Source: Ophiura sarsii | Taxonomy: Eukaryota > Echinodermata > Ophiuroidea > Amphilepidida > Ophiuridae | Length of the DNA stretch: 64,000 nt | Assembly (NCBI GenBank): GCA_035610835.1 | Contig: CM069443.1 | Span: 58,111,266 to 58,175,265, forward strand | Reading direction: 5' to 3' | Shown: positions 1 through 64,000 of the stretch, one piece after another | How the letters are laid out: each line of letters begins with the position of its first letter | Numbering within the stretch: position 1 is the stretch's first letter | Position numbers and translations under genes: made by a program | Notes under the pieces: generated by a model | Databases searched by the model: none | Seen by the model: only the letters and a program-made list of their open reading frames with translations | Told to the model about the DNA's origin: nothing

Positions 1-319
1 CAAAAAAAAGAAAATCGTGATAATTTATATTCATTAAACAAAAAACAACAAAAAATATTAATAGATAAAAAAAAGAGTTTCGTTAATAAACAAACTAATG
101 ATATTGTAAGTAATTAATATAATGGAACATCATTATTTTTTATGACATTAAATAAAGTGCTCCTCAGCTGAGTCGAACCAAGGAGTTATTAACTCCTTGG
201 TCGAACGACGTAATTTATGACACATTTTGTAAAAATAACATTAAATAAAGTGCTCAATCGTACCCCCAAAAAAGTCTCGTTAATAAAACAAACTATTGAT
301 ATTGTAATTAATTAATATA
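1..319. other. AT-rich non-coding stretch with short direct and inverted repeats
   Basis: No gene is seen. A block around the words ATTAAATAAAGTGCTC occurs twice (about 148 and 239), and a palindrome CCAAGGAGTT/AACTCCTTGG lies near 179-202. The same AACTCCTTGG word recurs at about 3,580, so this is dispersed repeat DNA. Confidence 0.5.
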
Positions 320-362
320 ATGGAACATCAAAAATTACCAATGTATTATACAACAACAAAAA

Positions 363-430
363 AGTGGCTCCACGCGGATTTGACCCGGGTTTTCCCCGTG
401 ATAGGCAATGATCTCAACCACTACACCACA
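363..430 (-). tRNA. tRNA-Asp-like sequence (pseudogene or SINE head)
   Basis: Read on the minus strand, there is an A-box-like GGTGTAGTGGTTGAG and, about 40 nt later, a B-box-like GGGTCAAATCC. Between them is an anticodon-arm-like CCTATCAC resembling the tRNA-Asp loop but with ATC in place of GTC. The acceptor and T stems do not pair well, so a working tRNA is unlikely. A tRNA-derived SINE head or decayed tRNA copy fits better. Confidence 0.4.
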
Positions 431-439
431 CATTCTCAT

Positions 440-953
440 TACTTTCAATGGAGTTACAATGAATATACATCATTCAGACTCTCACTCACTAAACTAAATC
501 GAAAATTAAATGTGATATTTATTTATTATTTAAAAACTACATTGTAAATTAGAGCACCATATTATTAACGGGAATAGACACATTTAATATAAAATATAAT
601 AAAAATATTAATTTCGCACTGAATAACTGAATTTGGAGGTATTTTCGGTTTTATTACGACCAAACTGGTCTCTATGGTGGCCAAGTTAACTTGTCCACCA
701 AAAAAGTTTCCAGGAGCAAACATGAAAAGTCAAATGCGAAATGCGGGGGTTTTTTTGGGTTTTTTTTGGTGTGCTATATATTCTTTTTTTCTTATTATTT
801 TTCCACAGTGTCCTCATAATGTTCGATGCAAAGTATAATATACATGTAGATCACATTTCTTCATAATATTAGGCATAGCACATTGCACACACAGAGTCTG
901 CCACTGGGATCATTAAACCAGTGAACTACACCATATGAAGAGCAGTGATGCAA
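440..953. other. non-coding, nothing recognised
   Basis: This is AT-rich sequence with short T and G runs near 750-790. No coding potential, RNA gene or clear repeat was recognised. Confidence 0.4.
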
Positions 954-1158
954 AAGGGCCTACATCCACTTCAACCTGTAGTGTTACTCATTTTGCATTA
1001 TTGAATGGATGGCTATTCACGATGTTGAATGTGGCTTGTATTGTTGATGCCTCAATTGGCGTGCATGGATGCACTAATCCAAGTCATGAAGACAGCCATA
1101 TTTTGATTAATTAATAATGCAAAATGAGTAACATGTAGGAGTGGTCTGTAAGCCCTTA
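954..1158. mobile_element. MITE with about 54-bp imperfect terminal inverted repeats
   Basis: The left end reads AAGGGCCTACA and continues to TGTTACTCATTTTGCATTAT. The right end is the reverse complement, closing with TGTAAGCCCTT. The element is about 205 bp with no coding capacity. An ATGCA-containing direct repeat lies on both flanks and is a possible target-site duplication. Superfamily unassigned. Confidence 0.65.
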
Positions 1159-1521
1159 TGCAAACAAATCTCTTCATATAATGTATGCAGCTTCACTTTG
1201 AAAATACCCCTATATAAAATTAATTATCCTCACAATGTGCACTCCCTATATATGGAACTTGGGCCGATTTAAATTTAATGATATGCTCATGTTTTGCATC
1301 CTTTAAGTGAACAATGTGAGGAAAAGACTGAGAATTTAAATATGGGTATTTAAGAAATGGAAAAGATTGTTTAATTTCTAAATCCATTAATATTTGTCAA
1401 TCAAATTGGGTATACATGTTATGTATCTATTACCGATCACTCTTATGATAGGAAACAAATTGTCGAACATTGCTCATTTGCATATTAATGGCTTGAATAG
1501 ATAATTAGCTAATTTGCATAT
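1159..1521. other. non-coding, nothing recognised
   Basis: AT-rich sequence. No gene or repeat structure was recognised. Confidence 0.4.
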
Positions 1522-1904
1522 TTAAAGGTATATTATGTGATCTTTCCATGGAACGCCCTCAACATCGAAAAAAAAAAATTAAAGCAGATTTTCTTGCAGA
1601 TTTACATTTCTGATCATAAATCGTACATACATTCCAAGTTACAGGGCGATACGATTCTGAATTACTTCAAAATAATGGTTTTAGAGTGAAAATAAACTGT
1701 CGGATATCCGACAACTTATTTTAGTCTAGTCTAAATTCACTCTAAAACCATGATTTTGACGTAATTAGGAATCGTATCGCTCTGTAACTTGGAATGTATG
1801 TACGATTTATGATCAGAAATGTAAATCTGCAAGAAAATCTACTTTCTAAAAAAAATCATGAATAGAGGGCGCTCTCTGGAAAAGATCACATAATATGCCT
1901 TTAA
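1522..1904. mobile_element. TTAA-flanked foldback MITE (piggyBac-like)
   Basis: A near-complete palindrome of about 375 bp (1526-1900) is flanked on both sides by TTAA. The ends are AGGTATATTATGTGATC and GATCACATAATATGCCT. The arms run inward through a shared block (GATCATAAATCGTACATAC on the left) to a centre near 1705 containing GTCGGATATCCGAC. TTAA target duplications are typical of piggyBac-type and some Kolobok-type elements. No transposase is present. Confidence 0.7.
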
Positions 1905-2998
1905 TGAGCTTATGAAACTAAATTATAGTTTAAAAGAGCGGGTATCATACAGTTAGCCAGTATACCAAGTTTGATTGCAATACACCATTCACATTTATAA
2001 CATTTTTAACATTTATGCATATTAATTAGCTGGACTTTTTTGATTGCGGTCAGTAAATCTGGTCAAAATGACCAATTTCACTAGGTTATTTTAGCTTAAT
2101 GCAATATAATTTTACCATATTCTTTTAATTTAACATGGTATATAGATATTCAATTGTTAAGAAATATGTGTAAATATGTTTTGAATGTTACACTATTAAC
2201 AAATTGAGCTCTCTTAATCCTGATAAATTCTATTGTGGGGCATTGTTACTGTTTTTGGCAGTTTTTCGGTCATTTTCGGAGTATTTCAAAACACCGTAAC
2301 ACAAGAATGCATTGACCGATTGTCATAATTCTTTTTGGAAAATAAATCTTTCATTGCAATCTTTCATTTGACTCCAATTTTGTATATGTCTCAATCATTT
2401 GAATGTTATGTATGCTTTACCTTAAATATTATTAGTACAATATAGACGACAATGAGCATTAAATGAATATTATTACACGGTCCTTTGCTGATACATTACT
2501 ACACTTACCATAATGGTAGAGGGAATTTCAATTTTGTTAAAACTCGCAATGTTCCCGTTTTTTATGGCGATATATTTTTCAAGTGAGAAGGGCCGCTTTG
2601 CATCCTTCCGGAACAAAGCGATAAATGGTAGCCCCTCTTTCATTTTGATCTTATATATATAAAAGCGACATAGTAGAAAAATTACATTTAAAGCACTCAT
2701 GTTATGGTTGGTTGGCTAGCCCAAATAGTTGAAACTGTCTATCCATAATGATGGTGATTTGTTTTTTCCTTTATCCATTTCATAACATTTCCCGGCATAG
2801 TTTTAATATCGTCGGGCATTCACAAAACAGGTGTAGTATGGTTTCTTCAGTTTCCTTACAAAAAGTGCATACATTTGAGTCTTTCCGCCCTATTTTTTCC
2901 AAAAAAGAGTTAACGCCTAAAATGAGTCAGACGAAATTGGAACCATCTGAATTTTTTATCTACGGTACATTTCCGCAGTCACCGACCCCTACCAGGCT
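1905..2998. other. non-coding, nothing recognised
   Basis: AT-rich sequence without convincing coding potential on either strand; short open frames show no recognisable domain. Confidence 0.4.
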
Positions 2999-3551
2999 GC
3001 GATCTTTATTACCGTAAACAACATTTGATACCTGACGGAGTAAAGTGCATAGCACATGTACATCGTACAGCAATACATTTATACAGTGAGTGAGTACGGT
3101 TAATAAATTCGCTACCAGCGAAAGTACATTCAGATGTTGGACAAAGTTCAAAGAAGGGCTGCACGATTATGTCGGTTCCCAGACTATCTGTGGTCAGTTC
3201 TACCTTATTCACAAGGGGGAATCTCCAGTGACATCCGACAACCTTCAACTTAGAAACAACAATCATTCAAGCCGGCACTTCACAGCTGATGCATATAAAA
3301 TCATAGAATTCCAGAACAGACAAACCCAAGAACTCATTCGTCCCATGAACCATCCGCGATTGGAATAGGCTACCCTTAGACATTACTACGCGACCGACCC
3401 TTGATAGTGTCAAGACTGCCCATACAAATTAAAATTCGACTACACCCACGGCCGGGCCGGGCCGCGATCTTTATTACCGTAAACAACATTTGATACCTGA
3501 CGAAGTAAAGTGCATAGCACATGTACATTGTACAGCAATACATTTATACAA
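2999..3551. repeat. 86-bp direct repeat flanking a LINE remnant
   Basis: Sequence beginning GCGATCTTTATTACCGTAAA occurs at 2999-3086 and again at 3466-3551 with only a few differences. The two copies bracket a degenerate LINE fragment. This suggests a local duplication or a longer repeat unit containing the LINE piece. Confidence 0.6.
3100..3245 (+). pseudogene. non-LTR reverse transcriptase C-terminal remnant
   Basis: One plus-strand frame carries LDKVQRRAARL followed by about 25 open residues. This motif is characteristic of the region just after the RT domain of CR1/jockey-type LINEs; the element at 4.4-6.8 kb has LEKVQRAAARF at the same place. Stop codons follow, so this is a short dead fragment. 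The assignment rests on one motif. Confidence 0.5.
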
Positions 3552-3626
3552 GTGTATGTCCAAACAAGAAGTTATTATAACTCCTTGGTCCAAATAAATA
3601 AATAAAATAAAATAAAAATATCTCTA

Positions 3627-3790
3627 CACTGCTAAAATGTTGAGTAAAACGTTTCCTCAACGTTGAGTAACTATGCAACAGTTCAACAGTTGAGTAAACA
3701 ATGCCCAATATGTTCAACAGTTGAGTAAAAATGCCCAATATGTTCAATAGTTGAGTAAAAATTCCCAACATTTTACTCAACTGTTGAACA
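3627..3790. repeat. foldback repeat built from GTTGAGTAAA units
   Basis: Several GTTGAGTAAA units lie in one direction and then their reverse complement (TTTACTCAAC). The outer words are TACACTGCTAAAATGTTGAG and ACATTTTACTCAACTGTTGA. A related element lies in the opposite orientation at 28,796-28,990 at the edge of duplication copy B. Confidence 0.55.
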
Positions 3791-3837
3791 TATCGGGCAT
3801 ACTACATAGGAGATGATGAATCAATGAATATGATCGA

Positions 3838-4072
3838 TTATTATTATTTCTGATGGTCACGGACCGATAGTACTATTAGTCGATACATTTATCTATACAT
3901 CTATATTGAGACTAGTACATTTTGTAATGACAACATGACAACATCGGGAAAAGTGACAACATCGGGAAAAGGGTCAAAATTGTGTGCAATTCTATCAACG
4001 ATACTATTTGTAGTTTGTGCTGTATGTTATCTTCAGACGACAACATTAAAAAGTAAGTAGATGTGTCAGGCC
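3838..4072. repeat. segmental duplication copy A, first block (partner 29,003-29,252)
   Basis: Sequence beginning TTATTTCTGATGGTCACGGA and ending at GATGTGTCAGGCCTGAG is shared with 29,003-29,252 in the same orientation, with small indels. This is the leftmost block I can match between copies A and B. Confidence 0.7.
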
Positions 4073-4079
4073 TGAGCAG

Positions 4080-4370
4080 AAACTCCCAATTTGGAGTTTC
4101 TGCGAAGGGTGCACAAATCCGAAATCGGAGGTTCCGCGGACTCTAAAGAAAAAACATTCAGAATTCAAACTTTTGAATTTCAAAATTGGAGTTTTTGCGA
4201 CGGGCGCAGACACTCCAGCATTGCAGTTTTTGCGGACTCTAAATATTTTACCTCCGAAATCGGAGGTTCTGCGGACTCTAAATATTTACCTCCAAAAACG
4301 GTGGTTCTGCGGACTCTAAATATTTTAACTCCAAAAACGGAGGGTCTGCGGACTCTAGATACAAATTTAT
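4080..4370. repeat. short tandem repeat around GCGGACTCTAAATATTT
   Basis: Units containing GCGGACTCTAAATATTTA and ACCTCCAAAAACGG repeat about five times. Related words (CCTCCGTTTTTGGAG, AGAGTCCGC) form the 138-bp tandem array at 7.3-7.9 kb in opposite orientation. The long open frame across it is a by-product of the repeat. Confidence 0.6.
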
Positions 4371-4429
4371 ATTGCGTTTAATCTATTAAAAATACTTAAT
4401 CTACAGAGCTAAATCCCAATCCAAGTCTA

Positions 4430-6772
4430 TTACTTGATACTTGATAGTTGTAATCCTTTTACAGCTCCTACGGGGCTAAACTAGGATGTGTGCGGTGCGT
4501 TGACGTCGACAGCCATTGGTGCGCGAAAAAATAAATAATTGAAGTGGAAGGTGAAAACAAACATCACAAGACGACGAAGATAACAGGGAACTCAAGGTGC
4601 ACTATATACAAGGTGTTGCCAATCTAAAGGAGTCTGGTGCCAGGTGTCGGAAGCAGTACTCTGATGACTGGTAGAGCTGCTTTCTGGAAAACTGCGACCG
4701 AGGGGGAGTTTACTGCAGTGGATGGCAATTGGTTCCAGATACGGATGGATCGTGGGAAATATGACAATCTGTAGGCTTCTGTTGATGTTGAAGGGAGTTG
4801 ATATTTAAGGTCGTGATCCTTTCTTGTAAAGTGAGTGGCCGGAATAACACATGGTGGAAATGTAATGTTCACGAGTCTGTAGTGGATTTTGTAGAACATC
4901 GTGCTCTGGTGCAGTAGACGACGTGTGTGTAGTGTATCCCAACCCAGATTGGTGACAAGTGGTGTTACAGGAGTGGTGCGTCGATAGTCACGGTGGACGA
5001 ATCTTGCAGCAGCCCTCTGAACTTTCTCCAGTTGGTCCACTTGGGTATTTGCTGTTGGATTCCAAGCTTCAGAGGCGTACTCTAGCCGGGGACGTACCAG
5101 AGACTCATAGGCTCTTGCTTTGACGTCTTTTGTGCACGGGCCTAGTGTTCTCCGGAGGAGACCCAGTGTGCGGTTTGCTTTCTTTGCGGTGTTTTGGCAA
5201 TGGGTGTTCCAGCGGAGATCTTTGGCGATAGAGATACCCAGGTAGTCATGATGGTCTACATGGTTTAGTGGTTTGCCATGGATGGTGTATTCAAAGTGGC
5301 TGGGATTTCTTTTGCGTGAGATGCTTAGAATTGCGCACTTGTTGACGTTGAAGTCCATCAGCCAGTCTTTGGACCACTTTGCGAGTATTTGTAGATCGTC
5401 TTGAAGTACCTGGTGATCATGCGCAGAATGTATTTCTCTGTATACAATGCTATCGTCAGCAAAGAGTCTGATGTTTGATTGGATGCTGTCCTGTATGTCA
5501 TTTATATACAGCAAGAATAACGCAGGACCAAGTACAGATCCTTGGGGGACTCCTGATGTCACATCTTCCCAGGATGAGTGTTGACCATTTACAGAGACTG
5601 CCTGGGTGCGGTTGTTGAGAAAGGCGTTTATCCAAGTGAGAGTTTGCCCTCGAATCCCGTAGAAGTCTAACTTGGCGGACAGGTGTGGGTGGGAAACTCT
5701 ATCAAACGCCTTGCTAAAATCTAGTAGAATGACATCTGTCTGACCTCTGTGTTCTAAAGTTGTGGCCCAGTCATGTATTGATGTTAGCAGTTGGGTGACT
5801 GTTGAGAGGCGTTCTCTGAAGCCATGTTGAGAGTCCAGTAGGATTTTATGTTGGCTTAGGTGCTTGGCAACATGGCTCAGGACGATGTGTTCTTGGATTT
5901 TGCAGCAAAGGCATGTCAGGGATATTGGTCTGTAGTTGGCAGGGTCAGACTTCTCACCTTTCTTGTAGATACCAGTGACCAGGGCTTTCTTCCACTGGGA
6001 GGGAACCACACCAGAGTCGAGAGACTGTTGGAACAAGAAAGTGAGTGCAGGTGCAATTTCCTCTGCGACGATCTTCAGGAGTCGTGGTGGGATCTCGTCA
6101 GGGCCGCTAGCTTTGGAAGGATTTAGCTGTTTGAGCTGTTTAATGACGCCCTCCTGATGGATAGTAAGGTTTGGTATGTCCGGGAATGGTGAAGAGCCTT
6201 TATTGGGGATATTGCTAGCCACACAGGGGTTGAAGACTGACTTGAATTGTGTGTTCAAGGCGGTGGCTTTGTCTTTGTCATTTATACAATACTTGGACGG
6301 AGTGCGTAGTGCTGGTATGCCCAGATTACTTGTTCTCATAAGTTTCACGTAGGACCAGAATGTTTTAGGTTTGTCAGTGAGACTACCCCCTATTATGTTA
6401 TTGACATAATTTACGTGGGCACAACGTATGAGTTTTGCTAGACTATTCCTGAAGATACGGAAAGTTTTCCAATGAGTGGATGAGCTTAATTTTCTTGCCA
6501 GTGTGTATAGCCTGTCACGTTTTCTCATTTTTCGTTTGATTTGTGGCGTTATCCATGGCACGTGTCTTTTGCCCCCGCTCATTTTGGAAGGTATGTGTGA
6601 GTTCATAAGATCTTTCAGGAAGTCACAGATTTTTCTCCAGTTTGTATCCACACTATTGTCCTCTGGATTTGAGGATATGAACTTATGTGAAAATTCCTTG
6701 GTAAGTTTTTGGAGTTTTTCTGGGTCAGCTTTTTTGAAGTTTGGAACTTATTATGATGGAACCTATTATGAT
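4430..6772 (-). mobile_element. 5'-truncated CR1/jockey-like LINE
   Basis: This is a minus-strand non-LTR retrotransposon. Its 3' end carries a short (TATCAAG)n microsatellite tail, seen on the plus strand as TACTTGATACTTGATAG at 4,431. It contains most of ORF2 but no endonuclease domain, so the 5' end is truncated near 6,772. Both boundaries can be set by comparing the flanks with the near-identical host repeat at 6,840-7,000: left flank CCAAGTCTAT, right flank GCATTGATAAC. No polyA tail is present. Confidence 0.8.
4624..6747 (-). CDS. LINE reverse transcriptase (partial ORF2)
   Basis: An open frame of about 707 codons encodes the linker, reverse transcriptase and C-terminal region of a non-LTR ORF2. 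Numbering from the GTG at 6,651: WITPQIKRKMRKRDRLY (33-49) is the linker after the missing endonuclease; NYRPISLT is at 239-246; LLDFSKAFDRVS (309-320) holds the first catalytic Asp; GVPQGSVLGP is at 367-376; FADD (397-400) holds the catalytic Asp pair; YLGISI is at 470-475; LEKVQRAAARF is at 541-551. All catalytic residues are present and the frame is uninterrupted, so the copy is fairly young. It starts after a stop at 6,748 and has no natural start codon, as expected for a 5'-truncated insertion. Clade CR1/jockey-like is inferred from motifs. It cannot retrotranspose alone without the endonuclease. Confidence 0.85.
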   Translation of the reverse strand, partial: VPNFKKADPEKLQKLTKEFSHKFISSNPEDNSVDTNWRKICDFLKDLMNSHIPSKMSGGKRHVPWITPQIKRKMRKRDRLYTLARKLSSSTHWKTFRIFRNSLAKLIRCAHVNYVNNIIGGSLTDKPKTFWSYVKLMRTSNLGIPALRTPSKYCINDKDKATALNTQFKSVFNPCVASNIPNKGSSPFPDIPNLTIHQEGVIKQLKQLNPSKASGPDEIPPRLLKIVAEEIAPALTFLFQQSLDSGVVPSQWKKALVTGIYKKGEKSDPANYRPISLTCLCCKIQEHIVLSHVAKHLSQHKILLDSQHGFRERLSTVTQLLTSIHDWATTLEHRGQTDVILLDFSKAFDRVSHPHLSAKLDFYGIRGQTLTWINAFLNNRTQAVSVNGQHSSWEDVTSGVPQGSVLGPALFLLYINDIQDSIQSNIRLFADDSIVYREIHSAHDHQVLQDDLQILAKWSKDWLMDFNVNKCAILSISRKRNPSHFEYTIHGKPLNHVDHHDYLGISIAKDLRWNTHCQNTAKKANRTLGLLRRTLGPCTKDVKARAYESLVRPRLEYASEAWNPTANTQVDQLEKVQRAAARFVHRDYRRTTPVTPLVTNLGWDTLHTRRLLHQSTMFYKIHYRLVNITFPPCVIPATHFTRKDHDLKYQLPSTSTEAYRLSYFPRSIRIWNQLPSTAVNSPSVAVFQKAALPVIRVLLPTPGTRLL

Positions 6773-7010
6773 GCATTGATAACTTAAATTGTCGGCGCGT
6801 GTCAAGTTCACAATCTATATTCAAAATACTTAATCTATATATTGCGTTTAATCTATTCAAAATACTTAATCTATATTGCGTTTAATCTATTCAAAATACT
6901 TAATCTATAGGCCTATTGCAAAATCCCAAATCCAAGTCTAATCCTAATCCATGTATTGATAACAAATTGTCGGCTCTTTTCAAGTTTATAATCTATTTAA
7001 TTCAATATTT
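6773..7010. repeat. host repeat interrupted by the LINE
   Basis: Words such as ATTGCGTTTAATCTATTC and AATACTTAATCTA repeat several times here, and once on the other side of the LINE at 4,370-4,428. The TATTGATAACAAATTGTCGG block also occurs twice (6,770 and 6,956), giving a unit of about 186 bp. The LINE landed inside this repeat. Confidence 0.6.
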
Positions 7011-7269
7011 GTTTTATTTTTCATTTTCAACATACCTTTTAATCCTAATCTCATGTTTTTTATGATTTAGGCCTATCTCAGCGCATCAAATTGTCTTTTT
7101 AATGTTGGGATTTGAATAAAATAATAGGCCTAGCTATATTTATTATTCATACTGACTAATCAATAGTTTAAATAAAAAGGCCTACTGATGATGGGTTCTT
7201 ATTTTTTTATTTGGTACGGTAATACATTAAACGGCCAATCGTGTGAACTGTAATTTTAAAAATGTTTGC
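7011..7269. other. non-coding, nothing recognised
   Basis: AT-rich sequence between the host repeat and the 138-bp array. No feature was recognised. Confidence 0.4.
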
Positions 7270-7945
7270 CTTAATACCATTCGTCAATTTAGAGAGATTT
7301 TTTTCTTTTAGAACCGCAGTTTTGTGACGGCCGCACAACCCTCCCATTTTGGAACTCCATTTTCGGATGAAAATTTGTCTCTCTATAGAGGCATTTTTTT
7401 TTCTCTTAGAGTCCGCACAACCTCCGTTTTTGGAGTTTTTGCGACGGGCGCACAATCCTCCGATTTTGGAAATGTTTGCGTATATGCGCAGAAACTCCAT
7501 TTTTGGAGGAAAATTTGTCTCTCTATAGAGGGATTTTTTTCTCTTAGAGTCCGCACAACCTCCGTTTATGGAGTTTTTGCGACGGACGCACAATCCTCCG
7601 ATTTTGGAAATTTTTGCGTATTGCGCAGAAACTCCATTTTTGGAGGAAAATTTGTCTCTCTATAGAGGGATTTTTTTCTCTTAGAGTCCGCGCGCACAAC
7701 CTCCGTTTTTGGAGTTTTTGCGACGGACGCACAATCCTCCGATTTTGGAAATTTTTGCGTATTGCGCAGAAACTCCATTGGAGGAACATTTTTCTCTCTA
7801 TAGAGGGATTTTTTTCTCTTAGAGTCCGCACAACCTCCGTTTTTGGAGTTTTTGCGACGGACGCACAATCCTCCGATTTTGGAAATTTTGCGTATGCGCA
7901 GAAACTCCATTTTTGGAGTTTTTGCGACGGGCGCAGATACTCCGA
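7270..7945. repeat. 138-bp tandem array, about 4.5 copies
   Basis: The marker AGAGTCCGC recurs at 7408, 7546, 7683 and 7821, a spacing of 137-138 bp. Each unit holds CTCTCTATAGAGGGATTTTT, CCTCCGTTTTTGGAGTTTTT and GCGACGGACGCACAATCCTC. The first unit is the most diverged. Open frames on both strands are artefacts of the array. Confidence 0.85.
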
Positions 7946-7965
7946 AATGGGAGTAACTTCATTTT

Positions 7966-8021
7966 TCCGCCCGCCCGCCCGCCCGCCCGCCCGCCCGCCC
8001 GCCCCGCCCGCCCGCCCCGCC
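7966..8021. repeat. (CCCG)n simple repeat
   Basis: About 13 consecutive CCCG-type units abut the 138-bp array. Confidence 0.9.
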
Positions 8022-8565
8022 ATCAAAATTTAAAAAAATGGGGCAACCTTTTACGATTTTGTGGGTACCAATGTACCTTTTCCAGACAAAAACGCCACCC
8101 CCCCCTAAAACAATCCTGTCTGTGGGCCTGATAGAGGGTAATGATATATGTCATTAAGTGTCAACATTAAGTGTTACTGCTCAAAATTAAGCCGTATGCC
8201 CATACCATTACAAAAACCTTCATTTTGGACCAGTTAAGTGCCCCATGGACCAATTGCCATATTCCCCTATAGGCCTACTTCATTAGTGTTATGAATATGT
8301 TTGTGCAATACTGTGTTCACAACACCATGGAATATCGTTTTATTAATTAGAGACTCAACAAAACATGTAAATCAGGTCTATTTATCAAATGATAAATGTT
8401 TGAAGTTAGGCTACCAGAAATCACTCAAAGTTGCGCACAGTTTCCGCCAGTGCCAGATGGAACGACAATTTTATTTTTCATTTCAAATAGAGAGCAACTA
8501 TAAAGAAAGAGACTTTATTTTTAATTAAAAATAAAGACACTGAATTTTTAAAAGCACTAACATGA
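8022..8565. repeat. segmental duplication copy A, block 2
   Basis: From about 8,218 to 8,485 the sequence matches 31,410-31,670 (for example GTTATGAATATGTTTGTGCA). After AACAATTTTATTTTTCATTT the match jumps to 34,018 because copy B has a 2.3-kb insertion there. No gene is seen. Confidence 0.7.
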
Positions 8566-8790
8566 CTGGAGACCGTTTTTGTAACTTAAATGGTTAGGAT
8601 CATGAGAATGCCACTTTTTCTGAAAACATAATTTTGGGGAAATGGGACTATTTTGAGAGTAGTAAACACGATATTTGAAAAGGAGAACCTGTGTAATGGT
8701 AGCCAAGCGTTTCCCCTTTTCATATTTGTTTCAATCTCTCAAAACGGCTAACTGTGTGTTAGCCTAGGACATGTACGGTTTGACCTAGAC
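8566..8790 (+). repeat. dispersed repeat family R1, copy 1
   Basis: A block of about 220 bp carries AAACATAATTTTGGGGAAAT, GGTAGCCAAGCGTTT and TTTCAATCTCTCAAAACGGC in order. The same ordered words occur at 12.4-13.1, 34.13-34.35 and 35.46-36.28 kb, in both orientations. It is non-coding and probably a non-autonomous transposon part. Confidence 0.6.
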
Positions 8791-8886
8791 AAAATTGCAA
8801 CATAAATGGTTTTTGTTGTAATTGTTTCAAAATGCCCTTCCAAACATTATATTAAAAATCGATAAAATCTGAAGTTGGGGAAAAAA

Positions 8887-11800
8887 TGCTTATTTGCATA
8901 ACAATATATGGGTACATTTAGCCATATTAGTCGGGTATATACAGGGGTTGCCGTGCACCCCCACCACCAAGGACTCCCCCAAACCATCTTTCAAGACTCT
9001 TGTCATGGTCCAACACAAAATTAAGGATGTTACCGAGAAAAAAAATCGTGTTATTCAAGATGGCGTCCAAAATGGCCGCCAAAACTGGTCAAATTTCATA
9101 AAATGACATATAGCAATCAAAATGCGTGGTGAAAGTATAGTTTTAATAGTGGGATGTATGTATTAGACAACTAGAGACTCGTATCCTGTAGTTTAGCTTT
9201 GTTAACATACCAAAATCCAAGATGGCCGCCAAATATTGTAAAATTATATACATAAAATGGCATATATCAACCAACATGAATGATAAGAGTATAGTTTTAA
9301 CAATGGAATGTATGTTAGACCACTAGAAACTAATATCCAATATGTTGGCTTTGTTAACATACTTGAAATCCAAAATGGCCGCCAACATGGCCCCAAAATG
9401 TTGTGAAAATCCATAAAATGGGATGATATCAACCAAAATGTATGTATTAGACCACTAGTAATTCATATCCAGATTTGTTGCTTTGTAATCACATACTTTA
9501 AGTCCAAAATGGCTGCCATAATGGCCGTTGTCAATGTAAAAATAGTCTATAAGAGTGTATACTATTGCATCGCATTCCCCAAATACAATTTAGTTTTATG
9601 TTCTTAACTGCTAAGCTATTGCTTTTAGTTGCATAAGACCCCCCTCTGTGACAATTTTGATTCAGTATCACTTTCCAAAATGGCTTCCACAGATGGTTGA
9701 AGTTGATGCTAAATGACCTATATAAATCAATTGTTTTGTATTGTAAATGACCATACTGTATAACACCAATACCCCAAATCTAATGGGACAACATCCACTA
9801 TTATATATTATAAAGTCTTGGGCTGTTTATCTAGTTTGAGTATTTTATAAAATATCCGGATTGCTGTAAAAAGTTAAAATAACTTAAAAGCAGTATTAGT
9901 TTATTGTTTAAGTGTTACATTATTAATAAATTATTATATCTATAGCTTTTAATCTACTCAGTAAACGTATTTGCATACTCTTTAAGTATATGACAAGGTA
10001 TGATTGAATGGTATAGACTCCATTTTTACAATGTAATGTTATTAAGATGGCCATCATAATGACCATTAAAATTACCTCCAATTGGTCAATAAAATTCTCG
10101 CTTCAAATGGTCAAAATATTTACCAAGGTGGCCACCAATTGATCAAAATGTGGTCAGAAATAGCCGGTTAATTGCAGATATTATAACAGTAAGTAAAGGA
10201 TATTGGATACTATCTCTGATTATTATGTTCATTGATAAATTCATACAACTCGCGATATATGGTTGGCCATAAATACTGGTTTGGTCAAGTTTAACTGCTT
10301 GTTGATCCTATTGGATGGATATTTCAATTACTAAGGTAGGTTTTTCAAGTCAATAATTAACACCATAACATCACTGACCAATCTGCTGGGAAAGTTAGAT
10401 ACAGGTATTTAGTTTATAGTACTGGATGATGTCGAATCAGCTATTTCTGACCATATTAAGATCAGTAGTTGCCACCTTGGTAATTGTTTTGACCATTTGG
10501 AGGTAATTTTATTGTCCATTTGAGGTAATTTTAATTATATTGTCATATTATTATATCGCCAAGAAATCAGTCACTTGTATTGTTTAAAGTCTGTTCAAGA
10601 GATATTTGTAATTTAGAACGATTGAAATTGACCGATAGGTACATTTTGTCTCTTAGAGTTTGCCAAACGAATAGCACTTAGGAGACATTTGGCTGTTTTT
10701 TACCAGTTTCCGTCGCACTAAATGACAGTTTGGTTTTTACTGCATATCTAGAAAAGTACAATGAGTACTTCGACCAATTTACAATGATCTTGTAGCTGAG
10801 ATTCAAAGCTTTAATTGTGGAATATTTCATACGACTGGCTTGTATAATAGCAAAGTTATTTATTTACTTATTGAATGACCCTCGTATATATAATAATTTG
10901 GTCATTTCTAATGTAACACTAATAATAAACTAATACTGCTTTTCAGTTATTTTAACCTTTTGCAACCAATTGGATATTTTTAAATACTTAAACTAGATAT
11001 ACAGCCCTAGGCTTTATCATAGAAATAGAGCGAATGCTGTCCCATAGATTAAAGGGTATTAGTATTACATAGTCATATTAGTATAGGCATTTACAATATT
11101 TAAAAACAAAATTTAACATCAACTTAACCATCTGGCAGCCATTTTGAAAAGTCATACATAATAAAAATTGTCACAGAGGTGGGTCTCCTATCTAAAAGAA
11201 ATAGCTTAGCAGTTTATAACATACTGTTTGGTGAATGTGCTGCAAAATTACAGCGCTTTCAGCCCTTTGGAAAAGGCGCTATATAAATACTGATTATTAT
11301 TATTATTATTATAATACTCTTATAGAGCATTTTTACAACGGCCAATTTGGCAGCCATCTTGATTTAAAGGTATGTCATTACAAAGCGAAAATACTGGATA
11401 TGTGTTACTAGTGGTCTAAAACGTACATCCCACTGTTAAAACTATACTTTCATCGTACGTTTTGGTTGATATTATTCCATTTGATGGAATTTGACATTTT
11501 TGCAGCCATTTTGGGACCCATTATGGGGCCCGTTCTGGCAGCCATTTTATATGTTAAGTATGTAAACAAAGCAAACATACTTGACATGAGTTACTAGTGG
11601 TCTAATACTTACATCCCATTGTTACAACTATATTTTTATCATACATTTTGGTTGATATTGTGCAATTTTATGGAATTTTGACCATCATTTTGGCGGCCAT
11701 TTTAGTGGCCATCTTGGATTTAGGTATGTTAACAAAGCAAAAATACATGGTATTATTGTCTTAGAGGTTCAATACATACATCCCACTATTAAAACTTTTC

Positions 11801-12044
11801 TTTCACCACGCATTTTGATTGTTATAATGTCATTTTATGAAATTTGACCAGTTATGGCGGCCATTTTGGACGCCATCTTGAATAACACGAAATTGTTTTG
11901 TTAACATCCTGAATATGTTTTAGGACCATGAAAAGAGTCAAGAAAGTTGGTTTGGGGAGTCCTGGGTGGTGGGGTTGCACGGTAACCCCTGTATATACCC
12001 GACTAATATGGCTAAATATACAATATATTGTTATGCAACTTTTT
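8887..12044. mobile_element. 3.2-kb foldback element with arms of about 1.5 kb
   Basis: The left end (GCATAACAATATATGGGTAC, then GCCATATTAGTCGGGTATAT) is mirrored at the right end (ATATACCCGACTAATATGGC). Matching blocks run inward on both arms to a centre near 10,350; for example ACCAAGGTGGCCACC at 10,122 pairs with GTTGCCACCTTGGT near 10,468. Each arm contains about four diverged subunits of about 150 bp centred on CCAAAATGGCCGCCA. No open frame resembles a transposase. The element is absent from duplication copy B. Confidence 0.75.
11238..11312 (+). mobile_element. SINE/LINE 3' tail fragment with (ATT)n
   Basis: The block AAAAGGCGCTATATAAATAC followed by (ATT)n is the common 3' end of many invertebrate SINEs and their partner LINEs. 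It lies only in the right arm of the 3.2-kb foldback and has no partner in the left arm, so it inserted after the palindrome formed. Confidence 0.55.
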
Positions 12045-12414
12045 TATCATAGTTTTAAAACAGTGCTGGCTAATTGAACAATAATGAGTAGGTAACCAGC
12101 CGCACAAGTGAAAATCTGTCAAAATATGCAAACTTGGATGGAAGTGATCCGTGACTACTCTTACGTAATCACAGATATCTCCGTAATTATTTATCGTTTG
12201 AATTGTAAAATTCAGATACTTAATTAGGAAATTATGATCGCCTAATGGTGCGTTGTAATTTTTTGAGACACCCTGTATGTCTGTATGTTCGCCCACACCT
12301 GTATGACTAGCATGTTTGAAAAGCCCGGTATGGGTATTTATAGTCTATTGCAGCACTCACATTATCTAATACTAGCTAAGAAATGCGTATATGGATATAA
12401 AGGGGTCAACAAAG
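12045..12414. other. non-coding, nothing recognised
   Basis: No coding potential. This short unique stretch separates the foldback element from the R1 repeat cluster. Confidence 0.4.
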
Positions 12415-13115
12415 TAAGCCCACCGCCCCTATAATTTGATCACGTTTGTTTGCATAACTCCACACACAATAAGACGTTTTGTACGATTGAAGCGCTTCTG
12501 AAAAGCAAAATACTTGGCTACCCATAAAATCCTTCTCTATTTCAATATCATTAGGCCTATTACTTTTTCCAAAATAGTCACATTTCCCCAAAATGATGTT
12601 TTCAAAAAGGTGGCACTTTTCAAGATTATATACGAGTTTGTGTGAATAAATCCACACACAATTAGGCGTTTTGAAAGATTGAAACATTTACGAAAAGGAA
12701 TAACCCTTGGCTACCCACACAAAGTTTTCCCTTTTCAATACCATGCTTACTTTTCCCAAAACATTCACATTTCCCTAAAATGATGTTTTCCGAAAAGTAC
12801 CAGCTAAAGCAAGAAAAAAAATTATTTTAATTGAAAATAAAGAAAATTGAAATTAATTTTAAACAGCACTGGAGACATTTATGTAACTTTAAGATGTTGA
12901 AAAGTGCCACTTTTTGTGAAAATATAATTTTGGGGAAATGCGACTATGTTGGGAAAAGTAGTAATGATATTGAAATGGGGAAACTTTCTATGGGTAGCCA
13001 AGTGTTTTTTTCTTTTCAGAAGTGTTTCAATCTCTCAAAACGTCTTATTGTGTGTAGAGTTATGCAAACAAACGTGATCAAATTTAAGGGGGGGGGGGGC
13101 TTACTTTTACCCCTT
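12415..13115. repeat. R1 repeat cluster: two minus copies then one plus copy
   Basis: Minus-strand R1 copies lie at about 12,415-12,605 and 12,608-12,800, and a plus-strand copy at about 12,885-13,115. Each shows the GGTAGCCAAG and TTTCAATCTCTCAAAACG words. The last two form an inverted pair around CAGCTAAAGCAAG near 12,805. The same arrangement occurs at 35,463-36,275 in copy B, so it predates the duplication. The plus copy ends at a G10 run. Confidence 0.7.
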
Positions 13116-13217
13116 TATATATGCCCTAAATGTGAACGGGATACATACAATTAGTTGATAAAAAAACCAACGGAGAAAGTTAAAATACTTTAATAGGTAT
13201 TTACTGTGTAATACACA
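13116..13217. repeat. segmental duplication copy A, upstream of sulfotransferase
   Basis: The CCCTTTATATATGCCCTAAA to TACACA sequence matches 36,275-36,385 in copy B and leads up to the inserted element. Confidence 0.7.
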
Positions 13218-14152
13218 CATTCACCCTGAGACAAGTATACCTAAAGGGATAAGAAGCGCCCATTCATACCATTCATGTGCAGCGATCCAGGTCTGATACC
13301 TGCATTGTTAGCTGTGGTATAGTTAATGGTCAATCGATTATCATCATTCAGTTTAATTTGTAGCACGACCCCATTGTTAGAGTTAGCGCGCAATTTTGAA
13401 TCCAGTGTTATCCACACGTGTATTCCGATTTTCTAAATAACCTGAACACGCTTTAGTATGGGGTGGTTCTGACATCCAGAATACGAAAGGTTTCTAAAAT
13501 GGTCTATGCATTTATATCGCTAAAATTATGGCATTTCAGAAGACCGTATACCAATTAAAACCTACTAGTGACATGCTTGAACATATAAACAATGTATTAT
13601 GATCATCAAAGTTAATAGTTTGTGTTAAGATTTAATATGAATTGAAACACAAATGTGATATTTTTATTCACAAAAATATAAGTTCATCAGCTCAACCACA
13701 TCGATATATTTGTGTTTCAATTCATATAAAATCTCAACAAAAATCATGAAATGTTATTATCATAATACATTGTTTATATGTTCAAGCACGTCACTAGTCG
13801 GTTTTAATTGACATACTTCTTCTGAAAAACCATAATTCTAGCCATTTATATGAATTAATAATTTTAGAAATCTATCATAGTCTGTATGTCGGAACCATCC
13901 CATACTAAAGCGTGTTCAGGTAATTAAGAAATTCATAATACACGTGTGGATAACACTGGATGCAAAATAGCGCACTAACTCTAAATAATGGGGGTCGTGC
14001 TACAAATTAAACTGAACGATGATAGGCCTAATCGATTGACCATTAACTATAACCACAGATAACAATGCAGGTATCAGACCTGGATCGCTGCACATGAATG
14101 GTATGAATGGGCGCTTCTTATCCCTTTAGGTATACTTGTCTCAGCATTCACC
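13218..14152. mobile_element. 919-bp foldback transposon with 8-bp target duplication
   Basis: The element (13,226-14,144) begins CTGAGACAAGTATACCTAAA and ends with the reverse complement. Arms of about 460 bp are palindromic through to a centre near 13,690 with modest mismatch. CATTCACC lies directly outside both ends (13,218-13,225 and 14,145-14,152). Copy B has a single CATTCACC at the same place (36,386), so the empty site is visible. An 8-bp duplication suggests the hAT superfamily, although the terminal bases are not the usual CAGNG. No transposase is present. Confidence 0.85.
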
Positions 14153-14158
14153 GATGCG

Positions 14159-14190
14159 ATTGGTGTAAAGCTATTTGTTTATATATACAC
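14159..14190 (+). promoter_or_regulatory. CCAAT/TATA-like core promoter, sulfotransferase copy A
   Basis: ATTGG (inverted CCAAT) at 14,159 is followed by TATATATA at 14,180-14,187. No ATG occurs between the TATA and the conserved start position at 14,300. The arrangement is identical in copy B. The foldback transposon ends only 35 bp upstream of the TATA and separates this core from its original upstream DNA. Confidence 0.5.
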
Positions 14191-14299
14191 TCATTTCGCC
14201 CAGTTTTTCGTTACCTAAACTCGAACCCTTCAGCGCGACGGACAACTATAGCACATCTTTTGAAATCGATTTAACGCGTACGAGATTGAAGGTTTTGTT

Positions 14300-15388
14300 A
14301 TGGATGTTGAGAATTTTTCACGATAGGGTGAAAGACTATAACAAAAGAAGAAAAAAAACTTGTCCATATCCCTCATGTCTTGAAAATCTACCGTATGCTA
14401 AATGCTGGTACTTCGGTAAGTTCTGTCATTTTATCTACAAGTTCACACACGTGACATGATACCTTATTTTTCTATTCCGCAGAACCACGAATGTGAAGAG
14501 GAATGTCAGTGGAGACGAGAACAGAAATCTCGCCGCGATACCTTACGAACTCAGTGCGAGATTCTAGGAGCCGAAACTTCAATCACTGAAGAATGGGTCA
14601 AGAGAAACAAGAATAAACTGCATAATGTGATTTATTCAGATAAACACCGGGCCTTGTTCTGTTTAATACCAAAAGCCGCTTGCACTAACTGGAAACTGGC
14701 GTTTTTGATTATGGATGGACATGTTAACATGACCATGCCAGAGCCAATCCGTATACACAAAAGGGGGAGAGCAGGGGCGTATAGTTTAGCGACGTCATCG
14801 CTGTCGGTGGAAGAGACGTTATATCGATTGAATAACTACCAATCGTTTATTACGGTACGCAATCCGTTCTCCAGATCATTGTCGGCATTCGTGCAGAAAT
14901 TCGTACAATGTCGTGATGTCAAGGAAGGTCGAATGGTACGGCGAAAATATGGGAATCCTATCCATCAAAAGTACGCGGCTGATAGCAATGATCAGACCGT
15001 GAAGCAAAACTCCAGCAAAGATCAAGGGGCTACTTTTGAGGAATTCGTCAAATATTTAGGAGATCCGACTGTCAAGTTCAAGCATCATAGTTTCGAAAAT
15101 CATTGGATTCCCATGAACGATTCATGTTTTCCCTGCGCGGTAACATATGATTACATAGGGAAAATGGAGAGCTTTCATACAGACACAAAGTATATACTAA
15201 ACCAGCTCGGTGAACCCCGTCTGCTGGATACGGTGGCGGCCAAATCTTCCCACGCAACAAATCAGAGTTCTGTGAGCTTCGATAAGTATTTCTCCACTTT
15301 GACTAGTGAAGACATTGATGGACTACGGTGGAGATACCAGGCTGATTTAAAACTATTTGGGTATAGGGAGGAGCCATCATTTTATTAA
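14300..15388 (+). pseudogene. carbohydrate sulfotransferase-like gene, copy A, exon 1 frame-broken
   Basis: Exon 2 (14,483-15,388) is fully open, encodes 301 residues, and is nearly identical to copy B. It carries PKAACTNWK (5'-phosphosulfate loop), VRNPFSRSLSAF (3'-phosphate loop) and YDYIGKMES, the ordered signatures of the Sulfotransfer_2/HNK-1 sulfotransferase family (Golgi enzymes moving sulfate from PAPS to sugar chains). The 67-bp intron (14,416-14,482) keeps a consensus donor GGTAAG and acceptor TTCCGCAG. In exon 1, one extra A after ATGGATGTTGAG creates a stop at codon 9, and a second +1 indel lies in the A-rich run near 14,350. The copy B frame therefore cannot be read. The gene is probably inactive unless a different first exon is used. 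Compared with copy B it has Ala for Val in the PAPS loop and one extra Arg. Confidence 0.8.
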
Positions 15389-15696
15389 ACAGGACAGAGT
15401 GTTATCATACAAAACGCGACACTTTTTGATTGGAATTATGCTTAAATAGAATATCACTTATCTATAGATGAGGTGACAGGTGACGTCACACCGGGCAAAA
15501 CGTGTGTGGCTAGTTGCTATTGTTCTTTGCCCGGCAGTTTGCGCGCGCATCATGTTTTGTTTAGGTCCCGTGCTTTTAAAACTCGCGCCAAAGCATTATA
15601 AAGGGCAATACGGCATAGCGGACAGTGTTGTGGTCATATGCTGTTCCCTCAAGCGTGTATCGAGAGTCCATTCCCTTCGCCCGTTGCGTTTGTTGA
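15389..15696. repeat. sulfotransferase 3' flank, shared with copy B and with 38.84 kb
   Basis: 15,389-15,461 matches 37,626-37,698 directly downstream of copy B. 15,467-15,696, beginning GAGGTGACAGGTGACGTCAC, instead matches 38,843-39,066, which lies beside the truncated third sulfotransferase fragment. A TGACGTCA motif at 15,480 looks like a CRE, but no role can be shown. Confidence 0.7.
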
Positions 15697-16108
15697 CACT
15701 GACAAGCTTGAATCAGTTCAAAAAAGGGCGGCACGTTTCATTACCAATGATTACAAGTCACGTACACCTGGTTGTGCTACCCAAATGGTCAAGGACCTCA
15801 AACTTGAACCACTTAACATCAGAAGAAAAACCAGACGCCTCAGCATATTCCATCAAGCGAGACTCGGTCATCTGTCACTGCCCATTGACAACCTCCTGCA
15901 GCCTGCCCAACGACAATCACGACATTCCCACTCTCTGGCTTACTCCACAATATCCACAAACAAGGACTGCTATAAAAACTCTTTTATACCACGTACCATA
16001 ACAGACTGGAACTCAATACCGGAAAACATTGCAAATCTAAACTCGAGTGAATCTTTCAAGAAATCAGTAACAACGCACCTACAACAAGCTCAAGAAAAGC
16101 AAGACTAA
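15697..16108 (+). CDS. LINE ORF2 C-terminal fragment
   Basis: The open frame begins DKLESVQKRAARFITNDY, the motif after the RT domain of CR1/jockey-type LINEs, and ends near QQAQEKQD before a TAA. It aligns in layout with the final 130 residues of the LINE at 4.4-6.8 kb (LEKVQRAAARFVHRDY) but is clearly another subfamily. There is no catalytic domain and no start codon of its own, so it is a dead end. Confidence 0.75.
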
Positions 16109-16190
16109 ACACAGCAACACTACATGCGCAAATCCGGATGACTCCACATGGAGTGTTGGCCAGTACAACCATCAAGTATCAAGTATCAAG
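15697..16190 (+). mobile_element. LINE 3' fragment with (TATCAAG)n tail
   Basis: A 494-bp, strongly 5'-truncated non-LTR insertion. It starts inside the RT C-terminal coding region and ends in ATCAAGTATCAAGTATCAAG. The undisturbed target GTTGATAAACATTG is present at 39,063 in the duplicated segment, so both ends are exact. No clear target-site duplication is visible. Confidence 0.85.
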
Positions 16191-16700
16191 TAAACATTGG
16201 ATGTAAACAACGGTCACCTCATCTATATTACAATTCACGTAAAGCCATCATAATAGTCAACCAAGCCACAGTCAGTCGTTAGCGCTATGCGTGAGTGCTG
16301 CAGCCTTATCTACGTTGATTTAAGAATGTGGGAAAGGCTGTAAAGGCTGTAAACTCTTCCCCAGCTCAATCAATTATAAAGACGTAGGCCTAGCGCATTC
16401 TGAACTTGAATGGAGCAACGCTAAGTAAGGTATTACTATTTACCAATTGCCTAAAATCACACTGATGTCCCATGACCGCTTGCGCTACCCTCGGAACCGA
16501 AATAATCCACATTTACCATTATTTACTAATTAAAACCCTCATGGCTGACGAAATCCTTTTAGTTTTTGCGTAGTTTTTATAGTTTTTACGAAATGTGAAT
16601 TTGTATTTTAGACCGAAAGTAGGGTTCCCCGAACCAGGGTATACGATGTTGCAAAACAATAAATATATAGGTATTCTTTGACATATAAATCGTGACTTCC
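16191..16700. other. non-coding, nothing recognised
   Basis: The first 40 bases continue the target sequence of the LINE insertion. The rest shows no gene or clear repeat. Confidence 0.4.
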
Positions 16701-16800
16701 TTGGTGGCCGAACAGACTAGCGCGTTGCAGACTGATGATGCCGATCAGAATACCGTACGTACTCTATAGCGAGATCGCAGCCCGGGGATCAAATCTCACT
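16700..16800 (+). tRNA. tRNA-like sequence with long variable region (probable SINE head)
   Basis: An A-box-like TGGTGGCCGAACAGACTAG near 16,702 and a B-box-like GGGGATCAAATCTCA near 16,785 lie about 80 bp apart. That spacing is longer than a normal tRNA but possible for a Ser/Leu-type or expanded copy. No clean cloverleaf was found. A degenerate SINE head is the best guess. Confidence 0.3.
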
Positions 16801-16893
16801 GGCGCCGTCTTTTCTATTGACTTTGTTTTATGAATTGAATATGATTTTTGAATTTTTTAACTACGTAGGCCTATTTCATTTTTTCATTTTTTG

Positions 16894-17450
16894 TGGGGGG
16901 GGGGGGGAGGGGGGGGGGGGGGCGGGGGCATCAGGGTGCATGACCTCTGACTTGGGGGCATATCCAGTGGCGGCGCCTGATTACCAAAAAAAATGGTGGG
17001 CAAACGGGCGGGGGCACGATACATTCGTGGTGGGAAATGCGCGCTATGTGTGCCTTTTAATTGAATTACCTATAATTAGCTTAATTTGGTCTAAAAGTAG
17101 GTATTTCAGACCATTTTAGAGTTTTTACTTTAAGTCAAGCCACTGGTCAAATTAGGGCATGTACTGCACTGTCATGGGTCATTGTATTTTGTCATATTTC
17201 ATTTGGGGGGAGGGCATCAGGGGACCATGGTTTCTGACTGGGGGAAATCACCTAAAAATAACTTTTTGGTCTAAAAGTAGGACCGTATTTCAGACCATTT
17301 TAGAGCTATTTTTTACTTTAAAAGTCAAGCCACTGGGCAAATTAGGGCATGTACTGCACTGTCATGTGTAACATTGTATTTTGTCATATTTCATTTGGGG
17401 GCATCAGGGAGGGGGGCATGGCTTCTGACTGGGGCCTACGCCACTGAATA
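16894..17450. repeat. poly-G tract and two units of a roughly 190-bp tandem repeat
   Basis: A G-rich run of about 28 bases (16,894-16,925) is followed by two copies of a unit with TGGTCTAAAAGTAGG, TCAGACCATTTTAGAG and TTAGGGCATGTACTGCACTG (about 17,088 and 17,265). Confidence 0.6.
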
Positions 17451-18720
17451 TATGAACGACGTTGTATGGGCGGCCATTGGGATATTGAATATAGTCTAAA
17501 ATCGGGGTAAAGAGATATTAATAAATTATAATTTTGTAATGAATACTAATTTGCAATATGAATATTCACTAGCAATATGAATAATTAATCAATTATTTAC
17601 TAATATGAATATTGATTAGCAATATGAATGATCCAGATTGAACTGAAATGATCCCGGTTGAACCGAAATGAACCAAGAGGATCCCAAATTAATCATGAAT
17701 ATTCATAAAAATGATTACCAATTTATAATCATTACAAAAAAGTTATCATAATTTATTCATCTCTTACAAATTACAAGACTTTATTCAATAAATCTAATTT
17801 ATAATGATCAAGATTGAACTGAAATGGTCCTGGTTGAACCGAGAGGATCCAAGAGGATCCCAAATTAATCATGAATATTCATATTACTAATTAATAATCA
17901 TTACAAAAAATTATCCTAATTTGTTCATCTCTTTCCAATTACAAGACTATATTCAATAAATCTAATTTATACTGTACAAATGCTTTTTCCCCTCTGAAAT
18001 ATGATATTTGTATTAATTGCAATTGTTAACATTAGAGAAATGTACGGCTTTTCAAAAAGCACGGCACGCCGACAAATCTTAATTTATTCATCTCTTACAA
18101 TTACAAGACTATATTAATAAATTTAATTTATACTGTACAAATGCTTTTTTCCTCTGAAATATGATATTTGCCACAAACAAATATCATAATTTATTCATCT
18201 CTTACAAATTACAAGACTATATTCAATAACTTTAATTTATACTGTACAAATGCTTTTTCCCCTCTGAAATATGATATTGGAATTAATTGCAATTTAATAT
18301 TAGAGAAATGTACGGCTTTTCAAGAAGACGACGCGGATCCCGACAGGTTTTTTTGTGTTGCTGGTGTGTTCTTATGATACCAGCAAGCTTGGAATAATGA
18401 TGAGCAGCAAGTGACAAGGAGTCTTGCAACAATGATTTCTTACTATTTTTTTACTTTTTTAAAATAAATACTGTTGTTTTACAGAAATATATTTCGGTGT
18501 GTTTTCCTCGGTCTCGGTGTGTTTTCCTGGTCCACGGCGCGGCGACGACGCGGATCCCGACGTTTTTTGTGTGTGTTGTCGGTGTGTTCTTACGACACCA
18601 GCAAGCTTGGAATAAGTAGAATGAGCAGCAAGTGACCATGAGTCTTGCAACAATGATTTTTTACTCAGTTTTTTTACTATTTTTAATATATAAATACTGG
18701 TGTTCTACAAATATGTTTCG
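17451..18720. repeat. AT-rich repeat field and a 220-bp tandem duplication
   Basis: Blocks such as CTCTTACAAATTACAAGAC and TTAATCATGAATATTCAT recur three to four times in 17,500-18,300. A second pair, marked by ACGACGCGGATCCCGAC and ACCAGCAAGCTTGGAATAA, lies at about 18,325 and 18,548 (period about 220 bp). No gene is seen. Confidence 0.55.
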
Positions 18721-19680
18721 GTGTGTTTTCCTCGGTTTCAGTGTGTTTTCCTGGTCCATGTTCAGGTATAGTCGGATCTTTTCAACATGGCGCCCTCTGC
18801 CGTCATTTTAAACCCCCTAATGCATATCATTTTACAGTTCTATTTCTGCCAATAAAACGGGAATACCAGCCAAGTTGAGCTTTACTAGCAGTAATTACCC
18901 CATACTCGATATCAAACGATTGGTGTATTTTTTGCCGTTTCTGCATGATGTAGTACATGCTTTGTTTTCAATTTCCAGCTCATTTTCATTGCTTTTGCGC
19001 ACGCACACATTACATGTGGGTTGTTCGGCACACAAACTATCATTTAAAAATACATTTTGACAACATTACATTTGAAAAACATATGTCATTATACTTGTAC
19101 ACTACTTCAGCACTACAATACAAACGTGTACAAATGTAATTAGTGTACTTAGGTCCCAATCCTGTACCAAGTCTATGGTGTAATACAATGAATTGTCCTT
19201 ATTCTATTCTATAGTTACACATTACGTCCTTTATCGCTTGCTTACGGTTATCGTGGTGTTTTTACCCCACGTCCCCTATTTGTTCAAAACGTGGGCCTAG
19301 GCTTACAAGTATGCATGTCCCATATGGCAAACCTGAGAAAAAATCGCCTGTTGCCATTGATGTACATAATTATAGCCTACCAATTGACATGACGACAAAT
19401 TATACCCCATATTATATTAAGTTATAGAATAGAAGATGTAAATCAGTGGCATAACATCCAGGAGTGGGAAAGTCTTCCCCGTGCACGCTTGACCGTAACA
19501 ACACAATTAAGGGACATTAATTAGTGTCACATCTCCACCCTCCAAAAATTCAGAACTTCTCAAAAACTAAAAAAACTAAATTAACCGCCCATGCAGGTAC
19601 ACTCATCGAACCCAAAATATTAACCGCCCAGGTTTACTCATCTAGCGGGTCCCGCGAGAAGCGCGGGTGCCCTCTAGTCA
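18721..19680. other. non-coding, nothing recognised
   Basis: No convincing coding region. Short open frames show no domain. This part has no partner in copy B. Confidence 0.4.
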
Positions 19681-20221
19681 ACCTAAAAAAATGTAGATAT
19701 GATGTTAGCGTTATATACCTTGGCTGTCTGGTTGTCAAATTTGAGCAATATCGGCAAATATTGATTGATAAATTGAGAATACAAAATGGAAAACCAGATT
19801 TAATAGTTTAAAATTATAAATAAATACTATTTCATCTTAATGCCGTACAAATCTGCAGCAATAAGCAATAATACACTAAAACAATAATATGATAAAAAAT
19901 AGCCTAACTGGGATCGTCTATTCGGTTGAACATAAACGCAAAATATTATATTGTATTATTTGAATTCGACCTTTTTCTATACATCTCATTTTCGTATTGC
20001 ATTTGTAACAATGAACATCTGTAACAATTATGTTTATTTAATTATGTAAAATGTAACTGTTATAGATATAATCATAGATCCTTTCCTGACTACCCAAGTC
20101 AAGTGTCCAACGTGGGACGCAGTCTTGAGTGATCAACCACTATTTTAACGGTATGACCACACGTCGCGGAGTTATTTCTTAGGCTGGTCAGGAAGGGTAT
20201 AAACACGCAGTAATACCCACA
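19681..20221. repeat. segmental duplication copy A, block 3
   Basis: 19,681-19,770 matches 37,700-37,790, and 19,771-20,215 matches 40,220-41,465. In copy B the block is interrupted by a 2.4-kb insertion region and by an 826-bp TIR element. Confidence 0.7.
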
Positions 20222-21015
20222 CGACTGTCTACCCAGGGTAGACGATGATACACGACTGTCTCCCCTAGGGTAGACGATGATACACGACCGTCACTCTACC
20301 CACATGATACATGACTGTCTACCACAGGGTATATAGACGATGATACATGACTGTCTCCCTAGGGTAGACGATGATACACGACCGTCACTCTACCCACATG
20401 ATACATGACTGTCTACCCAGGGTATATAGACGATGATACACGACTGTCTCCCTAGGGTAGACGATGATACACGACCGTCAACTCTACCCACATGATACAT
20501 GACTGTCTACCAGGGTATATAGACGATGATACACGACTGTCTCCCTAGGGTAGACGATGATACACGACCGTCACTCTACCACATGATACATGACTGTCTA
20601 CCACAGGGTATATAGACGATGATACACGACTGTCTCCCTAGGGTAGACGATGATACACGACCGTCACTCTACCCACATGATACATGACTGTCTACCCAGG
20701 GTATATAGACGATGATACACGACTGTCTCCCTAGGGTAGACGATGATACACGACCGTCACTCTACCCACATGATACATGACTGTCTACCACAGGTATATA
20801 GACGATGATACACGACTGTCTCCCTAGGGTAGACGATGATACACGACCGTCACTCTACCCACATGATACATGACTGTCTACCCAGGGTATATAGACGATG
20901 ATACACGACTGTCTCCCTAGGGTAGACGATGATACACGACCGTCACTCTACCCACATGATACATGACTGTCTACCACAGGGTATATAGACGATGATACAC
21001 GACTGTCTCCCTAGG
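20222..21015. repeat. minisatellite array A1: 93-bp higher-order unit made of three monomers
   Basis: About eight units of 93-94 bp. Each is three diverged monomers: one with CTGTCTCCCTAGGGTAGACG (31 bp), one with CCGTCACTCTACCCACATG (27 bp) and one with CTGTCTACCACAGGGTATAT (35 bp), all sharing GATGATACA ends. The array resumes at 23,820 after an insertion. Confidence 0.9.
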
Positions 21016-21659
21016 GTAGGTACATACGAATCTCGCGATCTCGCGACTGTTCGTGTCAGCCCAAATAGTCATGGAAGATGCGCGCGATGGCCGCCATCTT
21101 TTTTTTTTAGCTGCCCATTGGCAATACACACAGGTGTAGGAAAAATAAGATTACTAAAAAAAATAAACATTGCCCATCACTAAGATTTTTTCCGGCGTAG
21201 TACAGACTTCAAACTTCCTTCACAATAATATTTAATCGCCGTGGGCTACTGACTTTTGCGAGATCGTGAACGTTAGCCGACAAAATCAATTTTCGATCAT
21301 TTTGACCCAACTTTGACATGAAATTTCTCAACTTTATCATGGACCCGCGTGACGGGACTTTTAACCCGCAGAAAGAATAATTTCTAAGGAAACTAAAAAT
21401 GTAAACTTAGTAAGCTTAAAAATGTGGGCAAAACTCGGAAAACACAGAACAGTGGGAAGTGATTACTCGAAATTCCGAATTCTGCGCCCTTTAAATTTCG
21501 CGATGTTTATATTATTGGCAACACTGAGTCAGGTTGCAAATGCAGTGCAGTATACTAGGCTAAATGAATTATTTTTCATTTGTGTATTCAATTTCCACCT
21601 TGTTTGTGTTTACTTTTAGGCTCTACTATACTTGAAATAAATAATAAAAAAGTAAGCAA

Positions 21660-22085
21660 GCTTATTTCAATAAATGTTGGGGGTTGGGGTCGGGTTGGGG
21701 TGGGGGGGGGGGTGTTGCCACCCCCACCCTACACTTTTTAATAGTTGTTGATACACACAACTGTATGGTAACACATACAATTTGTGTGTATCAATGAAAA
21801 CGGCTATGGCATAGAGGGGGAACCTCTGCCCAATTTTTCCATTTACCTTGCCCCCTCCACCTCCCCCCCCCCCCCCCCCCCCCCCCCCCCCACCACACTT
21901 TTTAATAGTTGTTGATACACACACAATTGTATGGTAACGCATACAATTTGTGTGTATCAATGAAAACGGCTATGGCATAGAGGGGAACCTCTGCCCAATT
22001 TTTCATTTACCTTTGCCCCCCCCCCCCCCCCCCCCTCACCACCCTCAACATTTACCTTCCCCCCCCCCCCCCCCCCCCCACCCAC
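21660..22085. repeat. 164-bp direct repeat with long poly-C/G runs
   Basis: A unit starting ACACTTTTTAATAGTTGTTG occurs at 21,731 and 21,895. Each unit holds an inverted pair (TTGATACACACAA and TTGTGTGTATCAA) and ends in a C run of about 20-30 bases. The open frames here encode only poly-Gly or poly-Pro. Confidence 0.75.
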
Positions 22086-22117
22086 CTTTCCCCACGCCTC
22101 GGACGTACGCTCTCAAC

Positions 22118-22665
22118 GATAATAAAATATAATCATTTTCTTTTGTACGATTATATTTTATTATCACAAATTGCTGGTCTCGATTAAATTAGGGTAAAGG
22201 CGTACTACTGGACGTACGTTACTCAACGTCAGTCCACGATAATAAAATACAATCATTTTCTTTTGTACGATTATACTTTATTATCACAAATTGCTGGTCT
22301 CGATTAAATAGAGTAAAGGCGTACTACCGGACGTACTTTACTCATCGGTCAGTCCACGATAATAAAATACAATCATTTTCTTTTGTATGATTATACTTTA
22401 TTATCACAAATTGCTGGTCTCAATTAAATTAGAGTAAAGGCGTACTACCGGACGTACGTTACTCAACGTCAGTCAACGATAATAAAATACAATCATTTTC
22501 TTTTGTACGATTATACTTTATTATCACAAATTGATGATCTCGATTAAATTAGGGTAAAGGCGTACTACCGGGACGTACGTTACTCAATGTCAGTCAGCGA
22601 TAATAAAATACAATCATTTTCTTTTGTACGATTATACTTTATTATCACAAATTACTGTTTAAAAT
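22118..22665. repeat. 120-bp tandem array, five copies
   Basis: GATAATAAAAT recurs at 22,118, 22,238, 22,358, 22,478 and 22,599. Each unit contains a hairpin, with ATAATAAAATACAATCATTT answered by GATTATACTTTATTAT, and the spacer GTAAAGGCGTACTAC. The copies are nearly identical, so amplification is recent. Confidence 0.9.
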
Positions 22666-22682
22666 TAGAACACACATTTGTA

Positions 22683-22869
22683 TACTCTGTTTGGCCATCT
22701 CGAGACAGTGACGTAACTGAACAGGCGCAGCTTTTACGCACGCGGGTGTATCTTCCGCCTTTCAACGCTCGTGTTTCTACGCCAGCGCCGCTAGTATGCG
22801 TGCGCGTTATGTGATGCAATTAGTAGAATACGCGGTTACGTCACTGTCTCGAGATGGCCAAACAGAGTA
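22683..22869. mobile_element. 187-bp MITE with perfect 35-bp TIRs
   Basis: The left TIR begins TACTCTGTTTGGCCATCTCG and the right end (22,835-22,869) is its exact reverse complement. TA lies outside both ends, suggesting a Tc1/mariner-type element. The interior is GC-rich, unlike its surroundings. Confidence 0.8.
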
Positions 22870-23819
22870 TAGCTTGCTTCATCCAGTCTGTTGTTCATTT
22901 CCTGAAATGAAAATAAAACATGATATGAGTTAAATGGAACTTATAACTAAAATACAATTTTATTTAAAATACTTATACGAACTAAATATAAAATACTTAT
23001 AAAAGGTTCATATTGGGCTGTTTTGCATCACAAATTGGGTGCATTTTCAATGAAGATGAATTAATGTTTATCTTTTTATATATACAGTGTTAGGTGTTAA
23101 ACAGATTGGATTTTTGTGTGTCAAATTATGTACTTTTTGGTTAAATTTGGGCTACATTTCAATCAAATTGTTTGGTACTTTTGATCAATTGGGCTACTTT
23201 ACACTTAAATTGGGCTTCTTTCTCAATTGTAGGTGTTTTAAAGACTTATAGGGTTATTTATAATCAATGGTAATTGTTTTTCCAATGTCTTGTGCTTTAA
23301 CAAACAGATTAGATGAATGTTACAGTTAAATTATTGCTTTATGTACATTCTTTTGCTGTTGTTTAGTTCATTTTGATGATTTAGGATTGAATTGGGCTCG
23401 TCTTCATTTGATTTTGGGTGTGCTTTTATACTAAATTGGGCTCTTTTCGGTCAAATTGCGGGTTTTTACGCATTTTTCGTGCGAAAATTTGTCCGGTTCG
23501 AATTGTGACATGTCCTTTATTAATTGCTGGTGCACACCAGTTACATTTAGGGTTAATAGGTTATCAAATGTAACATTTGCATACCAAAACAGCCCATTTA
23601 TACAACATTCATTGGAAATCTGATGCTGTAGGTTTTACACATGTTTCGCACTTATTTGGCTGAATTTCCACGACATTCAAATGATCATATCTCCGCAACG
23701 GAATATTGAATTGACCTCATTCAAAATTAATTTTCTTAGTTTGAATGAGCTCTTTAATTTGAGCCCAGTCTCAACTTGTCTAGTTGATTTTAATTGTATA
23801 TTTACTTGTATATACCTAC

Positions 23820-24492
23820 CTAGGGTAGACGATGATACACGACCGTCACTCTACCCACATGATACATGACTGTCTACCACAGGGTATATAGACGATGATA
23901 CACGACTGTCTCCCTAGGGTAGACGATGATACACGACCGTCACTCTACCCACATGATACATGACTGTCTACCACAGGGGTATATAGACGATGATACACGA
24001 CTGTCTCCCTAGGGTAGACGATGATACACGACCGTCACTCTACCCACATGATACATGACTGTCTACCCAGGGTATATAGACGATGATACACGACTGTCTC
24101 CCTAGGGTAGACGATGATACACGACCGTCACTCTACCCACATGATTACATGACTGTCTACCACAGGGTATATAGACGATGATACACGACTGTCTCCCTAG
24201 GGTAGACGATGATACACGACCGTCACTCTACCCACATGATACATGACTGTCTACCACAGGGTATATAGACGATGATACACGACTGTCTCCCTAGGGTAGA
24301 CGATGATACACGACCGTCACTCTACCCACATGATACATGACTGTCTACCCAGGGTATATAGACGATGATACACGACTGTCTCCCTAGGGTAGACGATGAT
24401 ACACGACCATCACTCTACCCACATGATACATGACTGTCTACCACAGGGTATATAGACGATGATACACGACTGTATACCCAGGTAGACGATGA
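23820..24492. repeat. minisatellite array A2 (93-bp higher-order unit)
   Basis: About seven units with the same three-monomer structure as the array at 20.2-21.0 kb, ending at CCCAGGTAGACGATGATGTG. It is the right half of the array split by the 2.8-kb insertion. Confidence 0.9.
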
Positions 24493-24903
24493 TGTGAATA
24501 GCGCCTCTCTATTCACACTATTGTGTTGTGTATGATCATAGTCAGGGACAATCAAATAAAATGACTATAAATAAGTAACTATAAACCAGGTTATGAATAT
24601 GCTCTCAATTTCAAAATTAACGCTCTGTACAAATATTAAATTATAAAAGTTGTAAGGAAATTACTTTCTTTAATTTGAGATATTACACGTGAAGATTGAA
24701 TGTGCCCAAAACCAAAACAAAGTCCTTTTTTTCATTTCAACAGTTTGTTCGTCTACACAAGGCCTACTCGGACTAGCAACAGGCAGATTATTGATTAACT
24801 GGTAGCGATAACTCACGGTTGATGATAAGTATAACTTATTAATAGCACTCATCGACAGTACTATCATACGCCACCACCAGTGGCGTAGCTAGGATTTTTT
24901 TCA

Positions 24904-24936
<33 letters not shown>

Positions 24937-25787
24937 AGATTTATAAAATTTTCGTAAAAGGTTGCCCCAACTTTTTTTCTAGTCACTTACCTCGTGAATT
25001 TCACGTAAGTGGGGGGGGGGGGGGGAGGGGGTTGAGGTCAAAAAATGTCGCACAGTCCAAACAAATCGCACAGTTAATGTACTACATGTACAATTTTGCC
25101 TTCTATTTGGCTAATAACCTCGGTCTTTTTTCTCAAATTTTTCCTATTTTCCTTTTTTTTTTAGGCGGAGGCCCAAATAACCTCTAACTCTAAATGTGTA
25201 TTCAAGCAACACTGATAAAGAGATAAACAATCTTCTATTAAACACACACACCCCCACACTCCACCCCCACCCCCGTTGGGATATGATTACAGTATTGTAA
25301 TCACTTCAGGTTATTTACGATGTCAAATTAAAAGCACTCCGCAACTGTACTATTAAGTGAAATTTGTGGAACTCTGGACTGGCTGTGTATGTGTTATTAT
25401 AATAATGATAAACCAAGCTTATTAAGCGCACTCCGTCGCAAGACCCCAGTGCGCTGAATAAAAAGTGAAAAATATGAACAAAGATTACAAAACATTATAA
25501 GTAATTTGCTGCAAAAGGTGAGTCTTGAGCGATAGTACATAAGGTGAGGATTGGGATACAAATCCTGTCAGGACTATCACGCGTGTTTAAAACCGAGAGT
25601 GAAAATGTAAACTGCACTTTGTTATATCCTTTTCAATGTAGCGTTCTTAATAATTAACTAATCTTCGTGAACAATGTCTCAAAAATGAACAGACGAAATT
25701 TCTTTACAACTACATAATTTAATATTTTTTAGTTGGACCTACTTAAATATTTTTACATAGGAAACTATACATACTTTCAATTACATA
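24493..25787. repeat. segmental duplication copy A, block 4
   Basis: GTGAATAGCGCCTCTCTATT onward matches 41,936-42,694. Copy A has extra DNA here, including poly-G runs at 24,907-24,934 and 25,011-25,031. A SINE-like tail (AGCTTATTAAGCGCACTCCG) occurs in both copies. Part of this block (about 24,690-24,850) also appears inverted at 53,680-53,780. Confidence 0.7.
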
Positions 25788-26187
25788 CAGGGTGAGTAAA
25801 AAAAAGTGTACTCAACTTTACATTTTTACATTACAAAGGGATTTCCATATCTTAAAATCTGTGCAAACATTTCACAGATTTGTTATTGAGGCAGACGGGT
25901 TAATCTCATTAGCTTTTTAAATAATTTTTAGTTGGTTGAAATTGGTTTTGATAAACATATGTTATATGCTCTTTTGCGTAAAAGTCACCATTTTATGAAC
26001 CGAACAATATTTGCGATATTTTCTCCTCTAAGATCTATACAATTCCACTATTGAAACGGTCCGAACACTAGTCCGAGCTGATTCGTGTTATAATGACATT
26101 GTTTCGTCATTTATTTCGCATTTTATATGTTTGACAAAATAACTGAGATTGTTTGATTTGTCCCTATTAGTTAGCTGTTGTGTTGTC
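25788..26187. mobile_element. mariner-like MITE, right end deleted
   Basis: It begins CAGGGTGAGTAAAAAAAAGT after TA, the same terminus as the element at 42,695 in copy B. The mirrored right terminus (CACCCTG then TA) exists in copy B at 48,184 but is missing here, so copy A has lost its right end. Confidence 0.6.
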
Positions 26188-26349
26188 CAGTCCCTTCATT
26201 CGATTGTCCCTGTCATAATATTACTTACTAGGCGGTCACCCGGGTTTGCCGGTTCTCGGGTTTGAAGCTACTTCCCTGGATGGATGGGGATTGTGGATGA
26301 TTAATTACTGCACTGTTGCTGTTCCACCACACTTACAATCGACAGTACT
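26188..26349. repeat. duplicated flank, then unique sequence
   Basis: TCCAGTCCCTTCATTCGATT to TAATATTA matches 48,203-48,240 and is the last block I can match between copies A and B. Confidence 0.6.
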
Positions 26350-26935
26350 TAAAAATTCGACCCTAGATGACCTTTGACCCCGGAGGACCCAAGAAAAGCA
26401 AAAGCGTTTTATTTTTTCCACGCTCGACCCGCATTCGGGCTTCCCGTCCCCGAGTTTAAGCCCGATCGGACAAACTTTGAAAATTCGACCCTTAGACGAC
26501 CTTTGACCCCGGACGACCCAAGAAAAGCAAAGCCGTTTTATTTTTCTAAGCTCGACTCGTATTCGGGCTTCCCGTCACCGAGTTAAACCCGATCGGACAA
26601 ACTTTGAAAATTCGACCCCTAGACGACCTTTGACCCCGGAAGACCCGACAAACCCTAACCCGTTTTATTTTTGCCACGCTCGCTTCGCATCGAGCATTGT
26701 GATCACCGAGTTTAAGCACAATCCGACCAACTTCAAAAAGTTGACCCTAGATGACCTTTGACCTCGTATGCTCTAGCGAATGCGAACTGGTTTGTAGAAT
26801 GCATGCATAAAGCCCGATCGGACAAACTTTGAAAATTCGACCCCTAGACGACCTTTGACCACGGAAGACCCGACAAACGCTAACCCGTTTTATTTTTGCC
26901 ACGCTCGCCTCGCATCGAGCATATGAAAGCTCGTA
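26350..26935. repeat. roughly 125-bp tandem array, five copies
   Basis: Each unit has GACGACCTTTGACCCCGGA, ACCCGTTTTATTTTTGCCAC and GCCCGATCGGACAAACTTTG. The ACCTTTGACC core recurs at 26,370, 26,499, 26,626, 26,754 and 26,851. Later units are more diverged. A 70-residue open frame across the first units is a by-product. Confidence 0.8.
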
Positions 26936-27221
26936 TTTTTCTCATCATCATACTGAAATTTGACGGCCTAAATCGGTATAATTACGGAGAAATCGATTAA
27001 ATAACGTCGAATTACCGCGAATGGTGGTATACCACCGATATAGTTTGTGTACAACTCAATGGGTACAGTTCACAGCATCTTGTGCGTCTAAAATAAGAAC
27101 CATTAGAGCTATGCAACTCAAACTTTGGAACACAACTTTTTTAAGGATGACCTTTTCATGTAGAATAGAAAACTTCAAGTTGAAAATCGGAAATGTGATC
27201 GGGTCATCTACCTTTAAAGTC
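26936..27221. other. non-coding, nothing recognised
   Basis: No gene or repeat was recognised in this short stretch. Confidence 0.35.
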
Positions 27222-27971
27222 AACTTACAGTGCATGCGAGTCAGTAATAGCCCCACATACATTGTTCAAGCTCTTATAAATTAGTGCGCCAACTAGATCC
27301 CATTATTTTTTTTGATTTATTTGCTTAGTTTGGCCACCATTCAATAGATACCACTAGAAAAAACTTGGGGATTTTGATGGCGGTTAATTCTAAATGAGCG
27401 CAAAATTGAGGTGTCATCAGCTTTATTCTCAAGCCTTTTTGAGCCATTTCAGCTAAGTCCCAGGATATCAGATTACTTTGGTGAATTTTGACATGTCATA
27501 TAGGACATTGTTTTTTATGCATTTTAGACTATTCCGAACACATCTATGTTAGTCTGTAATGTCGATTTCAAAATATGTAAGTCATGTCTTCCGTATTCGA
27601 CAGAGTTGTTGAATTCTGAAGACATAACATGCAATTTATGAAACATCATGCAACAGATTAATGTTGATGGGTTGAGAATGGTTTAAAATGCATGAAAATC
27701 ATTGTCCTATATGACATGTCAAAATTCACCAAAGGTAATCTGATACATGGCCCAAAAAGGCTCGAGAATAAAGCTGATGACACCTCAACTTTGCGATCAT
27801 GTAGAAATAACCGCCATCAAAATCCTGAAGTTTTTTCTAGTGGTATCTATTAAATGGTGGCCAAACTAAGCAAATAAATCAAAAAGTTGATGGGATCTTG
27901 TTGGCGCACTGATTTACAAGAACTTGGACAATGCACAAAAGGCTATTACTGACTCGCATGCAGTGCAAGTT
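27222..27971. mobile_element. 750-bp foldback element
   Basis: The left end (GCATGCGAGTCAGTAATAG) is mirrored at the right (CTATTACTGACTCGCATGC). Arms of about 360 bp match inward through blocks such as TCTAGTGGTATCTATT and GACATGTCATATAGGACA, to a centre near 27,600. A GGGATCTNGTTGGCGC motif inside the arms also recurs at 28,180-28,270, hinting at a larger composite. It is non-coding. Confidence 0.75.
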
Positions 27972-28795
27972 GCTCTTAAGCAAATTTGTAAAAAATCATT
28001 AAAAAAAAAATCTCTGAGATCCCAAACCAGTTTCTTCATTTTTTATTCAAGGTAAACCATCTTTGCAAGTAGATGTCATTTCCAAGGTGTTTTAAAGATG
28101 GCGCACGGATTTACGGAGGTGCGAAAATGGCTCAAAATGGTAAAACTTGACCTTTGACCTGGATTATCTCCGTGCGCCAACGAGATCCCAACCATTTTTA
28201 CTTTTGAATATGTTAAATGCTCTGAGTTCTTCCATATGAACTTGTTTATGTAATGGGATCTCGTTGGCGCGTCAAACTATAAGGGCTTGAAAACTGCTAA
28301 GGACGTTGTTCGTCACGGTTTCAAGGTCAGCGTAATGTGACGCGCGTTGGAGATCCCAATGATTTTGTTTCACTTTTGTTGTGTACCCAACTGGAGGTTT
28401 CAAAATATGTTTTCCTTTCGTTGGGATGTGCATGGTGCGCATAGTTATACTTATAGGGAACGTAGTAATCATTTTACTGGGATTTGTTACTAAAACTTCG
28501 GTGATTTTTTACGACCGAACCAAAACTTTTAGGAATTTAAAAATTTGGCAGTAGTATAATGTTATGGTAATGTATCACTAGTTTTTTTAAAAAGTTGATC
28601 TGAGGACCCATGAATCACCACATGGTACGCCCTTAGAGGCAGAGACTGTTAAAATTATTGTTAAATAGAATTGCTACTCCTCTCGATTTGTATTATAGCC
28701 AGCGATATAGCTGTCATATCCCCATTCAGATCTTATGAATTTTCCCCATTTATTATCCCAATGAACATCTTGCAAACAGTACACAGAAAACCCTT
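27972..28795. other. non-coding; TTGGCGC-type repeats, nothing else recognised
   Basis: A few fragments related to the preceding foldback are present (GGGATCTCGTTGGCGC at about 28,257). A DR1-like TGACCTTTGACCT lies at 28,148-28,160. No gene. Confidence 0.4.
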
Positions 28796-28990
28796 TGTCC
28801 CAACATTTTACTCAACTGTTGAACATATCGGGCATATTTAGTCAACCGTTGAACACATTGGGCATTGTTTACTCAACTAACTTTTGCATAGTTACTCAAC
28901 GTGCTCAACGTTGAGTAAACCATGGCAGTTAATAGCCTATTAGTTACTCAACGTTGAGTAAACGTTTACTCAACATTTTAGCAGTGTATA
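28796..28990. repeat. GTTGAGTAAA foldback repeat, opposite orientation to 3.6 kb
   Basis: TTTACTCAAC units in the left half are answered by GTTGAGTAAA in the right, ending TTTAGCAGTGTA. Relative to the element at 3,627-3,790 the order of the outer ends is reversed. Confidence 0.55.
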
Positions 28991-29002
28991 AACACCTCCC
29001 TT

Positions 29003-29252
29003 ATGATTATTACTATTTCTGATGGTCACGGACCGATATTACTATTAGTCGAAACATTTATCCAGGAAGTGAGCACCTTTCCTGATTTATCTATTGAAAC
29101 TAGTACATTTGTAATGACAACATTACAACATCGGGAAAAGGAAAAGGGTCAAGATTGTGTGCGATTCTATCAACAATACTATTTGTAGTTTATGCTGTAT
29201 GTTATCTTCAAACGACAACATTAAAAAGTAAGTAGATGTGTCAGGCCTGAGA
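29003..29252. repeat. segmental duplication copy B, first block (partner 3,838-4,072)
   Basis: Contains CTGATGGTCACGGACCGATA and AAGTAAGTAGATGTGTCAGG in the same order as copy A, with small indels. Confidence 0.7.
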
Positions 29253-29679
29253 CTAGTCTCAGGTCAGTCAGGCCAAGAGGGACGGGGAGGGACGATTGCA
29301 GCGAAAGCATTTACATGTATATATTATAATTATATAAGCCAGTCGGAAGCGGCCTATTCCTGCAATGATTGGGGCAGTTAGCAAGCCGGCCGGGAGAGAA
29401 AACTCGAGAGCACGATGATTCGATGAGCCTAACCATAACGTATTCGTAAGCCTAAAATATGGAGTTCCTTTAGTATACCCTACCACTGTCTTTAATGGGG
29501 GATTTTTAAAGAACAACAGTTATACACAGTGAGGAATAAAAATGGTAGGGTGTTCTAAAGCTCCCCTAAAAGATCGGCTTACTCTGACTGTATTAAGCGC
29601 AACGAAACGAAACGATACTAAAACAATTATTAACGGAGTGGTATAGGCCTACTCATTTGTATATTTTGTTCTTGAATTT
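29253..29679. other. non-coding, nothing recognised
   Basis: Unique to copy B. No gene was recognised. Confidence 0.35.
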
Positions 29680-30860
29680 CTTTTACAAAGCCGCCCTTTA
29701 GAGGTTATATGCTTATTTCCTAACTTGGAATAACATTCATGTCCATATTAAAAACATTCCTGAATTCCGTTCTCTAATTAAAATCCGTTGCGCAAAATAC
29801 AAAAATGCGAATTTTTCAAACGGATTATACACCTCACCAATAAAATCCTCTATGAAGCCGCGCTTTGACGGTTATGTGTTTATTTCATTAGAATCCCACT
29901 CATGCAAAACAACAACAAAACATTCCTGAATTTCGTTCTCTAATTAAAATCCTTTGCAAAATGCAAAAATGCGAAACGGATCTATAACCAGACCCGTGTA
30001 ATCAGGAGGGGTGGGGTGGCAGACGCATTTTTTCGCGCCGGTTTGGTTTAAAATGTCCTACTAACCCCCAAAAATAATCATATAGGCTATAATTGTCAAT
30101 TTAAAGCACGCCTTCATAGAGGATTTTATTGGCAGATTGGTGAGTTATAGATCCGTTTCAAATGTTTGTATTTTGCACAACGGATTTTAATCAGAAAACG
30201 GAATTCATGAATGGATTGGTTTTGTTATTCTTATGAAATCATCAACATTCAAAGCACGGCTTTTATCGGTGAGTTATTATAGATCTCTTTCGCATTTTTG
30301 TAGTTTGCGCAACGGATTTCGATAAAGAAACACGGCTTCATATAAAGGATTTTATTATGGACGCACCATTTGATTTTCAGGGGGGGGGGGTGGGAAGTTG
30401 GGTTCGGAGGGAATTTTAATTTTTTGGCCGCCGCAGGGGGTTATTTTCTTTATTTTTTAACTCATCGGGGGGGGGGGATTCCTTTTTTTTTTGGCCTGCA
30501 TAGAGGAGGGGGGGGGGGGGGGGTTTCCAAAAACTTCCTCCCCCCCCCCCCCCCCCCCCCCCCCTGAAAATCTAATGGTGCGTGCCTTAGTTTATTAGTT
30601 ATAGATCCGTTAAACGGAATTCCGGAATGAATGTTATGTTGCAGTGTTATAATGAAATAAACATATAACCGTCGAAACACGGTTTCATATGGGTTTATCG
30701 GTGAGTTATAGATCTGTTTTGCAATTTTGTATTTGCGCAACGGATTTTAATTAGAGATGACTATTGTTCTAATGAAATAAGCATACAACCTCGTGCCGGC
30801 TTTGTAAAGAATTTAAAACAATTATAACAATTTGCAAAACATTCCTTTAATAATTTGTTT
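29680..30860. repeat. inverted array of roughly 165-bp satellite-like units
   Basis: Plus-direction units (AAGCCGC then GGTTATATGCTTATTTC then TTAAAATCCG) start near 29,688 and 29,853. From about 30,090 to 30,800 the units run in the opposite direction (CAACGGATTTTAAT, GGAATTC). Poly-G and poly-C runs lie inside at 30,380-30,565. The whole forms a loose palindrome centred near 30,040. Confidence 0.6.
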
Positions 30861-31409
30861 TGATGCGCAAAATAAAACAAGCCAAACAAGATCCTGGTAA
30901 ATCTATAATGTTCTATGCGGTCATTAACACATTACGGAGGAAAATAGAAGATGTTTGGGATGTTGTTTAAACCAACTGTGGTGCATGATGATGGAGGGAA
31001 TTCAGCCCAAATGTATAATGGTTACGATTTATTAAATGATGCCTGTACAAAAATGCTCACCCAGATTGGCCGGTCATCTAATTTTGTAAGCCTTACTTTG
31101 CCTTTATATGTTTGTTTTTACATTTATAAACAGTTTACATGGTTTCCGGCTATGATCGCAACTCTACACAAGTGAACACAATATACATGGTGAGTCAAAA
31201 TATTCAGGTCCAGATTTTAGCGGTTTTTTAAACCAGTTAATGAAATGCGCAGCACAAACACATTGTTTCGATAACCATGATTTTATTTTATTCAAATTGG
31301 TTATTCCAAACTGGAGAGTCCTTTTTTTGTACCAATGTACTTTTTTTGTTTACCAATGTACCTTTTTTGTACTAATGTACCTTTTTTGTGTGAAAACGCC
31401 CCCCCCCCC
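30861..31409. other. non-coding; poly-C run and TGTACCTTTTTTG repeats
   Basis: No gene. The word ATGTACCTTTTTTG repeats near 31,330-31,390. A segment at 31,103-31,140 reappears inside an unrelated repeat at 43,311-43,348. Confidence 0.4.
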
Positions 31410-31674
31410 CTTCATTTTGGACCAGTTGCCCCATGGCCCAATTGCCATATTCCCCTACACTTCATTTAGTGTTATGAATATGTTTGTGCAATACTGTGTT
31501 ATACGGTATCTCAACACCATGGAATATCGTTTTATTAATTAGAGATTCAACAAAACATGTAAATCAGGTCTATTTATCAAATGATAAATGTTTGAAGTTA
31601 GGCTACCAGAAATCACTCAAAGTTGCGCACAGTTCCTGCCAGTGCCAGATGGAACGATAATTTTATTTTTCATT
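31410..31674. repeat. segmental duplication copy B, block 2 (partner 8,218-8,485)
   Basis: Same order of GTTATGAATATGTTTGTGCA, CACCATGGAATATCGTTTTA and TTGCGCACAGTT as in copy A, with a 12-bp indel. Confidence 0.75.
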
Positions 31675-32039
31675 TTTATTTTATTGTAAGGATTTATATA
31701 GCACATTTTCAAAAAGACCAATGCGCTGTATACAATATGTATACATTAGATAAAAATATGTTGAACAAAAACCAGCAGTAAAATAAGAAATATACATACA
31801 TATTACATGATAAAATACACAAAAGCAACACTGAGAGAATCACACAGCCCGACCCCACACACCCCCATACACCCCCTCAAACACCCCACGCAAACTCACC
31901 CCTTTCATTTTCTTTGTGCGACTACAGCGGTGCGGCTTATACGCGTATGAGGTCTGAATCTTAATTTGAGGTGCTGCGGCTTATTCGCCGTGCGGCTTAT
32001 ATAGCACGTAAATTACGGGATTGTCACATCATACCCTAA
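31675..32039. mobile_element. insertion in copy B with SINE-like tail
   Basis: It begins at GTAAGGATTTATATAGCACA, the reverse complement of a GCTATATAAAT-type SINE/LINE 3' end, followed by AATGCGCTGTATAC. It marks the left edge of a 2.3-kb insertion absent from copy A. Confidence 0.45.
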
Positions 32040-33870
32040 GGTCTAAGCCCCCTTTCCCCTTGCTTGATAATATGGATACAGTAAGGCGGCCTTACTAAGG
32101 CCACATGGGTATCTGGATAAACGGAACGTGCGGTATTGCCCCATCATACCCTAAAGCGACCTCCTCCTCCCCGCACTTCCCTTACTTGATAATCTGGATA
32201 TAAGGGCACATGGGCATCTGGATAAACGGAACGTGCAGTATATTATCATGATTATTATAGAGTGTCTGGATTAGTAAGGACACCAGTGGTATCTGGATTA
32301 CGGGTTCACTATAAAACGCAGATAGTCTCAAATTACCTGGATATACTATGCGCAGGTGTGCCACCTGTGATAACTGGATTTTAAGGGTGTATTAGGTAGT
32401 ATCTCGGAAGGCCTTATTTAGAACACAACAAACATGACAAAGGGACTACATACGTTTAGGCCCTACATGCCTATTGGAGGAATAATGTATTTAAGTAACT
32501 AGGCCAAACAAAACCCGGATGGCACATATATCAACATTGTAAAGCAGGAAAACGGGGTGGCGGGGCAATAAAAGAATCGGGGAGACATTTAAAGCTAATT
32601 TTAAGTTACTTTCAGTTTTGACATTAAAATACAACTTTTGTATTATTTGGGGTACAAAATGGGTAGGGACATGAGCTGACAGGGGGTAACTGGGGGAGGG
32701 GATATTAAGGCAAACCAGATACTCTGAATATTTTAAGTATTCCTACACCTGAATAACCATACACCTGAATAACCATCCTGAATAACCATTCAGGTGTCCT
32801 TATTAATCCACGTAGGCCCTAATAGCCGCATACACAGTTATCACGGGTGCCCTTAATATTCGATTTAAGATAAATTACATAGTCCATGGAGGTCCTATAT
32901 TGGATACTAATACACAATCTTGATTATTAAAGTACATGGGGTGGTACCTGAATAATCAAGGGCACCATGTGTTATACATGCATAGCATACATGGATTTAT
33001 TAAGGGCACATGGTATATATGGATTATTAAGGGCACCGTGGTACCAATGTCAGTATTAAGGGCACCTAGGATACATGGAGTATCAACGACATACTCTTGC
33101 TGTTTTACAATACCCTCATCTTTATACGTTTTGATGTGACTAACCACCCGCTATTATAGCTTCGGCACCTATACCTGCGCTTTCCATTATAAACTGGATA
33201 TGTACATTGGTATGGATATAATGCCGGCAAATGCGGTACCTGGGTTATTAAGGCCATCTGTGAGGGGTAGGGCCTAGGCCTATGGGCAACCGGTGTATTA
33301 AGAACACGTGGAGTACTTGGATTAGGAACTGGGTATCTGTATAAGAGCACATCGGGCCTAGGTGTATGGTGTATTAAGGGTACCATGTCACTTACATTAT
33401 ATCAAGGGCACTTTAGGTACCTGCCCTGGGTACCTGAATAAGGACATACTCTTGATATTTATATAAACATTTATAACGCTTTGATATACCTCTGCCTATT
33501 GTGGTATGACTATTACTGCCCGCTATCTTCGGCACCCGCGATTAATTCAAGTTACTTGAATGATACAGTAAGGCACCTGGGTATCTCGATATAACGGCAC
33601 ACTGCAGTACCTGGATTATGTGTTATCCGGTGCCATTAAGGGCACCTGTAGTAACTGGATTAGGGGTAGGGCTTAGGCCTATGGGGTCCCTAGATATAAT
33701 AAGACAACGGGTACCTGCATTTCAGGTCACATGGGAGGCCTCCATAGGTATCTGGAAAGACAAAGGTAGGCCTATACCCACATGTATACCTGGATTATCA
33801 AAAGCACCTGCGATATTCGAAATATTTAGGGCCCGTCTGGATTATGTATACATGTAGGACATGTTCTTGA
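32040..33870. repeat. long degenerate minisatellite, roughly 25-bp unit
   Basis: Words such as TACCTGGATTATTAAGGGCAC, GTATCTGGAT and ATTAAGGGCACATGG recur dozens of times with heavy divergence for about 1.8 kb. No coding region. The array is absent from copy A. Confidence 0.65.
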
Positions 33871-34017
33871 TATTGTATCAAATTTGCTTACGCTTACGCT
33901 TTGTTTACTTACCTCCCCGTGAAATCTTCTAGCGGGTCCGCCCGCTAGTATACAATAATTGTGTAAACAATCAAGCTGAATTATTCCACAGGGAACAGAT
34001 GAGTTTTTGAAAGCTTT

Positions 34018-34129
34018 TTAAAACAAATAGAGAGCAACTAAAGAAAGAGATTTTATTTTTAAAGACACTTAAACTTAAAGTGAATTTTAAAAAACACTAT
34101 ACGACTGGAGACCGTTTTTGTAACTTAAA
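34018..34129. repeat. segmental duplication copy B, resumed after insertion
   Basis: AAATAGAGAGCAACTAAAGA onward matches 8,486-8,560 in copy A, showing where the 2.3-kb insertion ended. Confidence 0.65.
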
Positions 34130-34350
34130 TGTGTAGGATCATGAAAAGTGCCACTTTTTCTGAAAACATCATTTTGGGGAAATGGGACTATTTTGTGAAT
34201 AGTATTCACGATATTTGAAAAGGAGAATGTGTAATGGTAGCCAAGCGTTTCCCCTTTTCATAAGTGTTTCAATCTCTCAAAACGGCTAACTGTGTGTGGA
34301 GATATGCAAACAAACGTGATCAAATTTTAGCGGGGAGGGGCTTACTTCTT
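34130..34350 (+). repeat. dispersed repeat family R1, copy B counterpart of 8,566-8,790
   Basis: AAACATCATTTTGGGGAAAT, GGTAGCCAAGCGTTTCC and TCAATCTCTCAAAACGGC occur in order, ending at GCAAACAAACGTGATCAAAT. Confidence 0.65.
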
Positions 34351-34509
34351 TTGAACTCTTTATGTAAAGTGATGTTAGTATTTGATGAATGAAAATAAAG
34401 TTTGAAGAAAACAAATATTCATCTTACTCTTAGGGTATCCAATACATGTAGCCTACACTTTTGAACTACAAAAGATGGTGATGGCTGGTTTGTTGGTTGG
34501 TACGTTTTT

Positions 34510-35105
34510 CTGTTATGACTGACAGCTCGTGACCTTGGTGATGACACGCCACTTCCGTCGGACAGCAGCCAATCGATAAATGACTGAAGTAGGATACCCA
34601 GAGTTTTTATTCTGTCAAACCATCTTGACCGGCCTGGTCCGCGTGCACCCTCAATCTTTCGGATTCTTTCCTTGCATGATCACCTTCTCTAGTCAGTTTC
34701 CTTGGCGTCTGGCAATATGACCGAAATAAGAGAGAGAGTTTGGGAATTGATCAGCCCAAGTAGCTTTTGTCTTCACGCCAACCTCCTGAAGCACACTTGC
34801 ATTGGTTCTCTCATGACGCAGGTGTTCCTTAGCATCCGGCGCCAACAACACATTCCAAATGCATCGATTTTGTTGCAGCTTGCAGTTGTCAGAGCTCATG
34901 ATTCACAGACGTAGGTTGAAATAAGGGAAAACGAGTGCTTTGACCAGACGTACCTTGGTTGACATAGTTGATATAGTGATGCCTCTGTCAGCCCATATTT
35001 TGAGAGATGTGTCGTTGCAGATCTAGCCATAGCCAAACGACGCCTGATTTCTGTAAAACATCCTCCTTCTTGAGTGATGAGAGATCCGAGGGTATTCTTT
35101 TGTAA
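34510..35105 (-). pseudogene. LINE reverse transcriptase C-terminal remnant
   Basis: Minus-strand frames carry, in order, YLGSLITQEGGCFTEIRRR (near 35,090), VRLVKALVFPYFN, RTNASVLQEVGVKTK, LSYFGHIARRQGN, LEKVIMQGK and RLAAVRRKWRVITKVTS. This is the usual C-terminal order of one group of non-LTR reverse transcriptases, different from the LINEs at 4.4 and 15.7 kb. Several stops and small frame changes interrupt it. The catalytic FADD part is not present. Confidence 0.75.
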
Positions 35106-35462
35106 ATTTTACATGAGACGGGCTCTGTGAAGCAAGAAAATGAACCTGATATGGTACTTCACAATGTTAATTTAGAATTTGAAGAAGCATAGTCCAATAA
35201 ACCACTGGATTCAGGTGTTTTTCTTGAGTTTAAATACTGTTTTAATATTGGAAATCATTCCATACAGTCACAACTTGGCTCACACCATCATTTTCAACAA
35301 AAACCTTTTGTCTTATCGAATTATGAGATTAATTTGACTTTAAACCTTATTTGGTTTTCTTTTTTTTATAAAAATATAGTCAATATTTTTGAATTTGTCG
35401 TTTTAATAACAGTAATCAGATATGATCAATGCACATTGTACGCTTGTAATTTGTATTTGATC
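35106..35462. other. non-coding, nothing recognised
   Basis: AT-rich sequence. No gene was recognised. Confidence 0.35.
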
Positions 35463-35752
35463 ACATTTACGAAAAGGAATAACCCTTGGCTACCCACATT
35501 TTACAAATTGTGAGATAGGCTTTTACGACGGGTATTCATAATATAAGTTAAAAGTTTAACGGGTTCGCCGTCGGACGAGTGTTTTAATCTGTCAAGCTTT
35601 CGTCAGGATTAGCTCTGACTTCTTCAGGACCAAATTATTATAATATTGAACAAAACATAGAGATTGCCACGTCTCTTGTTATCATCATTTGGGCTGCCCC
35701 TTGCCCGATGATTTGAGAGTAGGTGCCCTTTCCTACTTGTGAAAGAATTGGT

Positions 35753-35768
35753 GGCTCTGAAAAGAGCC
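35753..35768 (-). promoter_or_regulatory. histone mRNA 3' stem-loop, copy 1
   Basis: Minus-strand reading is GGCTCTTTTCAGAGCC, a six-base-pair stem with a TTTC loop, preceded by AAC and followed by ACCA. This matches the metazoan replication-dependent histone stem-loop bound by SLBP. A purine-rich AAGTAGGAAAGG lies about 12 nt beyond the ACCA flank, where U7 snRNA pairs in real histone genes. No histone coding region is adjacent. Confidence 0.75.
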
Positions 35769-35834
35769 GTTCAGATGGATTGCCGCTTCCACTGAACACG
35801 TAGGTTGCCCTTTCCTACTTGTGAAAGAATTGGT

Positions 35835-35850
35835 GGCTCTGAAAAGAGCC
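35835..35850 (-). promoter_or_regulatory. histone mRNA 3' stem-loop, copy 2
   Basis: Identical to the copy 82 bp away, including the ACCA flank and the purine-rich downstream element, so the two arose by local duplication. Confidence 0.75.
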
Positions 35851-36400
35851 GTTCAGATTAAAACTCGTCCGACGGCGAACCCGTTAAACTTTTAACTTAT
35901 ACCATGTTTACTTTTCCCAAAACAGCCACATTTCCCTAAAATGATGTTTTCCGAAAAGTACCAGCTAAAGCAAGAAAAAACTTTCTTTTAATTGAAAATA
36001 AAGACAATTTAATTTAATTTTAAACAGCACTGGAGACATTTTTGTGATTTTGCAAAGTGCCATTTTCTCTGAAAACATCATTTTGGGGAAATGTGGCTGT
36101 TTTGGGAAAAGTAATAATGATATTGAAATGGGGAAACTTTCTATGGGTAGCCAAGTGGTTTTTTTCTTCTTTTCAGAAGTGTTTCAATCTCTCAAAACGT
36201 CTTATATGTGTAGAGTTATGCAAACAAACGTGATCAAATTTTAAGTGGGGGGGGGCTTACTTTTTTTTTACCCCTTTATATATGCCCTAAATGTGAACGG
36301 GATACATACAATTAGTTGATAAAAATAACCCGGAGAAAGTTAAAATACTTCTAATATTTTAATAGGTATTTACCGTGTAATACACACATTCACCGATGCG

Positions 36401-36430
36401 ATTGGTGTAAAGCTATTTGTTTATATATAC
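36401..36430 (+). promoter_or_regulatory. CCAAT/TATA-like core promoter, sulfotransferase copy B
   Basis: ATTGG at 36,401 and TATATATA at 36,422-36,429. The first ATG downstream of the TATA is the proposed start at 36,542, which gives a 5' UTR of about 90 nt. Upstream DNA is uninterrupted, unlike copy A. Confidence 0.55.
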
Positions 36431-36541
36431 ACTCATTTCGCCCAGTTTTTTGTTACCTAAACTCGAACCCTTCAGCGCGACGGACAACTATAGCACATCT
36501 TTTGAAATCGATTTAACGCGTACGAGATTGAAGGTTTTGTT

Positions 36542-37625
36542 ATGGATGTTGAGATTTTTCACGATAGGGTGAAAGGCTATAACAAAAGAAAATACCCCCT
36601 TGTCCATATCCCTCATGTCTTGAAAATCTACCGTATGCTAATTGCTGGTACTTCGGTAAGTTCTGTCATTTTATCTACAAGTTCACACACGTGACATGAT
36701 ACCTTATTTTTCTATTCCGCAGAACCACGAATGTGAAGAGGAATGTCAGTGGAGACGAGAACAGAAATCTCGCCGCGATACCTTACGAACTCAGTGCGAG
36801 ATTCTAGGAGCCGAAACTTCAATCACTGAAGAATGGGTCAAGAGAAACAAGAATAGACTGCATAATGTGATTTATTCAGATAAACACCGGGCCTTGTTCT
36901 GTGTAATACCAAAAGTCGCTTGCACTAACTGGAAACTGGCGTTTTTGATTATGGATGGACATGTTAACATGACCATGCCAGAGCCAATCCGTATACACAA
37001 AAGGGTGGGAACAGGGACGTATAGTTTAGCGACGTCATCGCTGTCGGTGGAAGAGACGTTATATCGATTGAATAACTACCAATCGTTTATTACGGTACGC
37101 AATCCGTTCTCCAGATCATTGTCGGCATTCGTGCAGAAATTCGTACAATGTGATGTCAAGGAACGTCGAATGGTACGGCGAAAATATGGGAATCCTATCC
37201 ATCGAAAGTACGCGGCTGATAGCAATGATCAGACCGTGAAGCAAAACTCCAGCAAAGATCAAGGGGCTACTTTTGAGGAATTCGTCAAATATTTAGGAGA
37301 TCCGACTGTCAAGTTCAAGCATCATAGTTTCGAAAGTCATTGGATTCCCATGAACGATTCATGTTTTCCCTGCGCGGTAACATATGATTACATAGGGAAA
37401 ATGGAGAGCTTTCATACAGACACAAAGTATATACTAAACCAGCTCGGTGAACCCCGTCTGCTGGATACGGTGGCGGCCAAATTTTCCCACGCAACAAATC
37501 AGAGTTCTGTGAGCTTCGATAAGTATTTCTCAACTTTGACTAGTGAAGACATTGATGGACTACGATGGAGATACCAGGCTGATTTAAAACTATTTGGATA
37601 TAGGGAGGAGCCATCATCCTATTAA
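36542..37625 (+). CDS. carbohydrate sulfotransferase-like protein, copy B (two exons, intact)
   Basis: Predicted product is 338 residues. Exon 1 (36,542-36,655) and exon 2 (36,723-37,625) are joined in phase 0 across a 67-bp intron with donor GGTAAG and acceptor TTCCGCAG. Signatures in order: PKVACTNWK (101-109), the 5'-phosphosulfate-binding loop; VRNPFSRSLSAF (163-174), the 3'-phosphate-binding site; and YDYIGKMESF (259-268) with a Cys pair just before it. This order defines the Sulfotransfer_2 family (HNK-1, chondroitin and dermatan sulfotransferases), which move sulfate from PAPS to glycans in the Golgi. Start choice: first ATG after the TATA, with an in-frame TGA just upstream. Oddity: no hydrophobic membrane anchor is visible at the N-terminus, whereas family members are usually type II membrane proteins, so an upstream exon may be missing or the protein may be soluble. 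The acceptor sugar cannot be told. Confidence 0.85.
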
Positions 37626-37790
37626 ACAGGACAGGGTGTTATCATACAAAACGCGACACTTTTTGATTGGAATTATGCTTAAATAGAATATCACTTATCA
37701 ACCTCAAAAATGTAGATATGACGTTAGCGTTATATGCCTTGGCTGTCTGGTTGTCAAATGTGAGCAATATCGGCAAATATTGATTGATAA
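37626..37790. repeat. sulfotransferase B 3' flank, segmental duplication
   Basis: 37,626-37,698 matches the copy A 3' flank. Immediately after, the sequence jumps to the copy A region at 19,681, so 4.2 kb present in copy A is missing here. Confidence 0.7.
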
Positions 37791-37955
37791 ATCAGTCATT
37801 TCTGTTACGCAACTCTAAAAGTCAATTGTCATCGTTTGTAATAGGGCTACTGCAGAGTTGTTGGTTGCAAAGTAGCCAACTCGCTTCCCATACTCTCATC
37901 TCACACCATTACACTGTAAAATGAAGACATTATTTTGACTAATTCAACCAGGAAT

Positions 37956-38200
37956 TTAACACTTTCCACGCGGCTATGTATTAGCATGATTAGCAAATAG
38001 ATTTTTCGGAAACCCTTCCCAACCTTCAAAGTCTATCTCAAGGATTACTGAACCAATACTTGGCATGTTTGTACTTATTTTAATGCATTTCTCATGGTAA
38101 TTCCAAATATGGTGATGAAATTAAACAATGTTGACATTTTTGAATCATTTTATGCAATTTTGGAAGTGTCGTCTGCAGACGACTACCGCGTGGAAAGTGG
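37956..38200. mobile_element. MITE family T1, copy 1
   Basis: It begins after TTAA with CACTTTCCACGCGGC and ends ACCGCGTGGAAAGTG, with GTCGTCTGCAGACGAC near the right end. Related copies lie at 54,563 and, inverted, at 62,876. The right TTAA is lost here. Confidence 0.7.
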
Positions 38201-38246
38201 GAAGTCAAAACAATGTCTTCTATAAGGTGGGAAATGACAACTTATG

Positions 38247-38653
38247 TTAAAGGGGCACTAAGAGATGTGTTGGAGGATGCGCCCTCAATTATGATAAAAA
38301 CTGGGATTAGTATATTTTTATAATTGTATTACATGTATGAACTTACACCTATAAGGATTAAGAAAAATCAGCCCTCTATGTACAAGAAAACGTCGATTCA
38401 AAAAATGCTCGTCCCGCGGGACGAGCATTTTACGTCCGACAGTATCCCCCTGCAGTACGCGTGATACATAACGCGAACCATATTTGCATAGAGGGCGTTT
38501 TTCAATAAATAGCGATGCCTATTGTTTTAATCAAGTTTTGCTGTGTTTTTGCTAGTAGAAACAACAGTAATGGCCATTTTTAATGTTCATCTTGAATTCT
38601 GAAGTAAATTTTTAAACATTTAAAATTTTCAACACCACTTAATGTGCCTTTAA
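38247..38653. mobile_element. TTAA-flanked MITE family T2, copy 1
   Basis: 399 bp between two TTAA sites. The ends are AGGGGCACTAAG and CTTAATGTGCCT, an imperfect TIR. A perfect palindrome TGCTCGTCCCGCGGGACGAG lies near 38,407. A sister copy is at 39,632-40,044. Confidence 0.75.
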
Positions 38654-38761
38654 CAGTGACAGTGCAGGACTGCAGTCGTAATGTCATACCGTTTGCGTAT
38701 TATAATAGGCTATCGTATGCACAGGAAAAGATTTTGCAAGTTCTGTGGTTGGTTTTTGTCT

Positions 38762-38842
38762 TCAACTTTGACTAGTCATGCTAGTAGAGACATTGATGGA
38801 CTACGATGGAGATACCAGGCTGGTTTAAATCTATTTGAGTAT
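38762..38842 (+). pseudogene. third sulfotransferase copy, 3' end only
   Basis: About 80 bp match the last part of sulfotransferase exon 2 (ACTTTGACTAGT, then GACATTGATGGACTACGATG, then GAGATACCAGGCTG), with a small insertion and several changes. The stop region is altered. It is followed by the DNA that flanks copy A at 15,467, so it is the remnant of another gene copy. Confidence 0.75.
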
Positions 38843-39110
38843 AGATGGGGTGACAGGTGACATCACACCAGGCATTTGGTCGGCAGTTGCCATTGTTCTT
38901 TGCCCAGCGGTTTGCGCGCGCATCCTGTTTTGAGGACCCGTGCTTTTAAAACTCGCGCCAAAGCATTATAAAGGGCAATAAGGCATAGTGGGCAGTGTTG
39001 TGGTCATATACTGTTCCCTAAAGCATGTATCGACAGTCCAGTCCCTTCGACCGTTGCGTTTGTTGATAAACATTGCTGTCACCCCATCTAGACTATAGTG
39101 ATGAAGATCC
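38843..39110. repeat. duplicate of 15,467-15,696 with the LINE-free target site
   Basis: GGTGACAGGTGACATCACAC to GTTGCGTTTGTTGA matches the copy A flank. It then reads straight through into TAAACATTG, the empty site of the LINE at 15,697-16,190. Confidence 0.75.
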
Positions 39111-39631
39111 GTCTTTATATGTTGTGAACACTATATCAAGTGGAAATAAATGTGTTTCTCAGCGTGGTAGATATGTTACCATGGTTACATAGTGTTGCTA
39201 TTTCTACATGGACATAATCTAATAGTTGAAAAAAGTCACAAAGGTCAGCTTTTTCTTTCTATACACTATGAAAGCGTGAAAGCTTCCTGACCTTTGACAT
39301 GATAAAACTAATATTTGTTTACTAACATGCATGGTAAATTTGGAAACATTTTCTTTATTCAAATTTAGCATTTTGACAATTTTACCCATGAACAAACAAT
39401 TTGACATCTTATGTCGCTTGAAATATTTTACCATCTGAAACAAAATCAAAACAAAAAGTTAGTGTAACTCGTTGACCATTTGGTCAATATCATCTCAGGT
39501 TTTGAAACATGATCATAATAGCTCATGACCCCTCTCAGACGACATTTGACCTCTGATGGCAGCGTAATAACTATGCACAATTATTGAAAATATAATGTCA
39601 TACCGGTATTCCATTTCCCCAAAATAATTAG
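39111..39631. other. non-coding, nothing recognised
   Basis: No gene or clear repeat was seen. Confidence 0.35.
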
Positions 39632-40044
39632 TTAAAGGGACACTAAGAGATGTGTTGGAGGCTGCGCCCTCAATTATGATAAAAACTGGGATTAGTATAT
39701 TTTTATAATTGTATTACATGTATGAGCTTACACCTACATTGTATAAGGATTAAGAAAAATCAGCCCTCTTTGTACAAGAAAACGTCGATTCAAAAATGCT
39801 CGTACAGCCGCGACGAGCATTTTACGTCCGACAGTATCCCCCTGCAGTACGCGTGATACATAACGCGAACCATATTTGCATAGAGGGCGTTTTTCAATAA
39901 ATAGCGATGATATTGTTTTAATCAAATTGTGCTGTGTTTTTGTTAGTAGAAACAACAATAATGGCAATTTTTAATGTTCATCTTGAATTCTGAAGTAAAT
40001 TTGTAAACATTTAAAATTTTCAACACCACTTAATGTCCCTTTAA
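39632..40044. mobile_element. TTAA-flanked MITE family T2, copy 2
   Basis: 405 bp between TTAA sites, more than 90 percent alike to 38,251-38,649 by eye. The central palindrome is broken by an insertion (TGCTCGTACAGCCGCGACG). Confidence 0.75.
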
Positions 40045-40572
40045 GGTTGTGCCTCTGACACTCGAATTCGTACTAAGCCTACCGCCAATAAGGGGTTTTA
40101 TTATACCCCGGTCCATTTACCTCAACGCATGGCTTGCATCATCTCTGACTCAATTTTAAGATGTTAAAAACTCATTCATCTTGATCTTTGTATTATTGTT
40201 AACCAAATTCCATTTATATTAGGCCGAGAATACAAAATGGAAAACCAGATTTAATAGTTTAAAAAATAAAAATAAAACCTTTTTCTTCTTAATGCCGTAC
40301 AAATGTGCAGCAATAATAAGCAATAATACACTTAAACAATAATATGACAAAAAATAGGCTAACTGGAATCGTCTATTCGGTTGAACATAAACGAACAATT
40401 ATTTGGATTCGATATTGCATTTGTAACAATGAACATCGGTAACAATTATGTTTATTTAATTATGTAAAATGTAACTATTATAGATATAATTCTAGATCCT
40501 TTCCTGACTACCCAAGCCAAGTGTCCAACGCGGGACGCAGTCTTGAGTGATCAGCAACTTTTTATTTAACGG
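40045..40572. repeat. segmental duplication copy B, block 3
   Basis: From 40,220 (GAGAATACAAAATGGAAAAC) it matches 19,771-20,155, including CCTTTCCTGACTACCCAAG. 40,045-40,219 shows nothing recognisable. Confidence 0.65.
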
Positions 40573-41402
40573 TACACTCTTAGAAGGTCAGGATCAAATA
40601 TGAGACGAAAAGGATCAATTTTGATCCAGAAGCGGTATCACATATGAGCTTACCCTTTCCGGATCAAAGTGATCCGACAAGCAGGATCAAAAAGTTTGAT
40701 CCGAAATGGGATCAAATATTTCTGTCAAATGATACTGAAACGGATCAAAATAATGATCCTGCTTGTCGGATCACTTTGATCCGGAAAGGGTAAGCTCATA
40801 TGTGATACCGCTTCTGGATCAAAATTGATCCTTTTCGTCTCATATTTGATCCTGACCTTCTAAGAGACCCACTGCAGACTATATATCGAGTGCAGTAAGC
40901 TTACTACATCGTGTAGGCCTAGTACATCGCAGTGATCGTGACATTTTGTGAGGAGCATTTTGACCGAAAATCGTACTGATGGCACTGGTCAGGTACAAGA
41001 AATTTGTTCACAAGAATAGAGCATGTTCAAACATAAAAAATAAAACTACTTTACCGACAAAATCATGTAACATTTTACAGATTAGACTGGATAACTTACC
41101 GCGGTATTTCACCCTTGTTTCAATGGCGACCGAATTCAAAAGATCGTCTGCTTGTCGTCTATCGGTTTGCGAAAGAGTGACGTCAGTCACCTATTGACCA
41201 ATGAACTTTTTCATCGAATTGATCCGGAAATCAGATCAAAGTTGATCAAGGTGAATTTGATCCGTTTGTTGATATCTATCTGGAAACGGATCAAAACGAT
41301 CCGAAAACGGATCAAAACGATCCGAAAATGATCCTTAAAGGATCAAAACAAAGTGAGCCGGAAATCTACTCATGTATTTGATCCTGACCTTCTAAGAGTG
41401 TA
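40573..41402. mobile_element. 826-bp TIR element rich in GGATCAAA
   Basis: The ends are CACTCTTAGAAGGTCAGGAT and its reverse complement, with 25 matching bases at 40,575 and up to 41,400. The flanks are TA on both sides. Copy A shows the uninterrupted site ACGGTATGACCAC near 20,150. The left 290 bp is a further palindrome of GGATCAAA-type units, and the right has direct GGATCAAAACGATCC units. A central segment of about 340 bp is not repetitive. The TA duplication points to a Tc1/mariner-like or related superfamily. No transposase is seen. Confidence 0.8.
41008..41193 (-). other. exon-like segment inside the TIR element
   Basis: On the minus strand an ATG near 41,190 opens a frame starting MTDVTLSQTDRRQADDLL. 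It runs about 30 codons to CCGCGGTAAGTTATCC near 41,100, a strong splice-donor match. ATTGG and TGACGTCA motifs lie at or just before the start. This could be a captured first exon and promoter or chance; no family was recognised. Confidence 0.3.
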
Positions 41403-41476
41403 TGACCACGCGTCGCGGAGTTATTTCTTAGGCTGGTCAGGAAGGGTATCAACACGCAGTAACGGAAATATCCGCA
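41403..41476. repeat. segmental duplication copy B, lead-in to minisatellite
   Basis: CGGAGTTATTTCTTAGGCTG matches 20,167 in copy A. Confidence 0.7.
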
Positions 41477-41935
41477 CGACTGTCTACCCAGGGTAGACGA
41501 TGATACACGACTGTCTACCCAGGGTAGACGATGATACACGATTGTCTACCCAGGGTAGATGATACACGACTGTCTACCCAGGGTAGACGATGATACATGA
41601 TTGTCTACGAGGGTAGACGATGATACATGATTGTCTACCCAGGGTAGACGATGATACATGATTGTCTACCCAGAGTAGACGATAATACACGATTGTCTAC
41701 CCAGGGTAGACGATGATACACGACTGTCTACCCAGGGTAGACGATGATACATGATTGTCTACCCAGAGTAGACGATGATACACGATGGTTTACCCAGGGT
41801 AGACGATGATACACGACTGTCTACCCAGGGTAGACGATGCTACACGTCCGTCACTCTACCCACATGATACATGACTGTCTACCCAGGATATATAGACGAT
41901 GATACATGACTGTATACCCAGAGTAGATGATGATG
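41477..41935. repeat. minisatellite array B: 31-bp monomers
   Basis: About 12 simple monomers built on CTGTCTACCCAGGGTAGACG plus ATGATACACGA. One trimer of the copy A type follows at the right end (CCGTCACTCTACCCACATG). This is the homologous locus of the 93-bp arrays in copy A. Confidence 0.9.
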
Positions 41936-42692
41936 TGAATAGCGCCTCTCTATTCACACTATTGTGTTGTGTATGATCATAATCATGGACAATCAAATAA
42001 AAGGACTAGAAATAAGTAACTATAAACCAGGTTATGAATATGCTCTCAATTTCAAAATTAACACTCCTATGTACAAATATTAAATTATAAAGTTGTAAGG
42101 AAATTACTTTTCTTTAATTTGAGATATTACACGTGAAGATTGAATGTGCCCAAAAGCAAAACAAAGTCCATTTTCATTTTAACAGTTTGTTCGTCTACAC
42201 ACGGCCTCGGACAAGCAAGAGGCAGATTATTGATTAACTGGTAGCGATAACTCACGGGTTGATAATAATAATAAACCACGCTTATTAAGCGCACTCCGTC
42301 GCAAGACCCCAAGTGCGCTGAACAAAAAGTACAAAATATGAACAAAGATACAAAACATTATTAAGTCATTTGCTGAAAGAGGGGAGTCTTGAGCGATAGT
42401 ACATTATAAGGTGAGGATTGGGGATACAAATGCCTGTCAGACTATCATGCGTGTTCAAAACCCGTGAGTGAAAATCTAAACTGCACTTTGTTATATCCTT
42501 TTCAATGTAGCGTTCTTAATTATTAACTGATCTTCGTGAACAATGTCTCAAAAATGAAGAGACGAAATTTCTTTACAACTATATAATTTAATATTTTTAA
42601 GTAGCACCTATTTAAATATTTTAGGATATATACTTATATTTATTACCTAGTCAGTTACTTATTTTGAGGATATATCACCATTTTCAATTACA
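41936..42692. repeat. segmental duplication copy B, block 4
   Basis: Matches 24,493-25,787, starting GTGAATAGCGCCTCTCTATT and including the GAAGATTGAATGTGCCCAAA block. The long poly-G insert of copy A is absent. Confidence 0.75.
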
Positions 42693-42997
42693 TACAGGGT
42701 GATTAAAAAAAAAGTATACTCAACTTTGGGATTTCATATTTTAAAATCTGTGCAAACATTTCACAGATTTTTTATTGAGGCAGACGGGTTATCTAGCTAT
42801 CACATTAGCTTTTTAAATAATTTTAGTTGGATGAAATTGGTTGTGATAAACATATTTTAGGCTCTTTTGCGTAAAAGTCACCATTTCATATACCAAACAA
42901 GATTTGCGATATTTTCTCTTCTAAGATCTATAAAATTCCACTATTGAAAACGGTCCACACATTAGTCCGAGCTGATTCGTGTTATAATGACATTGCC

Positions 42998-43917
42998 CAC
43001 AGACACATCGAGGAAAAGCAAGGTACGACAAGAGGTGTGCTATTGCCTCCGAAAGCAAACGAGAGGAAGAACATTTTATTCATTTGAACAATCAAACTTT
43101 TCCAAAAATAATAGAACACATTAGTGTTACACACATTTTTCAGAATCAACTCTTAAGATAACCAATTGTTGGAAATGAATTTGGAGAAGGCTAGACGACG
43201 AACTCCTACCCCTGGGCTAGACACGGCCACACTAGGGATCAAATTCCGATATAAGAAATTGGTGGAAATGAAATTGGAGGAGGCTAGACGACGAACTCCT
43301 ACCCCTGCCCTTATATGTTTGTTTTTACATTTATAAACAGTTTACATGAACTCCTACCCCTGGGCTAGACACGGCCACACTAGGGATCAAATTCCGATAT
43401 AAGATTTCTGAATTTTACAACACAACTGATTGATATCAATTCTAAATAATTCAATTTATCAATATCAGATTTCTGAATTTTACAAAAAACAATGGTTGGT
43501 GATATAAGGACAAGCTTATCGACAATGCCCCTTGGACCTTGCGCTAGGCGGCGACAGGAGAATCACCTCTCAATAATTCAATTTATCAATAGAAAATTTC
43601 TGACATTTACAATAACAATTGTTTGATATCAATTCAAAATAATTCAATTTATCAATATAAGATTTCTGAATTTTACAAAAAACAATGGTTGGTGATATAA
43701 GAACAAGCTTATCGACAATGCCCCTTGGACCTTGCGCTAGGCGGCGACAGGAGAATCACCTCTCAATAAATCAATTTATCCATATGATTGGTAGGGCTAA
43801 TTACATGGAATGATGTGACATGATTTATATATAAAATTATTATAGGATTTGTGAGCCCAAAACACATGGAAGCTATGCATTATTCACTAGTTTGTCAAAA
43901 GAAAAAAGAAACTATGC
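42998..43917. repeat. block X, first copy
   Basis: Contains two internal units marked GGCTAGACGACGAACTCCTA and two marked CTTATCGACAATGCCCCTTG, plus TTCAATTTATCAATA repeats. It differs from X' (44,242-45,108) mainly by a small insert near 43,308-43,348. Confidence 0.8.
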
Positions 43918-43987
43918 ACTAAGCCTACATGTAAGACATGCAATAAGCAAGTACGGTAAAACAACTGAGGGGTGAGGTGGGTGGGAA

Positions 43988-44241
43988 AAAATTAATTTAT
44001 GTCCAAGAAAGAACGTCCAATTCGGATGCCGACAACGGAGGTTATGACTCAGTAAGGAAAACTGATTGCTGCTCGCAAGGCACGCAGGGAGGGACGCACA
44101 CAAAAGGAATGGCCATCTATTGTTACTGTGGAATCAGGCGAGGAAAACGCGCGAAACAGAGACACAAGTTGACAGAGGTACGGGACTCTGCGCCGTGAGC
44201 AAAAGCGATTTATACAGATTTCATCTGAATAAATCGTCATT
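43988..44241. repeat. block Y, first copy
   Basis: Starts AATTAATTTATGTCCAAGAA, includes a TGACTCAG (AP-1-like) word, and ends ATCGTCATTG. It is repeated at 47,590-47,846. Confidence 0.75.
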
Positions 44242-45108
44242 GCCCACAGACACATCGAGGAAAAGCAAGGTACGACAAGAGGTGTGCTATTGCCTCCGAA
44301 AGCAAACGAGAGGAAGAACATTTTATTCATTTGAACAATCAAACTTTTCCAAAAATAATAGAACACATTAGTGTTACACACATTTTTCAGAATCAACTCT
44401 TAAGATAACCAATTGTTGGAAATGAATTTGGAGAAGGCTAGACGACGAACTCCTACCCCTGGGCTAGACACGGCCACACTAGGGATCAAATTCCGATATA
44501 AGAAATTGGTGGAAATGAAATTGGAGGAGGCTAGACGACGAACTCCTATCCCTGGGCTAGACACGGCCACACTAGGGATCAAATTCCGATATAAGATTTC
44601 TGAATTTTACAACACAACTGATTGATATCAATTCTAAATAATTCAATTTATCAATATCAGATTTCTGAATTTTACAAAAAACAATGGTTGGTGATATAAG
44701 GACAAGCTTATCGACAATGCCCCTTGGACCTTGCGCTAGGCGGCGACAGGAGAATCACCTCTCAATAATTCAATTTATCAATAGAAAATTTCTGACATTT
44801 ACAATAACAATTGTTTGATATCAATTCAAAATAATTCAATTTATCAATATAAGATTTCTGAATTTTACAAAAAACAATGGTTGGTGATATAAGGACAAGC
44901 TTATCGACAATGCCCCTTGGACCTTGCGCTAGGCGGCGACAGGAGAATCACCTCTCAATAAATCAATTTATCCATATGATTGGTAGGGCTAATTACATGG
45001 AATGATGTGACATGATTTATATATAAAATTATTATAGGATTTGTGAGCCCAAAACACATGGAAGCTATGCATTATTCACTAGTTTGTCAAAAGAAAAAAG
45101 AAACTATG
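44242..45108. repeat. block X', second copy
   Basis: Nearly identical to 42,998-43,917. The small open frames across it arise from its internal repeats. Confidence 0.8.
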
Positions 45109-45158
45109 CCAAACAAGTTTGACACGAAAGGGCGCCGAAAGGGGGAAACTTGCCAAAC

Positions 45159-45160
45159 CC

Positions 45161-45204
<44 letters not shown>
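45159..45204. repeat. C9-T35 homopolymer tract
   Basis: A run of nine C directly joined to a run of about 35 T. It could be an A-tail of a minus-strand retro-insertion, but no such element was recognised next to it. Confidence 0.8.
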
Positions 45205-45205
<1 letters not shown>

Positions 45206-45604
45206 TGGTTGTTGTCACATACAATCAAGGAGCAAGAATAACAATTTAGCTAGACGACCATTAGCTATATATATGGTTGCATTGAAATAGATGTCCGGTA
45301 GGCCCTATCTATAAATATTGTTGCGTTGGGTAAATCGCGGTTTCCCAAGTTAATCGTCGGAACTATTCAATGATGATAAGTTTTGTTAATATGTGAAGCA
45401 TATATCGACGTATGTTAAATATGTAATCGTTACTTTTTCACAATCTACTCACACGCACGACGACGAAAGTTCTGGTATCCAAATACCGACTAGTGTCAAT
45501 TCGTAAAATCCGATACGTTCGATCTAGACGTCCCGGCTAGACGTCCAACGGAGCCACATAGGGCGTTATAATTCCCGCATGACTTTCACCAGTTATTCCA
45601 GACC

Positions 45605-46152
45605 TTATTCACGAATGATTGAGCTACAGTGAAAAACTACGACTTCTTCGGTAGTAAGAATGACGTAATAACCGTCAGAAAAACGTAATTTGCAATTATT
45701 TTGCAAGTCGCTGAACGACCAAATAAGATGGAACTTGCAGTACGGCCATTTCACATAGCCACCGCAATGGATACGGATTTTGTACTTATGGCCTGGTGTT
45801 GACCCTCTTATTCGTGATACTGATGGTTCTATCCCGAAAGCGAGAGAACATTCTTTCCCCGCCAAAACGGGACAGGAAGTGTTGTACATAGACTCTGATA
45901 GTTTTCATAGTCTTGCGTTCCTTTTCAGTGTTCCGGGCTATCATACGTTTCGTTATGTAACGTTGATCATTTGTCTGATGAATTGATGTCACCACGTCTT
46001 TTGTATACATTTGGTAATCAGCTGGGCTGGACATAATTGTAATAATACAACTAATTCGCGGACCATCCAATTCACGCACTAATCCTGTCTCGCATTGATG
46101 TACCCATCCACATACGCAACCCTGTGCACACACGCTACCGGTTATATCTGAA
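45605..46152 (-). other. unassigned cysteine-containing open frames with a splice acceptor
   Basis: On the minus strand TTATTTATTTCAG at 46,152 resembles a splice acceptor. It is followed by a frame starting ITGSVCAQGCVCGWVHQCET that stays open for about 118 codons to a stop near 45,787. An overlapping frame from about 45,905 to 45,605 contains IRIHCGGYVKWPYCKFH and six or more cysteines. No family was recognised. This may be an exon of a captured or decayed gene, or chance. Confidence 0.3.
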
Positions 46153-46188
46153 ATAAATAATGCGAGAAACGGATCAGATCATCTATTT

Positions 46189-46191
<3 letters not shown>

Positions 46192-46273
<82 letters not shown>

Positions 46274-46460
46274 CTACAATCAACCATTCAACAATCAATC
46301 AAAATTAACTAATCAATCAATCAAACTACAATCAACCAATCATCAATCAAATCAACTGACTACAACCAATTAATCAATCGACAAATCAACCAATCGACAA
46401 TTCAATCAATCGACCATCAAACAATCAACCAATCAATCGATCAACCAACCAATTAATTAA
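46192..46460. repeat. (AATC)n microsatellite and degenerate continuation
   Basis: About 19 perfect AATC units at 46,193-46,270, followed by about 180 bp of imperfect AATCAACC-type units. Confidence 0.9.
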
Positions 46461-47589
46461 TTTATTTATCCATTTATTTAATAATATATTTATTTATTTG
46501 ACTTTATTTATTTACTTACTTATTAATCTTTATTTATAAGGACGGTACCATATTAACAGTAACAACGCAAGAGCGCGTAAACTTATGATGTAACGAGGCG
46601 TAATATTATTAGGCCTTAATCGATATTGATATCAAGTGCAGAGACTCAATCCATTTAAAACCAAAAAATAAACAAACAATAAATGTATGGAGAGCAGATA
46701 ACATTTAATAGCGCGACAGACGGCGGCATGCGAGACCACCATCTAGAACCATGTGATCTCCCAGCCATGACCAAAAGATCGAACGTGTATCAATAAAACA
46801 CGGTATCACGTGACCTTTATGTTATTAAGAGGGTGTGATGTAATTAATTGAAAGACGCCAAACTGAGAATAATCGGGTGCCTATTGTATCTACAAGTTGT
46901 AGAACATCACGCAAATTTGAATATTAAAAACTCCCATTTTAAACCGCTTGAAGTTGTGAACAACACTATTTACAGCCCTGCCACATAGGCGTATAATAGA
47001 TAGATAGGTCAACCAGAATATACACTCCCTCCTATTATATACCGTGAATTATAATTAATGGCGAACAACCAAGTGAAAGAGATTGTCCAATTCAATGAGC
47101 AAATTATCGATGAATGAGCAAGTTTATTCGCACGAGTGTCAAGCCTTATAAAACTGGGCTATGGATGGATACCCAAAGATGAATATAATAACAACGTGAA
47201 ACCCGAGGATACTAGACACAAACAGCCATGATGCAAAATGCGTGGGCTGTTACAGTAGTCCGAAAAGCCCCTAAAATGTAAGTAACCGACACGAATGATA
47301 TTTATATTTTTATAATTAATGTATTAATATTATATTTCACGAGTTTAAGGCATGTAGGCGTATAAACATGTGAAGAAGAAAAAAGTGAGGGGTACCGATG
47401 ATTAGAAAAGACGACTACCGCCATTGACTGTATAATAACAAAACTACATAAATTAACGGACAAAATGAAAATTTCTCACCGAATTTGTAGTACCATTTAC
47501 AGAAGCTAAGGATTATTTCCTAGCAATCATGTGAATCCGACCAACGCAGCTCAGAAGAATACCGCAGGTCGTGTAGAAATAGAAATAAT
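46461..47589. other. non-coding part of block Z, nothing recognised
   Basis: AT-rich. No gene was recognised. Confidence 0.35.
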
Positions 47590-47846
47590 AAAAAATTAAT
47601 TTATGTCCAAGAAAGAACGTCCAATTCGGATGCCGACAACGGAGGTTATGACTCAGTAAGGAAAACTGATTGCTGCTCGCAAGGCACGCAGGGAGGGACG
47701 CACACAAAAGGAATGGCCATCTATTGTTACTGTGGAATCAGGCGAGGAAAACGCGCGAAACAGAGACACAAGTTGACAGAGGTACGGGACTCTGCGCCGT
47801 GAGCAAAAGCGATTTATACAGATTTCATCTGAATAAATCGTCATTG
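47590..47846. repeat. block Y', second copy
   Basis: Nearly identical to 43,988-44,241, ending GAATAAATCGTCATTG at the right edge of the nested insertion. Confidence 0.75.
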
Positions 47847-48186
47847 TTTCGTCATTATTTCGCATTTTGTGTTTGACAAAATAACTGAGAATGTTTGATT
47901 TGTCTCTATTAGTTAGCTATTGTGTAGCATACATGAATCCACTTGTTCACTAATATCAAGCATTATTGAATAAAACATTCAATATTGTGTTCGGTTTCAA
48001 ATGCAGTAACTTTACCAAAATAATCATATCTGGTAAACGGTACGATAAAATGTAATGATTCTTTTTGCTGATGATAGTTAATAAATGCATCTATTGACAC
48101 GTATATTGTTCGCCTTCATATTCTGATAATAAATATTTTTAATAATTATTTATTTTTGAGTACACTTTTTGTTGACTCACCCTGTA

Positions 48187-48784
48187 TACGAATGAAGCCG
48201 TTTCCAGTCCCTTCATTCGATTGTCCCTGTCATAATATTACTATTGCTTTATTCCATTAATGCTTTAGAGGCATTAAAATCATGTCCTGGCCAGTTCATC
48301 CCTCGCTGGTTGAGAGACATGCTTCGAAATGCAGAGGTCCATTGTTTGATTCCCACTATAGGACCACATTTTCAACAGATTTAGTTTCTTTTGTAAAAGT
48401 TATGGTTAGAAATATAGGCCTATAAGTCAAAAAAGTGTGTAGTACCTACCTATAGACACCCCTGGGTGAGGTTACCCCGGGTAGACAGTCATGTCAGGCC
48501 TAAAAAAAGGGGTTGTTTGCCCAAACAAGAGTTGAAAAAATGGGTCGGTAGGTCGATTACCTTTTCTTTTCTTCTTTTTTGTTGTTGTTGCTATAGTCAC
48601 TTTTAGAGAAGGGAAGAACTATACAATTTGATTTTAATACACTTCAATCATGTCAATGTTCTTTAAAACCCTCCTAGACACTACAATTCGCTACGAAAAA
48701 AAAACAATGTCCACGCGCATTCGATTCGATGACGTCATCAACCAAGCTGACATGTGTGACCGAAATCGCTTCCGGGCGAGCATT
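48187..48784. other. last duplicated flank, then unique sequence with a weak tRNA-like stretch
   Basis: 48,203-48,240 matches 26,188. Near 48,315-48,368 a CTGGTTGAGAGACATG and a TGTTTGATTCCC resemble tRNA A and B boxes, too weakly for a call. A monomer-like GGGTAGACAGTCATGT of the 31-bp minisatellite sits at 48,480. Confidence 0.4.
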
Positions 48785-48835
48785 GGCACGTTAGCCGAGT
48801 GGTTAGGGACGCGGTCCGGGTCGAGTCCCGGGGGT
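48785..48835 (+). tRNA. shortened tRNA-like sequence
   Basis: GTTAGCCGAGTGGTTAG (A box) is followed only about 10 bases later by GGGTCGAGTCCCGG (B box). A normal anticodon arm is missing, so this is a deleted tRNA pseudogene or SINE head, of Ser/Leu-like type by its D-arm. Confidence 0.45.
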
Positions 48836-49405
48836 TTTGGCGTTTCGCGGCGATTATTTTGGTAAACAATTCGTACTTTGTCCCCTCCCCCGTTTCCACA
48901 CAAAAACATAGCCTGGCTGGTTAGGGTTGATACATCTGGCAGCCTGTAGTACAAACCCTCAGACAATGCCGGAAGGTCTGACATGTTCTTTATTCACTAG
49001 ATAGTGGTAGGATCTTGGATTTGCACCTCCTTGGTGTTTTAAAGGGTGGATATGGAATAAGTAAATTGCAGGGCAGTTTTGTGGATTAGTTTGGCAAATT
49101 AAGATGAAAATATCATTTAATACAATATTTTTCAACCTAAAACATTATTTAATGAATTAAAAGGCATGGGGTTTTGAGATTGTATGGGTCGGCCGTGTTC
49201 GGGCAAGCAACCTTCTTATTTAGGCCTGAGGGTATTTCCATTGCTGTGCTACATATGAATACATCTAGGTAACTATTATATTTCGCTACAAATTTACAAT
49301 AATTTAAAACTGTAACAACTATATAGCATAATATGAATGAAACGGTTGTGAATGTACAAAATACCGTATAAAGAGAAGTGATAATTTGTAATACAACTCT
49401 TGCTT
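48836..49405. other. non-coding, nothing recognised
   Basis: Left flank of the TIR element. No gene was recognised. Confidence 0.4.
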
Positions 49406-49863
49406 GGATAGTATCCCTAAATTAGGATTCCACTGGGAAAAAATTAGAAAGAAGCTGATTTCAACTGATAATGGTAGGTATGGGTGTCGAGTTTTACCAA
49501 AAAAAAGGGAGGAAGGATGGGGGGTGGGGAAATATTTTTTTTTCGGGGGGTCATTGAAACTGGGGGGGTCATTGGCCCAAATGTTGCTTAAAGTATATCG
49601 TGTTTGGTATCAAATGAAAGGAAATTTAATTTAAAACATGTATAATGCCATTAATTTTGTCAGATAATCATCCTGTGAAAAGTTACACTTGATTGAAGAC
49701 ATATAGTGCTGGTTACAAGGAATCGGCAAGCTCAGATTAATGTTATGCAATTTATATGTGTTGTAGCGTCTCTGTTGGTATGGGAATCATTGGGTCTAAT
49801 TAACCCAGGGGACCTTGTTTTATGCACATGATACAAACATAGGCATGAGACAGATTGATCATC

Positions 49864-50241
49864 ATGGCAGAACGAGATGAAGGAATTGAAGAGCTATTCA
49901 TCTTTGAACTTACCCCAGTTCCTACATCTCTGTTCACTATGGACCGTATGATGAGGAAACCCCCAAAACATGAATTTGGCAGGATGCTCAAAGAAACAGC
50001 CACAAAGCTTGACCTAGACATGAATACCAAGATGCATGTTGTTGATGGAGGATGGCTACTTCATCAGGTAAAGTGGACCACCGGTGCAACCATCAAGTCC
50101 ATAGTTGACACCTATGCCAAGTTTGTCCGGGCAAGATTTAAGGAATGTACTGTAGTGTTTGATGGCAATGGGGAAGAACAATCAACGAAGGACCATGAGC
50201 ATATGCGGCGGATGGCTGGGAAGAAGGTTGCGCTAGACTAG
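49864..50241 (+). CDS. FEN/XPG-like PIN nuclease, N-terminal part (frame broken after 125 codons)
   Basis: Starts at ATG 49,864, with an in-frame TGA at 49,846. FIFELTPVPTSLF near the start, then VVDGGWLLHQVKW (59-71), then VVFDGNGEEQSTKDHEH (97-113) follow the order I know from a family of uncharacterised animal proteins. In that family these two Asp residues (here D61 and D100) sit where FEN1/XPG nucleases hold their first two metal-binding Asp. The frame ends in TAG at 50,239. The same protein continues one base out of frame, so this is the first half of a broken gene. Family members I recall are longer at the N-terminus, so an upstream exon or part may be missing. A weak acceptor (GAGACAG) lies at about 49,853. 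Confidence 0.7.
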   Translation: MAERDEGIEELFIFELTPVPTSLFTMDRMMRKPPKHEFGRMLKETATKLDLDMNTKMHVVDGGWLLHQVKWTTGATIKSIVDTYAKFVRARFKECTVVFDGNGEEQSTKDHEHMRRMAGKKVALD

Positions 50242-51190
50242 TGTCTCATCCGAATTGACAGTATCATGCGACAGGGAAGTGTTCCTTGCAAATGAGAACA
50301 ACAAAGGAGCTCTAATCAAAATGATATCCACAGCATTGACAAGCCACGATATCGTTGTACGCCAAGCAAAAGATGATAGTGACACACTTATTGTAAAGAC
50401 TGCAATAGATTTGGTCACAAGTTTGAATACCCCAGTTGTTGTAGTTGCCCAAGACACTGATATATTGGTTTTGCTCTGCTATCATTGCCCCAGTAACTGT
50501 GCTAATTTATACTTGCAATCAGACGTTGATGGTCTTTATGACATCTCTTCCATAGATATCGGTGACCGAGAAGAGTTCCTATTCCAGTATGGCTGGTCTG
50601 GAAATGATACTGTTTCAAGCATTCATGGACATACCAAATGTGCCCTCTACAAGTTCAAATTTCCTGCCAGTGTCATCACTGCATTCACAAACGATATGTC
50701 AACTGTATCTACAATTAAAGCAGCTGGATTAAAGGCAATGCAGATCACATACAGCTGTGGGGATACTCCCATTGAAAGGGTTCGCTATCAGAAGTTCCAA
50801 AAGCAAGCAGCCAAGGGTAAAATTGATCCTGATCGCCTACCACCCACACCAAATGCAACGGTACAACATTCCCTTCGTGTTCATCTCCAAGTTGTGGTAT
50901 GGAAGCATCTCAACACCTCCATACTTGACCCCATTGGAAGAGGGTGGGAGTTGGATAGAAACAAAAAACTCAGACCGAAGATGCTTACCGGTGGTATCGC
51001 CCCAGAAAATCTTCTAAAAGGAATTTGCTGCAACTGCAAGGAAGGGGAGAGGCAGTGTCAAACTATGAAATGTAGCTGCATGAAAGCTGGCATGTCATGT
51101 GTTTCTGCATGTGGAGTGTGCTGTGGACATTGTTCCAATGGAGCAGATAGAACGGAAGAACTTGGAAGTGATGAAGAGGAAACGGAATAA
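50237..51190 (+). CDS. FEN/XPG-like PIN nuclease, C-terminal part with CXC domain
   Basis: Open from just after a stop at 50,234 to TAA at 51,188. Ahead of TTG 50,255 the frame reads TSVSSE, and it continues the upstream frame if one base near 50,239 is discounted. Counted from 50,255: AKDDSDTLIVK (38-48) and VVVVAQDTDILVLL (61-74) hold the acidic pairs of the PIN/FEN site; GWSGNDTVSS (113-122) matches the family's GCDT motif with Asn for Cys and the Asp kept; LPPTPNATVQHSLRVHLQ (195-212) is the family's conserved linker. The C-terminus (about 256-294) is a Cys-rich CXC/tesmin-like module: KGICCNCKEG, MKCSCMKAGM, ACGVCCGHCS. These features suggest a structure-specific or DNA-binding nuclease. 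Activity is unproven, and the frameshift probably inactivates this copy. Confidence 0.75.
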   Translation, partial: TSVSSELTVSCDREVFLANENNKGALIKMISTALTSHDIVVRQAKDDSDTLIVKTAIDLVTSLNTPVVVVAQDTDILVLLCYHCPSNCANLYLQSDVDGLYDISSIDIGDREEFLFQYGWSGNDTVSSIHGHTKCALYKFKFPASVITAFTNDMSTVSTIKAAGLKAMQITYSCGDTPIERVRYQKFQKQAAKGKIDPDRLPPTPNATVQHSLRVHLQVVVWKHLNTSILDPIGRGWELDRNKKLRPKMLTGGIAPENLLKGICCNCKEGERQCQTMKCSCMKAGMSCVSACGVCCGHCSNGADRTEELGSDEEETE

Positions 51191-51745
51191 TCAAGCCATT
51201 TGTTTTCGCTAAACTTGTAGGGCCTATAATGAGCTTACTGTCAGTTTCTGTCAGTATACATTATCAGTATATTTAATCAACAAATTGTTGTATTTGTACT
51301 TAATGTGCCCTGACCAATGTCGATATCAGCCTTAAAACAATGTGATACACTTTGATGGATACATAGTAACGTATTGTATTATGATAGATTTCAAGTTTTC
51401 TTTAGAAACTGTAATAAACTCGCCGATTCCATATAACCAGCACCAACGTCTTCAATCTAGTGTAACTTTTCACAGGATAATAGAATGACAAAATGAGCAT
51501 CACATCTGGTGTTTTAAATTAAATTCCCTTTCATTTGATACCAATCACGACATACCTTGAGCAAAATTTGGGTAAATGACCCCCCGGTTTCAATGACCCC
51601 CAAAAAAACAATTTCCCCACCCCCTATCCGCCCTCACTTTTTTTTGGTGATTAATGACACCCATACTTACCATTAACCGTTGAAATCAGCTTCTTTCTAA
51701 TTTTTTCCCAGATTTGCTCAAAATATAGCTAATTTAGGGATACTA

Positions 51746-51866
51746 GGAGGGGAAGCTATATATATGATTTACTACATGTATTTCGGCCACTTGAGACTCG
51801 CAACAAAGACTTTTTATACATTAGCGCTCGTTCATCCGGTGTGCCGGTGTATGGAAACACAACCTC
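51746..51866. other. right flank of the TIR element
   Basis: No feature was recognised. Confidence 0.35.
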
Positions 51867-51925
51867 TGTGGTCCAGTGGGTATCTTTGCTGCGATGGAGA
51901 AGAAGGACCGGGTTCGAGACTGTAT
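51867..51925 (+). tRNA. tRNA-like sequence (probable SINE head)
   Basis: TGTGGTCCAGTGGGTATC (A box) and GGGTTCGAGACTG (B box) are spaced about 40 bp apart, as in a tRNA. Stems pair poorly. Confidence 0.4.
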
Positions 51926-53600
51926 TTTTAAGGTATTCTAAATTGAGATTTTCACTAAAAAAGTGCCCAAAAGAAAAAGGTTCCATTTTTTCACTTTTTT
52001 GTCACTTTTTAGTCAAAACTTCAAACAGTATTAGATTAGGTTAATAAAAAACAATCGTCCCTAAGTTAGTGTCTTAACATTATCATCAAGCGATTTGGGC
52101 ATTTTTACCTCAAAATTATTTTTGTTAGCTTTGTTCAAAAAAAATCTTTTGGAATTTTGTGAGTGCTATAATTACTGAACTATTAATCAAAAGCATATAA
52201 AAGTATACGTTCATGGAAAGGAAATGGATCAGAGAATCCAAATCTGGCAATTTACAATCTTATAATTGCAATGTAAACTAAAACTAAAACATGAAATATT
52301 TTAAAAATCTAACATAAAGCATCAACCAATATTACTTTGTAAAAATTGCGTTTTGAGTTTGCCTTGAAAATGTTGAAGTTAGAAGACATGTGGATAGTTA
52401 GTTGCTGGTAACTGTGCTTGAATGGTTGAAAGCTTTTTCTCCATTTGATGTACATGAGTTCTGTTTTAAACAAGAAGATGGTTATCGAAGATGGTTATCA
52501 AAGATATATCTTCAGACTTTTGAGTATGAGTTTTTATAAGATCAAGCAAGTATGTTTGACATGTAACATGTTCCCTCCAATTTGATCAGTCTATAGCAGC
52601 CCTGTTTTGGATAGATTGAAGTGGTTTTCTTTTCAATTGAGTTGAACTATGCCTCAGGTCAACAAATTGTGACATCTCACTTACAAGTTTAAGCCTGTAA
52701 ATGTGTTTTATTATATTATGCAAGATAAGAAAAAGAAGGGAAAAAAAGAGATTTTAAATTGAAGCTGTCTTTTTGCACACATGTGATTTGATAAATGTTG
52801 TCCTATAGTTACTATAAAGAAGGAAACCCAAATACACAATGAAAAGCATGTACTTTGTTATCCACTAATCTTGTATATAAATATAAACAAGTAACTCAAC
52901 TTAAAGTGTTTCTTCTTTCCTTAAATAGCAGATGAATTTAAATGCTATAAAACAATGGCCTAAGATATGTATACAAGTTTTTTTGTTAGAAAATGTCCAC
53001 CCAAATGGTGAGGTTGGTAACTTGGATTTGCCATACATGTATGTTGAATTTTGATTGTTGGGAAAAGATAAATGTTATTACACAGACTGAATAAATCACC
53101 ATCTAACATGCATTTGTTCTTTATTTTGTAGTACAAATGATGTCATTTTTGTTGTGCAAAGTATGAATAAAACGTGATTTTGAAGTTATTCTTGTGGTGA
53201 ACATTTGCGTCCGTCCGTGACACAAATTGTCAGCCCTCTCTTGTAAAAAAGGTCAGCTTTCACCAGCTGTGTATCAGGTATTAAATCAAGTCATATATCT
53301 GAGATACTGTTTAGCCTGAAAAGAATTGTGGAGTAACTAATGTCTTAGATAGAAACAGAAAAAGAGAACATAAAAGTAAAGAACCCTATTTCTATCTTGT
53401 CCGTCCGTGACGCAAATGTTTTGTTCATTCTATTTTTTAGTAACAAACCACACCTACTAAATTTTTATCAATTTTAATAGAGTTGGTGATACTCTTCAAC
53501 GTAAAACATAAAACATTTTTGTAAATCTTAGTAGTTACTTTTTATAAGCAGTTTTTCTCAAATAATTTCAAAAATGTCCGTCCGTGACAAACCGATCACC
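51926..53600. other. non-coding; three TCCGTCCGTGAC words
   Basis: AT-rich DNA with no gene. CCGTCCGTGAC occurs at about 53,211, 53,401 and 53,578, apparently parts of an old repeat with period about 180 bp. Confidence 0.4.
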
Positions 53601-54562
53601 CTTTGCATGGGCTGGATGGATTGATCAATTGAAGCATCCCCAATCCTCATCTTACTATCAACCCGTGTGTTATCTCTACCAGTTAATCAATAATCTGTCT
53701 GTTGCTAGTCCGAGGCTGCGTGTCGACGAACAAAATATTAAAATGAAAAACTGACTTTGTTTTGGTTTTGGGCACATAACTGAGTCAATATTCATTTCAA
53801 ATTGAGAAAAAAAAGATTTTCCTACAACTTTATATTTTAATATTTTTACGTAAAGAGCTATAGTTTTGGAGTTGAGAGCATATTAATTACTTGGTCAGTT
53901 ACTTATTTTGAGGACTGTAGATGTTTTCTTACAAAGCCGGCCCTTTTAAGTAGTAATATATATCAACGTGATTATAATTCGTATTTAGTATTAGTAAGTA
54001 AAAGTTTGAAATACTGATGTTCAATATCTTGTCATCAAGAGAACATGTCAAAATGATGCTTGCCCGTGAGAGTGATCGCGAAAGACGAATATTACTTCTA
54101 ACTGGTTATCACTATACTACGCCCTTAACTTGTAAGCATAAAAAATAGATTTCACCGAGAGCTCGAAGAAAATCAATGTGACGATAATATTGTGTTACCT
54201 TTAGGCCAACAAAAATAAATTGTTATGTTGTCCTCGACCGCCTGCTCCGGATTTAGGGCCGCTCTGATTTTTTTTTTCGGTGTTTTTAAAAAAAAAATTA
54301 AATCAGATTTTTTTTTTTCACATTTTTTTCACATTTTTTTTTCACATTTTTTTTAAACAGTTTAAATGGCATTGAATATTAAATTAAGTGTTTATAACAT
54401 ATATGTGCGACTCTCAGAGTGATTTCAACTTCTTGTTGGCTGAACTTTGAGCTTCCGCTGGTAAAAGAAATGTTTTAAAAAATCCGCCCGCCCGCCCCTC
54501 CAATTTCTTTTTGGCCTTATTATAGAACCTGGAACCGAAAGACATTGCGAATGCTGTTATGC
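53601..54562. repeat. inverted fragment of duplication block 4, then unique DNA
   Basis: 53,680-53,780 is the reverse complement of about 24,700-24,810 (CTACCAGTTAATCAATAATC, TTTGTTTTGGTTTTGGGCAC). 53,830-53,890 also matches 24,600-24,660 inverted. The rest holds T-rich runs (54,268-54,355) and no gene. Confidence 0.6.
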
Positions 54563-54769
54563 ATTGCAAACGCGGCTATTAGTTTTACCATATCATACAA
54601 AACAGATTTTTCAGAAATCTTCCCCAACTTTCAAAGTCTTATCTCAAAAATTAGTTTGTACTTATTTTAATGCATTTCTCATGGTGATTCCAAATGAATA
54701 TGGTGTTGAAATATTTTGTGAAATTTTGGAACTGTCGTATGCAGACGGCTGCCGCGTGGAAATTGTTAA
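54563..54769. mobile_element. MITE family T1, copy 2
   Basis: Starts GCAAACGCGGC and ends GCCGCGTGGAAATTG before TTAA. Internal words CAAAGTCTTATCTCA and TTTTAATGCATTTCTCATGG match the copy at 37,956. Confidence 0.7.
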
Positions 54770-56794
54770 CATTATTAATGTAAGGCAAAGTGTCCATATT
54801 AGATGACAACATGTTGTGTGCGATGCAATAAGAGCATAATAGCCATCCACAGACAACCTCACGCACGCACCCCGTTTACAGTGGGGTTTTAAAACCAGAT
54901 AATATAAATCAATAAGCATTTGACGTGATAGTATTGATCGATCAACATTAGGCTATTAGGTCACAGGTCACTAATAGGTATATCAAATAAGGTGGGATCG
55001 TTTCAAAAAATCCTTAAAATCGTGATACGTGTCTCTATTTTAAATAGAAGTTGTCAAAAAAACATAACATTTTTGGTATCATATTAAAGACAATTTATCC
55101 AGCTACCGAATAAAAAAAGAATTAAAGCCACATGTTTAGCAACAGTGAAGTTATCAATCTAAACGTCGAGTGAGTCAAGGGTGGGAGCGGTGGACGAGGA
55201 GCCGGTGGACGAGGAGCCCATAGGTTTGTACACAAAATAGCGGAAAACTAGAACTTTTGAAATTGATGCCATTTTAAAAGTATACATAGGAAAGTTTTCA
55301 AACTTCTCATATGTGTTAATAACATGTGCCTGCTACTATGAATACTAATATTGAGTTGTTATCTAGACATTCTCTACTAGAATATGATGTTTAATTCAGG
55401 GAGTGTTTTAATGTAAAAAATACACAGTTTTATTCATTTTATTGATTAAACAATGGCCAAATCGCAGTCTCTCTATTTCATTTGTGTGACTCTTCAGTCC
55501 TTTTCTACCCTGGGTAGTAAAACATTTAACTAAAAAAGCCAGAAGTGTTTCTTCACAGAATTGTTCATAGATTTATGAAAAATTTGCTATTTAGACCTAT
55601 TTTGGACCACCCTGTATTCAAAATAAAAGGAACTTTAACGATATTCATGTAGTTCATTTTGATAATCATTTTCTTTTAAATTAAATGGTCCATGCTAACT
55701 AAATTTCATAGAATATTATATACAAACATTCATTTTATGCATTATTTCATCATACTTTTAGACACCCTGTACTTTTCCTGTGTACATTTTGGGCAAATGA
55801 TTCTTAGCAAATTTGGTAGCACCTTCTGCGGTTGTTCTGATTTTGGTGACTATTTTCAGCTAAACCCTAATTGTACAAACTATCAAACTATTTTGTGAGG
55901 AGCAAAAACGATCAAATTGTTTATGTTCCACCCTGTAAAAATTGTACACACCCTGTATAATTTGATTCTTTTTTGCAAAAATAAAAAACCTTGAATCTTA
56001 AGCTTTCCAACAATATATAGTTTGTGGGTCATTAAGTATGTAAAACTTAAGTTTTGTCCCGTTTAATCAGAATTGGTGCATTTCTCAACATTATTAGAAG
56101 TGAAACTTTTTTTTGGACCAGTTTGTGACTTCTGACCATTACCTGAAATATGAGTCCAGTCAATATTTCAACAAGATCAAAGTCGGTAATAAGTCTTACA
56201 ACCGACAATGGTTGAATCCAATGATGGGTTTAACTAGAACATGTTTTTTCAGCATTCCGACGCACAACTCACAACTGTATTACAACCCACACGCAATACC
56301 AAAAGGATTGTATTTTGTACCGTGTGCAAGATGTTATCATCCATTATGAATGCATCGCCTTATACATAGAGTATTCGCCTAGACATATGGTATTTACATT
56401 TGCATATAGCCGGCCCATAATGCTTTGGATTCAAGTCGCGTACTCGCCTATATAGCCCATATTTTGAATGAAAATACTCATTAAAATTAACCACACAAAC
56501 AATCCGTTCAAACGGAATATTGAGCAACAATAATCTGTCAATTCCCTTTACGAAAACAGAATTGTACCGAAATAGGAAGACTCTTCCACACACTCAAAAA
56601 TATATTGATACTTTTTCCAAATTTGAGTTTAAAAGGGGAAAATCTCCCAAACATTTGAGGGAAAAGGAAAATAAAATATCGCCTCAAAATTTGAGTGAGG
56701 GCGTCAATAAGTTCTGAGTTCGAAAACTGATAACTCTGGTGATCAGCACTAAAGACTAAACAAGTTAACAATTTCAAGGTTAATCTTTAGAACG
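54770..56794. other. non-coding; scattered CACCCTGTA mariner-type words
   Basis: No gene. CACCCTGTA occurs at about 55,610, 55,763, 55,931 and 55,950, like ends of old mariner-type elements. A short GGTGGACGAGGAGCC duplication lies at about 55,190. Confidence 0.4.
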
Positions 56795-57190
56795 CATTTG
56801 TAAACATGATGCTATGCAATGACTATTTTGCAATACACAAAGGCTTCGAAATGAAATTTCGAAATCGATATAATTATTATTTAGACAAAACTAACTTAGA
56901 TATGTTTCTATTTATGATTTAGCTGTGTCTAATGATTATGGCACGTCGTTTGGTTCAAAATTAACATTGTTTTTGCATATCAATTTGTGTTTTACCACGG
57001 TAGTTTTTATATCAATAGTTGTTTTTACGTGTCGTTTTATAAATTTAAGGACGAATTTGTAAACATGATGCTATGCAACGACTATTTTGCGATACAGAAA
57101 GATCGAAATGAACGCGAAATCAAATTATTTGCATGACACAACTAATTTAGATATGTTTTTTCCTTATGATGTAGATGTGTCTACAGTTGC
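56795..57190. repeat. direct repeat pair, period about 258 bp
   Basis: TTTGTAAACATGATGCTATG to TTAGATATGTTT occurs at 56,797-56,925 and 57,055-57,155. Confidence 0.65.
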
Positions 57191-57348
57191 TCCATATCAT
57201 GTTTGATTGCTTTCCAGGTTCACGATGTACTTGTGCGCTCCTTGGATCAAGACAATTGAACGTAATAATACATGTATGCGTTATGTAAGGCATGTCAAAA
57301 AAAGGTGAACTTTCACCCCATATCCCCTGAGATATGGTACATTTCGTA

Positions 57349-57547
57349 AGGGCTGATATCCAAACTCTCAGCGGTGTTACACCGGTATTACACCGATGTT
57401 ATACCGGTATTACACCGATATTTGTATAGAATATCGGTGTAATACCGGTATAACATCGGTGTAATACCGGTATAACATCGGTGTAATACCGGTATAACAT
57501 CGGTGCAATACCGGTGTAACACCGCTGAGAGTTTGGATATCAGCCCT
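57349..57547. mobile_element. foldback element with (ACACCGGTAT)-type interior
   Basis: The outer arms AGGGCTGATATCCAAACTCT and its reverse complement enclose alternating ACACCGATGTTATACCGGTA units. These are 22 bp units in each arm, turning around at TTGTATAG near 57,427. It is a perfect hairpin for much of its length. Confidence 0.75.
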
Positions 57548-58575
57548 AACAAGAGTACGAATCCCACTTTGGCCACTTTTCCACAAGAATTGGATTTTCA
57601 ATTATACTCCAGTAAAAATCACCTATCGGCCTAAAATGTAGCGATATGTTGTGTAGGTATATATAATAATATGTGATTGTTGTATCTTTGCAATAGTAAC
57701 AAATTATATGAAAGAATGAGTGCTCAGTGAACAAATAATACATCAATGTATCTTTAATGATTGTCTCTGTATAACATACTTGTTGGGGTACATGTACTAT
57801 AGAGAGAAAAAATTAACAGGTAAGGCACAAAAAAAAGAGTTTGTCTAAGAAGACCGCACGCGTAGCTTTTTAAAATTCACATTATTTTTACCGCATAACA
57901 TTTTGTGAAGTACCATACCAGCTTCATATTCTTGCTTTACAGAACCCGTCTCATGTAAAAAAAAAACCGAAAATAGATACCGCATTTCGCATAACTTTTT
58001 TTTCAGGTTTCTTCTGATGCAAACTTTTCTTTTTGGCCTAATGAATATATATACCCATAATTTTACCACTATGAATACTAAATTGCACAAATATGGAGTA
58101 TTTATTCCTCTTTAATTTGAGATATTACACGTGAAGAGGGGTGTGGGTGGGGTGAGGTGGAGTGGGTGTAGAAACAGTACAAATGAACCACAATGGACCA
58201 GTCACGACGAGTATAGGCATCGTTTAGATGCTATCGGTTTCACTACGGTATAATGGAATTCAAAGCGTTGCAGTAACACATCCCCAAATACCTCGCGTTT
58301 ATGTATTTGATTTAACCTATCCAATCAAATTGCGCGCTATTCAAACGTGCCATCTTTATAATCATCAAGTGACACATATCGTTCACCATTTCTTCTTAAA
58401 ATGTTAATCCTTCTTGTATATAGATGAGGATTAATTTAGATGGAATATCAATTTAAACAACGGCACGAACAAACTTTGTCACTATTCTGGATATGTGATT
58501 CAAGACAACGGGAGAGCATAGAGCGAGCGTAATGTGTCATGTGTCAATGATCAGATTAAGATTAAGATTTCAAAT

Positions 58576-58579
<4 letters not shown>
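57548..58579. other. non-coding, nothing recognised
   Basis: A short TTTGAGATATTACACGTGAAG at about 58,113 is shared with 24,675 and 42,119. No gene. Confidence 0.4.

Positions 58580-58624
<45 letters not shown>
58580..58624. repeat. poly-C tract, about 44 bases
   Basis: An uninterrupted C run between AATCACTG and ACTAGG. Its length may be unreliable in the assembly. Confidence 0.9.
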
Positions 58625-59504
58625 ACTAGGAAGATTTTACCTATACTTACAAGGTTCACCGGCCAAAGTCTGTGAATCTACTATAATAGAGGATAATCAC
58701 AGAAAGAGCGCTTGGAGCCCTACTGACGATGTATTTAATTAAAGCATGATTATAAAGCATTATTAACGAAATGCAGATTTGCATGCCTGGAAATTTGGGT
58801 TATCGTGTCAGTCGTCGTCTGCCTCAAAAGCGGGATCATAAGCACGCCCTCAAGTGACATAAATCAGTATTGAATTCGATTCCACGGGAGGGATAGGGAG
58901 TTCAGTCAGTGTTAAAACATCTCAACAGTGATACAAGATCTGCAAGAAGAAATGTCGTGTTCAACTTCAATGTCATCGTTAAATGGAAGATATATTTTAC
59001 GGATATTGCTATCAACAAGTCATTTCCGATTGCTCTTCCGATCACCGCTTATGATGATATAGTAAGCAAACATGTCAAATAAGCTTACGCGCAGGCTCGC
59101 AGCAGCAGACGATATCCCTAGTGTTCAAAGCGGGAAATAAGTTGTTTGTAGAGCCCTTGGAGAATGCGGTCACGCTGCTGCTGCACGTTGGAATTAATGG
59201 AGTATATGAAATGAAGTTCTAGCCAAGGAAAATTGAAGTTTCTTTTAACGAAAATATAAAACGTGGCTGCGAGAAATGTTTTGACAATATTGGATTTATA
59301 TTGACTATATTTGCCGTGGGATCAGCAGATGATTTGTGTTTGGGGCTTTTTCCTGAACAAGTCGTGCAGACTATTGATTATCGTGACTCATCCATGCTAC
59401 AGTGGCTATTCGGGTGACTTAAAATCCTATCTTTGTAACTTTAACCACTTTGGTGCTCTCTTATCGACGTAGTGTTGTTGTGTATAAACACACAATCGTT
59501 TTTG
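58625..59504. other. upstream region of the Ras-like gene
   Basis: This probably contains the promoter and 5' UTR of the gene starting at 59,505. No TATA box or CpG-rich block stands out. No other gene is seen. Confidence 0.4.
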
Positions 59505-59601
59505 ATGGCAACTGGAAGCCGTAAAGCGGTGATTTCACCGTATAATATGCAAAATGAAGTTCGGTTTGTTGTGCTTGGTCAGGCAGGAGTTGGAAAATCA
59601 G
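59505..59601 (+). CDS. first coding exon of a Ras-like small GTPase (RERG/RASL-like)
   Basis: ATG at 59,505 opens 32 codons plus one base, ending at a consensus donor (TCAGGTATGT), so the intron is phase 1. The peptide starts MATGSRKAVISPYNMQNE and continues VRFVVLGQAGVGKS. The last eight residues, GQAGVGKS, fit the G1/P-loop GxxxxGK[ST] that binds GTP phosphates. The short lead before the P-loop and the VxxLGxAGVGKS form resemble the RERG/RASL branch of Ras-like proteins. Remaining exons were not found in the next 4.4 kb, so the gene probably continues beyond the window. The GTPase assignment is firm; the subfamily is a guess. Confidence 0.7.
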
Positions 59602-59650
59602 GTATGTTATGTATTAATTTTATTTACATTCCAGGAGCTATTCACGAGCT

Positions 59651-59886
59651 ATCGGGAATTTTAAGTCCCGATTTAAATCAAACAAGTTTTTCTCTCGCGG
59701 GGTTTTCCATGATTGTCGTAGTCGTGGTAACGCTATTAGAAGTGGTATAATTTTAATCGTAACCTGGTATCGGGAATTTTAAGTCCCGATTTAAATCAAA
59801 CAAGTTTTTCTCTCGCGGGGTTTTCCATGATTGTCGTAGTCGTGGTAACGCTATTAGAAGTGGTATAATTTTAATCGTAACCTGGT
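59651..59886. repeat. perfect 118-bp tandem duplication inside the intron
   Basis: The unit beginning ATCGGGAATTTTAAGTCCCG occurs at 59,651-59,768 and again at 59,769-59,886 with no difference seen. It is either very recent or an assembly artefact. Confidence 0.85.
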
Positions 59887-60699
59887 AACCCGCAGGATGA
59901 AAGAAAGCAGGAACGCGATGAATTTATTTTAGGTTAAGGCTTGAAATATGAGGTTACGTGGGGAGTTTTGGGAAGGTGGTTTTGTTAGAGTATTATTTTA
60001 TGTTTATTTTGACACTTACAAAACTCCCTTAAGACTACTGGTCATGTTTATTTCACCAACTTTCACTAAACCCAACATCTCTGCAAATAATTATACTACC
60101 ACTAGGTGTTGATGGTGATATCCATCCTTTTTATTACATTTGCCTATACGACATGTAACTAAAAACAATCTGTTCTCATTTATCATTTGTCAATTAGATA
60201 TAAGATATCAGACCTATATATTGAAAAATAGAAAACAAAGTAATAATATTATAAACCAACCCACTACACAGCACCAAACCGTATCGGTATTACCATGGAA
60301 TTAGTACTTACAACTGGGCATTTAATAAACATAAAAAAGTAATAACAGGTTTGTTTGACAATGTGATCGACGAAGCGCTTACATCGTTAAATATTGTGAT
60401 GATGAGATTATCTTATTCTATAGAATAACTCAATAACTCAATAATAGTACTCAATAACCATAAATGCTTACAAAGATTTTCAAGAATATAATGTCTATTG
60501 ATGACGGATGTGATTTAGCTTGCTATAAATCTTGGTCTACTCTAACCATGGATTACATGCTCTAACGAACGTAAATGGTGGCCTATAAGATAATAATTTT
60601 TATTCCAACTTCCAGAGTAAGCTATACCAACCCGGTACCATGTGTAGTTGAATCTTAATGTATTTGCACGCTTTCTATATTGTTCTGATGTGTACTGTG
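59887..60699. other. intron or intergenic, nothing recognised
   Basis: No exon-like segment was found. Confidence 0.35.
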
Positions 60700-60990
60700 T
60701 TTATTTATTATCGAATTGTTACTATTTCGTTTTTTGTTAATTTAAAATTGAATTGAATTGAATTGAATTGAATTGAATTGAAATGAAATATTACAGTATC
60801 AGCCTAAATAATAATAGGCCTACGTGTGTTTATTTGTTATCGAATCGTTACAATTTCTTTTTTTGTTAATTTGAATTGAATTGAATTGAATTGGAATGGA
60901 ATGGAATGAAACGAAACGAAATGAAACGAAATGAAATATTACAGTATCAGCCTTAATAATACTAATATATTACGTATACGAACACGGAGA
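60700..60990. repeat. duplicated (GAATT)n microsatellite segment
   Basis: Two related blocks each contain TTATCGAAT, GTTACNATTTC, TTTTTTGTTAATTT, then (GAATT)n and ATTACAGTATCAGCC. The second has shifted toward GAATG/GAAAC units. Confidence 0.75.
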
Positions 60991-61573
60991 CATGAGCCCA
61001 AATACAAACTACTTCCGAGGTAGGACAATCAGCGGCGCTTGTTACGTGTTTATCGCCCCCCCCCCCCCCCCCCCCCTTCAGTTGGGATATGTTTCTCTAA
61101 TAATAATATAATGCCTCAAATTTTAGTAGATAAGAATTAAGATCGGGTGAAAATCCACTTTGTGTCAACTACCCATTACAAGTATCATTACAAATCATCT
61201 AACGTTCTTGTACTCAACTTCGATTCACCTCTAAACGTGACCCTATGGCTGAGGTGCCAGTCATAACCACGGCCCAAAGGCAAAACATTCCTGCCCCATG
61301 TGAACAATATATAGTCCTAATTCTAGTCAAATTACACGTAAAAATAAGTAATTCATTCGTAATACAAAATACAATCATGGTTTTGTGGCCATTGGGAAGT
61401 TTAACCATTGGGAAGATCATAATATTGTTCACCCCGTGTCACGTTCCAGAGCTCCAACAGAGAAATTCATGAGCTCATAATTATAACATTATTATGTTGT
61501 AGGGTTGAATATGTATTTTGTTTACCTTGTGCCTGAGTTGAATGACCTACCGTTTACTGCACTTCAGTTAAAG
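60991..61573. other. non-coding with a 21-base poly-C tract at 61,055
   Basis: Nothing else was recognised. Confidence 0.4.
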
Positions 61574-62035
61574 TCAACAGGTGGTCTAGCTTGATCTGTC
61601 TGGCTTCAACAGGTAGCCTAGCGTGGCCTGTTTGGCTTCAACAGGTGGCCTAGTATGGTCTGTCTGGCTTTAACAGGTGGCCAAGTATGGTCTGTCTGGC
61701 TTTAACAGGTGGCCTAGTATGGTCTGTCTGGCTTCAACAGGTGTTCTAGCGTGGTCTGTCTGGCTTTAACAGGTGGCCTAGTATGGTCTGTCTGGCTTTA
61801 ACAGGTGGCCTAGTATGGTCTGTCTGGCTTCAACAGGTGTTCTAGCGCGGTCTGTCTGGCTTTAACAGGTGGCCTAGTATGGTCTGTCTGGCTTCAACAG
61901 GTGGCCTAGCGTGGCCTGTCCGCGCTTCAACAGGTGTCTATGGTCCGGCCTCAAACATGTGGTCTATAATTTATAAACTCTAGTTTGGCCTGTCTCGGTT
62001 TAACAGGTGACCTGACTTGGTCTATCTGGTTATCT
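61574..62035. repeat. minisatellite, roughly 31-bp unit, about 14 copies
   Basis: Units read AACAGGTGGCCTAGTATGGT then CTGTCTGGCTT. GGCCTAGTATGG and TTCTAGCGTGG variants alternate. Copies decay after 61,930. Confidence 0.9.
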
Positions 62036-62528
62036 AAAACATTCTTGCTATTTTATCACTTAACAGTTTGAAAGCTGTATAAATTCTAGTGCAAATATTG
62101 TTGCTTTTAAAATACAAAATGACGGGTTTTATTCAATCCTGTTCTGCATATTATAAGTGATTTATTTTCATCACTCGCCATTTGGCCGAACATTATATTT
62201 GACTGTCGTGGGACAACTATAAAAATGTCATTAGAGGCTGAATTGCTATGTATTGTTTTAACTATACGTTAACGATGGTAAAGACAAATGCGTGACCCGC
62301 TGTGAGAAATTATTCCCTATTAACGTGCCATAACATCAGTCTGAAAGATGTCAAATCCAACATGATATTGGAAATTAATTTCCGGGAAATTTGTCTGCGA
62401 CAAGATACGTGGCACTTTGCATTTTTCAATATGGAGTCAGATTTAAAGTGATGTAGAAGCCGTCCTTATTATATTACCACGATGGACTATTTGAGAGCTT
62501 TTAGTTCAATATAAGGAAAAACCATGGT
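62036..62528. other. non-coding, nothing recognised
   Basis: AT-rich, no feature recognised. Confidence 0.35.
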
Positions 62529-62715
62529 ATCGGGCTATTTCGTTTCAAATCCATAGACCCCCTATGGAAGACATGACCTTAATTTTCCCCACAGGGAGTG
62601 TAAATTTCAAATGGGGTTAACTGCATAGGTAACTCAATTTGAAATCTACACTACTGGTGTGAAGATTAAGATCATATCTCCCATGGGGGTGTATGGATTT
62701 CAACTGGAATAGCCT
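62529..62715. mobile_element. 187-bp MITE with GGGCTATT termini
   Basis: The left end (CGGGCTATTTCGTTTCAAAT then CCATAGACCCCCTATGG) is mirrored on the right (CCCATGGGGGTGTATGG then ATTTCAACTGGAATAGCC). The flanks are TA on both sides. I recall similar sequences as common in marine invertebrate genomes. Confidence 0.7.
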
Positions 62716-62875
62716 AATATCAATGTAATTCCTGATGTTCTATAAAAGCGAATTCTTACTTTACAAGTTTAACATGTTTTAAGAGCGATAGGCTATGTCA
62801 AAACTGCGCGAAACAATCTGGGCCATTACAATTGGTGGATTGGTCGTGTATTCTGTATCCTTTACTTTTCGGAAG

Positions 62876-63138
62876 TTAACACTTTTCCCGCGGCAGTCGT
62901 CTGCAGACGACAGTTTCAAAATTTCACAAACTCTTTCAAAATTGTCAAGATTGTTTAATTTCATCACCATATTTAGAATCACCATGAAAAATGCATTAAC
63001 ATACATGTAAGTACACAAACATGCTTAGTATAGGTGTAGTTATTCTTTAGATAACACTTTGAAATTGAAAGTTGGCAGAGGTTTCTGAAAAATCTGTTTT
63101 GTATATGTTAAAACTAATACCCGCATGGAAAGTGTTAA
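62876..63138. mobile_element. MITE family T1, copy 3 (inverted), TTAA target duplication
   Basis: 255 bp between TTAA sites at 62,876 and 63,135. The ends are CACTTTTCCCGCGGC and GCATGGAAAGTG. It shares GTCGTCTGCAGACGAC and CCATGAAAAATGCATTAA with the other copies, but in reverse orientation. TTAA duplication and a CACTTT terminus fit a piggyBac-like element. Confidence 0.75.
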
Positions 63139-63299
63139 AAGCAACATATCCAGAGATTCGGACAGAGTAGGCTATCCAAATAATAACGTTCCCATTCCCT
63201 TACGTGATAGTTTTTATATTGATTCACAAACTGATTTAGGATTGAGATATGCAATTGCCATTTACAGCATCATACTTCCTGAAATGTGCGAAAGAAATC

Positions 63300-63313
63300 T
63301 TCAACGCCCCCCC

Positions 63314-63356
<43 letters not shown>

Positions 63357-63357
63357 T
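63300..63357. repeat. poly-C tract, about 50 bases
   Basis: C run interrupted once by T. The open frame across it encodes only poly-Pro. Confidence 0.9.
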
Positions 63358-63469
63358 ATGCATATAAAGAGAAAGTTGAACAGAATTACGTGCCATTCAA
63401 TTAATAGAATATGAAAATTCATCGATGGCAATTATTTTTCAATTCAACGATGCCGTGCATGTCTTCTAC

Positions 63470-63545
63470 TCTACAGGTCGTGGAGGAGGATTTGAACTAA
63501 TGACCCTCCGTTAAAGTGCCCTATACCAATTTCTCTACTCTTATT
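63470..63545 (-). tRNA. tRNA-like sequence (degenerate)
   Basis: On the minus strand TAGAGAAATTGGTATAGG resembles an A box and AGTTCAAATCCTCC a B box, at normal tRNA spacing, with TTTAA in the anticodon position. Acceptor pairing could not be confirmed, so this is probably a SINE head or pseudogene. Confidence 0.35.
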
Positions 63546-64000
63546 GAGTACTTATTCTAAATCTGAAGAAGGTGACCAAATAGATAATAATCACGAGATC
63601 CGAACGAGAACCCTAAATGAAGCTCACCTCGGCAACGGTATGCTATTATGTAACATGAATGAAGGGTATGACAGACGACGAGCTTCCTAAACACGCTAAA
63701 GCAAGACACTAATGTATCTACGTGTATATGTTATAATACATTATAAAATATGAAAGTAAAGGTGTCAAAATAATACTAAGTCCCAAATAATATATTATTT
63801 TTAACATGAATAAAGACATCAAGTGTCAATATATGTGAGAGATTAGAGACTAGAGTGACAATATTAGGATTAGTTTACTTGAGTGAATCCATTGACAAAC
63901 AATTGAGACGGTTATTTTGAAAGGAAGTCAAAACACTTCCCACCGTAGGAGTACATCGGCTATACTGAGGTTTATACTTAGGTTGCGAGTGTATAGTCAG
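63546..64000. other. non-coding, nothing recognised
   Basis: No exon of the Ras-like gene or other feature was recognised. Confidence 0.35.

What the first reader, a model, noticed from the sequence alone, without database searches (positions are those of the whole stretch)
49409..51745. FEN/PIN-CXC nuclease gene carried between long terminal inverted repeats: possible undescribed transposon type
Seen: inverted repeats of about 325 bp at both ends, a GGA direct repeat just outside, and a single coding region in between. Its product has the acidic residues of FEN/XPG PIN nucleases (VVDGGW, VVFDG, DDSDTLIV, AQDTDILVLL, GNDT) and a C-terminal CXC module. Known: this protein family is widespread and often multicopy in invertebrates but, to my knowledge, has no assigned role. 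Inference: the family may be the mobilising enzyme, or a cargo, of a DNA transposon class whose nuclease is of PIN/FEN type rather than DDE.
Basis: partly seen in the sequence, partly recalled or inferred. Interest (0 to 1): 0.88.

Follow-up and report, generated by a model that had tools for sequence, protein, structure and literature searches.

The report
Internally deleted copy of DDE-nuclease transposon
This stretch is a broken, shortened copy of a repeat-ended DNA transposon; a longer relative in the same genome also carries a predicted cut-and-paste transposase next to the predicted flap-type nuclease, so it is likely a member of the known Academ (AcademX) group and not a new nuclease-only kind of transposon.

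Summary
Window 49409-51745 has terminal inverted repeats (TIRs) of about 325 bp, GGA on both outer sides and one nuclease-CXC gene whose frame is broken near 50240. Of 17 copies with both ends located, 15 have an exact 3-bp duplication (control 6 of 272), and one has a paralogous empty site. It is a real mobile family.

A nuclease-bearing lineage with 3-4 bp duplications is in print as AcademX; its reference sequences could not be compared here. Best reading: a non-autonomous internal-deletion copy of an AcademX-like transposon.

The parts
49409..51745 (+). Whole element, 2337 bp, non-autonomous copy; gene on + strand
   Evidence: TIR ends and flanking GGA; collinear with the L009 element except for an internal 4.2-kb gap
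49406..49408 (.). Left copy of the 3-bp target-site duplication (GGA)
51746..51748 (.). Right copy of the 3-bp target-site duplication (GGA)
49409..49730 (+). Left (gene 5' side) terminal inverted repeat, begins TAGTATCCC
   Evidence: 40 scored matches in own genome
51419..51745 (-). Right (gene 3' side) terminal inverted repeat
49850..49852 (+). Junction of the internal deletion: 3 bases (ACA) shared by both sides; L009 has 4,235 bp more here
   Evidence: BLAST pieces W 301-744 and 742-2637 against the L009 element; letters
49864..50241 (+). First part of the predicted FEN/PIN-type nuclease domain (profile positions 1030-1151 of 1479), frame ends at 50241
50255..51190 (+). Second part of the predicted nuclease domain and CXC (profile positions 1163-1477)
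51020..51137 (+). Cys-rich CXC module (CCNCKEGERQCQTMKCSCMKAGMSCVSACGVCCGHCSN)
   Evidence: translation; five Cys columns there conserved in 85 of 87 full-length homologues; the name CXC is recalled and comes also from homologue names

Best explanation
The window element is a copy of a terminal-inverted-repeat DNA transposon with 3-bp target duplications that lacks 4.2 kb present in a longer relative, including the ORFs of the predicted DDE-type transposase, and keeps only the predicted FEN-like nuclease and CXC end of a gene whose frame is broken, so in this form it likely moved, if at all, with a transposase supplied in trans. In long members zinc finger, DDE-like region, FEN/EXO1-type nuclease and CXC form one protein of about 1,480 aa (shown for homologues and for two other loci of this genome; collinear in pieces in L009). 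Inferred mechanism: the DDE centre cuts and joins the element ends with a 3-bp stagger; the FEN-like domain trims flap or hairpin intermediates at the excised ends or donor gap; the CXC and zinc fingers hold DNA. Most likely this is a member of the AcademX lineage of the Academ superfamily (inferred from nuclease plus 3-bp duplication; not compared with reference sequences).
For: 3-bp duplications exact in 15 of 17 two-ended copies against 6 of 272 mismatched flank pairs; paralogous empty site for copy L019 with one trimer at the junction; L009, 6575 bp, same ends, TSD TTA, with collinear ORFs that match profile positions 83-168, 182-837, 836-950, 954-1477; window copy = L009 minus 4,235 bp with a 3-base shared junction; D454, D609, E867 invariant in 87 of 87 full-length homologues; 119 of the 120 listed homologues have DDE-like plus nuclease parts in one protein, 82 have all four parts (the query spanned both parts, which favours this); single ORFs of 1542 and 1494 aa with all parts in the same genome; nuclease fold EXO1/FEN1/XPG; AcademX: nuclease, 3 or 4 bp TSD (PMC10045372, passages).
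Against: The DDE fold was not confirmed: the nuclease domain filled the fold-search lists, and profile search of solved structures gave no transposase. Pfam gives only DUF6589 as a sensible match, below its cut-off or absent in the seven long proteins tried. L009 has a frame break in the nuclease part, so no intact copy of this family was seen. For L029 and L030 no TIR or TSD was found in the stretch held (L029 has only 70 bases behind its ORF). None of the 36 hits of the nuclease-only query carries the DDE-like part, and only 2 of the 48 hits of the 602-aa query carry both at the 60% coverage set; those searches admitted only proteins of 0.55-1.75 times the query length. The Academ reference sequences (Repbase; Kojima 2020) were not available. 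7 of 40 TIR hits had no gene match.
Confidence: 0.8

Rival explanations
1. The family is a DDE plus FEN-nuclease superfamily distinct from Academ, not yet named; the window copy is still a deletion derivative of it.
For: Pfam knows the transposase part only as DUF6589, below cut-off; in the held library no paper joins Academ (whole word) with XPG and none has DUF6589.
Against: AcademX is described as nuclease-bearing with 3-4 bp TSDs, which fits what was measured here.
Confidence: 0.15
2. One reading: a transposon class mobilised by a PIN/FEN nuclease in place of a DDE transposase.
For: The window copy holds only nuclease and CXC between its repeats; the nuclease part evolved under purifying selection (dN/dS 0.19 against L009; 17 synonymous and 11 replacement changes on the window branch).
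Against: A longer relative with the same ends carries the DDE-like ORFs; fused proteins in 119 of 120 listed homologues; window gene is frame-broken.
Confidence: 0.03
3. A host nuclease gene fell into an unrelated repeat-ended element (cargo).
For: Seven of 40 TIR hits without a gene match.
Against: Gene part found inside the repeats at 19 of 20 fetched loci and as the C-terminal part of the transposase protein in other animals.
Confidence: 0.02

Closest known systems
AcademX lineage of the Academ superfamily (DNA transposons)
   Same: A nuclease encoded by the element; 3-bp target duplications (PMC10045372 gives 3 or 4 bp; passages seen). That the AcademX nuclease is of XPG type is recalled, not seen in a call.
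   Different: Window copy lacks the transposase part and is frame-broken. Sequence membership not compared (Repbase not on hand, Kojima 2020 not held).
AcademH lineage of the Academ superfamily
   Same: Sister lineage with an extra DNA-processing enzyme.
   Different: Helicase in place of nuclease and 9 or 10 bp duplications; here 3 bp and no helicase among the Pfam matches.
KolobokE / KolobokP (DDE transposons with accessory nucleases)
   Same: DDE transposase accompanied by a nuclease (lambda-exonuclease-like or His-Me finger; PMC9587614, passages).
   Different: Nuclease here is predicted FEN/EXO1-type and fused to the transposase; duplication 3 bp. The Kolobok TTAA target is recalled.
EXO1 / FEN1 / XPG 5' nucleases
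   Different: Identity 8-16% in the rows shown; carried by a transposon, with C-terminal CXC.

Membership tests
AcademX | 3-4 bp target-site duplication | tested here: met
   15 of 17 two-ended copies exact 3 bp; L027 4 (or 3 if its last repeat base is a substitution); L012 no match, left end rearranged; control 6 of 272
AcademX | Element encodes a nuclease beside the transposase | tested here: met
   Predicted FEN/EXO1/XPG fold; in L009 and homologues collinear with the DDE-like region. Activity not tested.
AcademX | DDE transposase (RNase H fold) | tested here: inconclusive
   D, D, E invariant in 87 of 87; strand/helix order of the model fits RNase H with helical insertion, by my reading; fold searches filled by the nuclease
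AcademX | Sequence similarity to reference Academ transposases | not testable with these tools
   Repbase not on hand; Kojima 2020 not held
AcademX | Window copy itself encodes the transposase (autonomous member) | tested here: not met
   4,235 bp of L009 absent; gene covers profile positions 1030-1477 only and is frame-broken
AcademH | 9-10 bp target-site duplication and helicase | tested here: not met
   3 bp; no helicase among Pfam matches of L009, L029, L030 proteins
CACTA/EnSpm (feature recalled) | Ends begin CACTA | tested here: not met
   Ends begin TAGTATCCC or TAGTAACCC in 15 of 17 copies; L012 left and L027 right ends deviate but are not CACTA
PIF/Harbinger (feature recalled) | 3-bp TWA target | tested here: not met
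   Duplications GGA, ATG, AGC, GCA, ATC and others, besides TTA and TAA
   L009, L029, L030 and 119 of 120 listed homologues carry the DDE-like region; that it is a DDE enzyme is predicted

The most novel reading that the evidence does not exclude
The fused FEN/EXO1-type nuclease is not an accessory but an obligatory second active site of the transpososome: the DDE centre joins ends while the flap nuclease frees them, making this a two-nuclease transposase, and short nuclease-CXC derivatives of the window copy's kind can act as trans regulators of the full-length element.
Probability: 0.15. Interest if true: 0.65.

Novelty: new member of a known kind. Interest (0 to 1): 0.33.

Why it matters
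It tells what an animal protein family, some members of which are annotated 'Tesmin/TSO1-like CXC domain-containing', most likely is: the transposase-nuclease of a mobile element and its decayed pieces. It also gives a genome with a longer relative, rearranged derivatives and an empty site, in which the role of the fused flap-type nuclease in transposition can be tested. The claim of a new, DDE-free transposon type is not borne out.

Tried and rejected
Rejected: nuclease-only transposon class (longer relative has the DDE-like ORFs). Rejected: chance or tandem-repeat artefact. Rejected: cargo of an unrelated element (fused proteins).

Led nowhere: Pfam on the two window ORFs, no family; solved structures with the single window sequence, none; profile A3 against solved structures, one weak TetR chain only; NCBIfam, no meaningful match. 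TIR/TSD of L029 and L030 within the stretch held, none found. Among the 50 rows shown for the 1116-aa model no transposase appeared, because one domain filled them; this says nothing against a DDE fold. Literature, held library only: AcademX occurs in one paper, PMC10045372, passages seen. Academ as a word start with transposon and XPG nuclease: three papers, seen as listing, on other subjects; Academ as a whole word with XPG: none; DUF6589: none; TSO1-like CXC with transposable element: six papers, seen as listing, on plants; Academ with helicase and so on, 17 papers, listing; Academ, Novosib, Zisupton, Sola, nuclease, three papers, listing. Passages of PMC9587614, PMC10799480 and PMC5753468 name Academ or AcademH but do not describe its nuclease; PMC12730594 does not hold the word.

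Not done because the genome machine did not answer: genome-wide search for the 17-base terminal pattern, for the right repeat, for the L009 transposase protein, and the outer flanks of L030. So repeat-only derivatives were not counted.

Full report
Observation. The element is as described: inverted arms 49409-49730 and 51419-51745 with 17 identical outer bases, GGA on both outer sides, and a gene read in two pieces, 49864-50241 and 50255-51190, because its frame is broken near 50240. The window lies in contig C3 of a 1.57-Gb genome of 748 contigs.

A mobile family. The left repeat has 40 scored matches (268 candidates) in the genome, the window's two ends included; by pairing they are 35 elements. 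I fetched 20 further loci, the best matches. With the window copy, 17 copies had both ends located (16 of the 20 loci; L014, L023, L024 and L028 were dropped because one end was not placed). Their ends begin TAGTATCCC or TAGTAACCC, except the left end of L012 and the last base of the right end of L027. Exact 3-bp duplications flank 15 of 17; L027 has 4, or 3 if its last repeat base is a substitution; L012 has no match of that length. Left and right flanks of different copies match in 6 of 272 pairs.

Empty site. Of 15 joined-flank queries against the window and loci L009-L030, 3 of 56 rows span the junction. One, copy L019, aligns along its whole 400 bases (356 of 426 columns, 84%) with an unoccupied relative at L019:1562-1978, where one trimer (TAG there, TAC on both sides of the insertion) stands at the junction: a clean insertion with 3-bp duplication. 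A second L019 row reaches a 70%-identical stretch in L016; the third, L009 against its own left flank, is a short local match that I do not interpret.

Gene and repeats go together. A gene match lies within 8 kb inward of 33 of 40 TIR hits (65 of the 146 protein rows were used), that is at 28 of 35 elements. L028, counted as without, has coding-part DNA. DNA similar to the coding part is inside 19 of 20 fetched loci; L024 is the exception. In 16 of the 20 loci a gene piece starting near element position 491-515 lies within 65 bases of an opposed piece starting at 1527 (not in L009, L012, L014, L024), so a rearranged, decayed form with shared breakpoints has multiplied (the multiplying is inferred).

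The longer relative. L009 (contig C6) is 6575 bp with TSD TTA. On its gene strand it has ORFs of 166 aa (Cys-rich), 602 aa and 170 aa and two overlapping nuclease-CXC ORFs of 410 and 152 aa, whose overlap marks a frame break. The window copy matches positions 1-439 (87.5%) and 4675-6575 (92.5%) of that element; 4,235 bp between are absent, and three bases (ACA, 49850-49852) belong to both sides. The missing stretch holds the zinc-finger, 602-aa and 170-aa ORFs and the first 256 bases of the nuclease ORF frame.

What the missing part is. Homologues of the 602-aa ORF include proteins with Pfam DUF6589 (P0066, P0078) and proteins in which it is followed by the nuclease (P0069) or by nuclease and CXC (P0078). 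The same genome has single ORFs of 1542 and 1494 aa with everything in one frame (L029, L030). A search with L030 gave 372 proteins, of which 120 are listed, among them named ones from corals, molluscs, a sponge, a sea spider and a sea cucumber. Of these 120, 119 carry the DDE-like and nuclease parts together and 82 all four parts (the query covered both parts, which favours this). Of the 36 hits of the nuclease-only query none, and of the 48 hits of the 602-aa query 2, carry both parts; those searches excluded proteins longer than 1.75 times the query, and many hits are short pieces. In 87 full-length proteins D454, D609 and E867 (numbering of P0201) never vary. L009's ORFs cover profile positions 83-168, 182-837, 836-950 and 954-1477 in order; the window's cover 1030-1151 and 1163-1477.

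Selection. Between window and L009, over 428 codons of the nuclease-CXC part, dN/dS is 0.19. With the decayed copies as outgroup, the window branch has 17 synonymous and 11 replacement changes, the L009 branch 12 and 7; 7 of 54 differences could not be placed. So the nuclease was kept under constraint for most of this history; whether any of it followed the deletion cannot be told.

Mechanism and filing. Most likely: DDE centre cuts and joins with a 3-bp stagger (inferred), the FEN-like domain processes flaps, gaps or hairpins left by excision (inferred), and the zinc fingers and CXC bind DNA (inferred). The window copy is a non-autonomous deletion product. The nearest description in print that I saw is AcademX: PMC10045372 says AcademH makes 9 or 10 bp and AcademX 3 or 4 bp duplications, a difference that seems related to the helicase and nuclease they encode (passages seen). 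The original account (Kojima 2020) is not held, and reference sequences could not be compared, so membership is likely, not shown.

Verdict. Real transposon, a correct eye for the nuclease and the repeats, but a wrong guess about the enzyme: the nuclease is the tail of a larger predicted DDE transposase that this copy lacks.

Noticed in passing
window 14456-15388 and 36696-37625 (+): Two single-ORF sulfotransferase genes (PF03567), nearly identical by eye, 22 kb apart, pointing to a recent duplication.
   Followed up: partly
window 4624-6651 (-): 675-aa reverse transcriptase ORF (RVT_1, E 1e-31), probably a non-LTR retrotransposon.
   Followed up: partly
window 40577-40866: Two 113-nt arms, 100% complementary, 64 nt apart: perhaps a young hairpin or foldback element.
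   Followed up: no
L010-L013, L015-L023, L025-L028: A rearranged derivative: reversed nuclease-gene fragment opposed to a second piece starting at element position 1527, with the same breakpoints in 16 of 20 fetched loci (L012 among those listed is interrupted and not counted).
   Followed up: partly
L012 6006-6770 (-), L018 2035-2502 (-): ORFs that look reverse-transcriptase-like by eye inside two copies, which may explain their extra length as later insertions.
   Followed up: no
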